Shown in pieces: positions 1 through 64,000 of a stretch of DNA of 64,000 bases (within the stretch, counting starts at the first letter, position 1; the number at the start of each line of letters is the position of its first letter). The DNA comes from Bolinopsis microptera (lineage: Eukaryota; Ctenophora; Tentaculata; Lobata; Bolinopsidae). The stretch is taken from positions 19,120,494-19,184,493 of the forward strand of contig NC_087082.1 of assembly GCF_026151205.1 (NCBI RefSeq), given 5' to 3'. The notes beneath the pieces were generated by a model, which was not told the DNA's origin, made no database searches, and saw nothing but the letters and a program-made list of their open reading frames with translations. Made by a program: the position numbers and the translations under genes.

Positions 1-1244
1 AGTTTTTGTATTGAGCACTTTTTAGAGCCCTTTTAGATTTAAGTGCAAGGTTACATTCATATCGATTATAGATGCACTTATCTTTACATTTTTACAGCAC
101 TAACGTGAAAGAAGGCGGAAGTAAAGGATTTTATGTAGTCACGCGTGAATGGTCACCCATTTTCAGCAGCCAATTTTAAGGGCTGACAAATCTAATAACC
201 AGTGTACCCCTTTTAGTATATTCTATAAGTTAACAGGTAAGTTCAATCAATCAAGTAACGGAGAATTTGATTTAATGTAAAGTGATAATATTAGGTAGCG
301 AGCACTACATTATTCGCCCAGATTATTCAGACATTCTTTTCAATTCAATTTTAGTATTTAGACATTTTTCAGTGAGACACACTTCTCACCATTAAAGTTT
401 ATTGTTGAAGCTAGTAAGGCACACTCAATTCCAACCTACTCAATTTACTTGATCTGACCAGGAGAATTACTGTATGCAGAAATTATGATTCATACACGTT
501 AAAATCAGGGGGATATGTGTGTAGGGCCGCAGTCCCGAATCAACAGAACAAATTAGGTTTTGATTATGATTGATTTGGAGTCGGCAAAAACGTCTGCAAT
601 AAAGTCCATGATATCCTAATAGCATATCATAACTGGGCAAACAACTTAAACAGGGTCTAGCTCTAATGAATAAAAATTAACAATGGTAACGATTGCTCTG
701 AAGTAAAATGATTCCTTGCTAATATATCTCGTGAGAACCAGCACATATAATATAAATTATGTTCGGTGACATGATATTTCTTTTCCCATTACTAATTGAA
801 TACTGATATCGTGTATCACAGCTCGATTTTACTTTTTTGATGAATTAATGTATTATAAACTTCTTAATGATCCTTAACAGCAATAAATTTGTCATTTGTA
901 TGACGATGTGATGACGTGAGTGCTGCTTGCATACATAGTGGCCCGTGAGTGTCAGGGCTTTTGGAGAGTGGGACGTCATGAGAAGTCGGATGAAAGAAAT
1001 AAATTGCATGAGATAGAGGCCGTGATTTGAGAGATTCTAGGCGATTGGGATTCATGAGAAGTCGGACAAAAGAGATATATTGCAGAGAAATAGGCTTTGT
1101 TAGTGAGAGATCAGGGCGAATGGGGAAGACGGCGAGAATTTAAGAGATGCCGTGAAGTGTAAAAGCAAAAGAAAAAAAACTTTATAAAAAGGGCTTAAAA
1201 TGATTGTTAATTTACCATTAATAAAAATATAAATTTCGTACGTT

Positions 1245-2335
1245 TTTTGGTACTTTTTGGTGAGTTTGGCAGGCGTGCATCAGACAACTGGCATCGAGTG
1301 CGTCCTCCTCCAACTCAGCATTGAGTTAATCGTTTGTCGGAGTGTAGCCCGGAACCGTTGGCGTGTCCTGGTACAGTTCCATGGAACTTCCTCGACCAAC
1401 TTTTGAAAACTGTCTAGCAATGTTGGTACTCCGGAAGCTCCGATGGGAGCACGTTGAAGATCTGAGCTGCTCTAAAACTCTATAGCTGTTGTCGAAATCT
1501 GTTCTTATACCGACAATGTGCTCATTTGTTCATGGCTGGGATCTCTGCCTTAATACATGCCTTTGAGATGGAGACCCTTGAACTCGAAACCCGTATCTGT
1601 TCGAGCAAGTTCATTAAAGAATTTCCATACATGAATATATAGAATTAACATTAACTGCTCTCGTCCCCACTGAAGAGACATCAACTTAAAAGCTTCTTCA
1701 AACCTGTCCAGTTACTGGAGATCCACGGCAGCCAGATATCATTAATGTAAGGATCTTGTACAGTCACCAGCTTTTTGTATCCCTGTGGACTTTTGCAGGG
1801 TTTCAGACCTGGACAGCAGTACTCTAGCTTGGGCGAACATGCTTTTTGTATAAAGTCCAGCATGACTAATTGTACCGGTCTCTAAAAGCACCACAAAGTC
1901 AAAGCCCGCCATTTTCATAGCTCCTTGAAACTGTCTTCACAATGTGAGGACACCCCATGATCTACTGCTGCAAACAACGCTCCCAACGTCCTCTGACAGT
2001 TTCCCTGTGGTGATATTGCGTGTCCTTTTGGATGTATTATACTCAACAGTTTTCTGGGTATGAACAGGAGCTCTCTTAGAGCTTTTGATCATTCAGGGGT
2101 AGTTTACAACCTCAAAACTTCTGTTCGGTGTAGCTCCATGTAATGGGGTTAACAAGTGACCACTCAGATGACTATTTTGAGATCAATCTAGCAGTAACTC
2201 TACACTACTCATTCTTGGATAGCCCCAATCAGCTTTGTTCGTCTGCAAAAGCTGAATCCGTTTACTATAGCTAATATGTTCAACAGATCCTTGATGTACA
2301 GAATAAACAGGATCGGTCCTAGACCTGTTTTTGTT
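1245..2335 (-). pseudogene. LINE RT fragment inside the noisy copy
   Basis: This is the counterpart of the LINE fragment at 6842-7896 with many small insertions. It keeps the same flanking bases (AATATAAA on one side) and the same recognisable blocks, including the region encoding the LEYCCP motif, but no frame is open for long. Non-functional. Confidence 0.7.
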
Positions 2336-3150
2336 TTAAGTTTCTTAACTTCTAACTTCACATCAGAAAGAGATACAAAAGCCCTGTCTTCAAAATCATT
2401 CCTAGTTTATCTTCTAGGCTAATGATCATCCAATCACATTCAACACTTCTGCTTTTTCTGCTTTTTGCCAAAAGCGAATAAAAGGCCCCTTCTGTGTCCC
2501 ACAGTCTTGACGATTCTCAAGTAGAACATACATGAGACTATATAGTTTGACGTTAATGGTGTTTAAAACGCACAAATCCCCAGTCTCACAGAGTTAACGG
2601 GCTCCACCAATCGCTCACGAAAACCAACTAGACCTCTCGAAATGAAAAAAATGAGAACACAAGTTACGATAAAACAGATTAATCAAAATGATTGGAAATA
2701 GAAGGATACTATTCCCAAGATTATAGCAACGAAAGATCATGTCGATGATCTTTAGCAATTGCTCATTTGTATTTACATCATTTGTACAAGACTAGATGGT
2801 AGCCATGTTCTGATGTCCAAACCTAACTTTAGTGTTCATGTTATCTATTTTTTGTTTGGTTCTCGAGTTTAAAAAAAAAAAACCTTGAAAAAGCCATTGA
2901 ATATGTTTTGCCACTACTGCTTCTACACTGATCAAAATAATAGTTAAAAAAAATAGGGTCAGTGTCTTGACCATTTGTTTGTTGTATTAGATGAAGCAAG
3001 GTCATGAAACCCCCATCACGGTGAAAGGATTAGGCCGGTTATTCTAGCAAAGATCCTGTCACTATAACTTTTTGGTGTTGTTGCTTTCAGTAATCATTAT
3101 TAAATCATCAATGAAGATTGTGTGTGCATACACAACAACTTTAATATTAA

Positions 3151-4452
3151 GGTAAATTGTTAGACAGAGTGTTATTTTCGCGAAATACATCTCCCAAAAG
3201 CAAAACAAATATTACCACAGCTTCAGTTCAATCCTTGATATCTTAATAAAATATAAATAAAACGATGACCCTGTCAAACAATTTAAAATAAAATTAAAAA
3301 AAAAAAAAAAACTTTCTCTGTAATTTTTTTTCTTTTCATAGTATGGCGTTATAGAAAAGGAAAATCGATAAAATAAGGCTTTATTTAAAATGATATGTTT
3401 CGCGGGGTCGTCGTTTCGTTCGTTTCGCGGCGGGTTTCTGTGGCGGGTTCGGGCGCGCGGGGTCGGGCGGGGGCGGTAGACCTATTTTAGCTCAAAAAAC
3501 AATCAATCTGACACGACGAGAACCCTCATAGAGTGATTGAACTGCAAGGGACAATTTGAGGGGCGAACGAAATAATACAGTTTTCAAGTTAAGTTTAAAT
3601 ATAATAACGAATTGAAATAATAAACCAATGAATTTATACAGGTTGTCCAGTATAACGTACACACGCCACAGAAATTAAAACTTCGGCCTGATCGAGCTGG
3701 TATCTCATGGGTAAGGCGCTGAACGTTTTGCGGAGTTACCAATCGCGAGCTCAAACGCGAAACTTTCCACCTCATTTCCCCAAAGAGGCATGCCGGCTTA
3801 TAGGTAAAATTAAAAAATTAGCTTCAACTATAATTACTTATAAAAAATTGTTGTAATTCAAGTACACATTTTTTATTTATAATTGTAAATAGATATAATT
3901 AAAATTCAAAACAATAAGCAACAAAATCAAAGAAACAATAAACATTCGAAAGCTAATTTTTTAATTTTACTAATAAGCCGCGCAACCTATGGTGTAAAGT
4001 AAAATTCAGGAATATCGCGTTGGTTTATGCTTGCTGATTTTAAAAAAAAAACCTCCTCCGCAAACGTTCCAGCTCATCAGTGGCAAGTGGCAGCTCGAAT
4101 CAGAACGTTTCTACTCCTTCCTTATTTCTGTTGGCTGTGAACGTACAACCTGTAAATTCATTCGTTATTATATTAATACATATTATATATAAACTTAACT
4201 TGAAACTGCTAATTCGTTAGCCCCTCAAATTGTCCTTGGCAGTTAATCACTCCTACTGGTCTCGTGATTGAGCTAAAAGGTCGCCGGAACATATCATTTT
4301 TACAAAAGCCTTATCGATTTACATAACGCATACTGAAATGAAATACAGAAGTTTTAAAATTGTTTGACCAGGGTCATCGTTAAGATATCAAGATTGATGA
4401 AGCTGATAATATTAGTGCTGGGATAAAATCGAATAACATGTCTAAACATTTC
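3151..4452. mobile_element. TTAA-flanked foldback element, noisy copy
   Basis: This corresponds to the foldback at 8626-9672. TTAA is present on both sides (3147-3150 and 4453-4456), and the ends read GGTAAATTG inward and TAAACATTTC outward. It is inflated by small insertions. At about 3402-3480 it contains a GC-rich block, built of CG- and GGGTC-rich words, where the cleaner copy has only about a dozen bases. Confidence 0.75.
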
Positions 4453-4879
4453 TTAAGGACACTTTTTTTTTAAAGTGTGGTGAAAATGTACTTTGAGTGC
4501 CATGACCATTTGACAGTGAGGAGTGACATGACTGTAACTAGAAAGTGTTGCACATGATATGCCATCATCTTAACGCCCTGTAAGGAACAACATTCTTAGA
4601 TAATATTTATAATTATAGTACATCAAAGGGGCAGTGCCATTTTTTCCAGCATTTTGGAACTATAATGTTGAAAACCGTCCCTTTACAAACTGAATTTTGC
4701 CGACTTTTTTCTGTTCAAAATTCAGATTATGTCTCAGAATAAATCAAAAGAATATATTGGATATTGGTAAGGAATATTTGAACTGTGCTCAAAATAAGAG
4801 TTTTGCCTGATGCCGTAGCGTTTGGCTTTAGCTAGAAGAATGTTGTTCTACATGTCAACGCTTTGGCGTAATCGGTATT

Positions 4880-5095
4880 AAATCACTTCAAATTGGGGTT
4901 TCTTTAGATCATGTTATTTGCAGGGCCCATATGATGTCATGATGACATTAAACAGTTCTTCTTGAAGCAAACACCTTGCTACTAAATCAGTAATCTTGCT
5001 TATAAGCTTCGTGTCATCAGCATTCAGCAAAGAACTTTCCAAGAGCAGTTAATAACGTGGCCAGTTGGTCATCTATATACAGAATCCAAGCGAAC
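4880..5095 (-). pseudogene. LINE remnant shared with 14102-14340
   Basis: The reverse complement matches the 5' part of the LINE fragment at 14102-15124, including the stretch encoding LYIDDQL and the ADDTKL block. It is cut off at about 4880, where sequence unrelated to either copy (4799-4879) begins. Confidence 0.65.
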
Positions 5096-5150
5096 ACCGA
5101 ACATGCACGAGATTAATCTTATTATTAAGTCTGAACGTGTAGAGTTTAGA

Positions 5151-5318
5151 AAAGAGTCGTCCACATATTACGTAATTAGCCGAGGGTTGGGGGGGGGGGG
5201 GGATTCCAAATGATTGTGCTAGTGTAATTCTGACACGACAGCTATGTGTAGAACTGATTAAGGAGTGGTGGGTGTAAAATTTGTCTAAAAAGTGATTACG
5301 TAATATGTGAACGACCCT
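5151..5318. mobile_element. MITE-like element with ATTACGTAAT-containing ends
   Basis: A stretch of about 168 bp has inverted ends: GAGTCGTCCACATATTACG on the left and its near reverse complement, TACGTAATATGTGAACGACC, on the right. The interior contains a G-run of about 12. It has no coding capacity. A second copy lies in the other arm (13897-14062) and a diverged third at 15468-15650. Non-autonomous DNA transposon; superfamily not determined. Confidence 0.65.
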
Positions 5319-6525
5319 AAACGTGAACACCGAGGATGAACTTTCTAACAGCATAATAATGCCCATAAATAGTTCAGTAGCTGGTTCACATCTTTCAGGT
5401 GCCAGGCCTCCCAAACTGCCTTACTTTGAAACTGGGTAGAATTTCATCAGATTTGCCAGGCGATTTAAGCATTTGATTCTGTGTGCGGGAATAGCGGTCA
5501 GCGGAGGATACTTACTAACTTCGTTTTGTAGTAAAGTAGGATCAGGGTCAAATTATTAGGGTCAAGTGTTATTGTGTTAAGTTTGATTTTTAGCACAGTT
5601 TTCATTATAGTTAAATAGTTACTTCATTACATAGTCCACAAGGGTAAAGTAATTTCGTAGGTTTTGTATTGAGCATCTTTTAGAGCCCTTTTAGTGCAAG
5701 GTTACATTCATATAGATTTTAGTTGCACTTATCTTTACATTTTACAGCACTACGTGTAAGTAGGCGGAAGTAAAGGATTTTATGTAGTCACGCGTGAATG
5801 AGTCACCCATTTCAGCAGCCTATTTAAGGGCTGACAAGCTTATTACCAGGGTCCCCTTTTAGTATATTCTTATGAAGTTTTCAGTACGTTCAATCAAGCA
5901 AGTATCGAGAATTTGGATTTATTGTAAAGTGATATTATTATACGACACTACATTTATTCGCCCAGATTATTCAGACATTCTTTTCAATTCTATTTAAGTA
6001 TTTAGACATTTTCAGTGAGACACACTTCTCACCTTTATAAGTTTATTGTTGAAGTCTAGTAAGGCACACTCATTTCACCTACTCATTTACTTGATCGTGA
6101 CCAGGAGAATTACTGTATGCAGAAATTAGGATCATACACGTTAAAACAGTCCGCAGTCCGAATCAACAGATCATATTAGGTGATTATGATTGATTGAGTC
6201 GGCAAAAACGTCTGCAATAAAGTCCAGTGATATCCTAATAGCATATCATAACTGGGCAAACAACTTAACAGGGTCTAGCTCTAATGAATAAAATAACAAT
6301 GGTTACGATTGCTCTGAAGTAAAATGATTCCTTGCTAATATATCATCGTGAGAACCAGCACATATAATATAAATTATGTGCTGGTGACATGATATGCTTT
6401 CCATTACTAATTGAATACTGATAATCGTGTTCACAGCTCGATTTTACTTTTTTGATGAATTATGTTTATAACTTCTTTATGATTCTTAACAGCTATAAAT
6501 TGTCATTTGTATGACGATGTGAGAC

Positions 6526-6801
6526 GTGAGTGCTGCTTGCATACATAGTGGCCGTGAGTGTCAGGGCTTTTGGAGAGTGGGACGTCATGAGAAGTCGGAT
6601 AAAGAAATATATTGCAGAGATAGAGGCCGTGAGTATGAGAGATCTAGGCGATTGGGAAGTCATGAGAAGTCGGACAAAGAGATATATTGCAGAGAAATAG
6701 GCTGTGTTAGTGAGAGATCAGGGCGAATGGGAAGACGGCGAGAATTTAAGAGATGCCGTGAAGGTAAAAGCAAAAGAAAAAAACTTTATAAAAGGGCTTA
6801 A
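6526..6801 (+). other. Repeat-associated 91-codon ORF, function unknown
   Basis: This ORF encodes a very basic, Arg/Lys/Glu-rich peptide made of about three imperfect repeats around HEKSDKEIYCR. The same ORF lies in the other arm at 12414-12689 (minus) with only about two residue differences, while the noisy copy at about 910-1190 is frame-shifted. Preservation between the arms may simply reflect recent duplication. No domain is recognised, and the tandem structure of about 72-75 bp in the DNA could itself explain the open frame. I would not call it a gene. Confidence 0.25.
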
Positions 6802-6841
6802 CAAGGATTGTTAATTAACTCATTAATAAAAATATAAAGTT

Positions 6842-7896
6842 ACGTACGTTTTTGGTACGTTTTGGTGAGTTTGGCAGGGCGTGCTCAGGACAACTGCATC
6901 GAGTGCGTCCTCCTCCAGCTCAGCATTGAGTTATCGTTTGTCGGAGTGTAGCCCGGAACCGGTGGCGTGTCTGGGTACTGTTCCATGGAACTTCCTAGAC
7001 CAACTTTGAAACTGTCTAGCAATGTGGTACTCCGGAGCTCCGATGGGAGCACGTTGAAGAGCTGAGCTGCTCTAACTCTATAGCTGTTGTCGTAATCTGT
7101 TCTTACCGACAATTGTGCGCTTTTGTTCATGGCTGGGATCTCTGCCTTAATACCATGCCTTTGATGAGACTTGAACTCGAAACCCGTATCGTTCGGAGCA
7201 TGTTCATTAAGAATTTTCCATACATGAATAATAGAATAACATTAACGCTCTCTCCGCCTCTGAAGAGACATCAACTTAAGCTTCTTCAACCTGTCCCAGT
7301 ACTGGAGATCACGGCAGCCAGATATCTTTATAGTAAAGGATCTTTGTACAGTCTCCAGCTTTTGTATCTCTGTGACTTTTGCAGGGTTTCAGACTGGACA
7401 GCAGTACTCTAGCTTGGAGCGAACCATGCTTTTGTATAAAGTCAGCATGACTAATTGTGACCGGTCTCTAAAAGCACTCAAAGTCAAAGCCGCCATTTTT
7501 CTAGCTCCTTGAACTGTCTTCTCAATGTGAGGACCCCATGATCTACTGCTGCTAACATACGCTCCAACGTCTCTGACAGTTTCCTGTGGTGATATTGCGT
7601 GTCCTTTTGGTGTAGTATACTCAACAGTTTCTGGGTAGAACAGGAGCTCTCTTAGAGCTTTTGATCCATTCAGGGGGTAGTTTACAACCTCAAACTTCTG
7701 TTCGTGTAGCTCCATGTTGTTAACACGTGACCACTCGATGACTATGTTGAGATCATCTTGCAGTAACTCTACACTACTCATTCCTTGGATAGCCCCAATC
7801 AGCTTTGTGTCGTCTGCAAAGCTGAATCCGTTACTATAGCTAATACTGTTCAACAGATCCTTGATGTACAGAATAAACAGGATCGGTCCTAGGACT
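6842..7896 (-). mobile_element. 5'-truncated CR1/Jockey-like LINE, broken ORF2 C-terminus
   Basis: Read on the minus strand, the fragment begins inside the reverse-transcriptase domain with LGPILFILYIKDLLN, followed by the catalytic block FADDTKL and a C-terminal region with EYCCPV, YWDRLKKLKL and a PDTPP-type tail. The frame is broken just after EYCCPV (near 7390) and again at a TAA near 7240; open pieces are 7389-7853 and 6885-7130. The 3' end carries short ACGTACG and ACGTAC words. The right arm of the inverted repeat has the uninterrupted target near 12368-12374, which fixes both ends. Family placement rests on these motifs only. Confidence 0.85.
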
Positions 7897-8625
7897 GTTT
7901 TAAGTTTCTAACTCACATCAGAAAGAGAACAAAAGCCCTGTGCTTCAAAATCATTCCTAGTTTATCTAGGCTAATGATCATCAATCAACATTCAACACTT
8001 CTGCTTTTTGCCAAAAGCGAATAAAAGGCCCCTTCTGTGTCCACTGTCTTGACGATTCTCAGTATGATCATACATGAGTCTATATAGTTTGACGTTATGT
8101 GTTTAACGCACAAATCCCCAGTCTCACAGAGTTACGGGCTCCAGCAATCGCTCACAAACCAACTAGACCTCTCGAAATGAAAAAAATGAGAACAAGGTTA
8201 CGATAAAAACAGATTATCAAAATTGATTGGAAATAGAAGGATACTATTCCAAGATTATAGCAACGAAGTTCATGTCGATGATCTTTAGCTTGCTCATTTG
8301 TATTTACATCATTTGTACAAGACTAGATGGTAGCCATGTTCTGTGTCCTAAACCTAACTTTAGTGTGCATGTTATCTATTTTGTTGGTCTCAGTTTAAAC
8401 CTGAAAGCCATTGAATATGTTTGCCACTGCTTCTCAGCTGATCATAAATAATTTAAAATAGGGTTCAGTGTTCTGACCATTTGTGTATGTAGATGAAGCA
8501 AGGTCAGGAACCCAGCACGGTGAAGGATTAGGCCGGTTATCTAGCAAAGATCTCTGTCACTATACTTTTGTTGCTCAGTATCATTAGTATCATCATTGAA
8601 GATTGTGCATACACAACTTTATTAA

Positions 8626-9672
8626 GGTAAATGTTAGACAGTGTTATTTCGAATACATCCCAGCACAAATATTACCAGCTTCATCAATCTTGATATCTTA
8701 ACGATGACCCTGGTCAAACAATTTAAAACTTCTGTAATTTCATTTCTAGTATGCGTATAGGAAATCGATAAGGCTTTAAAATGATATGTTCGGCGACCTT
8801 TTAGCTCAATCACGAGACTCAGTAGGAGTGATTGAACTGCAAGGGACAATTGAGGCTAACGAATTAGCAGTTTCAAGTTAAGTTTAATATAATAACGAAT
8901 TAATTATAATAACCAATGAATTATACAGGTTGTCAGTACGTACACGCCACAGAATTAAAAACGTTCGGCCTGATCGAGCTGGTATCTCATGGGTAAGGCG
9001 CTGAACGTTTGCGGAGTTACAATCGCGAGCTACAAACGCGAAACTTTCAAGAGGCAGTTGCGCGGCTTATAGGTAAAATTAAAAATTAGCTTCAGACTAT
9101 AATTAGCTTATAAAAAATTGTTGTATTCAGTACACATTTTATTTATAAATTGTAAATTAGATATAATTTAATTCAAAACAATATGCAACAAAATCAAAAT
9201 AAACAATAAACATTCGAAAGCTAATTTTTAATTTTACTAATAAGCCGCGCAACTATATTCGGAAGTATCGCGTTGGTAGCTTGCGATTTTAACTCCGCAA
9301 ACGTTCAGCTCATCAGTGCAAGTGCAGCTCGATCAGAACGTTTCTAATTCTGTGGCGTGTACGTACAACCTGTATAATTCATTCGTTATTATAATTAATT
9401 CGATATTATATTAAACTTAACTTGAAACTGCTAATTCGTTAGCCTCAATTGTCCCTTGCAGTTCAATCACTCCTACTGAGTCTCGTGATTGAGCTAAAAG
9501 GTCGCCGAACATATCATTTTAAAGCCTTATCGATTTCCTATACGCATACTAGAAATGAAATTACAGAAGTTTTAAATTGTTTGACCAGGGTCATCGTTAA
9601 GATATCAAGATTGATGAAGCTGATAATATTTGTGCTGGGATATATTCGAAATAACACTGTCTAACATTTACC
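8626..9672. mobile_element. 1.05-kb foldback transposon with TTAA target duplication
   Basis: Two long inverted arms (about 8626-9095 and 9205-9672) surround a loop of roughly 100 bp. The ends read GGTAAATGTTAGAC and GTCTAACATTTACC, each flanked by TTAA (8622-8625 and 9673-9676). The right arm of the larger repeat has a single TTAA (11486-11489) at the matching point with nothing inserted, which proves insertion and target duplication. There is no transposase; the mirrored 71-codon ORFs (8634-8849 minus and 9449-9664 plus) are just the two arms. A TTAA target is typical of piggyBac-type and a few other transposases, but the ends are not the usual CCY...GGG, so the family is open. Confidence 0.88.
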
Positions 9673-9706
9673 TTAAGGACACGTTTTTTTTAAGTGTGGT
9701 GAAAAT

Positions 9707-11446
9707 GACTTTGAGTGCCATGACACTTTTGACAGTGAAAGTGAAATGACTAGTAACTAGAAAGTGTTGCACAGATATGCCTTCAATCTTAACTGCCCCT
9801 GTAAGGAAAATCCATTACTTAGATAATATGTTATAATATAGTACCAAGGCAGTGCCAGTTTTCAGCATTTTGGACTATAATGTTGAAAACGCCCTTTAAA
9901 AACTGAATTTTGCGACTTTTCTGTTCAAAATTCAGATTATGTCTCAGAATTATTCAAAGAATATTTGGATTTTGGTAGGAATACTTGAACTGTGCTCAAA
10001 ATAAGCAAACAGTCATTTGTTTGGTGAAATTTCTAGTTTGGTTGAATTGGGGTTGTACAAGGCCCATACTCTTGATCAGCTTGTGAATGAACTGTAACAA
10101 CTTTCAAGAAACGTTGGTCTGTAATAATGTAACCTAGGAAAAACCTATTGTGTACCTGTATTCAGTAAAAATTCACTCACAAAATTACAATTGATTTTTT
10201 TACATTGCAGTAGCTAGACAGCAACAAATTAGAACGTTTTTCAATCATACTGTCGAGATTAAGTCTGCTCAACAGCATTCTGTTCGAAAATCAAATTAAG
10301 AGTGTTTCAGTTTTCAGTAAAAAGTCATTTTTAGGTCAAATTCATCACGATTAAAAATTCAAAAGAAATGACTCTTTGCTGAATATTGGCACTATACAAT
10401 TGATGTCTGACAGCATAGGCAGGTTCATCAAGATGATTCTTTACAAAATCTAACGATATTGTGTGTTCTAATTCAGCTAAAAGTCATTTTATAAATAATA
10501 TTTTTAGCTTAAAATCTTCATAGAAATGACTTTTTGCTGATTATTGGCACGATAAAGTAGATTTCTGACAACAATATTATGTTCATCATGGAAATTGGTA
10601 CATACTATTGATGTTTGAAGTTCATTGTGCCAGTTTTAAGTTAATTATAGCAGGTTATCACAACACTGTTTACAAAGCAAAATTTGTATGTGATTTACCA
10701 TTGGTATATGCCTTTAGAGAAAGAAGTCATTTTAAGCTGAATAATGGCACACAGTGCAACAAAATTGTGCCAGATTTAAAAAAAAAGGCACACCGCTCTC
10801 TCAAACAATATTTTGAACTTAAAAGAGTGCCATTTAGCAGTAAGAATGACTATTTCTGTCAAATAAGTCACTTATTACTGATTTTCAGGACACATATGCT
10901 GTTCAAACTATCAGGATATAACTAAACTAAGATTCGTATCTGAAACATAAACAATTCGGTGGTTTGAGATGATTAATAATGCTGATATTGACTTACAATA
11001 GTTGGTAATTCCCACGTTGGCTGCAGCAGTCACTACAGCTGATTAGTGGCACTCTAATAGTATTATCTGTTTTTGACCCCTTTATGAACACATTACTTTT
11101 CGAAATAGATGCTTAAACTAACAATAATACACCCATGGATCAAGAAATAGACAATTTTTGTCTTTAAACAGTTACTCACTCCAATCTACTAGTGTAATGT
11201 GAACAATATTTGAGCAAAATATGTCGAAATCAATGGAATTAGTCAATTGGAGGTTAAATTGGTTTGCTGATTTTTGGCACTCAGTTTAATTGCTCATAAG
11301 TCATATTCTGCTTGAGCCTGGCACTTCGTTTTTTCAAATCACAACTGCTGAATATTTTCACTTCATCTTATGTACAAATTTATGGTTGCACTTTAAAAAG
11401 CATTGCGACTTTTTCCTCATTTTGTGCACTCTACTTTAAAAAAGGT
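9707..11446. other. Unique spacer of the inverted repeat
   Basis: AT-rich sequence between the two arms. It contains a weakly repeated phrase, TGCTGA followed by an A/T-rich word and GGCAC, near 10377, 10525, 10736 and 11266. A 105-codon ORF (10608-10925, plus) overlaps one of these and shows no recognisable domain. I see no convincing gene. Confidence 0.5.
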
Positions 11447-11830
11447 GAAATCAGCAACTCACCACACTTTAAAAAAAACGTGTCCTTAATAAAGTTGTGT
11501 ATGCACAATCTTCAATGATGATACTAATGATACTGAGCAACAAAAGTATAGTGACAGAGATCTTTGCTAGATAACCGGCCTAATCCTTCACCGTGCTGGG
11601 TTCCTGACCTTGCTTCATCTACATACACAAATGGTCAGAACACTGAACCCTATTTTAAATTATTTATGATCAGCTGAGAAGCAGTGACAAACATATTCAA
11701 TGGCTTTCAGGTTTAAACTGAGACCAACATAAAAGATAACATGCACACTAAAGTTAGGTTTAGAACACAGAACATGCCTACCATCTAGTCTTGTACAAAT
11801 GATGTAAATACAAAATGAGCAAGCTAAAGA

Positions 11831-11990
11831 CTGAAAGTATAGACGCTCGCAACTACCATGAAAGAAACAACTGCAAAGATTGGATGCCTAAGTAATGTAA
11901 TAAAGCAACCCAAGTAAGTGCCTTTAATAAATACCTTCGTGATGTGTACAAGCAGAGCAGGTGGTATACTATTTAAAATGTCAAAAGATT
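11831..11990. mobile_element. About 160-bp insertion specific to the right arm
   Basis: Compared with the left arm (near 8280), this arm has about 160 additional bases between the words CAAGCTAAAGA and TTATCGACATG. An AAAGA-like word lies at both edges, which could be a short target duplication. No ORF or recognisable element is seen in it. Confidence 0.5.
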
Positions 11991-12413
11991 ATCGACATGA
12001 ACTTCGTTGCTATAATCTTGGAATAGAATCCTTCTTTTTCCAAAAAATTTTGATAATCTGTTTTTATCGTAACCTTGTTCCCATTTCTTTCATTTCGAGA
12101 GGTCTAGTTGGTTTGTGAGCGATTGCTGGAGCCCGTAACTCTGTGAGACTGGGGATTTGTGCGTTAAACACATAACGTCAAACTACATAGACTCATGTAT
12201 GATCATACTGAGAATCGTCAAGACAGTGGACACAGAAGGGGCCTTTTATTCGCTTTTGGCAAAAAGCAGAAGTGTTGAATGTTGATTGATGATCATAAGC
12301 TTAGATAAACTAGGAATGATTTTGAATCACAGGGCGTTTGTTCTCTTTCTGATGTGAGTTAGAAACTTAAAACTTTATATTTATATTATTAATGCGTTAA
12401 TTAACAATCCTTG

Positions 12414-12689
12414 TTAAGCCCTTTTATAAAGTTTTTTTCTTTTGCTTTTACTTTCACGGCATCTCTTAAATTCTCGCCGTCTTCCCATTTGCCCTGATCT
12501 CTCACTAACACAGCCTATTTCTCTGCAATATATCTCTTTGTCCGACTTCTCATGACTTCCCAATCGCCTAGATCTCTCATACTCACGGCCTCTATCTCTG
12601 CAATATATTTCTTTATCCGACTTCTCATGACGTCCCACTCTCCAAAAGCCCTGACACTCACGGCCACTATGTATGCAAGCAGCACTCAC
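12414..12689 (-). other. Second copy of the repeat-associated 91-codon ORF
   Basis: Inverted-arm partner of the ORF at 6526-6801, intact and differing at about two residues. The same caution applies: it is probably a feature of the duplicated DNA, not a gene. Confidence 0.25.
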
Positions 12690-13896
12690 GTCTCACATCG
12701 TCATACAAATGACAATTTATAGCTGTTAAGAATCATAAAGAAGTTATAAACATAATTCATCAAAAAAGTAAAATCGAGCTGTGAACACGATTATCAGTAT
12801 TCAATTAGTAATGGAAAGCATATCATGTCACCAGCACATAATTTATATTATATGTGCTGGTTCTCACGATGATATATTAGCAAGGAATCATTTTACTTCA
12901 GAGCAATCGTAACCATTGTTATTTTATTCATTAGAGCTAGACCCTGTTAAGTTGTTTGCCCAGTTATGATATGCTATTAGGATATCACTGGACTTTATTG
13001 CAGACGTTTTTGCCGACTCAATCAATCATAATCACCTAATATGATCTGTTGATTCGGACTGCGGACTGTTTTAACGTGTATGATCCTAATTTCTGCATAC
13101 AGTAATTCTCCTGGTCACGATCAAGTAAATGAGTAGGTGAAATGAGTGTGCCTTACTAGACTTCAACAATAAACTTATAAAGGTGAGAAGTGTGTCTCAC
13201 TGAAAATGTCTAAATACTTAAATAGAATTGAAAAGAATGTCTGAATAATCTGGGCGAATAAATGTAGTGTCGTATAATAATATCACTTTACAATAAATCC
13301 AAATTCTCGATACTTGCTTGATTGAACGTACTGAAAACTTCATAAGAATATACTAAAAGGGGACCCTGGTAATAAGCTTGTCAGCCCTTAAATAGGCTGC
13401 TGAAATGGGTGACTCATTCACGCGTGACTACATAAAATCCTTTACTTCCGCCTACTTACACGTAGTGCTGTAAAATGTAAAGATAAGTGCAACTAAAATC
13501 TATATGAATGTAACCTTGCACTAAAAGGGCTCTAAAAGATGCTCAATACAAAACCTACGAAATTACTTTACCCTTGTGGACTATGTAATGAAGTAACTAT
13601 TTAACTATAATGAAAACTGTGCTAAAAATCAAACTTAACACAATAACACTTGACCCTAATAATTTGACCCTGATCCTACTTTACTACAAAACGAAGTTAG
13701 TAAGTATCCTCCGCTGACCGCTATTCCCGCACACAGAATCAAATGCTTAAATCGCCTGGCAAATCTGATGAAATTCTACCCAGTTTCAAAGTAAGGCAGT
13801 TTGGGAGGCCTGGCACCTGAAAGATGTGAACCAGCTACTGAACTATTTATGGGCATTATTATGCTGTTAGAAAGTTCATCCTCGGTGTTCACGTTT

Positions 13897-14062
13897 AGGG
13901 TCGTTCACATATTACGTAATCACTTTTTAGACAAATTTTACACCCACCACTCCTTAATCAGTTCTACACATAGCTGTCGTGTCAGAATTACACTAGCACA
14001 ATCATTTGGAATCCCCCCCCCCCCAACCCTCGGCTAATTACGTAATATGTGGACGACTCTTT
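13897..14062. mobile_element. MITE-like element, right-arm copy
   Basis: Copy of the element at 5151-5318 in inverse orientation, with ends GGGTCGTTCACATATTACG and its near reverse complement. The homopolymer in it is about two bases shorter than in the other copy. It lies directly before the LINE fragment. Confidence 0.65.
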
Positions 14063-14101
14063 TCTAAACTCTACACGTTCAGACTTAATAATAAGATTAA
14101 T

Positions 14102-15124
14102 CTCGTGCATGTTCGGTGTTCGCTTGGATTCTGTATATAGATGACCAACTGGCCACGTTATTAACTGCTCTTGGAAAGTTCTTTGCTGAATGCTGATGAC
14201 ACGAAGCTTATAAGCAAGATTACTGATTTAGTAGCAAGGTGTTTGCTTCAAGAAGAACTGTTTAATGTCATCATGACATCATATGGGCCCTGCAAAATAA
14301 CATGCAGCTAAACGAAACCAAATTTGAAGTGATCAACTACAAGCTGAATAAATCCCTGCTATTGAGAGAACTTCCCTTCTCCAACGAAGACTACAGGCTA
14401 CAGCTACAGCTGAACAAACGGGGAAACTATCGAACCAACGCAAACAGTCAGAGACCTTGGAGTACTACTCTCAAATGACTGCTCATGGACGCCCCATATC
14501 CATCAGATGCTAAAAACTGCTAAGAAAATGGCATCGTGGGTCTTCAGTGTCTTCAGTGACAGATCACCTTTCCTGATGCTCACCCATTTCAAAACAATGG
14601 TAAGAAGCAGGCTAGAATACTGTTGCCCGGTCTGGAACCCCAGCAAAATCACCGATATAGAAGCAATTGAAAATGTTCAGAGGAACTACACTCGCCGTAT
14701 CTTAGGTTGTCAGCAATTGGATTATTGGGACCGTCTTAAGAAGCTGGACCTGCTCTCCCTGCAGAGGCGGAGAGAGCGATACATCCTGATCCATACATGG
14801 AAGATGGCAAACGACCTTGCTCCAAATGACATCAACATGGTATTCAAGGAAAACGCTCGACATGGCATAAAAGCCATAGTCCATCCACTGAACAACAAAT
14901 CGTAACGATCAGTGGCCACTCATTACGAGAATTCCTTTGGAGTGAATGTAGCGAGACTATGGAACCTCCTCCCACGACAAGTGAACAGTTTAACTGCTCT
15001 AGGACCTTTCAAGGTATCACTTGCTCTATTTTTGGAGACGTTTCCCGATACCCCGCCAACCAAAAGATACACCGCCATCACCAACAACTCACTCTTGGAA
15101 TGGAATCTACAGAAAGATCTGTAA
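14102..15124 (+). mobile_element. CR1/Jockey-like LINE fragment, RT to C-terminus, broken
   Basis: Translation gives LYIDDQL, then the catalytic ADDTKL block, NNMQLNETKFEVINYKLN, TVRDLGVLLSN, RSRLEYCCPVWNP, YWDRLKKLDLLSLQRRRER and a tail with FPDTPP, ending at a stop at about 15124. At least three lesions interrupt it: a small insertion at FAxxADD, a frame change near 14290-14300, and a shift near 14410; a stop also falls at 14903-14905 before the tail. The longest open piece is 14507-14905. Like the fragment at 6842-7896, it starts within the RT domain, so both are 5'-truncated at nearly the same point of the same family. Non-functional. Confidence 0.85.
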
Positions 15125-15203
15125 CACGCCAAAACCAAAGTATTAAAGCTCTTTGGCAAGCATCGAGTACGATACGACGCGCAATTGTGCTTGAAGTGAC
15201 GAC

Positions 15204-15270
15204 GCGCACGAGCGATAAGGAGCTACTTATCGCTCGGTCGACCGAGCCATAAGTCTTATCGCTCGTGCGC
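15204..15270. repeat. 67-bp nested hairpin downstream of the LINE
   Basis: The outer arms GCGCACGAGCGATAAG and CTTATCGCTCGTGCGC pair over 16 bp. Inside them lies the perfect palindrome CTCGGTCGACCGAG with flanking ACTTAT/ATAAGT. It lies 80 bp after the LINE stop and may be part of its 3' UTR, where structured RNA is often used for template recognition, but it could also be an independent element. Confidence 0.6.
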
Positions 15271-15423
15271 GCCACCCGACTACCATGAGCCTAATAGTGA
15301 TAAAATTTAGAAATTGATCGAATATCCGGCTATAATTATAGTAAGTAGTTTAGAAGGTACTTGGCCGGATATCATAACAATGATTTCGGCTCATCATGAT
15401 AGCATGATCAGGGTAGCATGAAA

Positions 15424-15650
15424 CGTAATGAAAAAAGTAAGGGGGGGGGGGGGGGGGGTTGGATCTTGATAACGGTTGATTACGGGGGGGGGGGGGGGGG
15501 TAATCACTTTTTGGCCAATGTTTAATCCCACCTGGCCCTCCCCCTTCCCTAATTAATTTTACACATAGCTGTTGTGTCAAAATTACACTATAGCGTGATC
15601 ATTTGGAAACCCCCTCCCCCTCGATTGATTACGTAATAGTAACGACCCCT
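15424..15650. mobile_element. Diverged MITE copy with long G runs
   Basis: Two poly-G tracts (about 15441-15458 and 15484-15500) precede a diverged third copy of the ATTACGTAAT-ended MITE; its right end reads TTACGTAATAGTAACGACCCC at about 15629-15649. The left end is disturbed by the G runs. The length of the homopolymers is unlikely to be exact. Confidence 0.55.
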
Positions 15651-15912
15651 TATAAACACACAGTAGGAACAGTGTGCACACTTTGTAAATTACACAGACA
15701 AGAGATGCAATGTAAACTGGCTCCGTCTGGAAACCAAAACAGGAGCTAATTAACTAATTAACTAATTAATTAATTAAAAAACTCACGGGATAGCAAGCGT
15801 GTTGAGATAAGCTTTTATTCCCGGTTTGAGTTTTGAGATTCCACCCGCACTGTGAAGTCCTTTACCGGTGATTACAGTCAGCGTCCGGGGAAACTCCGGC
15901 TCTTGCCCTGCC
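15651..15912. other. No gene seen
   Basis: AT-rich sequence with a short TAATTAAC microsatellite near 15747-15776. No coding signal. Confidence 0.5.
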
Positions 15913-17935
15913 ATTAATATGTCATTAATATGTCATTAATAAGTCATTAGTATGTCATTAATATGTCATTAATAAGTCATTAATAAGTCATTAATATGTC
16001 ATTAGTATGTCATTAATAAGTCATTAATAAGTCATTAATATGTCATTAGTATGTCATTAATAAGCCATTAATAAGTCATTAATATGTCATTAGTATGTCA
16101 TTAATATGTCATTAATATGTCATTAATAAGTCATTAATAAGTCATTAATATGTCATTAATAAGTCATTAATAGGTCATTAATATGTCATTAATATGTCAT
16201 TAGTATGTCATTAATAAGTCATTAATAAGTCATTAATATGTCATTAGTATGTCATTAATAAGCCATTAATAAGTCATTAATATGTCATTAGTATGTCATT
16301 AATATGTCATTAATATGTCATTAATAAGTCATTAATAAGTCATTAATATGTCATTAATAAGTCATTAATAGGTCATTAATATGTCATTAATAAGTCATTA
16401 ATATGTCATTAGTATGTCATTAATATGTCATTAATATGTCATTAATAAGTCATTAATAAGTCATTAATATGTCATTAATATGTCATTAATATGTCATTAA
16501 TAAGTCATTAATATGTCATTAGTATGTCATTAATAAGTCATTAATAAGTCATTAATATGTCATTAGTATGTCATTAATAAGCCATTAATAAGTCATTAAT
16601 ATGTCATTAGTATGTCATTAATATGTCATTAATATGTCATTAATAAGTCATTAATAAGTCATTAATATGTCATTAATAAGTCATTAATAGGTCATTAATA
16701 TGTCATTAATAAGTCATTAATATGTCATTAATACGTCATTAATATGTCATTAGTATGTCATTAATAAGTCATTAATAAGTCATTAATATGTCATTATATA
16801 TGTCATTATATATGTCATTAATATGTCATTAATAAGTCATTAATAAGTCATTAATAAGTCATTAATACGTCATTAATATGTCATTAGTATGTCATTAATA
16901 AGTCATTAATATGTCATTAGTATGTCATTAATAAGTCATTAATATGTCATTATATATGTCATTATATATGTCATTAATATGTCATTAATATGTCATTAAT
17001 ATGTCATTAATATGTCATTAATATGTCATTAATATGTCATTATATATGTCATTATATATGTCATTAATATGTCATTAATAAGTCATTAATATGTCATTAA
17101 TATGTCATTAATAAGTCATTAATACGTCATTAATAAGTCATTAATATGTCATTAATACGTCATTAATATGTCATTAGTATGTCATTAATAAGTCATTAAT
17201 AAGTCATTAATATGTCATTATATATGTCATTAATATGTCATTAATAAGTCATTAATAAGTCATTAATAAGTAATTAATACGTCATTAATATGTCATTGGT
17301 ATGTCATTAATACGTCATTAATAAGTCATTAATATGTCATTAGTATGTCATTAATAAGTCATTAATAAGTCATTAATATGTCATTATATATGTCATTATA
17401 TATGTCATTAATATGTCATTAATAAGTCATTAATAAGTCATTAGTATGTCATTAGTATGTCATTATATATGTCATTAATATGTCATTAATAAGTCATTAA
17501 TAAGTCATTAATACGTCATTAATATGTCATTAGTATGTCATTAATAAGTCATTAATAAGTCATTAATATGTCATTATATATGTTATTATATATGTCATTA
17601 ATATGTCATTAATAAGTCATTAATAAGTCATTAGTATGTCATTAATATGTCATTAATATGTCATTATATATGTCATTAATATGTCATTAATAAGTCATTA
17701 ATAAGTCATTAATATGTCATTATATATGTCATTAATATGTCATTAATAAGTCATTAGTATGTCATTAATATGGCATTAATATGTCATTATATATGTCATT
17801 ATATATGTCATTAATATGTCATTAATAAGTCATTAATATGTCATTAATAAGTCATTAATAAGTCATTAATAAGTCATTAGTATGTCATTAATATGTCATT
17901 AATATGTCATTAATATGTCATTAATATGTCATTAG
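15913..17935. repeat. 2-kb minisatellite, 11-bp unit
   Basis: About 180 tandem copies of an 11-bp unit, TATGTCATTAA with variants (AAGTCATTAAT, ATTATATATGTC). Marker variants such as AAGCCATTA recur near 16063, 16261 and 16578, showing higher-order blocks that were duplicated within the array. No coding potential. Confidence 0.95.
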
Positions 17936-18261
17936 TAAGTGCTGTTCATATACAGGATCTTTTTCACTGTTAACTTTCAGTATGTCTTTTGATCCAGTGA
18001 TCATTGCAATAAATTGTTCGTTGTATTGGCCTTGGTTAGGAGTGTCATAATGTCAATATAATATGAACATACTTGTCATAATGTCAATATAATATGAACA
18101 TACTTAACCTATTAAACTATCTAAAAGAAATCGTTACCTATCTTTTGGTTGTAGTGATCGAGTGTCTTGTTTAGGAGGTACTTGCTTTGACTCAAGGTGA
18201 AACCGTGTAGATCTAGCACTGGATTCAACTTCAGATCTCGTAACCTGGAGGTTAGGGTTAA
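17936..18261. other. Spacer with a 35-bp tandem duplication
   Basis: A segment containing TGTCATAATGTCAATATAAT occurs twice in tandem at about 18043-18105. Otherwise AT-rich sequence without gene signals. Confidence 0.5.
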
Positions 18262-18264
18262 ATA

Positions 18265-19050
<786 letters not shown>

Positions 19051-19540
19051 GAGGGGGGGGTTCAGCCTGAAATTTTGGTGAAACTTGATTCTGACATTGC
19101 AATTGACCAGCAAACTAGGACCCGTGACCAAACTTTTGAGGGGGTCCCGGCCCCAACCGCCCACCGGTGCCTGCGTTGAAGCCGCGCCCATATTTGAGCC
19201 CAATTTGGTAGCTAGTGGTCGCTTCAACTCGTATATGAATCTCCATCCAGATTGGTGCATATTTTTGTGCATATTATTTTTGTCTCATAACTCAGTCATT
19301 TTTTGTCCAATCTGGATGAAAATTCATATACGACTTCAGGGGACCACTAGAAATTTGGGTCTTGGGCAGGTTAAGAATAAGTTGATTTGGCCTAAATTGG
19401 CCAAATCGGGCTCAAATATGGGTGCGGCTGCACTGCGGGCCCCGGTGGGCGGTTGGGGTCACGGGTCCTAGTATTGGTCACGGGTCCTAGTTTGTATGTC
19501 AGAATCAAGTTTTATAAACATTTTAGGCTGAACACCCCCC
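19051..19540. mobile_element. About 490-bp foldback element with G/C-run ends
   Basis: Inverted arms run from a G run plus TTCAGCCTGAA at the left to GGCTGAACAC plus a C run at the right. Matching inner blocks include CTAGGACCCGTGACC / GGTCACGGGTCCTAG and CCAACCGCCCACCGG / CCGGTGGGCGGTTGG. The centre reads GATTGGTGCAT...CCAATC. A diverged relative of the central part lies at about 47280-47410. No transposase; the ORFs at 19006-19272 and 19085-19471 are just the arms read through. Confidence 0.7.
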
Positions 19541-19570
19541 CCCCCCCCCCTTCACCAGAAATTGAAACTG

Positions 19571-20418
19571 TAAGATAACCTGTTTGGCATAGTGCCCAGC
19601 TACACCCCCCCCCCCCTTCACCAGAAATTGAAACTGTAAGATAACCTGTTTGGCATAGTGCCCAGCTACAATGTAAGATAACCTGTTTGGCATAGTGCCC
19701 AGTAAGATAACCTGTTTGGCATAGTGCCCAGTAAGATAACCTGTTTGGCATAGTGCCCAGTAAGATAACCTGTTTGGCATAGTGCCCAGTAAGATAACCT
19801 GTTTGGCATAGTGCCCAGCTACAATGTAAGATAACCTGTTTGGCATAGTGCCCAGTAAGATAACCTGTTTGGCATAGTGCCCAGTAAGATAACCTGTTTG
19901 GCATAGTGCCCAGTAAGATAACCTGTTTGGCATAGTGCCCAGTAAGATAACCTGTTTGGCATAGTGCCCAGTAAGATAACCTGTTTGGCATAGTGCCCAG
20001 TAAGATAACCTGTTTGGCATAGTGCCCAGTAAGATAACCTGTTTGGCATAGTGCCCAGCAACCTGTTTGGCATAGTGCCCAGCTACCTGTTTGGCATAGT
20101 GCCCAGCTACCTGTTTGGCATAGTGCCCAGCTACCTGTTTGGCATAGTGCCCAGTAAGATAACCCGTTTGGCATAGTGCCCAGTAAGATAACCTGTTTGG
20201 CATAGTGCCCAGTAAGATAACCTGTTTGGCATAGTGCCCAGTAAGATAACCTGTTTGGCATAGTGCCCAGTAAGATAACCTGTTTGGCATAGTGCCCAGT
20301 AAGATAACCTGTTTGGCATAGTGCCCAGTAAGATAACCTGTTTGGCATAGTGCCCAGTAAGATAACCTGTTTGGCATAGTGCCCAGTAAGATAACCTGTT
20401 TGGCATAGTGCCCAGCTA
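19571..20418. repeat. 29-bp minisatellite
   Basis: About 28 copies of a 29-bp unit containing TAAGATAACCTG and TTTGGCATAGTGCCCAG. Shortened units (about 18-20 bp) occur at 20060-20150. The left end contains a duplicated flank, with the phrase TTCACCAGAAATTGAAACTG and a C run occurring at 19550 and 19616. Because 29 is not a multiple of 3 and the minus strand lacks stops, all three minus frames stay open; the resulting long ORFs are artefacts. Confidence 0.95.
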
Positions 20419-20503
20419 CAATGCCCTTCTTTTTAGAGTGCCATAGTTTCGCCTGGTTCAGGTTGTGTCCCGAGAGCTCTCTGTACGCTTCAGCTTGTTC
20501 AAT

Positions 20504-21738
20504 CAGAGTTCCTGAGTAGTATAATAATTATACGGATACCTAGAGGTCACGTGTTAAGTTGTTAGTCACGTGTTAAGTTCTTAATCACGTGTTAAGTTGT
20601 AAGTCACGTGTTAAGTTGTTAGTCACGTGTTAAGTTGTTAGTCACGTGTTAAGTTGTTAGTCACGTGTTAAGTTGTAAGTCACGTGTTAAGTTGTAAGTC
20701 ACGTGTTAAGTTGTTAGTCACGTGTTAAGTTGTTAGTCACGTGTTAAGTTGTTAGTCACGTGTTAAGTTGTTAGTCAATGTTTCCGAATAAGTTACTCAG
20801 TTTGTAGAAAGTAATCTCGAGTGTAAGATTATGTTTCATTGATTTCTTAAAAAGGGAACCATGAAGTAATCAGTGTAACTTAAAAACTCAACAAAGAGAG
20901 CGACCGATTTCATTCTCGGTATCATTTTGCATTTGCGGACGGTTATTCACATTAATATCATTTTCTTTTGTTTGGGAAAGAGAGACACTGGCAGCGGTCC
21001 AATCTTCCCATGATTATAGGTTTTGGTCAAATTTAATAACGTATATATATATATACATAATATATAATCAGAGTTCCTGAGTAGTATAATAATTATACGG
21101 ATACCTAGAGGTCACGTGTTAAGTTGTTAGTCACGTGTTAAGTTGTTAATCACGTGTTAAGTTGTTAATCACGTGTTAAGTTGTTAGTCACGTGTTAAGT
21201 TGTTAGTCACGTGTTAAGTTGTTAGTCACGTGTTAAGTTGTTAGTCACGTGTTAAGTTGTTAGTCACGTGTTAAGTTGTTAATCACGTGTTAAGTTGTTA
21301 GTCACGTGTTAAGTTGTTAGTCACGTGTTAAGTTGTTAGTCACGTGTTAAGTTGTTAGTCACGTGTTAAGTTGTTAGTCACGTGTTAAGTTAATAGTCAT
21401 GTGTTAAGTTGTTAGTCACGTGTTACCTAGAGGTCAAATTACCAATATATTCAATGTTTCCGAATAAGTTACTCAGTTTGTAGAAAGTAATCTCGAGTGT
21501 AAGATTATGTTTCATTGATTTCTTAAAAAGGGAACCATGAAGTAATCAGTGTAACTTAAAAGCTCAACAAAGAGAGCGACCGATTTCATTCTCGGTATCA
21601 TTTTGCATTTGCGGACGGTTATTCACATTAATATCATTTTCTTATGTTTGGGAAAGAGAGACACTGGCAGCGGTCCAATCTTCCCATGATTATAGGTTTT
21701 GGTCAAATTTAATAACGTATATATATATATACATAATA
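20504..21738. repeat. Tandem segmental duplication carrying two 19-bp arrays
   Basis: A segment (20504-21066) is repeated at 21067-21738. Each copy has the same left flank (AATCAGAGTTCCTGAGTAG), a minisatellite of GTCACGTGTTAAGTTGTTA and the same right flank, including GACACTGGCAGCGGTCC and a TA repeat. The arrays differ in length (about 20548-20776 and 21111-21425). The flanks are nearly identical, so the duplication is recent, with array size changing faster. Each unit contains the palindrome CACGTG. Confidence 0.92.
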
Positions 21739-22696
21739 ACTTATATATTGCTTTAAACAGTTAAAGCTTTAAATGATCCATCCCTTGATAGAGCGCCACA
21801 TTTTTCTTTATAATCAGTAATCAAGCACGAATTGGTGTGCAAGAGAGAAATTTATCGTGCTGAATGAAACTTTTTTAAAAAAGATATGAACTGTATACTG
21901 TGCAAACTGTAGCTAAAACTCAAGACTTTGATTATATGCAGTGCATGTCATTTTAAACTGTTTGATTTAATAAGAGGGCCGTGTAGCGTTGAGGATACAA
22001 ATATGAAGTACTGTTTTCGAATTTGTTAGATGCATTAATCTTTTTCCTGAAATTTAGACTTTTTTATGTTCTAGAAACCCCCTCGGCGCGACCATCGCAT
22101 CCTTTATACTATTACTCCCTTTCCTATTTTTATTCAGACTCATCAGAAGTCGTTCGACAGGTTAATGGAAGATAAGAGGAAACCCGTGCACTGAATACCT
22201 TAATAGGCAGTTTTACACGAGACGCAATTATTGATGCTACGCGAATCTAAATGCTAAAGACTATCTGCATATAGTATATCTGCATAATATTTTTACTTGT
22301 TTGAATGAAAAGCACTAATATCTCAATCTGCATATAGTATATCTGCATAATATAGTATATATAATATACAGTTGTATATTATGATACTACTAGAAAGCCC
22401 GTGGTAACAGGGATGAAGCTAGTAGTATACTCTGAAAGTTTTAATTGCATCAAAAAATATCCATACCAACCTAAGACACAGCCGATTTAAATGTTAAACA
22501 CTTTAAACACAACTTAATTACCATAAAACCAATAAAGCGATAAAAATGCTGTTCCAACAATCATTCATGCACGTGCGCGTTCAACGCTTTTACCATGGTT
22601 ACTTTGCAACTACATATTTCTCATATATTTGCACGTGGGCGGTACTACATACAAAAATAATCTTTTGAATTATAATATAGAAGTTACTGCAGAAAC
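21739..22696. other. No gene seen; short AT repeats
   Basis: Contains a repeated phrase, CTGCATATAGTATATCTGCA, at about 22263 and 22327, within AT-rich sequence. If the third exon of the neighbouring receptor-like gene is terminal, its coding end would lie near 22608. Otherwise no support for genes. Confidence 0.4.
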
Positions 22697-23680
22697 CTGG
22701 GTGGATAATGATGTGGTTGTGTGTGTAGGTATTAGCCCGGGGAGGCTGTGTGAGCTGTGCATACTCCACATGCTCTTCTTTTGGGCGCTCTGCAGATCAG
22801 GGAGAGTGGGTTAACGTTAATTAACACTGTAATTAACAGTAATTAATGGTAATTAACACTGTAATTAACAGTAATTAATGGTAATTAACAGTAATTAATG
22901 GTAATTAACACTGATCAGCGAACCTATCACCCTAGAGTCTTACCGGGAGTATACTCTGTCTTGGAACTGTATAGCTTTTCCTCGTCATCCTGAAAGGGAA
23001 CAAATATTGAGATTATCAAATAGACTACCTAAATAGCTGGGTAATAATAGAGTGTAACGAGGTTTGTATCCTGACTGGGGGCTTACCAGATATTTTAACC
23101 TTGGTAACGAGGTTTGTATCCTGACTGGGGGCTTACCAGATATTTTAACCTTGGTAACGAGGTTTGTATCCTGACTGGGGGCTTACCAGATATTTTAACC
23201 TTGGTAACGAGGTTTGTATCCTGACTGGGGGCTTACCAGATATTGTAACCTTGGTAACGAGGTTTGTATCCTGACTGGGGGCTTACCAGATATTTTAACC
23301 TTGGTAACGAGGTTTGTATCCTGACTGGGGGCTTACCAGATATTTTAACCTTGGTAACGAGGTTTGTATCCTGACTGGGGGCTTACCAGATATTGTAACC
23401 TTGGTAACGAGGTTTGTATCCTGACTGGGGGCTTACCAGATATTTTAACCTTGGTAACGAGGTTTGTATCCTGACTGGGGGCTTACCAGATATTTTAACC
23501 TTGGTAACGAGGTTTGTATCCTGACTGGGGGCTTACCAGATATTTTAACCTTGGTAACGAGGTTTGTATCCTGACTGGGGGCTTACCAGATATTTTAACC
23601 TTGGTAACGAGGTTTGTATCCTGACTGGGGGCTTACCAGATATTGTAACCGGACACTTTCAGTCGACAAAGCGCTCATAG
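22697..23680 (-). CDS. Partial receptor-like gene, three 3' exons with ITIM-like tail
   Basis: Three minus-strand exons with consensus splice sites and matching phases: 23637-23680 (acceptor ACAACTAG, donor CTG/GTAAGC, phase 1 to 0), 22944-22989 (CTTTCAG/GATGAC, donor CCG/GTAAGA) and 22697-22789 (TCTGCAG, weak donor GTTTCT, possibly read through to a stop near 22608). The joined peptide includes QYLDDEEKLYSS, KTEYTPERPKEEH and VEYAQLTQPPR, which reads like a cytoplasmic tail. VEYAQL fits the ITIM pattern (I/V/L)xYxx(L/V), and TEYTP is a second candidate phosphotyrosine site. The first exon is open in only one frame, and that frame selects the one used downstream. No extracellular or membrane segment was found upstream, so the receptor reading is an inference from the tail alone. 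Confidence 0.5.
22815..22915. repeat. Short GTAATTAACA-type minisatellite
   Basis: Units of GTAATTAACACT and GTAATTAATG alternate for about 100 bp in the intron between the second and third exons of the receptor-like gene. Confidence 0.85.
23050..23650. repeat. 50-bp intronic minisatellite seeded at a splice donor
   Basis: Twelve nearly identical 50-bp units. On the gene (minus) strand each unit ends with GGTTA(A/C)AATATCTG followed by GTAAGC, copying the last 14 bases of the exon at 23637-23680 plus its 5' splice site. A few units carry the exon's exact base (GGTTACAATATCTG). Each unit also has CCCCCAG and GTCAG, which resemble acceptors. Confidence 0.92.
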
Positions 23681-26600
23681 CTAGTTGTAGTTCGTTTCTG
23701 AAAAGCAACTTATATTATAGTGAACATCATGGAAATAATATATAACAAATCATAACTTTAATAGATATCTACCATTGTGCTATCAGGAAGTACAATTTGA
23801 GTCTAAAACCATCATACACTCAATGGATTTACGAAGTACGAACAAATCATTATCCCAGCTCTTTCTCATAGATCAGTGGTATATACTGGACTCCAAAATA
23901 TGCGCTACTAACTTGCTCAAATAGGTTCAACAATGAGCTCTACTCCTCACTAACCTTCCTCCTTTAGACCTTAGTGTTCATTGCATTGCTATTGAGACTT
24001 TCCTCAGACTTTAAATCATCTCGTTCTCCACTATGACTTACGGATTAAGAGACGGAAAGCTGTCCTTCTCTCCGACCTAATCAGGAATTGTCTCCATCCA
24101 CTCAATCTTCTAGATATAGCCCCGGCTTAACTCAACCTTTCGATTGTTCATTACGGATTTCTTGAACTTTCTGTAACCCTAGAACAGACCACTCTTCTCC
24201 ATAGTTACATAATCGTATTTAATATAACTATGTATATGAATATGAGGCTCAGCTCCGCGTCTCCCGATAGAACATTGGCCTGGTTATTTATTGATTTGAT
24301 CTGACATTTTCAAGTAGTGTAACTATGGTAACTAGTAGTGTAACTATGGTAACTAGTGGTAGCACAATCCCTCTTGTTTCTACACTCTACAGTTGCAAGT
24401 TGCGGAATCTTGTTCGGTGGAGTCACCTTGGTGTTGTTTAACTTAGGGGGTGCAAACCTCACACTAACCACCTTTGAATACTTTACTGTAAATACGACAA
24501 CAACATAAGATACCTTATCGGACCTTATTTGGACGGACATTAAATGAACGGACATAATTATGAACGGACATTAATATGAACGCTAGAAGGCATTCAAAAC
24601 CATCAAAATTCCGAATCTTTTTCATTTTTTGACGTTTTTTTATTTCAGCAAATGATTTTTAAATCCATTTTTATACAGTAAGTAAGAAAAGCAATCGTTA
24701 AGCAGTAAAATTTTTAAAATATGTGTACATGATCAGTGTCTAATATCACATATCACCTTCATCAAATGGGCTTTTTTTTCATTACCTCCCCTGAGTAATA
24801 TGAACTATAACAACGTCGGACAATGTCCTTGGCAACACGATTTACCGTATTATCTAGAGGCTGGAACAAGTTTGTCATGTTGGCGGGGACTAGCTCATGA
24901 ACTATGTTGTTGAGTGCCATAATTTCGGTGACTTTTCCGCCAAGTGACCCTTGAAAACATCATATACTAGTAGTTATATTTTTTTAGAGAATATTTTATG
25001 TGTACAGTGTAAAGATAGTTCAAAAATGTCTCTATTGCCAAATTGCTTCCAGGCGTTTTGCACGAGCAAAATGTTCAAAAATGTTTGCCTTCGGCAAACT
25101 TTAACTGTACGGTACTATACTACTATAGTATTGAAATTTATAAAACCTTTGAAATTCTAACTGTGGCGCACAGAAAATCATTCCTACACCCCTGAATTAT
25201 CTGCTATTACATGTGAACATTGCGAGGTATCTAGGGGTGGGACAGGAGGAATTATTTTAGTTTTACGGGAAATTGAATAAAAATTGAATCAAGTAATCAA
25301 GCTTTCTTGGAAACGCGTAGCTCCAGTATAGACATGGGTTTAAGTATAAGTATAACTTACAAGTCATTATCAGGGTACCAACTACCACATCACGATTGAG
25401 AAATTTAATTATATCTCCCCACGAATTTTACCTGGGGACCTCGAGGCTTCTCTGTTCATAAACAGATTGAATATATATTGGAATAACAATTGATAGGCCG
25501 AGCGCCGCCCAGTAACAAGAATTTTGATAGTATTAGTTTGTTTATAATTATATGCTCTCTCGTACCACAATTAGAAAGTCTATTATTTTACTCTTAGTTC
25601 CTAAAAATTATTTCATGTTCAATTCCATTGGAAATAGTTTTCAACCAAAACCCAAAATTGGGTAATAATATAAAGTGCATGGAACGTAGCAAAAGTTTCC
25701 TTTTTCCAAATAAAAGGAAATGATATCAATTTAAATTACCGTTTCTGTACTAATAACTAAACGCGAAATGTTGCCGAGAATGAAATCGGCCGTGAATGAA
25801 TCAGAATAAGAAAAGTGAACGACCAATATAAACTGAAGTGTTTTTTCACATTATCTGGCATCCTGAGGATAGAAATAGCCGCAGAGATATACTGTATGTT
25901 TATCTTAGAAACATAGTATGTCCGCAGGCTGGGTTATCGTCAAGGGAAGCATTACCTTACCGTATATGTTTACTTAACGGCTAGGAAAGATTCTTAGACT
26001 CCTCTACTGGGTTAACTTCCGGTTACCTGATTAAGATTTGTATATGAAGTCTTGACCCCCATACCATTGTCGTGACCCCCATACCATCATGTCGTGACCC
26101 CCATACCATTGTCGGTCCACTTGGTGTCGGGGTGCAAACGTGAGGTAAAGTAAGATCATTTCCAGAAATTCCAGAAATCCTCCATAAATTGCAGAATGTT
26201 TAAGGGCTGTAATTCCACACCAATTATACAGTCTTAAAATATTTCTTGTTTCATTGAATCATTCAGTCGGCTAAGCTAATTAATCATTCGATCCCACCGC
26301 CAGCTCGTTTCCGGACTTGTGTCTTATTTTCAATTTTCAATTTTCTTCGTCCATCAAGTTTTCCTGAACGTCACTTATTTTTGACTTTTTCCGCCAAGTG
26401 ACCCTTGAAAACATGATATACTAGTAGAGTTTTCTGTGCCTCCGGCAGACCAAGGAGAACCTTTCCGTCGTTAGCTTATGGCACAATAAAGTTCTAATAG
26501 TTTTCATATTCTGGACAAAAAGTTCGAAGTGGAAAAATGTTTGAAAAAAATTCAACGGACTTTAACTTGGACGGACCTTAAATTAAGGGACTTTATTTTA

Positions 26601-27364
26601 ACAGACATTAAGACGAAGGTTAGGGCCTCCAGCGCTCAATTAATGTCCGTCCAAATAAGGTCAATTAATGTGACGTCAAATATGGGCATTCCTGTCTCCA
26701 CGCTCCTCAGTGAGTGTTGCTTGCTATGCAAACACAGTGTTTGTGTGTACAGTTTTCGGTTGTTTACTTTAGGGTTTACTTAAATTGCACCGTGTCGGAC
26801 ATGTTGAATAGTTAAGTGTCTTAATTTGATAATATCACACGTCCTTAACCTTCTGTTATGAGAAGTCGTTGTTTGTATTTATACTTTTCGTTTCATATTT
26901 TTTGCGTGACCTCTAGAATCTTGGTCGCCGTTTTCGTAATTTTAATTGAAAGCTTGAACTAACTGATATCCTGAAAAGCTATACTTAAAGTCGATATATA
27001 TAACGGTCACTAGACGTCTAGTTACCACTTACTGGCTACTAGGCGGTCGCTAGCCGGCTAGTGACAGGCCTACATTAATGTGCCCATTCCGGTTATTTTG
27101 AGTGGTCGATTTAAGGGCTTCTTTGGATTTGAATGGTAACAAGGATTTCTCAACGGAATATAGTAGTTAGGACCACTACAAACATAATTAGACTTGTCGG
27201 CAATTATGTATGTCACGGCAACAGCCACTTTTTGCTACTTTTGCCACTTTTTACCACCTTTCTTGTTTGTCAAATATCTTTGATTGTGAACATTGTAGAA
27301 GGTTGAAAATTAATCGAGGGTGTTTATCTTATCGAGTAGAAATTCTTTTGTACAGAAACTTTTA

Positions 27365-27402
<38 letters not shown>

Positions 27403-28321
27403 CGGCGGGGGGTAATCGTCGTTTGAATGTGGGACAATTTTGAAAAACTTTTTTAGAGATTTTACCGGCATACCCTCTAGAATCACCTAATTTGTTCAAT
27501 TTTAGGGAGGGGGTCGCCAACAGGGGGGCGCTTTTTCGGGGGGGGGGGGGGGGGGGGGGGGTAAACAGGCTGGTAATTAGATTACCAGGGGGGGGGGGGG
27601 GGCAATCGTCGTTTGAATGTGGGACAATTTTGAAAAACTTTTTTAGAGATTTTACCGGCATACCCTCTAGAATCACCTAATTTGTTCAATTTTAGGGAAG
27701 GGGTCGCAGACCAATTAGATTGTCTGCTATTTCATATTTCGTTTCTGGTTCCCTAGATAACTGCTAGCTCTTCTCGTGATTGGTGAGTGGTGACGTGTCT
27801 TTAGCTACTATACCAGTACCGATGAAGACAAATTTTACTCCTTGATTGATCTTCTCGCTTGTTTTTGTTTGTTTGTTTGTTTGGGGACCGGTTTTTGGTA
27901 CACCGGCCAATGTTTACAAAATCATATGATACATAACAATATAATTTTATTTAAATATAAGTGAAAATTAGAGTTAAAAATTATGATGTAACCTTTATCG
28001 TTTATTCTTTAAACCAAAAACTTTAAAACTAAAACTTGCATATCATGAACAATAATTTGATTTGATACGACAGATGATCACACGCACTGTTTTATAAGCT
28101 ACTTGTGTTGGTGATTAACGATTAGTGGGCAGCGCAGAGTCGATAGTATAGTGCTCTGTATAGTGCTTTGTTTGAACCGTAGTTAAAATAAATAAAAGTA
28201 AATGAGCCCATGTTATATGGTTGATAGTGACTAGTGTGCTAATCGTGTAGTTTTACTTATTCCTAAGGTATTCGCGGTAGGTTGTGTGTCTGATTGTATG
28301 GTACAGCACCAGTTTGTCGGG
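23681..28321. other. Long non-coding stretch with small repeats
   Basis: No convincing gene in about 4.6 kb. Repeats noted: two 20-bp units with GTAACTATGGTAACTAGT at 24314-24356; GAACGGACATTA words at 24530-24575; a phrase of about 44 bp (with CCGCCAAGTGACCCTTGAAA) at 24935-24978 and again at 26387-26430; three GTGACCCCCATACCAT units at 26054-26113; a (GTTT)n run near 27857. ORFs in this region (such as 24310-24555, 24951-25160 and 26529-26783) lack domains and credible splice context. Confidence 0.5.
27365..27713. repeat. Tandem duplication separated by poly-G
   Basis: A segment of about 120 bp (with CGTCGTTTGAATGTGGGACA and CTCTAGAATCACCTAATTTG) occurs at 27415-27530 and 27605-27710. Each copy is preceded by a long G run (about 27366-27414 and 27539-27562, then 27589-27602). 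Open frames here encode poly-Gly or poly-Pro and are not genes. Confidence 0.9.
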
Positions 28322-28530
28322 CACGTGGTAACCGAGTGACGCAGTCACGTGGTAACGGAGTGACGCAGTTACGTGGTAACGGAGTGACGCAGTCACGTGG
28401 TAACGGAGTGACGCAGTCACGTGGTAACGGAGTGACGCAGTCACGTGGTAACCGAGTGACGCAGTCACGTGGTAACGGAGTGACGCAGTCACGTGGTAAC
28501 GGAGTGACGCAGTCACGTGGTACAGTCGCT
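28322..28530. repeat. 24-bp minisatellite with CACGTG
   Basis: About eight to nine units built from CAGTCACGTGGTAACGGAGT plus GACG, with variants (AACCGAG, GTTACGTGG). It is open in both directions because 24 is a multiple of 3. Not coding. Confidence 0.93.
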
Positions 28531-29134
28531 TAGATGACGTGACCTATACTAGCCAGCGAGAAGGGATGGATTTCATGCTCAAGCAAAATTAGATTCACAA
28601 TTCACATCCTAATAGTTTGAGAGAACAGCAAGGGTTGAGTCTTTGTGTCGGAAGTAGATACAGTAATATAATAATTTTCCCGTATGTATCATATCTTTAT
28701 TATATTAATATACACGTGTTGAGAAATTCCAAAACTTCCTTAAATGGACCATTCAACTCATCCAATGCTGGGATTAGGACAGCCTATTCGTTTCCTTTAT
28801 CTGTGAATTTCGTTCCCTTTATCTGTACAATTATTTAATATTTTCTGATTTTCTCAACTGCCCTCAATTCTACCTTTTGTTTGCATCCTGTTTAGTAGTG
28901 TTGATGAAAGTATTATCTCTTTATACAATCACTAATGGTTTTTATTTCGTTTGCTATCTTTCACCTTAATGTTTTGAATACAAATATTCCCAACATTTTT
29001 TATTGTACACTACCATATTTTTAATAACACATCAACAATTCATTATACCTCAATAGGAACACAGACCTATCTGGGCTGATAAGTGACAAGACCTTCACTT
29101 GGTAAACCCTCAGAGTTCCTAATAAAGTAATAAT
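28531..29134. other. Upstream region of the sulfotransferase gene
   Basis: AT-rich sequence without a clear ORF. It must contain the promoter or 5' UTR of the plus-strand gene starting at 29135, but I cannot point to a specific core element. Confidence 0.35.
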
Positions 29135-30397
29135 ATGCCGCGAAATTTATCTGCCAACTGTCGGCGAATAATCATCGCCGTTTCCACCATAGCGACTTTC
29201 CTCGTCTTCGTGCCCATCCCCGAGTTCAACTCCAACTCCAAACTAGAGGCCACTCCAGAGATCATCCCCGAGTTTAACTCAAACTCTAAACTAGAGGTCA
29301 CTCCAACTACTACTACTACTACTACTAAGGTGACTCCAGAGATCAGTTACTCCCGGAACTCTGCTAACTACACCAAGTATGTAGACCGGTCTAATTACAT
29401 CAAGAACCTCTGCTCCACCAACCACCCCGTCAATCACGTGACAAGCCCACAAGATATCATCAACATGAGTCCCGAACTAGATGTGTTCTGGTGTCCGCTC
29501 TTCAAAGTGGGCAGCAGTCAGTGGGTCAAACTATTCTGTGGAGTTGCAGACTTGTCACAACCAGAACATATCAACCCCGGAGTGCATGAGCCGTTGTTAC
29601 ACGAACAGCTACCTTGTAACATACATGTTCTGAGGGCCCACAACGGGCACTGCAAGGAGCAGGCTTGTGTGGGCTCACAAACTTCCTTCATGGTGGTCAG
29701 GGACCCAGTGGCTAGGTTCCTCAGCGCTTTCCGTAGCAAGTGGGAACTGGCAAATGAGAACACTGGGTTTTATTGGAATGAGAGGGGTGGTCGTCAAGCA
29801 GTCTCCGCATTCCGACACGTTAATACCTTACTTTATAACAAGAACCCTCACGAACTGATGCAGGAAGCTAATACTGTTATCAAGAATAACCGACATAACC
29901 TTCATATGATAGTGGAGAACACGCGCCGTAACAAGAGTTACATCCTCACCCCAGAGGAACACTACCTGATCCACAACCAGAGTAACCCTTATCTTAACCC
30001 ACCGGGACCTACCCTGCGGGAGCTGGTTAAATGGGTGCTATCAGGAGGGAGAGATAACCACATCACACCCTTCTATAAATACTGTGCACCTTGTACTCTC
30101 GACTACGTTATACTTAAACTGGACAAGTTTCCCGATGAAGCGTTTGATTTGTTGGATATGATCGGGCATCCAGCCCTGAAGCCGGAGATGATGGTTCAGT
30201 CTGAGACACGGCAGGTGCCTTGGAAGACTGAGGAATGTATGATAAGATACTACAGAACACTTCCTGTTGAGGATTTTAAGAAGATGTATGAGACTATGTG
30301 GAGAGTTGACTGTGAGTTGTATCAGTATCCTTGTCAGGAGTTCTATGATAAAGTTATTGAGATGGGACCAAGTGATGAAGATTTTGTGCTTTGTTGA
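29135..30397 (+). CDS. Carbohydrate sulfotransferase (HNK-1/CHST family), Golgi type II
   Basis: A 420-residue single-exon protein. Residues 11-28 form one hydrophobic segment behind a short basic tail, as in Golgi type II membrane enzymes. A stem follows with a duplicated PEFNSNSKLE motif (29-38 and 45-54) and a Thr run (58-64). The PAPS 5'-phosphosulfate site is KVGSSQW (124-130), the 3'-phosphate site is VRDPVARFLSAFRSKW (188-203), and the family's Cys-rich block appears as DNHITPFYKYCAPC (307-320). By family, it would transfer sulfate from PAPS to a glycan hydroxyl in the Golgi lumen; the substrate cannot be told. Several N-X-S/T sites are present. The start is the first ATG and keeps the membrane anchor. 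The last coding codons are duplicated downstream, without effect on the frame. Confidence 0.9.
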   Translation: MPRNLSANCRRIIIAVSTIATFLVFVPIPEFNSNSKLEATPEIIPEFNSNSKLEVTPTTTTTTTKVTPEISYSRNSANYTKYVDRSNYIKNLCSTNHPVNHVTSPQDIINMSPELDVFWCPLFKVGSSQWVKLFCGVADLSQPEHINPGVHEPLLHEQLPCNIHVLRAHNGHCKEQACVGSQTSFMVVRDPVARFLSAFRSKWELANENTGFYWNERGGRQAVSAFRHVNTLLYNKNPHELMQEANTVIKNNRHNLHMIVENTRRNKSYILTPEEHYLIHNQSNPYLNPPGPTLRELVKWVLSGGRDNHITPFYKYCAPCTLDYVILKLDKFPDEAFDLLDMIGHPALKPEMMVQSETRQVPWKTEECMIRYYRTLPVEDFKKMYETMWRVDCELYQYPCQEFYDKVIEMGPSDEDFVLC

Positions 30398-30562
30398 GAC
30401 TATGGTAACTATGGTAACTATGGTAACTATGGTAACTATGGTAACTATGGTAACTATGGTAACTATGGTAACTATGGTAACTATGGTATCCTTGTCAGGA
30501 GTTCTATGATAAAGTTATTGAGATGGGACCAAGTGATGAAGATTTTGTGCTTTGTTGAGACT
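30325..30562. repeat. Duplicated gene end around a 9-bp repeat
   Basis: The final 77 bases of the sulfotransferase reading frame and stop (30325-30401) recur identically at 30486-30562. Between them lie about ten copies of GGTAACTAT. The first stop codon ends translation, so the second copy is 3' UTR or beyond. Confidence 0.93.
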
Positions 30563-30753
30563 TTGCTATACATTATTTCCTGATGCTATTTCTTGTTATT
30601 TTTAAGCTTCAGAAAACGTCCAAAATGCAGAAAATTGTCTTATCTGTTCGAAGCATGAACTGAAAGAAGCCCGTACATTCAACTACACGAATAATTCCTC
30701 TTTCCTCAGAATCACTCAAATTAAGGCTACCCAAATCGCACTCCCACGTGTCT

Positions 30754-30791
<38 letters not shown>

Positions 30792-31326
30792 CGTTATTAA
30801 AACTTGACTAGACGAGCCACATGAGTGTGATCAGTAAGTGGTAGACTCTATTATCACACGTTTAGCAAGTAAACACACAAGAGTAGGCCTACTCTTGTGT
30901 GTGTACTTGTTAACTGTTGAATTTGCTTGTCAATACCTACTGGTTGTAACTTGTAAGTGGTGACTAAGTTATAATCTTACTGTGACACATCTACAAATAT
31001 TGGTGATATTAGAATTCCCTTAACGAAAAGTTTTCAAATTTTTTATATGAAAAGCATTTTTCGCCACGTTTCATGCAATTTGATCACTTTTGGCGGAAAA
31101 AAATCTTCGAAATTTTTCTAGAAACTGTATTTCTCCGTGTTTCAAGCTATTCTGATCATTTTGAGCCAATAACAATTAATCAAATTTTTGGTAATTAACT
31201 CCAATTAACTGATTGTCTGACGTACAATTTTCTGTACAAAGTTAATTTGGAAAAGTTGGCTAGCCTTAAAGGGCACCTAATGGGACTCAAAAACGTCAAA
31301 ATTCCTGTGTAAGCTTCTTTTGTCGG
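30563..31326. other. No gene seen; GA microsatellite
   Basis: Downstream of the sulfotransferase. A (GA)n run of about 30 bases lies at 30757-30787, and an inverted word TAGGCCTA with flanking ACTCTTGTGTG/ACACAAGAG lies near 30880-30900. No ORF supported. Confidence 0.4.
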
Positions 31327-31440
31327 TATGGTAACTATGGTAACTATGGTAACTATGGTAACTATGGTAACTATGGTAACTATGGTAACTATGGTAACTA
31401 TGGTAACTATGGTAACTATGGTAACTATGGTAACTATGGT
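31327..31440. repeat. GGTAACTAT 9-bp minisatellite
   Basis: About 12 perfect copies of the same 9-bp unit found after the sulfotransferase stop. A short (CTAATGAGA)n run follows near 31476-31506. Confidence 0.95.
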
Positions 31441-31723
31441 GCTATCTAGCTGTATTATACCGTGATATTGTAACGCGGCTAATGAGACTAATGAGACTAA
31501 TGAGACTGGCTTGTTAGCACTGTATAGGCTTATTTCAATAAATAGTTTCTGCTTGGTTTCCCAAAGAGAGTGCTCGACTGCAGCTAAGATCACAGTTCAA
31601 TAATGAATTCTGCTCTCTCAATTACAGTTTATGGCATGCTACCTTTAGCTTCTTCTTTGAGAGAACTATAAAAATGTTCGTATCTTACATATTCTAACAC
31701 GTCTATAATCCCACGGTTAGCAA

Positions 31724-31920
31724 TATATGGTAACTATGGTAACTATGGTAACTATGGTAACTATGGTAACTATGGTAACTATGGTAACTATGGTAACTAT
31801 GGTAACTATGGTAACTATGGAGGAGTTTGGTAACTATGGTAACTATGGTAACTATGATAATTATGGTAACTAAGGTAACTATGGTAACTATGGTAACTAT
31901 GGTAACTATGGTAACTATAT
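31724..31920. repeat. GGTAACTAT minisatellite, interrupted
   Basis: Two blocks of the same 9-bp unit separated by GGAGGAGTTT at about 31819, with some degraded units (ATGATAATT, AACTAAGGT). Three further units lie at 33062-33090. Confidence 0.93.
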
Positions 31921-32049
31921 GGCGGAAACAGAAGAAGTCAGTCCAACATCCAGGGGATCATTCCTGTTCACTTCGCTCGAGAGTCAATACTAATATATGC
32001 CAACTTGAAAATATATGCCAACCATCAGATAAACTGTGATCCTGTTGAT

Positions 32050-32380
32050 GTTCAGTTTGTAGCTGATGAAATATTACAATGATGAACTATTACAAGAATG
32101 AACTTTTACACAAGAACGAGTTGAAGATAACGCGATAGTACGAGTTTGCACGCTGCAATGATGTTGAAGTGGGATGGGAATGAAGTAAAGGTTGTAGCAG
32201 ATGAAATATTAAACACCAGAATAAGTTTAATACATACTGTAATGATGTCGAAGTGGGAAGGAAATGAAGTAAAGGTTGTAGCAGATGAACTTTAACGATA
32301 AACATAAAGTGAAACGTACAATAAATAACGAACATTCCGAGGAAACGTAAAACAAAACGGTTTCCTCGGGGGGGGAACGT

Positions 32381-32440
<60 letters not shown>

Positions 32441-32990
32441 TTTACCCGATAACGTTGGGTTAGGATAATAAGACTGGTGACTAGGTTGCAGCAGATGAAC
32501 TAAAACCACAATAAACACTTAATTACTCTCGTCTGAATTTTCAACGGTGTATTATGTCGAAATCCATCCATGGATTAAGAAGATGGCGAAGATGGAGACT
32601 GGTGCGTGCATATAGACTTATTATTCTAGTGCCAGCTTGTAGCAGATGAAGTAGAATGGAGACATCAATCAACTTGATAAATAATGCTCATTGGTGATTG
32701 TCCCGTCATTGTTGTGTTAGGACATCTGAAGGGGCTAATGATGTTCAGTTTGTAGCAGATGAAATTATGTGATATTCAAGATATTCTGTACACTGGAAAA
32801 AAACTTATGTCAGGAAAATAGCAATAATATTATTTGTCAGGTGAATGGTAGAACAGAGAACAATTTAATATGTGAATATCAATATTTAAGAAATATTATT
32901 GATTCGGTTTACACGTCACTTGCTTGCTCTTCTTAATTATATATTGTTTACTAGATTATATTCAACTAATGACTTGCTAGATGAAATGAA
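32050..32990. repeat. Dispersed TTGTAGCAGATGAA motif, about six copies
   Basis: The word TTGTAGCAGATGAA, or a one-base variant, occurs near 32058, 32190, 32277, 32486, 32637 and 32749, with a weaker version near 32977. Spacing is irregular (about 80-210 bp), and some flanks are also shared (GAAGTGGGA, GAAGTAAAGG). The region looks like a decayed long-period repeat. A poly-C tract interrupts it at 32384-32439. Confidence 0.7.
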
Positions 32991-33348
32991 GTAGAATATT
33001 TTGGTTATTCATCTAAACATCTGAATTTAAAGTAGATCTTGCGTCAAAAGTCAAGTGTAATTATGGTAACTATGGTAACTATGGTAACAAGTGTAATTAT
33101 GTTCCAACGGTAACATTTTACTATACACTATACGTGATCTTAAATGGCAATTTATTGCGTGTGTGCATTGTTCTAATTGTAATTAAATAATTGCATAATA
33201 GTAGTAATTAACTAATTACTACTCTAGTAATTATTATTATTGCATGTGTGCATTATTCTAATTGCAATTAAATAATTGTATAATAATAGTAATTAACTTA
33301 TTGCATAATAATAGTAATTAACTAATTACTCTAGACGGCACACTCTGA

Positions 33349-33489
33349 CTAATAAAACAATGAGGTACTCGTAGTTTCCAGTTTCACTTGTCCGCAGTCT
33401 TGATCAAGACAAATTAACATGGAATGAGTCACCATGAGACCACCGCTCATCAGCAGAAACCCAATTAAAGTGACAAGGAATTTGGTCAT
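33349..33489 (-). CDS. Small ORF with signal-peptide-like start
   Basis: A 46-codon ORF beginning MTKFLVTLIGFLLMSGGL and ending at TAG. The first 25 residues are hydrophobic after a Lys and could be a signal peptide or membrane helix; the remainder includes CLDQDCGQVKLE. It may be the first exon of a longer gene, but no strong donor is seen, or simply a chance ORF. No family recognised. Confidence 0.2.
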   Translation of the reverse strand: MTKFLVTLIGFLLMSGGLMVTHSMLICLDQDCGQVKLETTSTSLFY

Positions 33490-33678
33490 GTGACTTGAAA
33501 ATGGCGAAATTTTGGGGGAAAAAAAACCTCGTTCGTATATTATAGATAACGCAGCGATAATATTAGTTATGCTATTCTTTAAAAACGTTCGGAAATATAA
33601 ACATTTTACAGGACAGTTTACTGACCTCAGGGTGTAGTGCTCAGTAGTTTATCTACCATTTCACGGTGTCTCCACACA

Positions 33679-33679
<1 letters not shown>

Positions 33680-33754
<75 letters not shown>
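33680..33754. repeat. Poly-C tract, about 75 bases
   Basis: An uninterrupted C run on the plus strand. It sits downstream of the last N4BP2-like exon I can place, possibly inside an intron. Its true length is unlikely to be resolved by sequencing. Confidence 0.9.
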
Positions 33755-33969
33755 AGCGTTCACCAATGCATCACAATTAGATATTCTCGCTAAGATATCA
33801 TTTATTCTTCAAGATATTCCCACCTTATTCAGGTGTTGGGAAGGTTTTACCCATTTTCTAGCTTCGAGATAATTTTATCTTTAAAACTCCCGTCTATTCC
33901 ACTAGAGTTGGAAAAATTCGAAATATCAGAATTCAAAAACCTCTAATTCTGATTGAGATAATATCATAC

Positions 33970-36900
33970 CCGCAAGATAAGAGAACACTCTCCAGAAAAT
34001 GTTCGTCCATTCCAGGGTACGCAGCAACCAGCTTCTTTATCTTCCCCTTCCGTTCTGGCAGCTGGCCAAACAAATGGTGGTCATTAAACACATATAATCT
34101 ACTTCTGTGTTCTTGTAGAATACGCAGTGGAATATTTAGAATATTTAGTTCCTGTTTTTAAAACTAAGAAATGGGAGTCGGAATACATTTCGGATTATCC
34201 ACTGTTGTCAGGTATACCTTGCTCTGATATTGAACTATTTCGCTGAAAGGAACTGACGATGCTGTAGGAACCACTAGAGGTAGGTTCCTTTTCTGTAATT
34301 TCATCGGTCTCATTTTCTCCTTCCCTAGAAAATCATATCAACCATTATTTTAATGTAGCAAATTTGTTTCAATGGACGTACCAGAGTGAAAATACGCGCG
34401 TGCCACGAATGCTGCTATAATACAACTTATTGATCCGCGCGTTACAAATAAAGCAGTTACCACGTGTTCATTACCACACATGAGAACTTGTCGCAATATT
34501 ACATATCGTAATTTTAATTGTAAGTTAAATTCTCTGACAATAGCACTAACTTAGAACAATGTAAATGTGTAAATTGATACCTTTATTCGCATTAGTGATC
34601 TTTCCGTCGATGTGCGCGAACTGAAAATTCATTTTGAAGTTATAGTAATCCGTAACAAAAACGTAGGTTTTTAATTCCTTTCTATGGATTTAAATGTTTT
34701 CGGTAAACTTCTGACAAGAAATTAGAGCTACTCAGTTTAAAGTTCTATACATAAAGTGCAGAATGCAGCAGAGAAGCGAGCTCAGAGTTGACCGGGATCT
34801 TAGTATTCTTGTCACTGGGTAAACCTGAAAAAAATGTGTCCTGTTCACAATTAAAAAATCTAAAATGTTCTAATCGTTATCAGGTTATCAGAATGATTTT
34901 ATCAATCCAGCAAAAAGCTTACTTGCAATTAATTTCTTAGCTCTCAAAGAATCAAAGACAAGATATTATTCTTTTGAAGAATGATGAAAATTAATGATTA
35001 TTCAAACAGCGTTACCGGAAATTGAAAATGAGCATCTAAAAAACTGGAATACAGAATAACTTAAAAAGAGTCTGAAATAGGACGAACTAAATTGATACCG
35101 TAAACAATCTGATTTAGATCCGAGAGGTTTAAGATGTGAAAATCGTGAAGACTTATCTAATCTAAAGTTCTTAGAGATATTGAAAATGACAGGAAAGAGT
35201 AAAAAGGATTAATAAGTGTTTAATAATTTAATTGTGTAGTGGATCTGATAATGATTTTGCTTTGTTTTTATTCAGTGTTTGTTCAATAATTACTAAATTT
35301 TGACTGTTGACGGATCACCAGACAACGAATCGAATTGCCAAAGGAATACTTAACAAGATGATTAGCTTACCGACGATTTGTCCGAACATGTCCGTCAATG
35401 TTTTGATAACTTTTGGTGGTAGAACCAGCGTTGTGACCTCCGTGTCGTCTTTACTGTCGTATCTAGTTTTACTAGCAGTGCTGAAAGTTAATAAAGTTAA
35501 ACTAATTTCACAACTACAATTAAGCAATTAAATACATTTATGTTGAGAATTATGTAATGTAACTATGAAAATATTTTAAACGGGTCATATCCTGTCCAAA
35601 CCCAGGATGCATAACATGAAGAATTCGTTGTAACTTTGTATGAAAAGCATTAATAATGATACAAATTCGTGTTACAAATTCGTGTTACAAATTCGCACTA
35701 ATAGTGTAACATAAACCTGTTGCTTGATATCTCGCTCTCATCCCCTCTGTCAGATCCACTTTGTACTGTCTCTCCCAGATTCAACAACGTCCTGTAGTAA
35801 GAGTTACCTTGTAATACAGTGTTAGTTAATAACTAATTGTTAATAACTAATAGTTAATAACTTAGTTAATAACTTAGTTAATAACTAATAGTTAATAACT
35901 TAGTTAATAACTTAGTTAATAACTTAGTTAATAACTTAGTTATAAACTAACTAAGTTATTATTAACTACGTCCTTTAGTAAGATAGCTTACCTTGTAATA
36001 TGGATAGTTAATTACTTTTCTAAGCCACTCGAGAAAATAATTTGAATCTTCAAATTCCGATTCTAGAAGTAAAACGTAAGAGTATAATTCGAGTCCAAGT
36101 AAAAACAAAGGAGAGTTAAACTCATTAATAAATATAAACTAAATTTATTGACTACCTTACTCGGGAATATTATAGCGGGTTAATTTATGACTGGGAAAAT
36201 TAATGACCGGGAAAAATATGGCGGAATTTTCCAAAACCCACCAAGCATCAAAATGTATTACTATTAGTTTACCTTACTCGGGAACATTATAGCGGGTTAA
36301 TTTATGACTGGGAAAATTGATGACCGGGAAAAATATGGCGGAATTTTCCAAAACCCACCACTTTATCCCAGTCATAATATTCCCGAGTAAGGTATATAAT
36401 AAACCACAGCTGTAACCTTATGGAGGGTGGTTCGTTTTGAATCAACTTGTTCAAGTTGGCACTTTCCTCTTTTATCGTCTCTACTGTTATTTCTCTCAAA
36501 CTCTCCTGTAAAGCATTAAATTAGATATGTTTCAAAATCAAGCACTCTTCATGTTTATCAATAAAAAAAGGGATTTGTGAACCTTCTTACCAATTATAAA
36601 GGGTTTCACAAACAAAAGGCAAATAAGTGATTATTGTCAATACGTCAAGAACAGTTTGATAACGTAATTTATCATTTTCAGTGGCTGTAGGCCGTATGTT
36701 ATGATTTCCGAAAGCTGTTAAAAATGTTCAGCCTCATGATTTTTTCAAATTTGTCAATATCAGAGCTTTCAAAACAAAGAGGAATTATTTGAAATTATAT
36801 AAAATTGAAATTGGAATAGGTTAACATTCTTATAGTCTTATACAGGCTGTTAATCTACCTTGAGAAGAATACATTCCAGAATGTCATCTTCGTCCCAGTC

Positions 36901-39900
36901 ACATTCCTCGCATATCGAGACCAGTCTCTCCTTCTCCATCGGACCTGGATATCCCTCAACATGAATAAAGTGTAAACTATATTTTCTAAACATCTGCTAT
37001 AAACTGTTAAGAAGCATGTTTTATCATGTCGAGCTGTTAAACAAGTAAACTAAAGCTTAGATTCTACAAAGCACATTTAGAGTTTATGCACATGTGAAAC
37101 TGAATTTGAGTCCCACATATCAGAATATGCGTGATTAAATTACTCAGAGTTAAATAGAACATGCTAACCAATGATGGCCTCCACTTTATTAATGGTTTCC
37201 AGCTCTCTCAAACTGAATACTCTCTCCTCTGAAGTTGTTGGCTCTGGTTTCTCTGTTTCAGGCTCCTTTTCTGGCTCTTCTCCGTGTAACATTATTTCTG
37301 CTAACTTTTTTACACACTGCGTCTTTTTACGTACAACTGGTTCTGAAATAATGTTAAATTTCTCAAGATTATTGTCAAAATATGATGTGAAGTTAAGTTT
37401 GGTGAAGAAAATAATATCATGTATCTTAATACTAGTACTACGATATACATTATTATATTATGTAGCTAGTAATAAACTTACTAGGAGGAGACACATGGTC
37501 CTTTGTCACGTGGTCCTCAGTCACGTGGCCCTGAGTCACGTGGTCCTCATAGACAACAACATAAGGCTCTAGGAGATGAGGAGAGATGACATGTTGGTTG
37601 GGTGATGTGATCTCCTGATCAGGTTGTGGTGATGGTAGGGGTAGCTCTTTATCACATCTCAGTGCTGTTAGCTTCTTTGCTTCAGTGTGAGCACTCTGGG
37701 GTAAGAAGTTGTTAAAATAAAACTGAAATATTAAGGTATTAAGAAATTACCAGGAACTAACAACACAGGTTAGTATGACGGTATTGTGGTCTAACTAAAG
37801 GATTTAATCAATTATTTAACATGAAGTATACTGTTAGTTACCCAATATTCTGCTGAATTGTGATATGAAACTTTCAACAACGTCTTTAGCTTCCTTCGGC
37901 ATATCTCCACCAAGCTGAATACTTCAGACACATATCTTATCATTGTAGGCTCACTGGAGACCCTCCCCAGATCTCTCTCCATTTCTATTTCCTCATCAGA
38001 ATCCTCCAACTCCGGAATGTCTATATCGTAACCAGATAAATCCACAGGAATGTCTCTGTCAGGCCTATCATTGGACACAACATTCCTCATGCTAGCGTTA
38101 TTGCATCCCTGGGGTACCCCTGTTTTTATATATTTCTCATTATCCCAAGTGGACAGCTTCTTAACACTATCCTCTCTCAGTTTATGAATGTCGATTACCA
38201 CACTGAAATCCTCTTCTATTTCTGTGGATTGCTGTTTTTCCAATTTATCTAGCAACTCATCCTCCATCTCCCTGGCTGCTATGTCTTCTAGCCACACACT
38301 CATGTCTTGGTCCCAGTCCTCATTTTCGTCAGACTCCGCATTTCTTAAACCCCAAGTAGTGTCATCTTGTTTTAGACAACTAAACTGAGATATATTTTCC
38401 TTGGATTTTTTTCCCGACATCCCTAAATCGCCAGATCCCGAGTCCCATACTGCCCTTGGAACTGGGGATTGAGTTCTTACTTTAGGGCATTTACTATTGT
38501 TATTGTATTCCCTATTCTTAACACTTGTACCCTCATTTTGAGGGGTACCACGTTTTTCAGAACCCTTATCTCGATCTGCTGGGTCGTCAGAAGAGTCTGA
38601 TAAAATATACGGGACAAGAGAACCCTCAGTAGATTTCCCATTCTTTCCTCTTTTATCATTGTTCTTATTCCTATCATTGTTCTTATTCTTATCATTCTTA
38701 TCATTCTTATCATTCCTATCATTCTTCACAGTGGTGAAAGGAACGTATCCTGCAGCATCGCTGTTCTCTCCTGCACAGTGGGAATGCTTTAGTTTTGACA
38801 TGTAGGCTGGCCCAATGACTTTTTCTACAGTTGGATTTTTCTCGTATCGTTTGAGTGCAGCCACCAACTGACCCTTGTTTAGACCATGTTTAGATTTCCT
38901 GAAAAAAGAAACTGGAATGTATACAGTCATACCTCGAGGGAGGAGAAATCCAAAGCAAAAAAAACGAGTAGAAAGAGTAAAGCCACTGATATTTTAAGAC
39001 TATTCCTGTTTTCACTACATAAAAAGCTCTTTTAAATAAAGCATTGGCACATTGCCAACTTGAACGATATACACCAAACAGTATCGCAAGCGCTAACCTG
39101 CAGTAATTAGTAAAGAGCTAACCTGTAGTAATTAGTAAAGAGCTAACCTGTAGTAATTAGTAAAAAGCTAACCTGTAGTAATTAGTAAATAGCTAACCTG
39201 TAGTAATTAGTAAAGAGCTAACCTGTAGTAATTAGTAATGAGCTAACCTGTAGTAATTAGTAAAGGGCTAACCTGTAGTAATTAGTAAAGAGCTAACCTG
39301 TAGTAATTAGTAAAGAGCTAACCTGTAGTAATTAGTAAAGAGCTAACCTGTAGTAATTAGTAAAGAGCTAACCTGTAGTAATTAGTAAAGAGCTAACCTG
39401 TAGTAATTATTAAAGAGCTAACCTGTAGTAATTAGTAAAGAGCTAACCTGTACTAATTAGTAAAGAGCTAACCTGTAGTAATTATTAAAGAGCTAACCTG
39501 TAGTAATTATTAAAGAGCTAACCTGTAGTAATTAGTAAAGAGCTAACCTGTACTAATTAGTAAAGAGCTAACCTGTAGTAATTATTAAAGAGCTAACCTG
39601 TAGTAATTAGTAAAGAGCTAACCTGTAGTAATTAGTAAAGAGCTAACCTGTAGTAATTAGTAAAGAGCTAACCTGTAGTAATTATTAAAGAGCTAACCTG
39701 TAGTAATTAGTAAAGGGCTAACCTGTAGTAATTAGTAAAGGGCTAACCTGTAGTAATTAGTAAAGAGCTAACCTGTAGTAATTAGTAAAGAGCTAACCTG
39801 TAGTAATTAGTAAAGGGCTAACCTGTAGTAACTAGTAAAGAGCTAACCTGTAGTAATTATTAAAGAGCTAACCTGTAGTAATTAGTAAAGGGCTAACCTG

Positions 39901-42900
39901 TAGTAATTAGTAAAGGGCTAACCTGTAGTAATTAGTAAAGAGCTAACCTGTAGTAATTATTAAAGAGCTAACCTGTAGTAATTAGTAAAGAGCTAACCTG
40001 TAGTAATTAGTAAAGAGCTAACCTGTAGTAATTATTAAAGAGCTAACCTGTAGTAATTAGTAAAGGGCTAACCTGTAGTAATTAGTAAAGGGCTAACCTG
40101 TAGTAATTAGTAAAGAGCTAACCTGTAGTAATCATTAAAGAGCTAACCTGTAGTAATTAGTAAAGAGCTAACCTGTAGTAACTAGTAAAGAGCTAACCTG
40201 TAGTAACTAGTAAAGAGCTAACCTGTAGTAATTAGTAAAGGGCTAACCTGTAGTAATTAGTAAAGGGCTAACCTGTAGTAATTAGTAAAGAGCTAACCTG
40301 TAGTAATTAGTAAAGGGCTAACCTGTAGTAATTAGTAAAGGGCTAACCTGTAGTAATTAGTAAAGAGCTAACCTGTAGTAATTAGTAAAGAGCTAACCTG
40401 TAGTAATTAGTAAAGGGCTAACCTGTAGTAATTAGTAAAGAGCTAACCTGTAGTAACTAGTAAAGAGCTAACCTGTAGTAATTAGTAAAGGGCTAACCTG
40501 TAGTAATTAGTAAAGAGCTAACCTGTAGTAACTAGTAAAGAGCTAACCTGTAGTAATTAGTAAAGAGCTAACCTGTAGTAATTAGTAAATAGCTAACCTG
40601 TAGTTATTAGTAAATAGCTAACCTGTAGTTATTAGTAAAGAGCTAACCTGTAGTAATTAGTAAAGGGCTAACCTGTAGTAATTAGTAAAGGGCTAACCTG
40701 AAGTAATTAGTAAAGAGCTAACCTGTAGTAATTAGTAAAGAGCTAACCTGTAGTAATTAGTAAAGAGCTAACCTGTAGTAATTAGTAAAGAGCTAACCTG
40801 TAGTAATTATTAAAGAGCTAACCTGTAGTAATTAGTAAAGGGCTAACCTGTAGTAATTAGTAAAGGGCTAACCTGTAGTAATTAGTAAAGAGCTAACCTG
40901 TAGTAATTAGTAAAGAGCTAACCTGTAGTAATTAGTAAAGGGCTAACCTGTAGTAATTAGTAAAGAGCTAACCTGTAGTAACTAGTAAAGAGCTAACCTG
41001 TAGTAACTAGTAAAGAGCTAACCTGTAGTAATTAGTAAAGGGCTAACCTGTAGTAATTAGTAAAGGGCTAACCTGTAGTAATTAGTAAAGAGCTAACCTG
41101 TAGTAATTAGTAAAGGGCTAACCTGTAGTAATTAGTAAAGGGCTAACCTGTAGTAATTAGTAAAGAGCTAACCTGTAGTAATTAGTAAAGAGCTAACCTG
41201 TAGTAATTAGTAAAGGGCTAACCTGTAGTAATTAGTAATGAGCTAACCTGTAGTAACTAGTAAAGAGCTAACCTGTAGTAATTAGTAAAGGGCTAACCTG
41301 TAGTAATTAGTAAAGAGCTAACCTGTAGTAACTAGTAAAGAGCTAACCTGTAGTAATTAGTAAAGAGCTAACCTGTAGTAATTAGTAAATAGCTAACCTG
41401 TAGTTATTAGTAAATAGCTAACCTGTAGTTATTAGTAAAGAGCTAACCTGTAGTAATTAGTAAAGAGCTAACCTGTAGTAATTAGTAAAGAGCTAACCTG
41501 TAGTAATTAGTAAAGGGCTAACATGTAGCAATTAGTAAAGCGCTAACCTGAACAGTTGATTAATTTTGAACTTCCATTCTGTGGGAGGCTCAATGAAATA
41601 GCAGTTGTACCCTTGCTCTACTCCCTGCAGGGTCATATTAGCATCATCCCTCATCGAATTACATTATAACTACCAATACTATTAATGCTTAATACTAGTA
41701 GACGTGCATCCTGGGTTTTGACAGGATATGCCAGCTTGATATGTATTGTAAGTAAAGTAAGTAAGTTATGTGTACTTAGTAATACTTAATGTACAATAAT
41801 TACTACTTTATTAAAAAGTTGTTCTACTTTATTATTTATTTTTATTAGAATCTGTCTTCACTGAGTCTATTCAGAAACAATCAGAAATTTTAATGAAAGA
41901 ACTATCAAATCATGAGACTCAATAACACTACACGAATCCACCAGATTACTTTACTAAACTTACAGCAATACAAACTTTACTTTACTACTTTACTAAACTT
42001 ACTGCAATACAAACTTTACTTTACTACTTTACTAAACTTACAGCAATACAAACTTTACTTTACTACTTTATTAAACTTACAGCAATACAAACTTTAATAT
42101 ACTACTTTACTAAACTTACAGCAATACAAACTTTACTTTACTACTTTACTTAACTTACAGCAATACAAACTTTACTTTACTACTTTACTTAACTTACAGC
42201 AATACAAACTTTACTTTACTACTTTACTAAACTTACAGCAATACAAACTTTAATATACTACTTTACTTAACTTACAGCAATACAAACTTTACTTTACTAC
42301 TTTACTTAACTTACAGCAATACAAACTTTACTTTACTACTTTACTAAACTTACAGCAATTATACAAACTTTACTTTACTACTTTACTAAACTTACAGCAA
42401 TACAACCTTTAATATACTACTTTACTAAACTTACAGCAATACAAACTTTACTTTACTACTTTACTTAACTTACAGCAATACAAACTTTACTTTACTACTT
42501 TACTAAACTTACAGCAATTATACAAACTTTAATATACTACTTTACTAAACTTACAGCACTACAAACTTTACTTTACTACTTTACTAAACTTACAGCAATA
42601 CAAATTTTACTTTACTACTTTACTAAACTTACAGCAATACAAACTTTAATATACTACTTTACTAAACTTACAGCAATACAAACTTTACTTTACTACTTTA
42701 CTAAACTTACAGCAATACAAACTTTACTTTACTACTTTACTAAACTTACAGCAATACAAACTTTAATATACTACTTTACTAAACTTACAGCAATACAAAC
42801 TTTACTTTACTACTTTACTAAACTTACAGCAATACAAACTTTACTTTACTACTTTACTAAACTTACAGCAATACAAACTTTACTTTACTACTTTACTTAA

Positions 42901-45900
42901 CTTACAGCAATACAAACTTTACTTTACTACTTTACTAAACTTACAGCAATACAAACTTTACTTTACTACTTTACTAAACTTACAGCAATACAAACTTTAA
43001 TATACTACTTTACTAAACTTACAGCAATACAAACTTTACTTTACTACTTTACTAAACTTACAGCAATACAAACTTTACTTTACTACTTTACTTAACTTAC
43101 AGCAATAACATAAGGTCTCATCTCCCAGAACTGAGTGTTAGTGTTGTCCACTATTACTGGAGACAATCCTTCAGACAACGCTCCCTCCACTAATTGGAAT
43201 GTGTGATAGTTAATAGTTCAGTTAATAAATTAGTATCTGGGAATCCATTAGTGAACAGTGATATGCTATTATAAAGAAGAAACCTATCAAAATACTACAG
43301 TAGTATGTCTGTACCACGTTGTTGATTCCACGTGTGAGCTATCTGTAGATCAGCATGAACAAACCGGTACCTGGGCGATGGTTCAATAAGTTAATGAGAT
43401 ATGAACAAAATACATGTTCAGTTATTGTTATTCTCCTTATAAATCTAAACAAGATTTTAAAGCTGAACATATTTGAAACCACACGCTGAAGCCAATGTTG
43501 AAACAGTAAAATATGATTTTAGTGTTTGCAAAAGTCTAAAAAAACTGGTAGACTTACTCATTAGCTTCATTAAGCATAAAAAAGTCATCAGAGGAGAAAA
43601 TGTCTCCACTACCAAGTTCACTGATTATCTTTCTGAAATGGTAAAAGCGTTGATCATATCTTTTGTGAAGTATCTGGTGTCAAATTACAATGTACATTGT
43701 ACAATTGCTATAACTATGATGAAATGAAGGCTAGCAATATCCCTTCTAAAATACTACTACAGTAAAACCCCGATTTATCGCCCCTCTGATTTACCGCAGC
43801 CACCTCTTTCCCCCAAATATAGGGCTTAACATGACGTATAATGTAAAGAAACAAAGCCCCGATTTACCGCAGATGTTTTCTTTCTCCCAAACTCTGCGGT
43901 AGATCGGGGTTTTACTGTACTGCTTGGTATGCTATTTAAGTATATACTTCGCATAAGTCGTCTTTCCACTGCCTGACAATCCTCTCATGATGTACAGAGC
44001 TTTTTTGTCGTGATATCCTGATGAAGATAAAGTTACTGAGAGCTACAAATACAGCTTGAACTGATTACCAGTAGTGTCTATGATATGTGAAATGATCTGG
44101 TATCAAACTTTATCCCCAAAATCTACAATAATTTCATAGACAATATTATAATTATATTATATATGGTTCAAACCTTCAAAAGAATAAGAAATTTAATTTA
44201 AAATAATTAGTCAACCGGAAGGGAGCAAGTTCCAAATACCTGGTATTTTTACTTTATCTGGATTAAGTCGCCTAGTATCTCTAACCCTGTTTGACACTGT
44301 AAAGTTTGTCCCTTGAGCCGTAAGATTTGATTTTTGACTCCAGGTCCCTCTATTATTCTGTACTGTCCTGGTTGGCAGAGAGTTACTATAGTTACACTAC
44401 TAGTTACCATAGTTACACTACTAAACAGGTATATTATTCTGTACTGTCCTTGTGTTGAGTTACTATAGTTACACTACTAGTTACCATAGTTACACTACTA
44501 GTTACCATAGTTACACTACTAAACAGGTATATTATTCTGTACTGTCCTTGTGTTGAGTTGTCTGCAATAAAATTGATGCGATATCTTAATCTCTCTATAT
44601 TATATACTAATTAGTTTAGTTAGCAAGATTCAAATTATAATTTTCTTTAATTAATTTTACACTGTGTGTTATTAAGCCAACACAAATTTTAATTGAATTT
44701 TGTTCTTTGCATTCCACTTTTAATTACCGATCAGGAGTAGGTTGAGAATTTTGAACTCCCATGCTGTCTTGAAGTTGGCGCAGTATCTGAATGGCTTCTC
44801 CTCCTGGGGATGCAAATTATAAGTCATTCCATATCTCTTAATTAACAGAAAAATTGACTAGCTAGCTGTTTCCATTTTGTATTAGATCTGTCTTATTTTA
44901 ACTGCATTTTATTGACATACCATTTCCATGCATGTCATGAAACACCCCTGAAACAACATTTTCTTCAAGTGTGCCTTGAAAGATGTCAATAAGCTCCCTC
45001 AAGTTAGGATTGAACGCCATCTCTAAAGGATAAAGTTATGGTAAATGAGAAAAGACAATTTTTTGAGAAAAGACAATTCTATTATTTATAACCAATTAAA
45101 TATGCTCGCTATACACTTAACTTTTAGATACCGCATATATATGTACAAATTAACTCATTTAAATACCAAATACCAATAATAAATAAAATATAAGCATGAA
45201 GAATGAAGAGGTCCAAAACCAACCCAAGCATAATACCAGATTAAAACCAACATTGAACACATTGTCATCGGAAGCTGCAAGCTTATTATCGTATGATTAA
45301 ACTGATATTTAATAAATAATTAAAAGAACCAATTTTAAAGTTGCTATACTGAAGCCTTTAGCTCCAAAAATACACCCATTATGCTCACTTAAAAACAACT
45401 CTAAATCAGTAGGCGGGCACAAAAAAGCACTACTAGCAATTGTGTCCTTTACCCTCCTACATAATTTGAACATTTTTGTGGCTAACTCATTGAACAACAT
45501 TTGAATTAAAATGTGTCTAGTATTAAAAGATTCAGTAAGTTTTTTTTTTCATGTACGCTGTTCACTGTAGTAAGTAAATGCAAACCAAACTTTTTCGATC
45601 AGCTGCGCGCCGAACCAGTGTTGTACTAGGTAAAAATTGTGTATATTTTGTTCATTTTTGAGTGTAAATTAATTTATAAATTTATCACAAATTATTTTAT
45701 TATAATATAACCACTTATGTGAAATGTTTATTTCGACATTAAATATAAATTGATTGTGGGTATAAAATAAAATTTGTTTTACTATTAATGCACCACACCG
45801 CTACTTCCACTGCACTAATAGTTATACAATAAATTCTACAATCCTAATTTTGTATCGTGATGGAGACCGGTGCCCATAAAAAACATTTACTAGGTTGCCG

Positions 45901-46477
45901 TTTGGTGTGAGCAATAGTGAACAGCACGCACACTCCTTTGCCCCGTCAACCTATATCTAATCTATTTAAAGAGTGACAACCATACTACACATTGATTTAG
46001 GATTCCTTTAAATATCAAATCGATTTATTGTAAACTTGTTTAATCTGTAATAAATGGCATAAAATTGAAACTTTTGTTAAACTGAAATTTTTGTTTAACT
46101 GATTCCATCTTGATCCTTTATTATGCAGTCACCTTCAGTTGGTGTCGACAGATCAAGGGTTTTTGACAGGCTGTGTCTTCATCAAAATTTTTAATTCGAT
46201 TTTGAAATTCTTGGACCTCTAAAAATTAAGGTCCAAGAATTTCAAAATCGAATTAAAAATCTTTAAAGGCCTATCTCAAAATTCCTATCATAAATTTAAA
46301 ACAATGACGATATTTTGGTAAATTTCTAGCTTTCTGCCAGAAAATAAATTTTCGGTTTCTATAGGGGTTTAATTAGTATAAACTACAGTACAGCTATACT
46401 TACACCCACATTCACATGCATGCAAGCTCACCTGGTCCAATGAGCGGGAAACGGAGAGGAAGGTCTGGTGACGTCAT
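33970..46477 (-). CDS. N4BP2-like: N4BP2-like gene: CUE domains and P-loop kinase, 20 exons, 3' end open
   Basis: Exons (minus strand): 46432-46477 (ATG), 44921-45022, 44728-44803, 44240-44367, 43948-44017, 43558-43632, 43315-43370, 43101-43189, 41548-41624, 37842-38898, 37482-37695, 37169-37342, 36859-36944, 36417-36505, 35717-35791, 35371-35480, 34751-34824, 34581-34620, 34218-34324, 33970-34061. Every junction is AG/GT and every phase agrees, giving 945 codons without a stop. An added exon at 33851-33901 is possible. Order of domains: an N-terminal CUE-like helix set, a P-loop polynucleotide-kinase-type domain, a long acidic middle, a second CUE-like segment and a third near the end. The family pairs ubiquitin binding with nucleic-acid end processing and usually ends in an Smr nuclease domain, which I could not find here; the 3' exons are probably missing or downstream. 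Confidence 0.88.
35825..36400. repeat. Intronic short repeats near exons 14-15
   Basis: 35825-35960 is a degenerate TAATAACTTAGT repeat. A unit of about 90 bp (with TTATAGCGGGTTAATTTATG and GGCGGAATTTTCCAAAACCC) occurs at 36150-36243 and 36271-36362, and a short inverted piece (ATTCCCGAGTAAGGTA) follows at 36379-36394. Confidence 0.8.
37842..38898 (-). other. N4BP2-like: N4BP2-like exon 10: large acidic, low-complexity exon
   Basis: A 1057-bp exon. It opens with the end of the kinase domain, then encodes an Asp/Asn/Lys repeat (NDKNDKND type, about 38680-38725), then a Ser/Asp/Glu-rich segment with several Glu-Asp clusters. This is probably a disordered linker. Exon 11 (37482-37695) continues with a short repeat, EDHVTQGHVTEDHVTKDHV, encoded by CACGTGACT-type 15-bp DNA repeats. 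Exons 12-14 then give the segment GPMEKERLVSICEECDW and DEDDILECILLK, which resembles a CUE domain. Confidence 0.8.
39100..41547. repeat. 25-bp intronic minisatellite seeded at the exon 9 donor
   Basis: About 98 units of 25 bp with few variants fill nearly all of intron 9 of the N4BP2-like gene. On the gene strand each unit reads GTTAGCTCTTTACTAATTAC then TACAG, so consecutive units create ACAG/GTTAGC, the same junction as exon 9's own TTCAG/GTTAGC. The first unit begins at the first intron base. A run of variants around TAAATAGCTAACC with GTAGTTATTAG occurs at about 40575 and again 800 bp on, near 41375, indicating a 32-unit block duplication. Confidence 0.95.
41625..41940. other. Intron 8 sequence between the two arrays
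   Basis: Non-repetitive AT-rich intron sequence between exon 9 and the 39-bp array. No exon seen. Confidence 0.5.
41945..43100. repeat. 39-bp intronic minisatellite seeded at the exon 8 donor
   Basis: About 30 units of 38-41 bp end exactly at the exon 8 / intron 8 boundary. On the gene strand each unit contains TATTGCTGTAAGTT, repeating the last bases of exon 8 (ATTGCT) and its donor GTAAGTT. Variants differ at AAACTTAC/TAACTTAC and TTACTTTAC/TTAATATAC. Confidence 0.95.
43760..43917. mobile_element. 158-bp pogo/mariner-like MITE in intron 5
   Basis: Terminal inverted repeats CAGTAAAACCCCGATTTA and the near-complement TAGATCGGGGTTTTACTG are flanked by TA on both sides (43758-43759 and 43918-43919). 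The interior repeats GATTTACCGCAG. TA target and CAGTAAAACC-type ends are characteristic of Tc1/mariner/pogo MITEs. It lies between the exons encoding Walker A and SSDDFF. Confidence 0.85.
44388..44530. repeat. Repeat of TTACCATAGTTACACTACTA in intron 3
   Basis: Units of about 20 bp, with a longer block (AAACAGGTATATTATTCTG) duplicated at 44421 and 44521. They are related in sequence to the 9-bp GGTAACTAT repeats elsewhere (reverse complement ATAGTTACC). Confidence 0.85.
45023..46431. other. Intron 1 of the N4BP2-like gene
   Basis: AT-rich sequence, with the 63-codon ORF at 45309-45500 (minus) lacking any domain, and the perfect hairpin at 46187-46260. No exon supported. Confidence 0.5.
46187..46260. 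repeat. Perfect 32-bp-stem hairpin
   Basis: Left arm 46187-46218 and right arm 46229-46260 are exact reverse complements (for example TTGAAATTCTTGGACCT against AGGTCCAAGAATTTCAA) with a 10-base loop. It lies in intron 1 of the N4BP2-like gene. It could be a small foldback element or a small-RNA precursor; a fully matched stem argues slightly for a young element. Confidence 0.85.
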
Positions 46478-46740
46478 AGTCACGTGACCTCAGGCTCATA
46501 ATCACGTGACCTCAGACCCAATCAATTGGGTTCTGGCCTGGTCAGCCCCCTGTCACCCGATCTTGAGGTGACGTACGACACCTCGTTAACCCAATCAATG
46601 TCTGGAAGGCTGCAAATTTTCACATGCCAAATCCACAAGATTCTTAAAGAGTTGTGCAAGATGACGACACATAGAGGCCGCAGAATTATGAGGACTACCA
46701 GATCCTGGTGGAACCTAAGCGATCCATGATATCACGACAG

Positions 46741-47850
46741 GCCCTAGGGGGCCATATACCCGTAATGAGTAAAATCTTTAATTTTACTAGTTAAAAAGCT
46801 TTCATGCACTCATTTAGTAGGGATCTTAACTAAATACTTAAATAAGATTGAAGGAGTGTCCCTAGATATGATTGAGGGGGGCTGTTTTTATCTGTATCAA
46901 TACAATGTGCACCTCAATGACTGTAAATCAGACATTTTTGGCCGCCAAATTTTTTTAAAGGCCTAACTCAAAATTCTGTCCCAAAACTTAAGGTCATGAG
47001 ACAATTCTACGTTGATTCTGAAAATTTCATGTGAAAATATTGAAACCCTATTGAGTTCTATTGTTTTGAGCGAAGTCAGTTTGAGATATGGGCGATTTTG
47101 TTCATTTTTTGCGATTATTTGAACACAGAATCCACAGTTAGGTAGATATTGAGCTGATAATCATAGAGAATGTGTAATATATGCTTACCTTCCATATAAA
47201 GTTGGTTTCATTCAAAAATATTGATATTTGACCAATTTATGGACCAAAATCGATCAAATTTGGTGCGTATGCCCAAATATGGGCATATGGTTTTTGTTTT
47301 TATCCCATAACTCGGCCAATTTTTATCCAATTTTGATAAAACTTGATATGTGGGTTCAGGAGACTAGTAGCTACAAGTAGAGCATCCCAAAGCATGGTTT
47401 TGGGCATGTTCAGGGTTTTTGACCAACCTATATTCTGGGGGTCGTATAGACCTATATTCGGGGGGCCCGTAAAATTGTGGTGGCCATAACTTTTTTCCAA
47501 ATTGTCAGTTTGCAGATGTCTTGATGAAAAGATAGCTTAAAATAATACTTATACTCATACCAGTAGTCTTAATGGCATGTGTTGGACAGATTTTTGTCAT
47601 GACAATTTTTCGCCATATTTACCCCTCTAGAAAATGACAACATCGTTTAAATCTTTCGCTGTCATGACCAAATATACCAAAATACCTCATGTAGGTCCAA
47701 AATTTTTATCCAGAAACATTAGTTACATGTTTTACTCCAACATAGCAGTAACAGATCCCATTAGTATCGCTTATCTTGGTTAGAACTGTATCCACTAACA
47801 TGACCTATATTTTGGGGGCCACCTATATTCTGGGGGCCATATACCCGTAA
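46741..47850. repeat. Element bounded by GGGGGCCATATACCCGTAA
   Basis: The word GGGGGCCATATACCCGTAA occurs at 46748-46766 and again at about 47832-47850, with CCTATATTCTGGGGG phrases at 47428 and 47823. The interior 47280-47410 resembles the central part of the foldback at 19051-19540 (shared CATAACTC, CCAATTTTGAT- and TTCAGGGGAC-like words). Likely a decayed repetitive element; no ORF supported. Confidence 0.5.
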
Positions 47851-48186
47851 AACAAAATTAAATAAAACAAAATTTAAATTGTATTGCCATGTTACAATGA
47901 ATAATAATATCATAATACACATAGTTGAACTTGAACATCCGATAATAAACTCATGAAAATTATGAATTAGATTAATTGCTATCTCAATCATAAATTTTTA
48001 TCAGTGTGGCGCGGTGCAAGTCATTAATTGTAATGACGGCGCTGAGCCTAAACTAATGAATTCAAAAATAAATAAAAACTCCAATGCAGATGTAAAAGTT
48101 ATTTTTAAATATTTCATACTGACTTGTATTCTTAATGTTTAAATTTCATAAATCGATAGTTTATAATGTTTTGTTCCACGTTGTAG

Positions 48187-49064
48187 CCCTGCCGCGCACG
48201 AGCGGAATGACAGAGGGTCACGACGTGATACAAATAATTCAACGCTGGCATAAAAACAGTTTAGTTGCGCACGTTCTGAGACCAGAAATGGGACAGTACT
48301 TGGACAAAAAAACGGCTGGCAAAAGGATCCAGTTGCCTGTAAGAGCTTTACTAGTACCCGAAATACCGCTTCGAAAGCACCGCCCCAAGCTGAGCACAAA
48401 AGTATAAATTGTTTCTGGATTTTCACAACAAATCAGCTTGTACATGATACTATTGACTATAATTGTGCATAATATTAGGATGTAAAAGTTTTAATACATA
48501 ATAAATAATATAATAGTAATACACGTTAAAAAGTTAAGTGTCTAGTATTTGTGTTTCTTATTATTTGAATTAGAATTATTAGAATTAGAATCAAATTTAC
48601 ACAGCAATACAATAATAATAGTAAATAATTTAGAGATGCTTCGATCTGCTATGCAGGCAGCAGGATATTCAAATCAGTCAAAAACTTTTAATAGAGTACC
48701 CTTCTAAGGACTAGGAATCAAAACATTATATAGTAAATCGATAGTAAGTTAATGAGTATAAAGTATGTTATATTGGTATGGTTGGTTAAAACATTGAACT
48801 ATGGGCATGAAGATTGAAGCTAACCATTTAATTATTACGAAAATTACATAGATACCCACTTTGTCATTTCATCAGAATTATTTACAGTTATATACAAGTT
48901 ACTTAAGACAGTATTGATTGCAGAAAGCAATACCTGTTGACGAACTGGACCTAAATCTTGCACACACCACCAACGATGAAGACAGGGGTGATGATGTTAA
49001 TGATGAAGATGATGAAGTTGATGATAAGGTTGAGAATGTAGAGGAAGAGGTTTCAGAAGAGTGA
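48187..49064 (+). CDS. Last two exons of an unrecognised gene with acidic tail
   Basis: Exon 48187-48338 (acceptor TTGTAG, donor CCT/GTAAGA, starting in phase 1) encodes IIQRWHKNSLVAHVLRPEMG and DKKTAGKRIQLP. It joins in phase 0 to 48924-49064 (acceptor GATTGCAG), which encodes KAIPVDELDLNLAHTTNDED and an Asp/Glu-rich C-terminus ending VSEE, then TGA. An AATAAA follows at 49119-49124. The joint frame is open and the acidic tail is typical of nuclear or chaperone-like proteins, but I do not recognise the family. The exon(s) before 48187 were not found. Reading straight through the donor gives an alternative end at 48407. Confidence 0.55.
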
Positions 49065-49118
49065 GCTGAATAGAAGACAAGATTATATTCTAATTTAGTG
49101 ATTATTATATTTATTGCA

Positions 49119-49124
49119 ATAAAC
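49119..49124 (+). terminator. Polyadenylation signal AATAAA
   Basis: A canonical AATAAA hexamer 55 bases after the stop of the plus-strand two-exon gene, consistent with that gene's 3' end. Confidence 0.5.
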
Positions 49125-49199
49125 ATTTAATACCCATTACTCCAAGAGTGATGACAGGATATACGTTACATACAAGTAACAATTTGGAGAAGTATAGAA

Positions 49200-52100
49200 C
49201 CATTTTAGAATAAAGGAAAACAGGTTATTAAACGGTTTTTAAATTTTGCCCCTTTACCCTCCCACAGAGGGAGAAAAATCCCCCTGAAAAAAATTTTTTT
49301 AAAATGAAAAAAAATTTTTGGGGGGGAAAAAAAATGGGCATTTGGAAAAAGGGGGAAAAAGGCATTTTGTGGGTTTTTTAAAACCCAAATCTTTAAAACC
49401 AATGCAAAAATTTAAATTGTTTTGGTTTTAAAAATTTTTCCTTTTTTCTTATTATTTTTTTAAATTGGCAATTTTTAGGTTTTAAAATTAAAAATTTTTT
49501 TTAAAAAAATTATGGGTAAAAAAGTTAAAAGGGGAAAATAGTGTTTTTATTTTAAAAATTTTAAATTGTTTTAAATTTTTCCCCTCTTTAATATAGTATT
49601 TTTAAATTTTTTGTTGGGGCGAGGTTTTTCAATAAAAAATTTTTAAAGTTTTTGGCGGAAAAAAACATTTTTTAAAAATTAAAGGGGGATTTTTAAAAGT
49701 TTTTTATTTTTAAAAAAAATTGGGCATGGTTAAAAACCCTTTTTAAATTTTAAAAATTTTCAAATTTACCCATTGGGGCTTTCATCAAAATTTTAAGAAA
49801 AAGTTTTTTTAAAAAAAGGGGTTTTTGGAAAATCCCTTTGCAAAACGGAAAATTTTGCCCCCCAAAGGAAACTTGTTTTAAAAAAAAAGAGAAAAGTTGG
49901 ATAAGGTTAATTTAGGGATTTAAAAAAACCAAAAAATTTTTTTTTTTTAAAAAAATTTTACAAAAAATTTAAACCCTTTAAAAAGTTTTGAACGGATTTT
50001 TTAAAACAAGAACTTTGGGGAAAAAATAGGAATTTTTAAAAAAAAGGTTTTTTGTTGAAAAAAAATTTTCCTTTTTCCCCCCTTGTCGAAAAAAATTTTT
50101 AAAAACGAGGGGCCAGAAGGAAAAAAACACTCACAGGAAAAAAATTTGTTTTATTGCGGGACTTTTTTTTTTTCAGGGTTTTGTTCAAAAAAAAAGGGGA
50201 ATATCTTTAAGTAAGGGGCCCCCCCAAGGGGAAAACTGGGGTAAAAAGAGAAAAATTTTTTTTTAAAGAGAAAAAGGGAAAAATTTTAAAAGAGAGGGGA
50301 ATGGGGGGGGGGTTTTTTAAGGAGAAAAAAGGGGGGAAAAAAGTAAAAGAAAAGAAATTTAATGAAAAAAAAAAAAAAATTTGAGGGGGAGAGAACAAAA
50401 GAGAATTTTGAGGGAACCCCAAAAGTGGGGAAATTTTTAAAAAAAAAAAAAGATGAAAAAAATTTTAAGAGAATTAAAAGGGAAGAAAATTTTTTAAGAA
50501 AAGGGGAAAAAAAAGAAAGGGGGGGGGGAAAAGGTTTTTTGAGGGGGGGGGGGGGGTTTTAATTTTACTTGGAAAAAGGGTAGAGAAGGAAAGGGGGGGA
50601 TGTGAAAAAAATTTAAAAAAATTTTTTTTTAAAAAAGGGGGGGGATTGGGGGGGGAGGCCCCGGAAAATTTTTTAGATTTTTTGAAGGAAAAGAAAGAAA
50701 AGAGAAAAGATTTTTTTGGGAAAAAAAGAAGAATTTTGAAAGATTTTTGGGAAAATTTTGGTTAAAGAAAAGAGGGGACCCGTAACAAAATAGCCGCCGG
50801 GGGGGTTTTTTAAAAGAGAATTTTTAAAAGAGGGGAAGGGGGGGCCCCAAAAAACCCGAAAGGAGAGGGGAGAAAAGGAAAAAAGTGAAAAAAAAAACCG
50901 AGGGAAAAAAGAGGAAAAAAATTTTTAAAAAAAAAAGGGAGGGGGGAGAAAAGTTTGAAGCTAGGGGGAAGGAGGTGAGGGGGGGGGGGGGAGAAGGAAA
51001 GGGTTTGGGGGGAAAAAGTGAAGGGTAGAAGGAGGGGGGAGAGGAGGGAGAAGTGAGGGGGGGCGAAGGAGGGGATTTGGGGGGAAATTTTTTAAAAAAG
51101 AGGAAGAAACCGAGGGGGTTTAAAGGGGGAAAGAAAATAGGAGATGAAAACCCCCGAGAGGTTTTAAATTTTTTTGGGGGGGGGGGGGAAAAAATTTAAA
51201 GAAAAAAAAAAAAAAAAAGGAAAAAAAAAGAGAAATTTTGGAAAAATTTTTAGGAAAAGGAGAAAAGGAAAAATTTAAAGGGGAAAAAAAGGGGGGGGTT
51301 TGGAAAGGGAAAGAGAAGGGAAAAAGGGGGGGTTTTTAGAAAAAAAAAGAAAAAAGGAGGGAGGGCGAAAAGTTGAGGGGAGGTAATGGGGGTTTGGGGG
51401 GAAAAGAAAGAGATTTTTAAAAAGGGAAAGTGGGGTGGAGGAAGGGAAAAAGGAAAAAAAAAAATTGAGGATGTTGAAAAAAGGTACCCTTTAAGAAAGG
51501 AAAGGCAAAATTTAAAGGAATAAAAAAATAGGAAAAAGGGTTTTTGGGGGGAAAATTTAAAAAAGGGGGAGGGGAAAAAAAATTGCGGGGGGAAATTTTT
51601 TGGGAATTTTTGGGGGAGGGGAAAAAAAATTTTTTTTTTTGGGGGGAAAAAAAGGGTTTTGGGAGGCCAATTTTTTGGGGGGTTTTGGAAAAAAGAGCGT
51701 AAAAGGGTTTTTTGAAAAATAAATTTTAAAATTTTTGGTTTTTTTTGGGGAAAAAGAAAAGAGAAGGGGAAGGGGAAGGGTTTTAAAAGGGGGGAAAAGG
51801 TGGAAAGGAGTTGTATGGACGGGGGCAAAAGGAGGAAAAGGGGGAAAGGGGGGGAAAAAGGGGGAAAGGGGATTTAAGAGGGGGAAAATTTTTTTGGGGG
51901 AAGGGGGGGCAAGGAAAAAATTTTTTTGAGAAAGGGGGGGGGAAAAGGAAAAAAAAAAGGGGGGGAGGAGGGGGAAAAAAAATTAAAATTTTTCCGGGAA
52001 AAAGGGAGGAAGGGGAAGGGGGGAAAGGGGAGGGAAAAAAAAGAAAAAAGAAAAAAAAAATTTTTTTGGTTTTTTAGGAAAAGGGGAAAAAAAAAAAGCA

Positions 52101-53260
52101 AAAGGGAAAAAGGGGGAAGGGGAAAAACCCTTTTTTTAAAAAAGGAGGAGAAAAGGAGGAAGGAAAAAAAAGGGGGGGGGAAAAAAAAAATTTTTAAAGG
52201 GGGAAAGGAAAGGGGAAAGGGGGAAAGGGGAAAAAGGGGAAATTTTTGGATTTTAAAGAAGAAAAATGGAAAAAGGGGATTTGAGAAAAAAAAGGGGGGG
52301 TTTGATGGGAGCCCGGGGGGGGGAAAAGAAAAGGAGGGGGGAGGGGGGGGAAACCCCCAAAAGGGGGGGGGAGGGTTTTTTAAAAAGGAAAAAAGGGAGG
52401 GGGGAGAGAGGAGTTGACTGGGGGGGGGGAAATTTTAAAGAAAAGGAAAAAGGAAGAAAGGGGGGGGGGAAAAAGAGAGAGGAGAGAGAGGGAGGGGGGA
52501 GAGGGGGGGAGGAGGGGGGGAGGAGGAGAGGGGGGGGGAAAAGAGGAGGGGGGGAGAGGGGGAGAGAGGGAGGAGGAGGGGGGGGGGGGGGGAGAGGAGG
52601 AGGGAGAAAAAGGAAGGGGAGAGGAGGGGAAGAGGAGAGAGGGGGGGGAGGAGGAGAGAGGAGAGGAGAGGGGAGAGGGAGGGGGGGGAAAGGAGGAGAA
52701 GAGAGGATGGGGGGGAAAAGGGGGAAAGAAAAAGAGGGGAGGGGGGGAGGGGAAAGGGGAGGGAAGGGGGGAGAGAGAGGGAGGGAGAGGAGTGGAGAGG
52801 GGGAGAGAGAGGGGGGGAGAGGGAGAAAAGGGGAAAGGGGGAGGAGGAGGGGGGAGGAGAGAGGAGAAAAGGGGGGGAAGGAAAAAGGGGGAAGGGGGAG
52901 GGGAGAGGGGGAGAGAGGGGGGGAAAAAAAGGGGCAAAATTTATGGGCTCCGGCGGCCCCGGGGCGAAAGTTAGAGTAAGAGGGGGAAGCGTCCCGGCGG
53001 GAAGCAGGAGCAGCATGGCGCAGAGCGGTTTTTCCTTTATTTTTGGGGGGGGGCCCCATTAAATTTTTTTGGTTTTTGGCCAAAAATTTTCCCCAAAAAA
53101 TTTTTTAAAAAAAAAATTATTTAATTTTTTAAATTTGGGTTTTTAAAAATTTTTTTTTTTTTTTAAAAAATTTTTTTTGGGCCAATTTTCGGGTCAAAAT
53201 TTGGGGTTTAAAACAAAATTTTTTTTTTTTTTGCCTTTTTAATTTTTTTTTAATCCATCC
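49200..53260. other. Homopolymer-stretched, largely all-purine low-quality sequence
   Basis: From about 49205 the sequence is made of runs of A, T and G with very few C. From about 50200 to 52935 the plus strand is almost entirely A and G. Every ORF here encodes Gly/Lys/Arg/Glu or Pro/Ser/Phe low-complexity peptides. A short GC-rich island (52943-53027) with ordinary base composition sits at the end of the purine block. I think a real polypurine repeat or ordinary sequence was distorted during consensus building. No genes are called. Confidence 0.8.
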
Positions 53261-55882
53261 TTTTTCCCCAACTAATTGGTTCGGGTTTTAGTATGTTGAA
53301 AGCTGATTTATGTTGGGAAACCCAAGATTGACCAAATAATAAAAAATCAAGAATTTCGTAAAATTTAAAGCAACTTTTAAACAATTTTATTTTGCCCAAA
53401 AGCCGCGCCCAAAAATATGGGGCCCTAGGCGAAACTCATGATATAAAAGTTTTAGGAAATTTTATTTGTTTGTACTTCGAAGAGAAAATTTATATTGGAT
53501 TTTGTTTTTGGGGGCAAGTGATTTCAAGTTTAATATATTAAATATTAAACTATAAATAAAGGGCTTTTCAAAATTTGCTCGCCCAAAAATTATCACGTGT
53601 CTTTGGTTTTTTCGGGTTTTTTAGCGAAAAAAAAGCGGGTTTTAATAAAAACCCCGTCCGGTCCCAACTTGATCTAACCCTAAACATACCCCAAGTATCC
53701 ACAACCCTAACGGGCCCTAAAAAATCGATTTTGTGTTTAACTGCGTCACGTGCCCCAAAAAAGTTTTTTTCCCTTTAATCTCCGGGCCGGGGGGAAGCAT
53801 TTTAATTTTTTAATAGGGGGTGGTTCGGAATCAGCGTCCAAAAAAAAAACTGAACAAAGTCTTTCATATCCCCATATCAAGGCCTTTTTCAAGAATTTTC
53901 TTAAAATTTGGGCAAGCGATTTAAGGGGGGCGTAATTAAATGGTTGATCAAGACAAAAATTTTGTTCCCTGCATCAAACAATATCACTCGATCAAATTTG
54001 AAACTTGTTATTTTTCCGTAAGGGTTTCATGCTTTGATAAAAATTTACAAATCTAAATTTTCTGCACGAGAAAGTTTGATTAAAAAATTTCCTGAGGATG
54101 AATCGATCTACAGTTCACAATACTTTTCATGATCAAATTTTCAAAAAAAATCCCATGATTCGAAAAAACGGTCAATACCATTCAAAGTTATAGCCGTGGG
54201 TGATAAAATCAATATTTATTTTAAATTTGAGGGACTTTTCCGTGAACATAAAGGTGCTAACTCCGGGGGGTTCCCTTTCTGTTAAATTTAAGAGAGGGGC
54301 CGGTCTTACCTAAAAAAAACGACCCCTATTAAAATTTTTTGTATTTGGACTTTTGGAAAATATTTGGATCAGAAGGATAATTAAAAAACAGGATCATAAA
54401 GTCAGGAATCATAAAAAATTCCCGGGTATAAATACCCCGGGTCTAAAAACGGAAAGGGAAAAGGCCGCATTTGTTTTTAATGAGATTGTGGTTTAATGTG
54501 ATAGTGGTTTTTTGAGGTGTGAGGGTTCATAATGATTAATGAAATGTGGTTTCTAAAGTAACTGACAGACGGTCAGAAGCCTACAATCTACATCGACAAT
54601 TTTTAAAAAATTTAAACGAAATATTTAAAGAAAAGTCAAAATGTAAATCCAAACGTCCATAGCTAATAGATTGGACCACCGTGAGATCAAAATGTACCCC
54701 CATGCAGATAAACTCGCGAACATGCAACTTTAATTGGCACTCTGTCTGTCCCTAATGTATGCAAAAAGGAAATTTTTAAAAATTTTGCTTTATCGAACTT
54801 TTCGTGAATCGTTTCGGTTGTCCCGAAAAAATTAGATTTTTAGATAAAATAGCTATCCCCATCCGATGTTATGTGTGAACTATTGGGGTAAAACATAAAA
54901 AACTTTACAAAGCGGGTCATTAATATGATTGGAATTTAACCAAATTTTAATTAATTAACAAAAATAATGGTCTAAATTAAAAAAAAATTACCCTAATAGA
55001 AGGCATAATGTAGCGACGAAGATTGCGCTGGTATTGTAAGCAATTGATCGCAAACTGGCAGGTTTCCTGAATGTTGATATGAAAATTTATCGGATCAAAT
55101 TTGGGAAAGGGATGCGATTTAAAGACATACCAAATATTTTTCACAGGATTTTTTGAACGAACCCCTTTGGGAGGTATTTTTAATTTTGCCTTTTGTTTAA
55201 TTTCTGTCGTCGGTTTTTAAACTATATTTTCATTTTTTGCTTTTACGTGCTTTCTTGTTTTTGTATTACGTAAATTATGTATAAAAAAAAACTATCAAAA
55301 AAAAATTTTACTAAATGTAAAAAAAAAATTTGGAAAAAAAAAAAGCCCCAAAAAAATTTTCTGATTTTTAAGGTTTTGAATGCCTTCGCGTTAGTTGTAA
55401 TGTCCCCTTTTAAAAAATTTTAAACCGCTCTCGCAGTTCCCGTAAAGTCCGTAGGTATATCAAGCGCTCCTTTAACTTAAAAACTATACACAAATCGTCG
55501 GATGATATCATCTCTACACTCGGCGACTGTCACGGGACTTTTTAACCGTTCTCTGTAGTCCTGAAAGACTATTAAAATGGTCCCCCAGGAGAAACGGGGG
55601 AAAAACGTTCCCATACGTGATATTTTCAATTTTAAAAAAGTTTGGGCTAAATTTTGTTAGGGTAAGGGTTTCAGCATATCAATATGCTTCGTTGGTTTAG
55701 GGGTTTGGGTTGGGGGTAGGAATTGGGGTTTGGGTTTGAATAGGCTTCAATTTTTGAGACTAGGGCGTGTTAAAAAATTTTTCGGGACGTCGAGGGGTTT
55801 TGAGTGATTAAACGTCATTTTTTTTGGGAGGTATAGGGACAAATGTTTATATTCATTATTTGGCTACTAGCAGTATTTTATC
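53261..55882. other. Partly degraded sequence, no gene called
   Basis: Base composition slowly returns to normal but doubled homopolymers persist. Contains CTAACCCTAA-like words near 53675-53720 and GGGTTTGGG-like words at 55655-55740. The phrase GATCGCAAACTGG...GTTTCCTGAA near 55048-55078 also occurs after the third secreted-protein exon (about 57828-57853), so another degraded exon unit may have been here. Confidence 0.5.
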
Positions 55883-57190
55883 TTGGATTTCCCTACTTGA
55901 GAAAGCCCACTCTTTTTACCGTCGCACCGGCGGGTTTTCCAGTCTTTTTTTTTTCCCAATTTTTCCCCTCGAATCCCGTGCCCTGGTTGGAAGGTTGAAA
56001 AGTATCGTAAACCCTCGTTGCAAGTGTATTCAAACCCTAATTCCCTGGTTTTTACTTTGAAGATCCCAAAACTCTTTTCTTTAAAAAGGGGAAATCAACA
56101 AAAAAGGTCTAAACCTGGTGGGTGTATTTTGTCATAACCCAAGGAAATTATATTTTGGTGGGTCTGAGAACAGTTCGAAACCCCCCGCTTCATTTAGTCT
56201 TTGTCCAAAAAGTTTTTCTCAAAATTTTCGCTTTTAAAACGTAGTCAGTCTTTTTAAAACCGCTTTGGTTGGGAAATTTTAATATTTTGTGCCCCTATTT
56301 GGCCCCTTTCCTTGATCTGAAAATGTGGGTTTTTTAAAAAAACATATGACAATTAAATTTGGGACTTCTAAGTTTTCAGTCGTTTTGAAATATTTTAAAA
56401 ACGGGGTTTTTAAATTTCCTGGGAAAATATTATCTTCCCCATCGTCCCCAGCATCAAATTTGTCTGGAAGAAGACCCCATGGAAATTAACGTTGCCTGAA
56501 AAGAAAATTTTTAATTGGTCGATTTTTCAAAAAAAAACAAAATTAAAAACTAAATTAAAAATTTTGTGTACGGGTTTACAAAGTGGTTCAAGGTGATGTT
56601 AAGTATAAATGGGCTGAATTTAAAATTAATTCAATTGACATCAAAATTTTTAAATGTAGTTGCGTTAGGGATTGATAAGAGGTCTAGATCGCAAAAGGTT
56701 TTGGTTTCCCGAAAAGTTGGTAAAAATCAGTATTTCTTACCTTCGGAAATTCCGAACTTTGGGAAATTTTTATTTGTTATCCCTCTCAAGCTAAAGTTAT
56801 CACCTTTGTTGTTTTCCAGATCTTCCAAAACGCGTGCCCTCCCGTGCCCTGCGTTGGGAAAGGGTTTGAAAATGATCAGTAAAACATCGTTAAAACTGTC
56901 TTCAAAACCCTTTTTTTCGTGCGTTTTTACTTTGAAGATTCTAAAGCCTCATCATTTTAGGGGGGCAAAACAACAGGAAGGTCTAAATTTGTTCGGTTAA
57001 ATTTGTACAATAGAGGAAACCCTATTTTTGGGGGTTTTTGGGGGAACGTTTTTGAAAGCCCCTGCCTTTTTGCCCCACGTTTTAAGTTGTTTCAAAAAAA
57101 TTTGCGCTTCCCCAAAGTGTCGTCTTCATTAAACATCCTTTTATTGGGGGAAATTTTTATCTCCATGAACGGTTTTTTTCCCCCATTTAT
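55883..57190 (-). pseudogene. Degraded exon copies 4 and 5 of the secreted-protein gene
   Basis: Copy 4 (56741-57190) keeps TTTTCAG/ATAAATGG and GTAAGAAATA but its frame is broken by homopolymer expansion. Copy 5 (about 55883-56316) keeps the acceptor TTTTCAG/ATCAAG and blocks matching the KVExHG and PPKYxFL regions. The damage matches the surrounding 49-57 kb sequence quality, so these may be sound exons in the real genome. Confidence 0.6.
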
Positions 57191-59690
57191 CTGAAAAGTG
57201 ATGTTTAAAAGAATATGACAGTTAAAAATTTTATTTTCAGCGAGTTGAAAAATATTGCGAAAACTAGTTATAAGTAAAAATATTACCTGTAAAATATTAT
57301 CATCCCCATCGACCCCAACATCTTTCCCATCGACCCAACATCAACCGCATGTCCCCCGCATCGTCTGCAGATCGTCTGCAGCATCAAACCGTCGTCACCG
57401 CCGTTGCGCATCAACCCCATCGTCCACCGGTTGTTGCGCATGTCTGCGCATCAACCGCATGTCCACGGATGTCTGCTGCATGTCTGCGCATCAGCCCCTG
57501 TCACGGCATCGTCTGTGCATGTTTGCTGCATCCCAAATCGGGGGAAGGAAAAAACCCATTGAAATTACCATTTACCCCTTTACTTTTATACCCCCTTTAC
57601 TATTATACCCCCTTTACTTTTATACCCCTCATTGCGGGAAATGAATTAGGAACTGAGTTGATTTGTCAAACAAACAAAGTTAATAAACTAAATTAAAGCA
57701 ATTTTGTGTACAGGTTCACAATGACGTGGTTCAAGGTGATGTTAAGTATAACTGACTGAACTAAAGTTAATTCAATCTGACATCAATTTTAAATGCAGTT
57801 GCAGTTAGGTATTGATAAGCAGGTCTAGATCGCAAACTGGTAGCGTTTCCTGAAAAGTTGGTAAATATCAGTATTTCTTACCTTTGGATTCCGTACTTGA
57901 AAATTTGTACTTTGTTACTCCGTAGTCAGACTGAAAGTCTATCCTTTCTTTGTTGGATTCCCACACCATTCTCCAAAAACTAAATCCTGTGCACATTGCG
58001 TCTGAAGGTTCGAAAGTGATCAGCAACTCATCGTTGCAACTGATCTTCAAACCCATTGCTCCGTGCGTTTCTACTTTGAAGATCCTAAAACCATCATCAT
58101 CTTTAGCGGGCAAATCAACCCGAAGGCGTCGATTTGTTGTACAAGAGAGGAATTCATATTTTGGTGGATTTGAGAACTGTAATTTGAAACCCCCTGCATT
58201 TTTGCCGGCATTGTTGTTATAGTTTATTACCAAATTGATGCCACTTCCGATCGTCATATCAGTCTTCAGATAAACAACTCCTTCGGGAATTTCAATATCC
58301 TCCGGCCAGAGCGGTTTGTCCTTCCATTGCTCTGAAAATGTGGTGTTTTAAAAGACATATGACATTGACAGTTAAAAATTGTACTTCTCAGCCAAGTAGA
58401 AAATATTGCAGAATCTAGCTTATAAGCTAGATAAATATTACCTGCACTGGAGCCTGCGGATTCCAAACTTGAGATTTTGAACACGTTTACTCCTCTGTCA
58501 AAGTCAAAGTTTATCAGCTCTTTGTTTTTTTCCCACGTATTTACCCACAATGTCGACCATCCCGTGCACGCTGCGTCTGAAGGTTCGAAAGTGATCAGCA
58601 ACTCATCGTTGCAACTGATCTTCAAACCATTTGTTCCGTGCATTTCTACTTTGAAGATCCTATAGCCATAATCATCTTTAGCGGGCAAATCAGCAGGAAG
58701 GTCTTGACTTGGATTCATAAAGTCTGTACACTTAAGGAAACCATACTTTGGTGGAGATGAGAATCTTAATACGAAAGATCCTGTCGTGTCACCGGCATTG
58801 TTTTTATAGTTGATTCTCAAATCTGTGCCACTTCCAATCGTCAGATCAGTCTTCATATAAACATTCTTTTGGTTGGGAAGGTTGATATCTGTCAAAAACG
58901 GTGTCTCGTGCCATTCATCTGAAATATTGGTGTTTTTAAGACACATGCCAAAAACATGTTGACATATAGCCTAGTCAGTGCGATATTTATAGCGAAGGAA
59001 TAAATATATCCACCCAACGCGTGTATATTTGTGGTAAACTGATTTATGAATAAATATACCACGAAATACAGAATATACACATAATATAATATAATTGTGT
59101 ATAAATAATTGTGCAATAAGCATTTTAAAAGTTAAGCCGCGCCGCCCTTCGTGTGTTCGTCGTTATTTTATTTTTAACAGGTTTTGGATTGTTTAATTTG
59201 TAGAGTCCTTTTTATTTTTGTAGGTGATAAATCACTTTACACTAAAATAACATGTTCTCTAGATTAAAATGGCCCTGGATAGAAAGATTATGCAAAACCC
59301 TAAACCTCTGATCTACTCTGACCCCAACGTAACCCTAACTCTAACCCTAACACAATCCGTATTTGAAGCATATGCTAAAACCCTAACGAGAAATTCGACC
59401 AACTTCCTTATATGATCATGTCACGCGATATCGGCGATAGCGCAATAAAATTAAAGGAAATAAATTAAAGGTCATTATAATTGGTACGCTAAATTTTTAT
59501 ACTTCATTGCATTTGTCATTGTATAAAATTGTATAAAATTTGATTCTTATTCCGCTAAATATTAAATAAAGTGCATATGTCGTATATATGTCATATTTTA
59601 ACCTGGTTCGACTGTGATGGGATCCGCTCGCGCTGTATCACTGACAACCAGACAGAAAGCTGCGAAAACCAAAAACGAGAGGCTCTGCAT
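55883..59690 (-). CDS. Secreted protein with tandemly duplicated domain-exons, partial
   Basis: Exon 1 (59603-59690) encodes a signal peptide, MQSLSFLVFAAFCLVVSDTA, then RADPITVEP and donor GTTAAA. Exon 2 (58442-58918) and exon 3 (57882-58331) are open paralogues, each in phase 1-1. Both contain a (D/E)xW start, KTD(L/M)TIGSG, INYxNNAG, PPKYxFL, DLPAKDD, RIFKVExHG, LKISCNDELLITFEPSDA and CTG. Two more copies follow in damaged sequence: about 56741-57190 (same 450-bp length as exon 3, both splice sites visible) and about 55883-56316. I do not recognise the domain; about 150 residues with two or three Cys and many beta-type stretches suggests an extracellular module. Symmetric exon phases explain how units could multiply. 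The 3' end is not identified. Confidence 0.75.
57295..57535. repeat. GC-richer degenerate repeat in an intron
   Basis: GCATCAACCGCATGTC, CATCGTCTGCAG and related words recur between exon copies 3 and 4 of the secreted-protein gene. ORFs at 57255-57644 and 57349-57696 are this repeat read through. Confidence 0.6.
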
Positions 59691-60195
59691 CTTTATGTCG
59701 TCATGAGCCTACTGAAAAAGAAGAGGAATGAATACGAATTCATATTTTAAATTTACCTTTTATATTGGGTCAAACTTTAACGAGGATTTCAAAGGATTTC
59801 AAGGATTTCAAGGATTTCAAAATAAAATGATCATTACAATAAACATTGTGTCGGATCTAAATTTTAGAAAATAAAGATAAAATGAAAGTCAAAAACGAAA
59901 AAACCGAAACCTGTCCTGAAAAATGCACAGTTGACGGTTATAGTCTAAAGAGTTTAAATACCGAGCTATTCTAATATGGAATGTTCATGACGCGAACAAC
60001 CAGTCCTTTGGGTCCATGCTTAAGATCCACACATAAATTCCACACTAAAGCAAAAGTGTGAAACGCACACGAAAAATAACACACTGTCGGATCCACGTTT
60101 CGCATGTTGATTCCATGAGTCATGGTGTTAGTCCTTCCTTTTCTTTTCTGTCACAACGATGTAATTTGAATTTTGAATAATGGGTTTTGGTCAAA
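59691..60195. other. No gene seen
   Basis: Upstream side of the secreted-protein gene; should contain its promoter. A short (AAGGATTTC)n run lies at 59789-59820. Upstream and intron 1 sequence also include CTAACCCTAAC telomere-like words (59336-59350). Confidence 0.4.
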
Positions 60196-60453
60196 TTATT
60201 ACCTATTTAATTCGCCTTTCTGACACCTGGAGGGTTCCGTACCATTTTACTGACACCACGGCATCAACTTTAACGAGACTTTCCGCAAAAACCGTAAAAG
60301 ATATACAATTGAAACGTTTTTGACTGGGTCAAATGCTTTAATGGCCTCCAAATCAGCATGAAAAAATAAAAAATTGGCCAAGAAATAGGAGTTTTAGACC
60401 CCAAAATTTGGACTCCCAAGTGGCGTCAAAAACGCGAATTAAATAGGTAATAA
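60196..60453. mobile_element. 258-bp MITE-like unit
   Basis: Terminal inverted repeats TTATTACCTATTTAATTCGC and GCGAATTAAATAGGTAATAA bound this unit. No ORF. Its partial inverted partner lies in 61866-62081, cut off at the Penelope-like element. Confidence 0.7.
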
Positions 60454-62081
60454 TTATTTTAGTCTCTTGAGTCTTGACACCATTTTAGGGATATACGGGT
60501 TCCTGCAAGCCCGAGTTACCTCATATAAGTGTGAATCATTGATAATTCATAATGCAAATTCATCGTGTAGCACGATTAGTTCGAGCTGTATGTACGAAAA
60601 AAAAAAGTTATTTCTTGCTTGCGTAAAATGCATATAACTCCTGAAATATCAAATATTTTGAAATAAATTTTACAGGATCGTAATAAGCTTAGTCAAACGC
60701 AACTTTTGGTATCAAAATCATAATTTTAATATTAACAAAATACCAATCATACAAGCCTGGTTCGAGAACATGCAACTTGTGCCTGACATGACAGAAAAGC
60801 TCGTCATCATCAAAAGCTCCAAATCCATCAACAGCAGGACCGAAAAAATCTCAAAATACAGGCACTCAAGGAAATTCCTAATAATGCACTACAAAATTTT
60901 GAAAAATGCCCAGCAAAATTAAATTTCAGAATTTGGCCGCCAAATTCCACTCCAAAACTTAAGGTCGACATGCAATTCTACAATGATTCTGAAACCAAAG
61001 CTTCATGAACGAGGTAAACGAGTAAAAAAGGATAGGGATCTGAGATAGGCTATAACATTTTTAGAATTTCGATTTGTGATTATAAAGGCTTTAGATTTTC
61101 TATAATTTAAATTAACGTTGTCCATTGTTATTGTTAATCTAATGGACTACTTCGAAGAAATTTAGACGAGCAACATCCATCAATAATTAACGTCGGAAGT
61201 AAGGTAAAATAAACGTTATATTTTATAATAATGGTGGTTATATTTTAGCAAAGGTTAATTGCGTCGTTGCTTATATTAATTATTATTAGCAACATCAAGA
61301 AATTGCACGTGCGCGAGCAAGAACAAACTAAATTAGCAAGTGCGCACGTTGCCATGCTTTGTGTAATACGTCATAGACATAACTTCATAACTAGCTCACA
61401 TTTACGCTCACGCTATGACTATATTCATAACTTTGGTTGTGATTGAATTTGATATTTTTCGATGCGATGGAAAGTATCGTTTAGGGAATCTGAATACTTT
61501 CAACTTTGTGCAATATAACTATAACAGAGCTATATGATGAATAGAAATTAAAAAACAACTGATTTTTAAAATTTCTTCGAAGAAAGGATGATGAATAATC
61601 ACTCTACAATTGACTGTCACGTGACTTTTTCAACCCGTCCTCTAGCTGGCGTCCGAAAATACATCGATAGAAGTTGGTTTCAACTGTGATCGCGGGCCAT
61701 TTTAGAACAATTGGTGGGTCATTTTGATACCGTACAGGTTCGGGAGCTAGAACCTGTTAAGGTGAGGTCGTTCAGTTAGGTAGCTGGTTATAGTGCAGTG
61801 GTTAGTATAACTAGCAGGAACCCGTATAACCCTAAAATGGTGTCAAGACTCAAGAGACCAAAATAATTATTACCTATTTAATTCGCGTTTTGGGGTACCA
61901 AATTTTGGGCTCTAAATTCTAAAACTCCTACCTCTTGGCCAATTTTTTATTATTTCATGCTGATTTGGAGGCCATTAAAGCATTTGACCCAGTCAAAAAA
62001 GTTTCAGTTGTATATATTTTACGATTTTTGCGGAAATTTGCGTTAAAGTTGATGCCGTGGTGTCAGTAAAATGGCACGGAC
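60236..62081. repeat. Inverted repeat, arms 60236-60506 and 61815-62081
   Basis: The arms are about 85-90% alike in reverse complement; shared blocks include GTCTTGACACCATTTTAGGG / CCCTAAAATGGTGTCAAGAC and ACTGACACCACGGCATCAAC. About 1.3 kb of unique AT-rich sequence lies between. The right arm ends exactly where Penelope-like coding sequence begins. Confidence 0.8.
60507..61814. other. Spacer of the inverted repeat, no gene seen
   Basis: AT-rich. Contains an A run near 60598-60606 and the word TTTTCATGAACG-like family resemblance to 46960-47040 (phrases around CCAAAACTTAAGGTC). No ORF of interest. Confidence 0.4.
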
Positions 62082-63693
62082 AAATATATATATGTATGTT
62101 GTTGGGAAAGGAGGTTATACATGTTGCCATCGATATATCTAACATGTTTACCAACATTCCTAGGGATATGGGGATCCAACAATGCACTAAGCACCTGAAT
62201 AAAAGGAGTAGTGGTGATCAATTGTTTAGTACAGAATGCATTATTAGTGCACTAGAAATTACTCTTGATTACAACATTGCTTCATTTAACGGTATAACAT
62301 ACCGCCAGGAGCGTGGAGCAGCGATGGGTCCTAAGAACTCATGTGAGTATGCTGATTGTGCTATGGATAAGATTGATATTTTAGTTAACGAAGGAGATCT
62401 AGAATATGGCCCGCCTCATAGACCAGCATTCTGGGGTAGATTACGTGATGACATTTATATGGCTTGGCCCGGTACTGTTGAGGAACTATTACAATTCATG
62501 GAATGGCTCAATAGTATCCACCCAAACCTTTTGTTTACTTACGACTACTCTAGGGACGGCGTTGAGTTTCTAGACACCTATGTCTATGCTGTTGGTGATG
62601 TTGTCCACACCAAACTCTACTCTAAACCTAGTGACACCCACTGCTACCTTATCCCCACGTCATGCCATAGGAACCATGTTGTAAAAAACATACCTTTTGG
62701 AGTGGCGAGGCGGGTGAGACAGAACAACAGTGAAGACACTAACTTCTTGGAGCAGAGAGAGGTCTATACACGTTACCTTCTAGCCCGAGGTTATCATTCC
62801 AGTATTATAGAAGATGCCTTTAACAAATTTAGTGATATAGCTAATAGGAAAAACTTGTATACCCTTAAAGACAAGGATGAGTCGACTGCCTCTTTAATAC
62901 CCATGGTGATGGATCAAAATCCAGCACTTCCCAACATGGGGGCATTATCCATAAGTATAAGCACCTTCTCAACCTTGATCCGGCCCTGAAGAAGCTGGTA
63001 CGTGCGGACAGTGTATTCGTGAGTCATCGAAAGAATCAAACTATCGGTGGCATGCTTGTACACAATAAGTACCGTGCCAGTGGAACTTTAAACTGTGATA
63101 ATGAGAGAAAAACAACTGCAAGTCAGATCCAGGAACCAGACTCCGAAAGTCTAAGGGCGGTTCCCGGGGCTGTCGACCCAGGGTGCCATGCTTGTGGTAA
63201 ATGCTATGTTTGTAAGCAAAATTTCCTGTCCCCCTGTTCCAATTTTAGTAGTCACCATTCTAAACAAGTTTTCCCTATAACTAAGTATATATCTTGTCAG
63301 AGTTATAACCTCATTTATTTAATGGAGTGTAAGACTTGTAAACAGTCGTATGTCGGTTATACTACCTCAAATCTCCCTAAGAGATTCTCTAACCATAAGA
63401 GTCACATAAAGAAAGGTATAAGAAGTTGTAAATTAGTTAACCATTTTTTAGATATTGATCATGATTTAGATTTTAGTACCATAGCCTCCTATAATTCCTC
63501 ACTTAGTAAGCACCTTTCTGTAATTATAGTAGACGCTTTAGTATTTGAGCCTAATATTAGTAAAGCAGACAAAGAAAAGGCTATGGAAGCTAGAGAGGGG
63601 TTCTACCAGACCCAATTGAAAACCCTTGAACAGTTTGGGGGTATGAACACCCTTGATAGTAACCATATACTTTTTAAATCTGCCGGAGCTTAG
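62082..63693 (+). mobile_element. Penelope-like retroelement, RT plus GIY-YIG endonuclease, 5'-truncated
   Basis: Open segments 62057-62989 and 63019-63693 belong to one ancestral ORF. The RT part shows AIDISNMFTNIP (motif A), GAAMGPKNSCEYAD (motif B), RLRDDIYMAW (motif C, catalytic DD kept), GVEFLDTYVY and LYSKPSDTHCYL. After a frame break, HKYKHLLNLDPALKKL continues into a Cys-rich linker (CHACGKCYVCKQ) and the GIY-YIG nuclease in YLMECKTCKQSYVGYTTS with RFSNHKSHIKK. The break is at a G run near 62939-62942 where one extra base would restore the frame, so it could be a sequencing error. The N-terminal part upstream of motif A is missing. The first codons of the 62057 ORF come from the adjoining repeat. 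Confidence 0.9.
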
Positions 63694-64000
63694 TTTTAGT
63701 TTTAGTATATTTTGTAGATTTTATTTAGTTATACCATTATTCCAGAGACGTGCATATTACATTTTTTACTTAAGTATACATTTTACAGGTTTTTTGTTGT
63801 GATTTTAAGTGATTTTCCGAGAATCAGTTATCAGTATTTAGATAAGAGATAAGATAAGAGTACATTTTTAACGGCTTTCGGTTTCTTTTTTAATTTTCAG
63901 TTCATCAGATTTTCCCACTGCTTTTAGTTTGTATTTATTCTCAATTGTATATGATTCGTATTTGATGTAGTTACTTTAATGATATAATTTCTCAGAATTG
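63694..64000. other. Downstream of the Penelope-like element
   Basis: AT-rich sequence starting with TTTTAGTTTTAGTATATTTT, probably the element's 3' UTR or terminal repeat; the end is not visible within the window. Confidence 0.4.

Follow-up and report, generated by a model that had tools for sequence, protein, structure and literature searches.

Two neighbouring introns of one Bolinopsis microptera gene each carry a long minisatellite that repeats the donor of the exon before it, and the question raised by this locus is whether 5' splice sites give rise to such arrays, or retain them, or whether the position of the arrays is accidental. We analysed the window, i.e. the whole stretch of 64,000 nucleotides, together with other arrays of the genome, and we consider it quite probable that both arrays are mirages: random duplications of an exon-intron boundary that were then expanded and are close to neutral, with no anchor at the donor.

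Gene model and exon borders

The array-bearing gene lies on the minus strand and is, judging by its likeness, putatively N4BP2-like. Searching Pfam with the joined exons plus a P-loop piece returned a match to AAA_33 (E 3.3e-14, 53.8 bits against a cut-off of 27, residues 3-110), and a P-loop kinase domain of this type is therefore present; one candidate stretch was also searched for CUE and Smr domains, with no match. Five exons form one open, splice-consistent frame, which sets the exon borders given in Table 1. Exons B, B2, C and D are short (56-89 nt). A second copy of the locus was sought in the assembly and a single copy was found.

Table 1. Features of the N4BP2-like gene around the two arrays (positions in the window)
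Feature	Position	Strand	Evidence
Exon B	43558..43632	-	open frame, splice consensus
Exon B2	43315..43370	-	open frame, splice consensus
Exon C; last 6-7 bases, (T)ATTGCT, within array unit	43101..43189	-	ORF, splice consensus, AAA_33 over joined exons
True (deduced) 5' splice junction (T)ATTGCT/GTAAGTT, first copy of the repeated junction	43094..43107	-	sequence
Minisatellite 1, donor-spanning, 39 bp: 29 full units + 17-bp partial	41947..43107	-	TRF (29.6 copies, 94% matches), unit list
Non-repeat remainder of first intron, 322 bp, acceptor CCCTGCAG	41625..41946	-	sequence, exon model
Exon D; last 3 bases, CAG, within array unit	41548..41624	-	open frame, AAA_33 over joined exons
Minisatellite 2, donor-spanning, 25 bp: 98 units + 10-bp partial, commonest unit GTTAGCTCTTTACTAATTACTACAG	39088..41550	-	TRF (98.5 copies, 96% matches), unit list
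Non-repeat remainder of second intron, 189 bp, acceptor TTTTTTCAG	38899..39087	-	sequence, exon model
Exon E region, where the frame goes on as KSKHGLNKGQ... (span is a region, not the exact exon)	37812..38898	-	open frame

Two arrays in register with the donors

Exon C ends in ATTGCT/GTAAGTT, and base 43100, where its intron opens, is also where the first unit of the 39-bp array starts; exon D ends in CAG/GTTAGC, and intron and first unit of the 25-bp array likewise start together, at 41547. TRF, the exon frame and the unit lists thus confirm the original prediction that the arrays start exactly where the introns do and that every unit recreates exon end plus donor, the exon bases taken in being 6-7 in the 39-bp array and 3 in the 25-bp array. 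The predicted 98 or so units of 25 bp also proved right, while of the predicted 30 or so units of 39 bp the period stood and the count was near: 27 full units measure 39 bp and two measure 42 bp, with the partial copy in addition. Concerning the claim that the introns are filled by the arrays, this was not the case: the introns measure 1,476 bp (39-bp array) and 2,649 bp (25-bp array), and the terminal partial copies run into ordinary intron, of which 322 and 189 bp remain before the acceptors, both of which are outside the arrays.

The two arrays are unrelated in sequence and both are in register with the donor, as had been remarked, and the same arrangement was met at other donors in the genome. 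Chance sequence is excluded as their origin because there are two long arrays. GTAAGTT is present in all 30 donor copies of the 39-bp array and GTTAGC in all 99 of the 25-bp array, whose units read TACTAAT...CTACAG/GTTAGC and have GT at the start and AG at the end; according to per-position counts, 97 of the 98 units end in G, giving AG/GT. The order in which variant units follow each other is not random, and one string of about 20 unit types recurs. In both arrays the frame meets a stop codon if any donor except the first is used, and inside the first unit there is already one in frame; from this reading frame we deduce that the first donor would be the one used.

Arrays at other junctions of the genome

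Among eight arrays found with donor motifs and read together with their flanks, four span a donor (C4:3730k, C10:1535k, C10:17038k and C1:36k/761k), with Pfam support for the exon at none of these four. Another donor-spanning array was met in a flank, at an LMF1 exon (LMF1_C match) near C1:1291k, and one at C13:2435k, without Pfam support, comes from the neutral sample described below. Acceptors are spanned as well, by arrays at C1:447k (Ldl_recept_a) and C5:250k (5_nucleotid) and by two more, noticed incidentally, near C3:20882k and C4:803k, adjoining exons with RH_dom and EF-hand matches. Some candidates were not counted as donor-spanning: C8:17904k, beside which no exon was recognised; C1:914k, together with its copy at 7.5k, where the exon is unclear; C1:1291356, a 14-bp array adjoining an acceptor; and C1:3114k.

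Copy number differs between assembly copies at two other loci: a donor-spanning array has 36.0 units in one copy and 25.0 in the other, 198 of 200 exon-side bases being equal, and an array whose start lies 8 nt behind a donor has 7 versus about 38 units. Several arrays are present twice on one scaffold, partly inverted.

Position of arrays in a neutral sample

The original prediction implied that array starts should be enriched at donors. We picked 37 arrays by motifs unrelated to splicing and read their flanks; exons were called by eye by one reader, who recognised one near 18 of the 37, and Pfam placed seven of these calls above cut-off, two as weak and six without match, the other three being called by eye alone. 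Left out were C8:10939k, which is irregular, and C1:25567k, C5:9580k and C6:1348k, which were taken to be copies of sampled arrays, with unit and scaffold in common on the opposite strand; C5:9580k and C6:1348k were used for the comparison of copy number. C6:12933k, which resembles a coding proline-rich repeat, was set apart. The null was random short tandem duplication, with a probability per junction of (U-1)/(R+U-1), where U is unit length and R non-repeat intron length; R was taken from five introns, four of them in the window gene, and amounts to about 120-320 bases.

Four to five of the 18 arrays span or touch a junction (2 donors, 2-3 acceptors), against 5.0 expected, and the predicted enrichment at donors was not found in this sample. 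Five further arrays lie at most 14 nt from a junction (2.8 expected, P 0.13), and three array starts fall 8-12 nt behind donors. For one given pair of neighbouring arrays, with unit and intron sizes as here, the a priori chance that both span a donor is about 1.2%, which is not negligible in a genome so rich in arrays. Under this null the placement of arrays at donors may be compatible with chance. Since the sample is near the random rate and acceptors are hit as well, no donor-anchored mechanism is required, and the positions fit random short tandem duplication. It should be noted, however, that if R is set higher, at 322 or 400, more array edges would lie on or close to junctions than expected (P 0.015 and 0.004), so that some extra attraction to junctions may exist.

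A contiguous 50-kb stretch of C2 held just four small arrays (period at least 8, at least 3 copies), too few for a position test. Motif counts gave 5,205 matches for GGTAAGT and 45 for its reversal, but the roughly 100-fold enrichment of donor arrays that this seemed to indicate was dropped, as 7-letter controls unrelated to splicing give anything between 45 and several thousand matches; for a 10-letter donor motif the reversed control alone was run.

Origin of the arrays

In the mirage reading, one short tandem duplication would have happened to take in the boundary of exon C and a separate one that of exon D, and unequal exchange or slippage would have led to the present 30 and 99 donor copies. 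Such duplications would be nearly neutral because the spliceosome presumably pairs sites across exons as short as these and therefore uses the exon-adjacent copy, while intron-side copies would be ignored or lost as unproductive transcripts. The common donor-anchored mechanism originally proposed, which may be specified as transcription-coupled slippage, R-loops or template switching that seeds minisatellites preferentially at 5' splice sites, could draw on the identical register of the arrays in two adjacent introns, on the five further donor-spanning arrays in or beside donor-motif arrays and the one in the neutral sample, and on the three starts just behind donors. We nevertheless regard it as unlikely: searches with donor motifs select such arrays by design, contacts with donors (2) and with acceptors (2-3) in the neutral sample are about equal in number and near the random rate, and the GGTAAGT count is uninformative. 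Even less probable is that the copied donors are functional, either as selected U1 sites or, in the 25-bp array, as recursive (zero-length exon) sites shortening a long intron stepwise, although the copies do keep their donors throughout and the AG/GT of nearly all 25-bp units would suit recursive splicing. AG/GT units arise automatically from any duplication across CAG/GT, GTTAGC is not a strong donor, and at C1:4053k, an array of the neutral sample, the later copies in view have AT in place of GT. As for the selection for splicing tolerance that had been suggested, at most the invariance of donor bases among copies could speak for it, and this is weakly significant: P is about 0.01-0.02 in the 25-bp array, whose donor hexamer does not vary while 14 variant types lie elsewhere in the unit, a pattern that strict neutrality does not call for, and 0.2 for the 39-bp array, counted per position in the 27 units of 39 bp. 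Homogenisation alone can produce such invariance.

Alternative splicing of the kind known from human IFI6 (6-16), where repeat units of a minisatellite at the exon end serve as splice donors (Turri 1995, as related in PMC4526556), would have inner donors used and repeat-encoded residues added. Besides this precedent, the 27-bp units at C10:17038k are mostly open in the exon's frame; but the in-frame stop in the first unit of both window arrays, and the unit of 25 bp, not a multiple of 3, make this very improbable here, and by frame analysis alone neither array offers productive isoforms through inner donors. Collapsed or inflated repeats in the assembly might be suspected from the differing lengths at two other loci and from the arrays present twice on one scaffold; we find this the hardest to credit, given the many unit variants, their non-random order with its recurring string and the flanks that pass smoothly into exons, and at most the copy number is uncertain.

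A bolder extension of the neutral reading appears unlikely to us, namely that in this lineage splice-site choice is so exon-bound that up to a hundred identical intron-side sites are ignored and boundary duplications are neutral genome-wide. The arrays would then put exon definition to a standing test in nature and supply raw material for new introns and exons, with copied donors kept invariant through U1 binding or recursive splicing.

Relation to known systems

In the passages on amphioxus Adh3, globins, TnC and PGBD5 in PMC3087553 and PMC3902484, mirages are described as minisatellite-like tandem duplications of exon-intron boundaries, at both 5' and 3' boundaries, with length differences between haplotypes, AG/GT signals in many units and splicing reported as undisturbed or regular. 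Units of 10-72 bp are given there for Adh3 and of about 150-160 bp for the globins, with 3-6 units in the globin example (PMC3087553). The arrays reported here resemble them in spanning the boundary, with a few exon bases and the donor in each unit, in unit lengths of the described kind, and in affecting 5' boundaries in the window and both types elsewhere. As to length instability, copy number differs at two other loci, and the window locus was found in a single copy. The arrays reported here differ in genome and in their far larger number of units, with the donor present 30 and 99 times, and the analysis covers a small genome sample at the level of sequence. The original mirage paper is Canestro 2002.

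As a mutational pattern the arrays look ordinary. The dozens of decoy donors predicted for one transcript are real, but such structures have been described as mirages; what is new is the Bolinopsis microptera genome, the size of the arrays and a number of additional cases. Mirages, described in the papers cited from amphioxus, would thereby not be peculiar to cephalochordates. One pre-mRNA would carry 30 and 99 near-identical donors, with an open frame from the outermost one alone, and donor arrays together with acceptor-spanning arrays would let long-read RNA measure how strictly the exon-side copy is preferred.

Human IFI6 is a single-gene parallel, with donor-bearing repeat units at an exon end, but there downstream units make isoforms, whereas here a stop follows from the use of inner donors. 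The idea of introns gained through tandem genomic duplication of AG/GT is discussed in PMC3087553. The duplicated stretch here similarly contains AG/GT, and the 25-bp unit runs from GT to AG, but each array is followed by further intron that has an acceptor of its own. Birth of minisatellites between short direct repeats is a general model, and in agreement with it GTTAGCGCTT occurs both in the first unit of the 25-bp array and in its terminal partial, and the 39-bp array closes with a partial copy of 17 bp.

The donor-spanning arrays of the N4BP2-like gene

The joined exons B, B2, C, D and E of the N4BP2-like gene form a single open frame (KIISELGSGDIFSSDDFF...DNTNTQFWEMRPYVIA/GVEQGYNCYFIEPPTEWKFKINQLF(R)KSKHGLNKGQ), which, with the P-loop piece in front, matches Pfam AAA_33 (E 3.3e-14, residues 3-110); the layout resembles that of N4BP2. 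From the frame and the AAA_33 homology, the ends of exons C and D therefore rest on more than GT-AG alone. The array behind exon C starts at the first intron base and contains 29 units, of which 27 measure 39 bp and two 42 bp, plus a 17-bp partial, while the array behind exon D has 98 units of 25 bp plus a 10-bp partial, with the register CAG|GTTAGC.... The original prediction of arrays beginning at the first intron base, with a donor recreated in every unit, was correct and neatly read, as the unit lists show; its size for the 25-bp array stands, and its estimate of about 30 units of 39 bp gives way to the count reported here.

All units of the 39-bp array but one, which has GCA, end in GCT as exon C does; what is repeated is therefore (T)ATTGCT|GTAAGTTWAGTAAAGTA plus spacer. 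Inner units of the 25-bp array mostly read GTTAGCTC or GTTAGCCC, and its first unit and terminal partial have GTTAGCGCTT in common, which is the expected trace of a tandem duplication across the boundary; after such an event the terminal partial copy would be where the ordinary intron begins. Within the array, a series of about 20 unit types comes back with small differences, a sign of block-wise copying.

These arrays are of a known kind. Lancelet PGBD5, Adh and TnC are reported (PMC3902484) as further cases of mirages, the tandem duplications of exon-intron boundaries known from amphioxus (PMC3087553), and a human parallel is the minisatellite of IFI6, which supplies several splice donors (PMC4526556). 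Among the literature matches listed, none concerns by its title boundary minisatellites in ctenophores, which is no proof of absence; the present arrays are large examples, in a lineage probably new for this structure.

Exons of the N4BP2-like gene and position of arrays relative to splice junctions (names such as C4:3730k give scaffold and position in kb elsewhere in the same assembly; + marks an array start behind a donor)
Feature	Position	Strand	Relation	Pfam
Exon B	43632-43558	minus	open frame with other exons	
Exon B2	43370-43315	minus	open frame with other exons	
Exon C	43189-43101	minus	open frame with other exons	
Exon D	41624-41548	minus	open frame with other exons	
Exon E	from 38898	minus	open frame with other exons	
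Donor-motif arrays	C4:3730k, C10:1535k, C10:17038k, C1:761k (copy at 36k)		span donor	no match for exons (0/4)
Neutral array	C13:2435k		spans donor	none
Neutral array	C1:4053k		starts at donor	SPARC_Ca_bdg
Neutral array	C1:447k		spans acceptor	Ldl_recept_a
Neutral array	C5:250k		spans acceptor	5_nucleotid
Neutral array	C4:14423k		spans acceptor, or ends ~27 nt before it	none
Neutral array	C2:16404k		+12 nt from junction	weak BTB
Neutral array	C5:9527k		+8 nt from junction	VIT
Neutral array	C6:1458k		+8 nt from junction	XPG_N
Neutral array	C6:430k		3 nt before acceptor	Med14, just below cut-off
Neutral array	C4:803k		~10-14 nt before acceptor	EF-hand
Neutral arrays	C1:299k, C5:6500k, C4:1547k		~15-50 nt from junction	

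Arrays and junctions in a neutral sample

A neutral sample of 37 arrays was picked by four motifs without relation to splicing: GATTACA (11 arrays among the matches listed, 11 read), TGAATGG (11, the only complete list, 10 read), CATCGTT (12 among the matches listed, 9 read, 3 copies excluded) and TCCATGA (7 among the matches listed, 7 read). With the other three lists incomplete, the arrays lie mostly on scaffolds C1 to C6. An exon within ~400 nt was recognised by eye beside 18 of them, 18 have none and one resembles a coding repeat; of 15 eye-called exons tested in Pfam, 7 were above the cut-off, 2 weak and 6 without match. Five of the 18 exon-flanked arrays lie further than ~50 nt from the junction.

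As null model we took a tandem duplication of U bases (the unit length) anywhere in an intron with R non-repeat bases, for which P(span either junction) = 2(U-1)/(R+U-1), with U from the 18 arrays (partly approximate) and R from five measured introns (122, 125, 187, 189 and 322), four of them from the window gene. Junction-spanning arrays number 4-5 of 18 against 5.0 expected; non-spanning arrays within 14 nt number 5 against 2.8 (P 0.13), and for both classes together, nine or more at or near a junction, P is 0.36. Longer introns would make the excess nominally significant (P 0.015 at R 322, 0.004 at R 400). A modest attraction of arrays to junctions is possible, because the sample is small and exons were called by eye. 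Attraction to donors in particular finds no support: in the neutral sample, two arrays lie at donors and two or three at acceptors, a total near the null. That both window arrays span donors by chance has, under the null, a probability of 0.106 x 0.113 = ~1.2% per given pair. The original prediction thus holds as an observation, of a structure already known, but the common donor-anchored mechanism it suggested is not needed to explain the arrays, junctions being hit about as often as at random.

Searches with donor motifs gave 5,205 matches for GGTAAGT x3 (gaps of 12-42 bases) against 45 for the reversed motif, and 214 against 0 for ACAGGTAAGT x2. Control motifs gave 3,404 against 2,679 (GATTACA), 144 against 1,411 (CATCGTT) and 181 against 4,907 (TCCATGA); since non-splicing motifs vary as widely, these counts were dropped as a test of donor enrichment. 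A donor is spanned behind an open exon in 4 of the 8 donor-motif arrays whose flanks were read; for C1:761k, the match to the motif is not on the donor's strand but on the other one. In the flank of a fifth lies a 65-bp array that copies an LMF1 exon end (LMF1_C, E 1.7e-28).

Two loci of the neutral sample show more. In the EF-hand gene of C4:803k (C4:802850-804170) three junction-side arrays follow in a row, one acceptor-spanning, one that stops ~10-14 nt short of the next acceptor and one starting ~10 nt behind the following donor. The acceptor-spanning array C1:447k (C1:447330-448675) has 25-bp units and lies between two LDL-receptor class A exons; three units make a 75-nt stop-free stretch in one frame, which makes even read-through of the array conceivable.

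Inner donors

Reading-frame analysis places a stop after LALY when an inner donor (any copy behind the first) is used at exon D, and after VS at exon C. Judged from the sequence, the outermost donor would be the sole productive one, and inner donors would therefore be unable to add residues, unlike in IFI6, where they do so. GTTAGC is kept in 99/99 copies of the 25-bp array and GTAAGTT in 30/30 of the 39-bp array, with 14 variant types outside the donor in 98 units and 8 in 27 units, respectively. Taking variants as independent events, such invariance has P ~0.01-0.02 and 0.2; the signal is weak, and homogenisation breaks this independence.

In the donor-spanning array C10:17038k (C10:17037541-17038542), most of the 27-bp units carry no stop in the frame of the exon and encode repeats of GKCCQCDST, with a stop in one variant unit in view; residues could come from inner donors there, as in IFI6. 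The 40-bp units at C1:913600-914370 resemble acceptor, 11-nt exon and donor (TTTTTTAG TGGGGCGGTGG GTAAGTT), the first copy being a candidate exon.

Array copies and other repeats

Searching for a second copy of the window locus found none. Five arrays occur twice on one scaffold (C1:7.5k/914k, C1:36k/761k, C1:25281k/25567k, C5:9527k/9580k, C6:1348k/1458k), mostly in opposite orientation, with 36k/761k in the same one; flanks were compared for some pairs. The pairs are either haplotypes that were left uncollapsed or assembly duplications. Two of them differ in copy number. In the donor-spanning pair, C1:36k has 36 units and 761k has 25, and 198 of 200 bases on the exon side agree. At C6:1348k and 1458k, 7 and ~38 units (the middle of the longer array seen as motif matches only) start 8 nt behind the donor of the same XPG_N exon.

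Within the window, 49200-53100 is strongly purine-biased and of low complexity, with many A and G runs and a GC skew that reaches 0.79; it may be an artefact of sequencing or assembly. Tandem repeats of 75 bp at 6537-6734 and 12481-12678 have consensus units that are near reverse complements, an inverted pair ~6 kb apart; between them a minus-strand ORF (7392-7907) looks reverse transcriptase-like by eye. The arrays at 20546-20777 and 21111-21425 have the same 19-bp unit, GTCACGTGTTAAGTTGTTA, and a left flank in common, and are a local duplication of one array.
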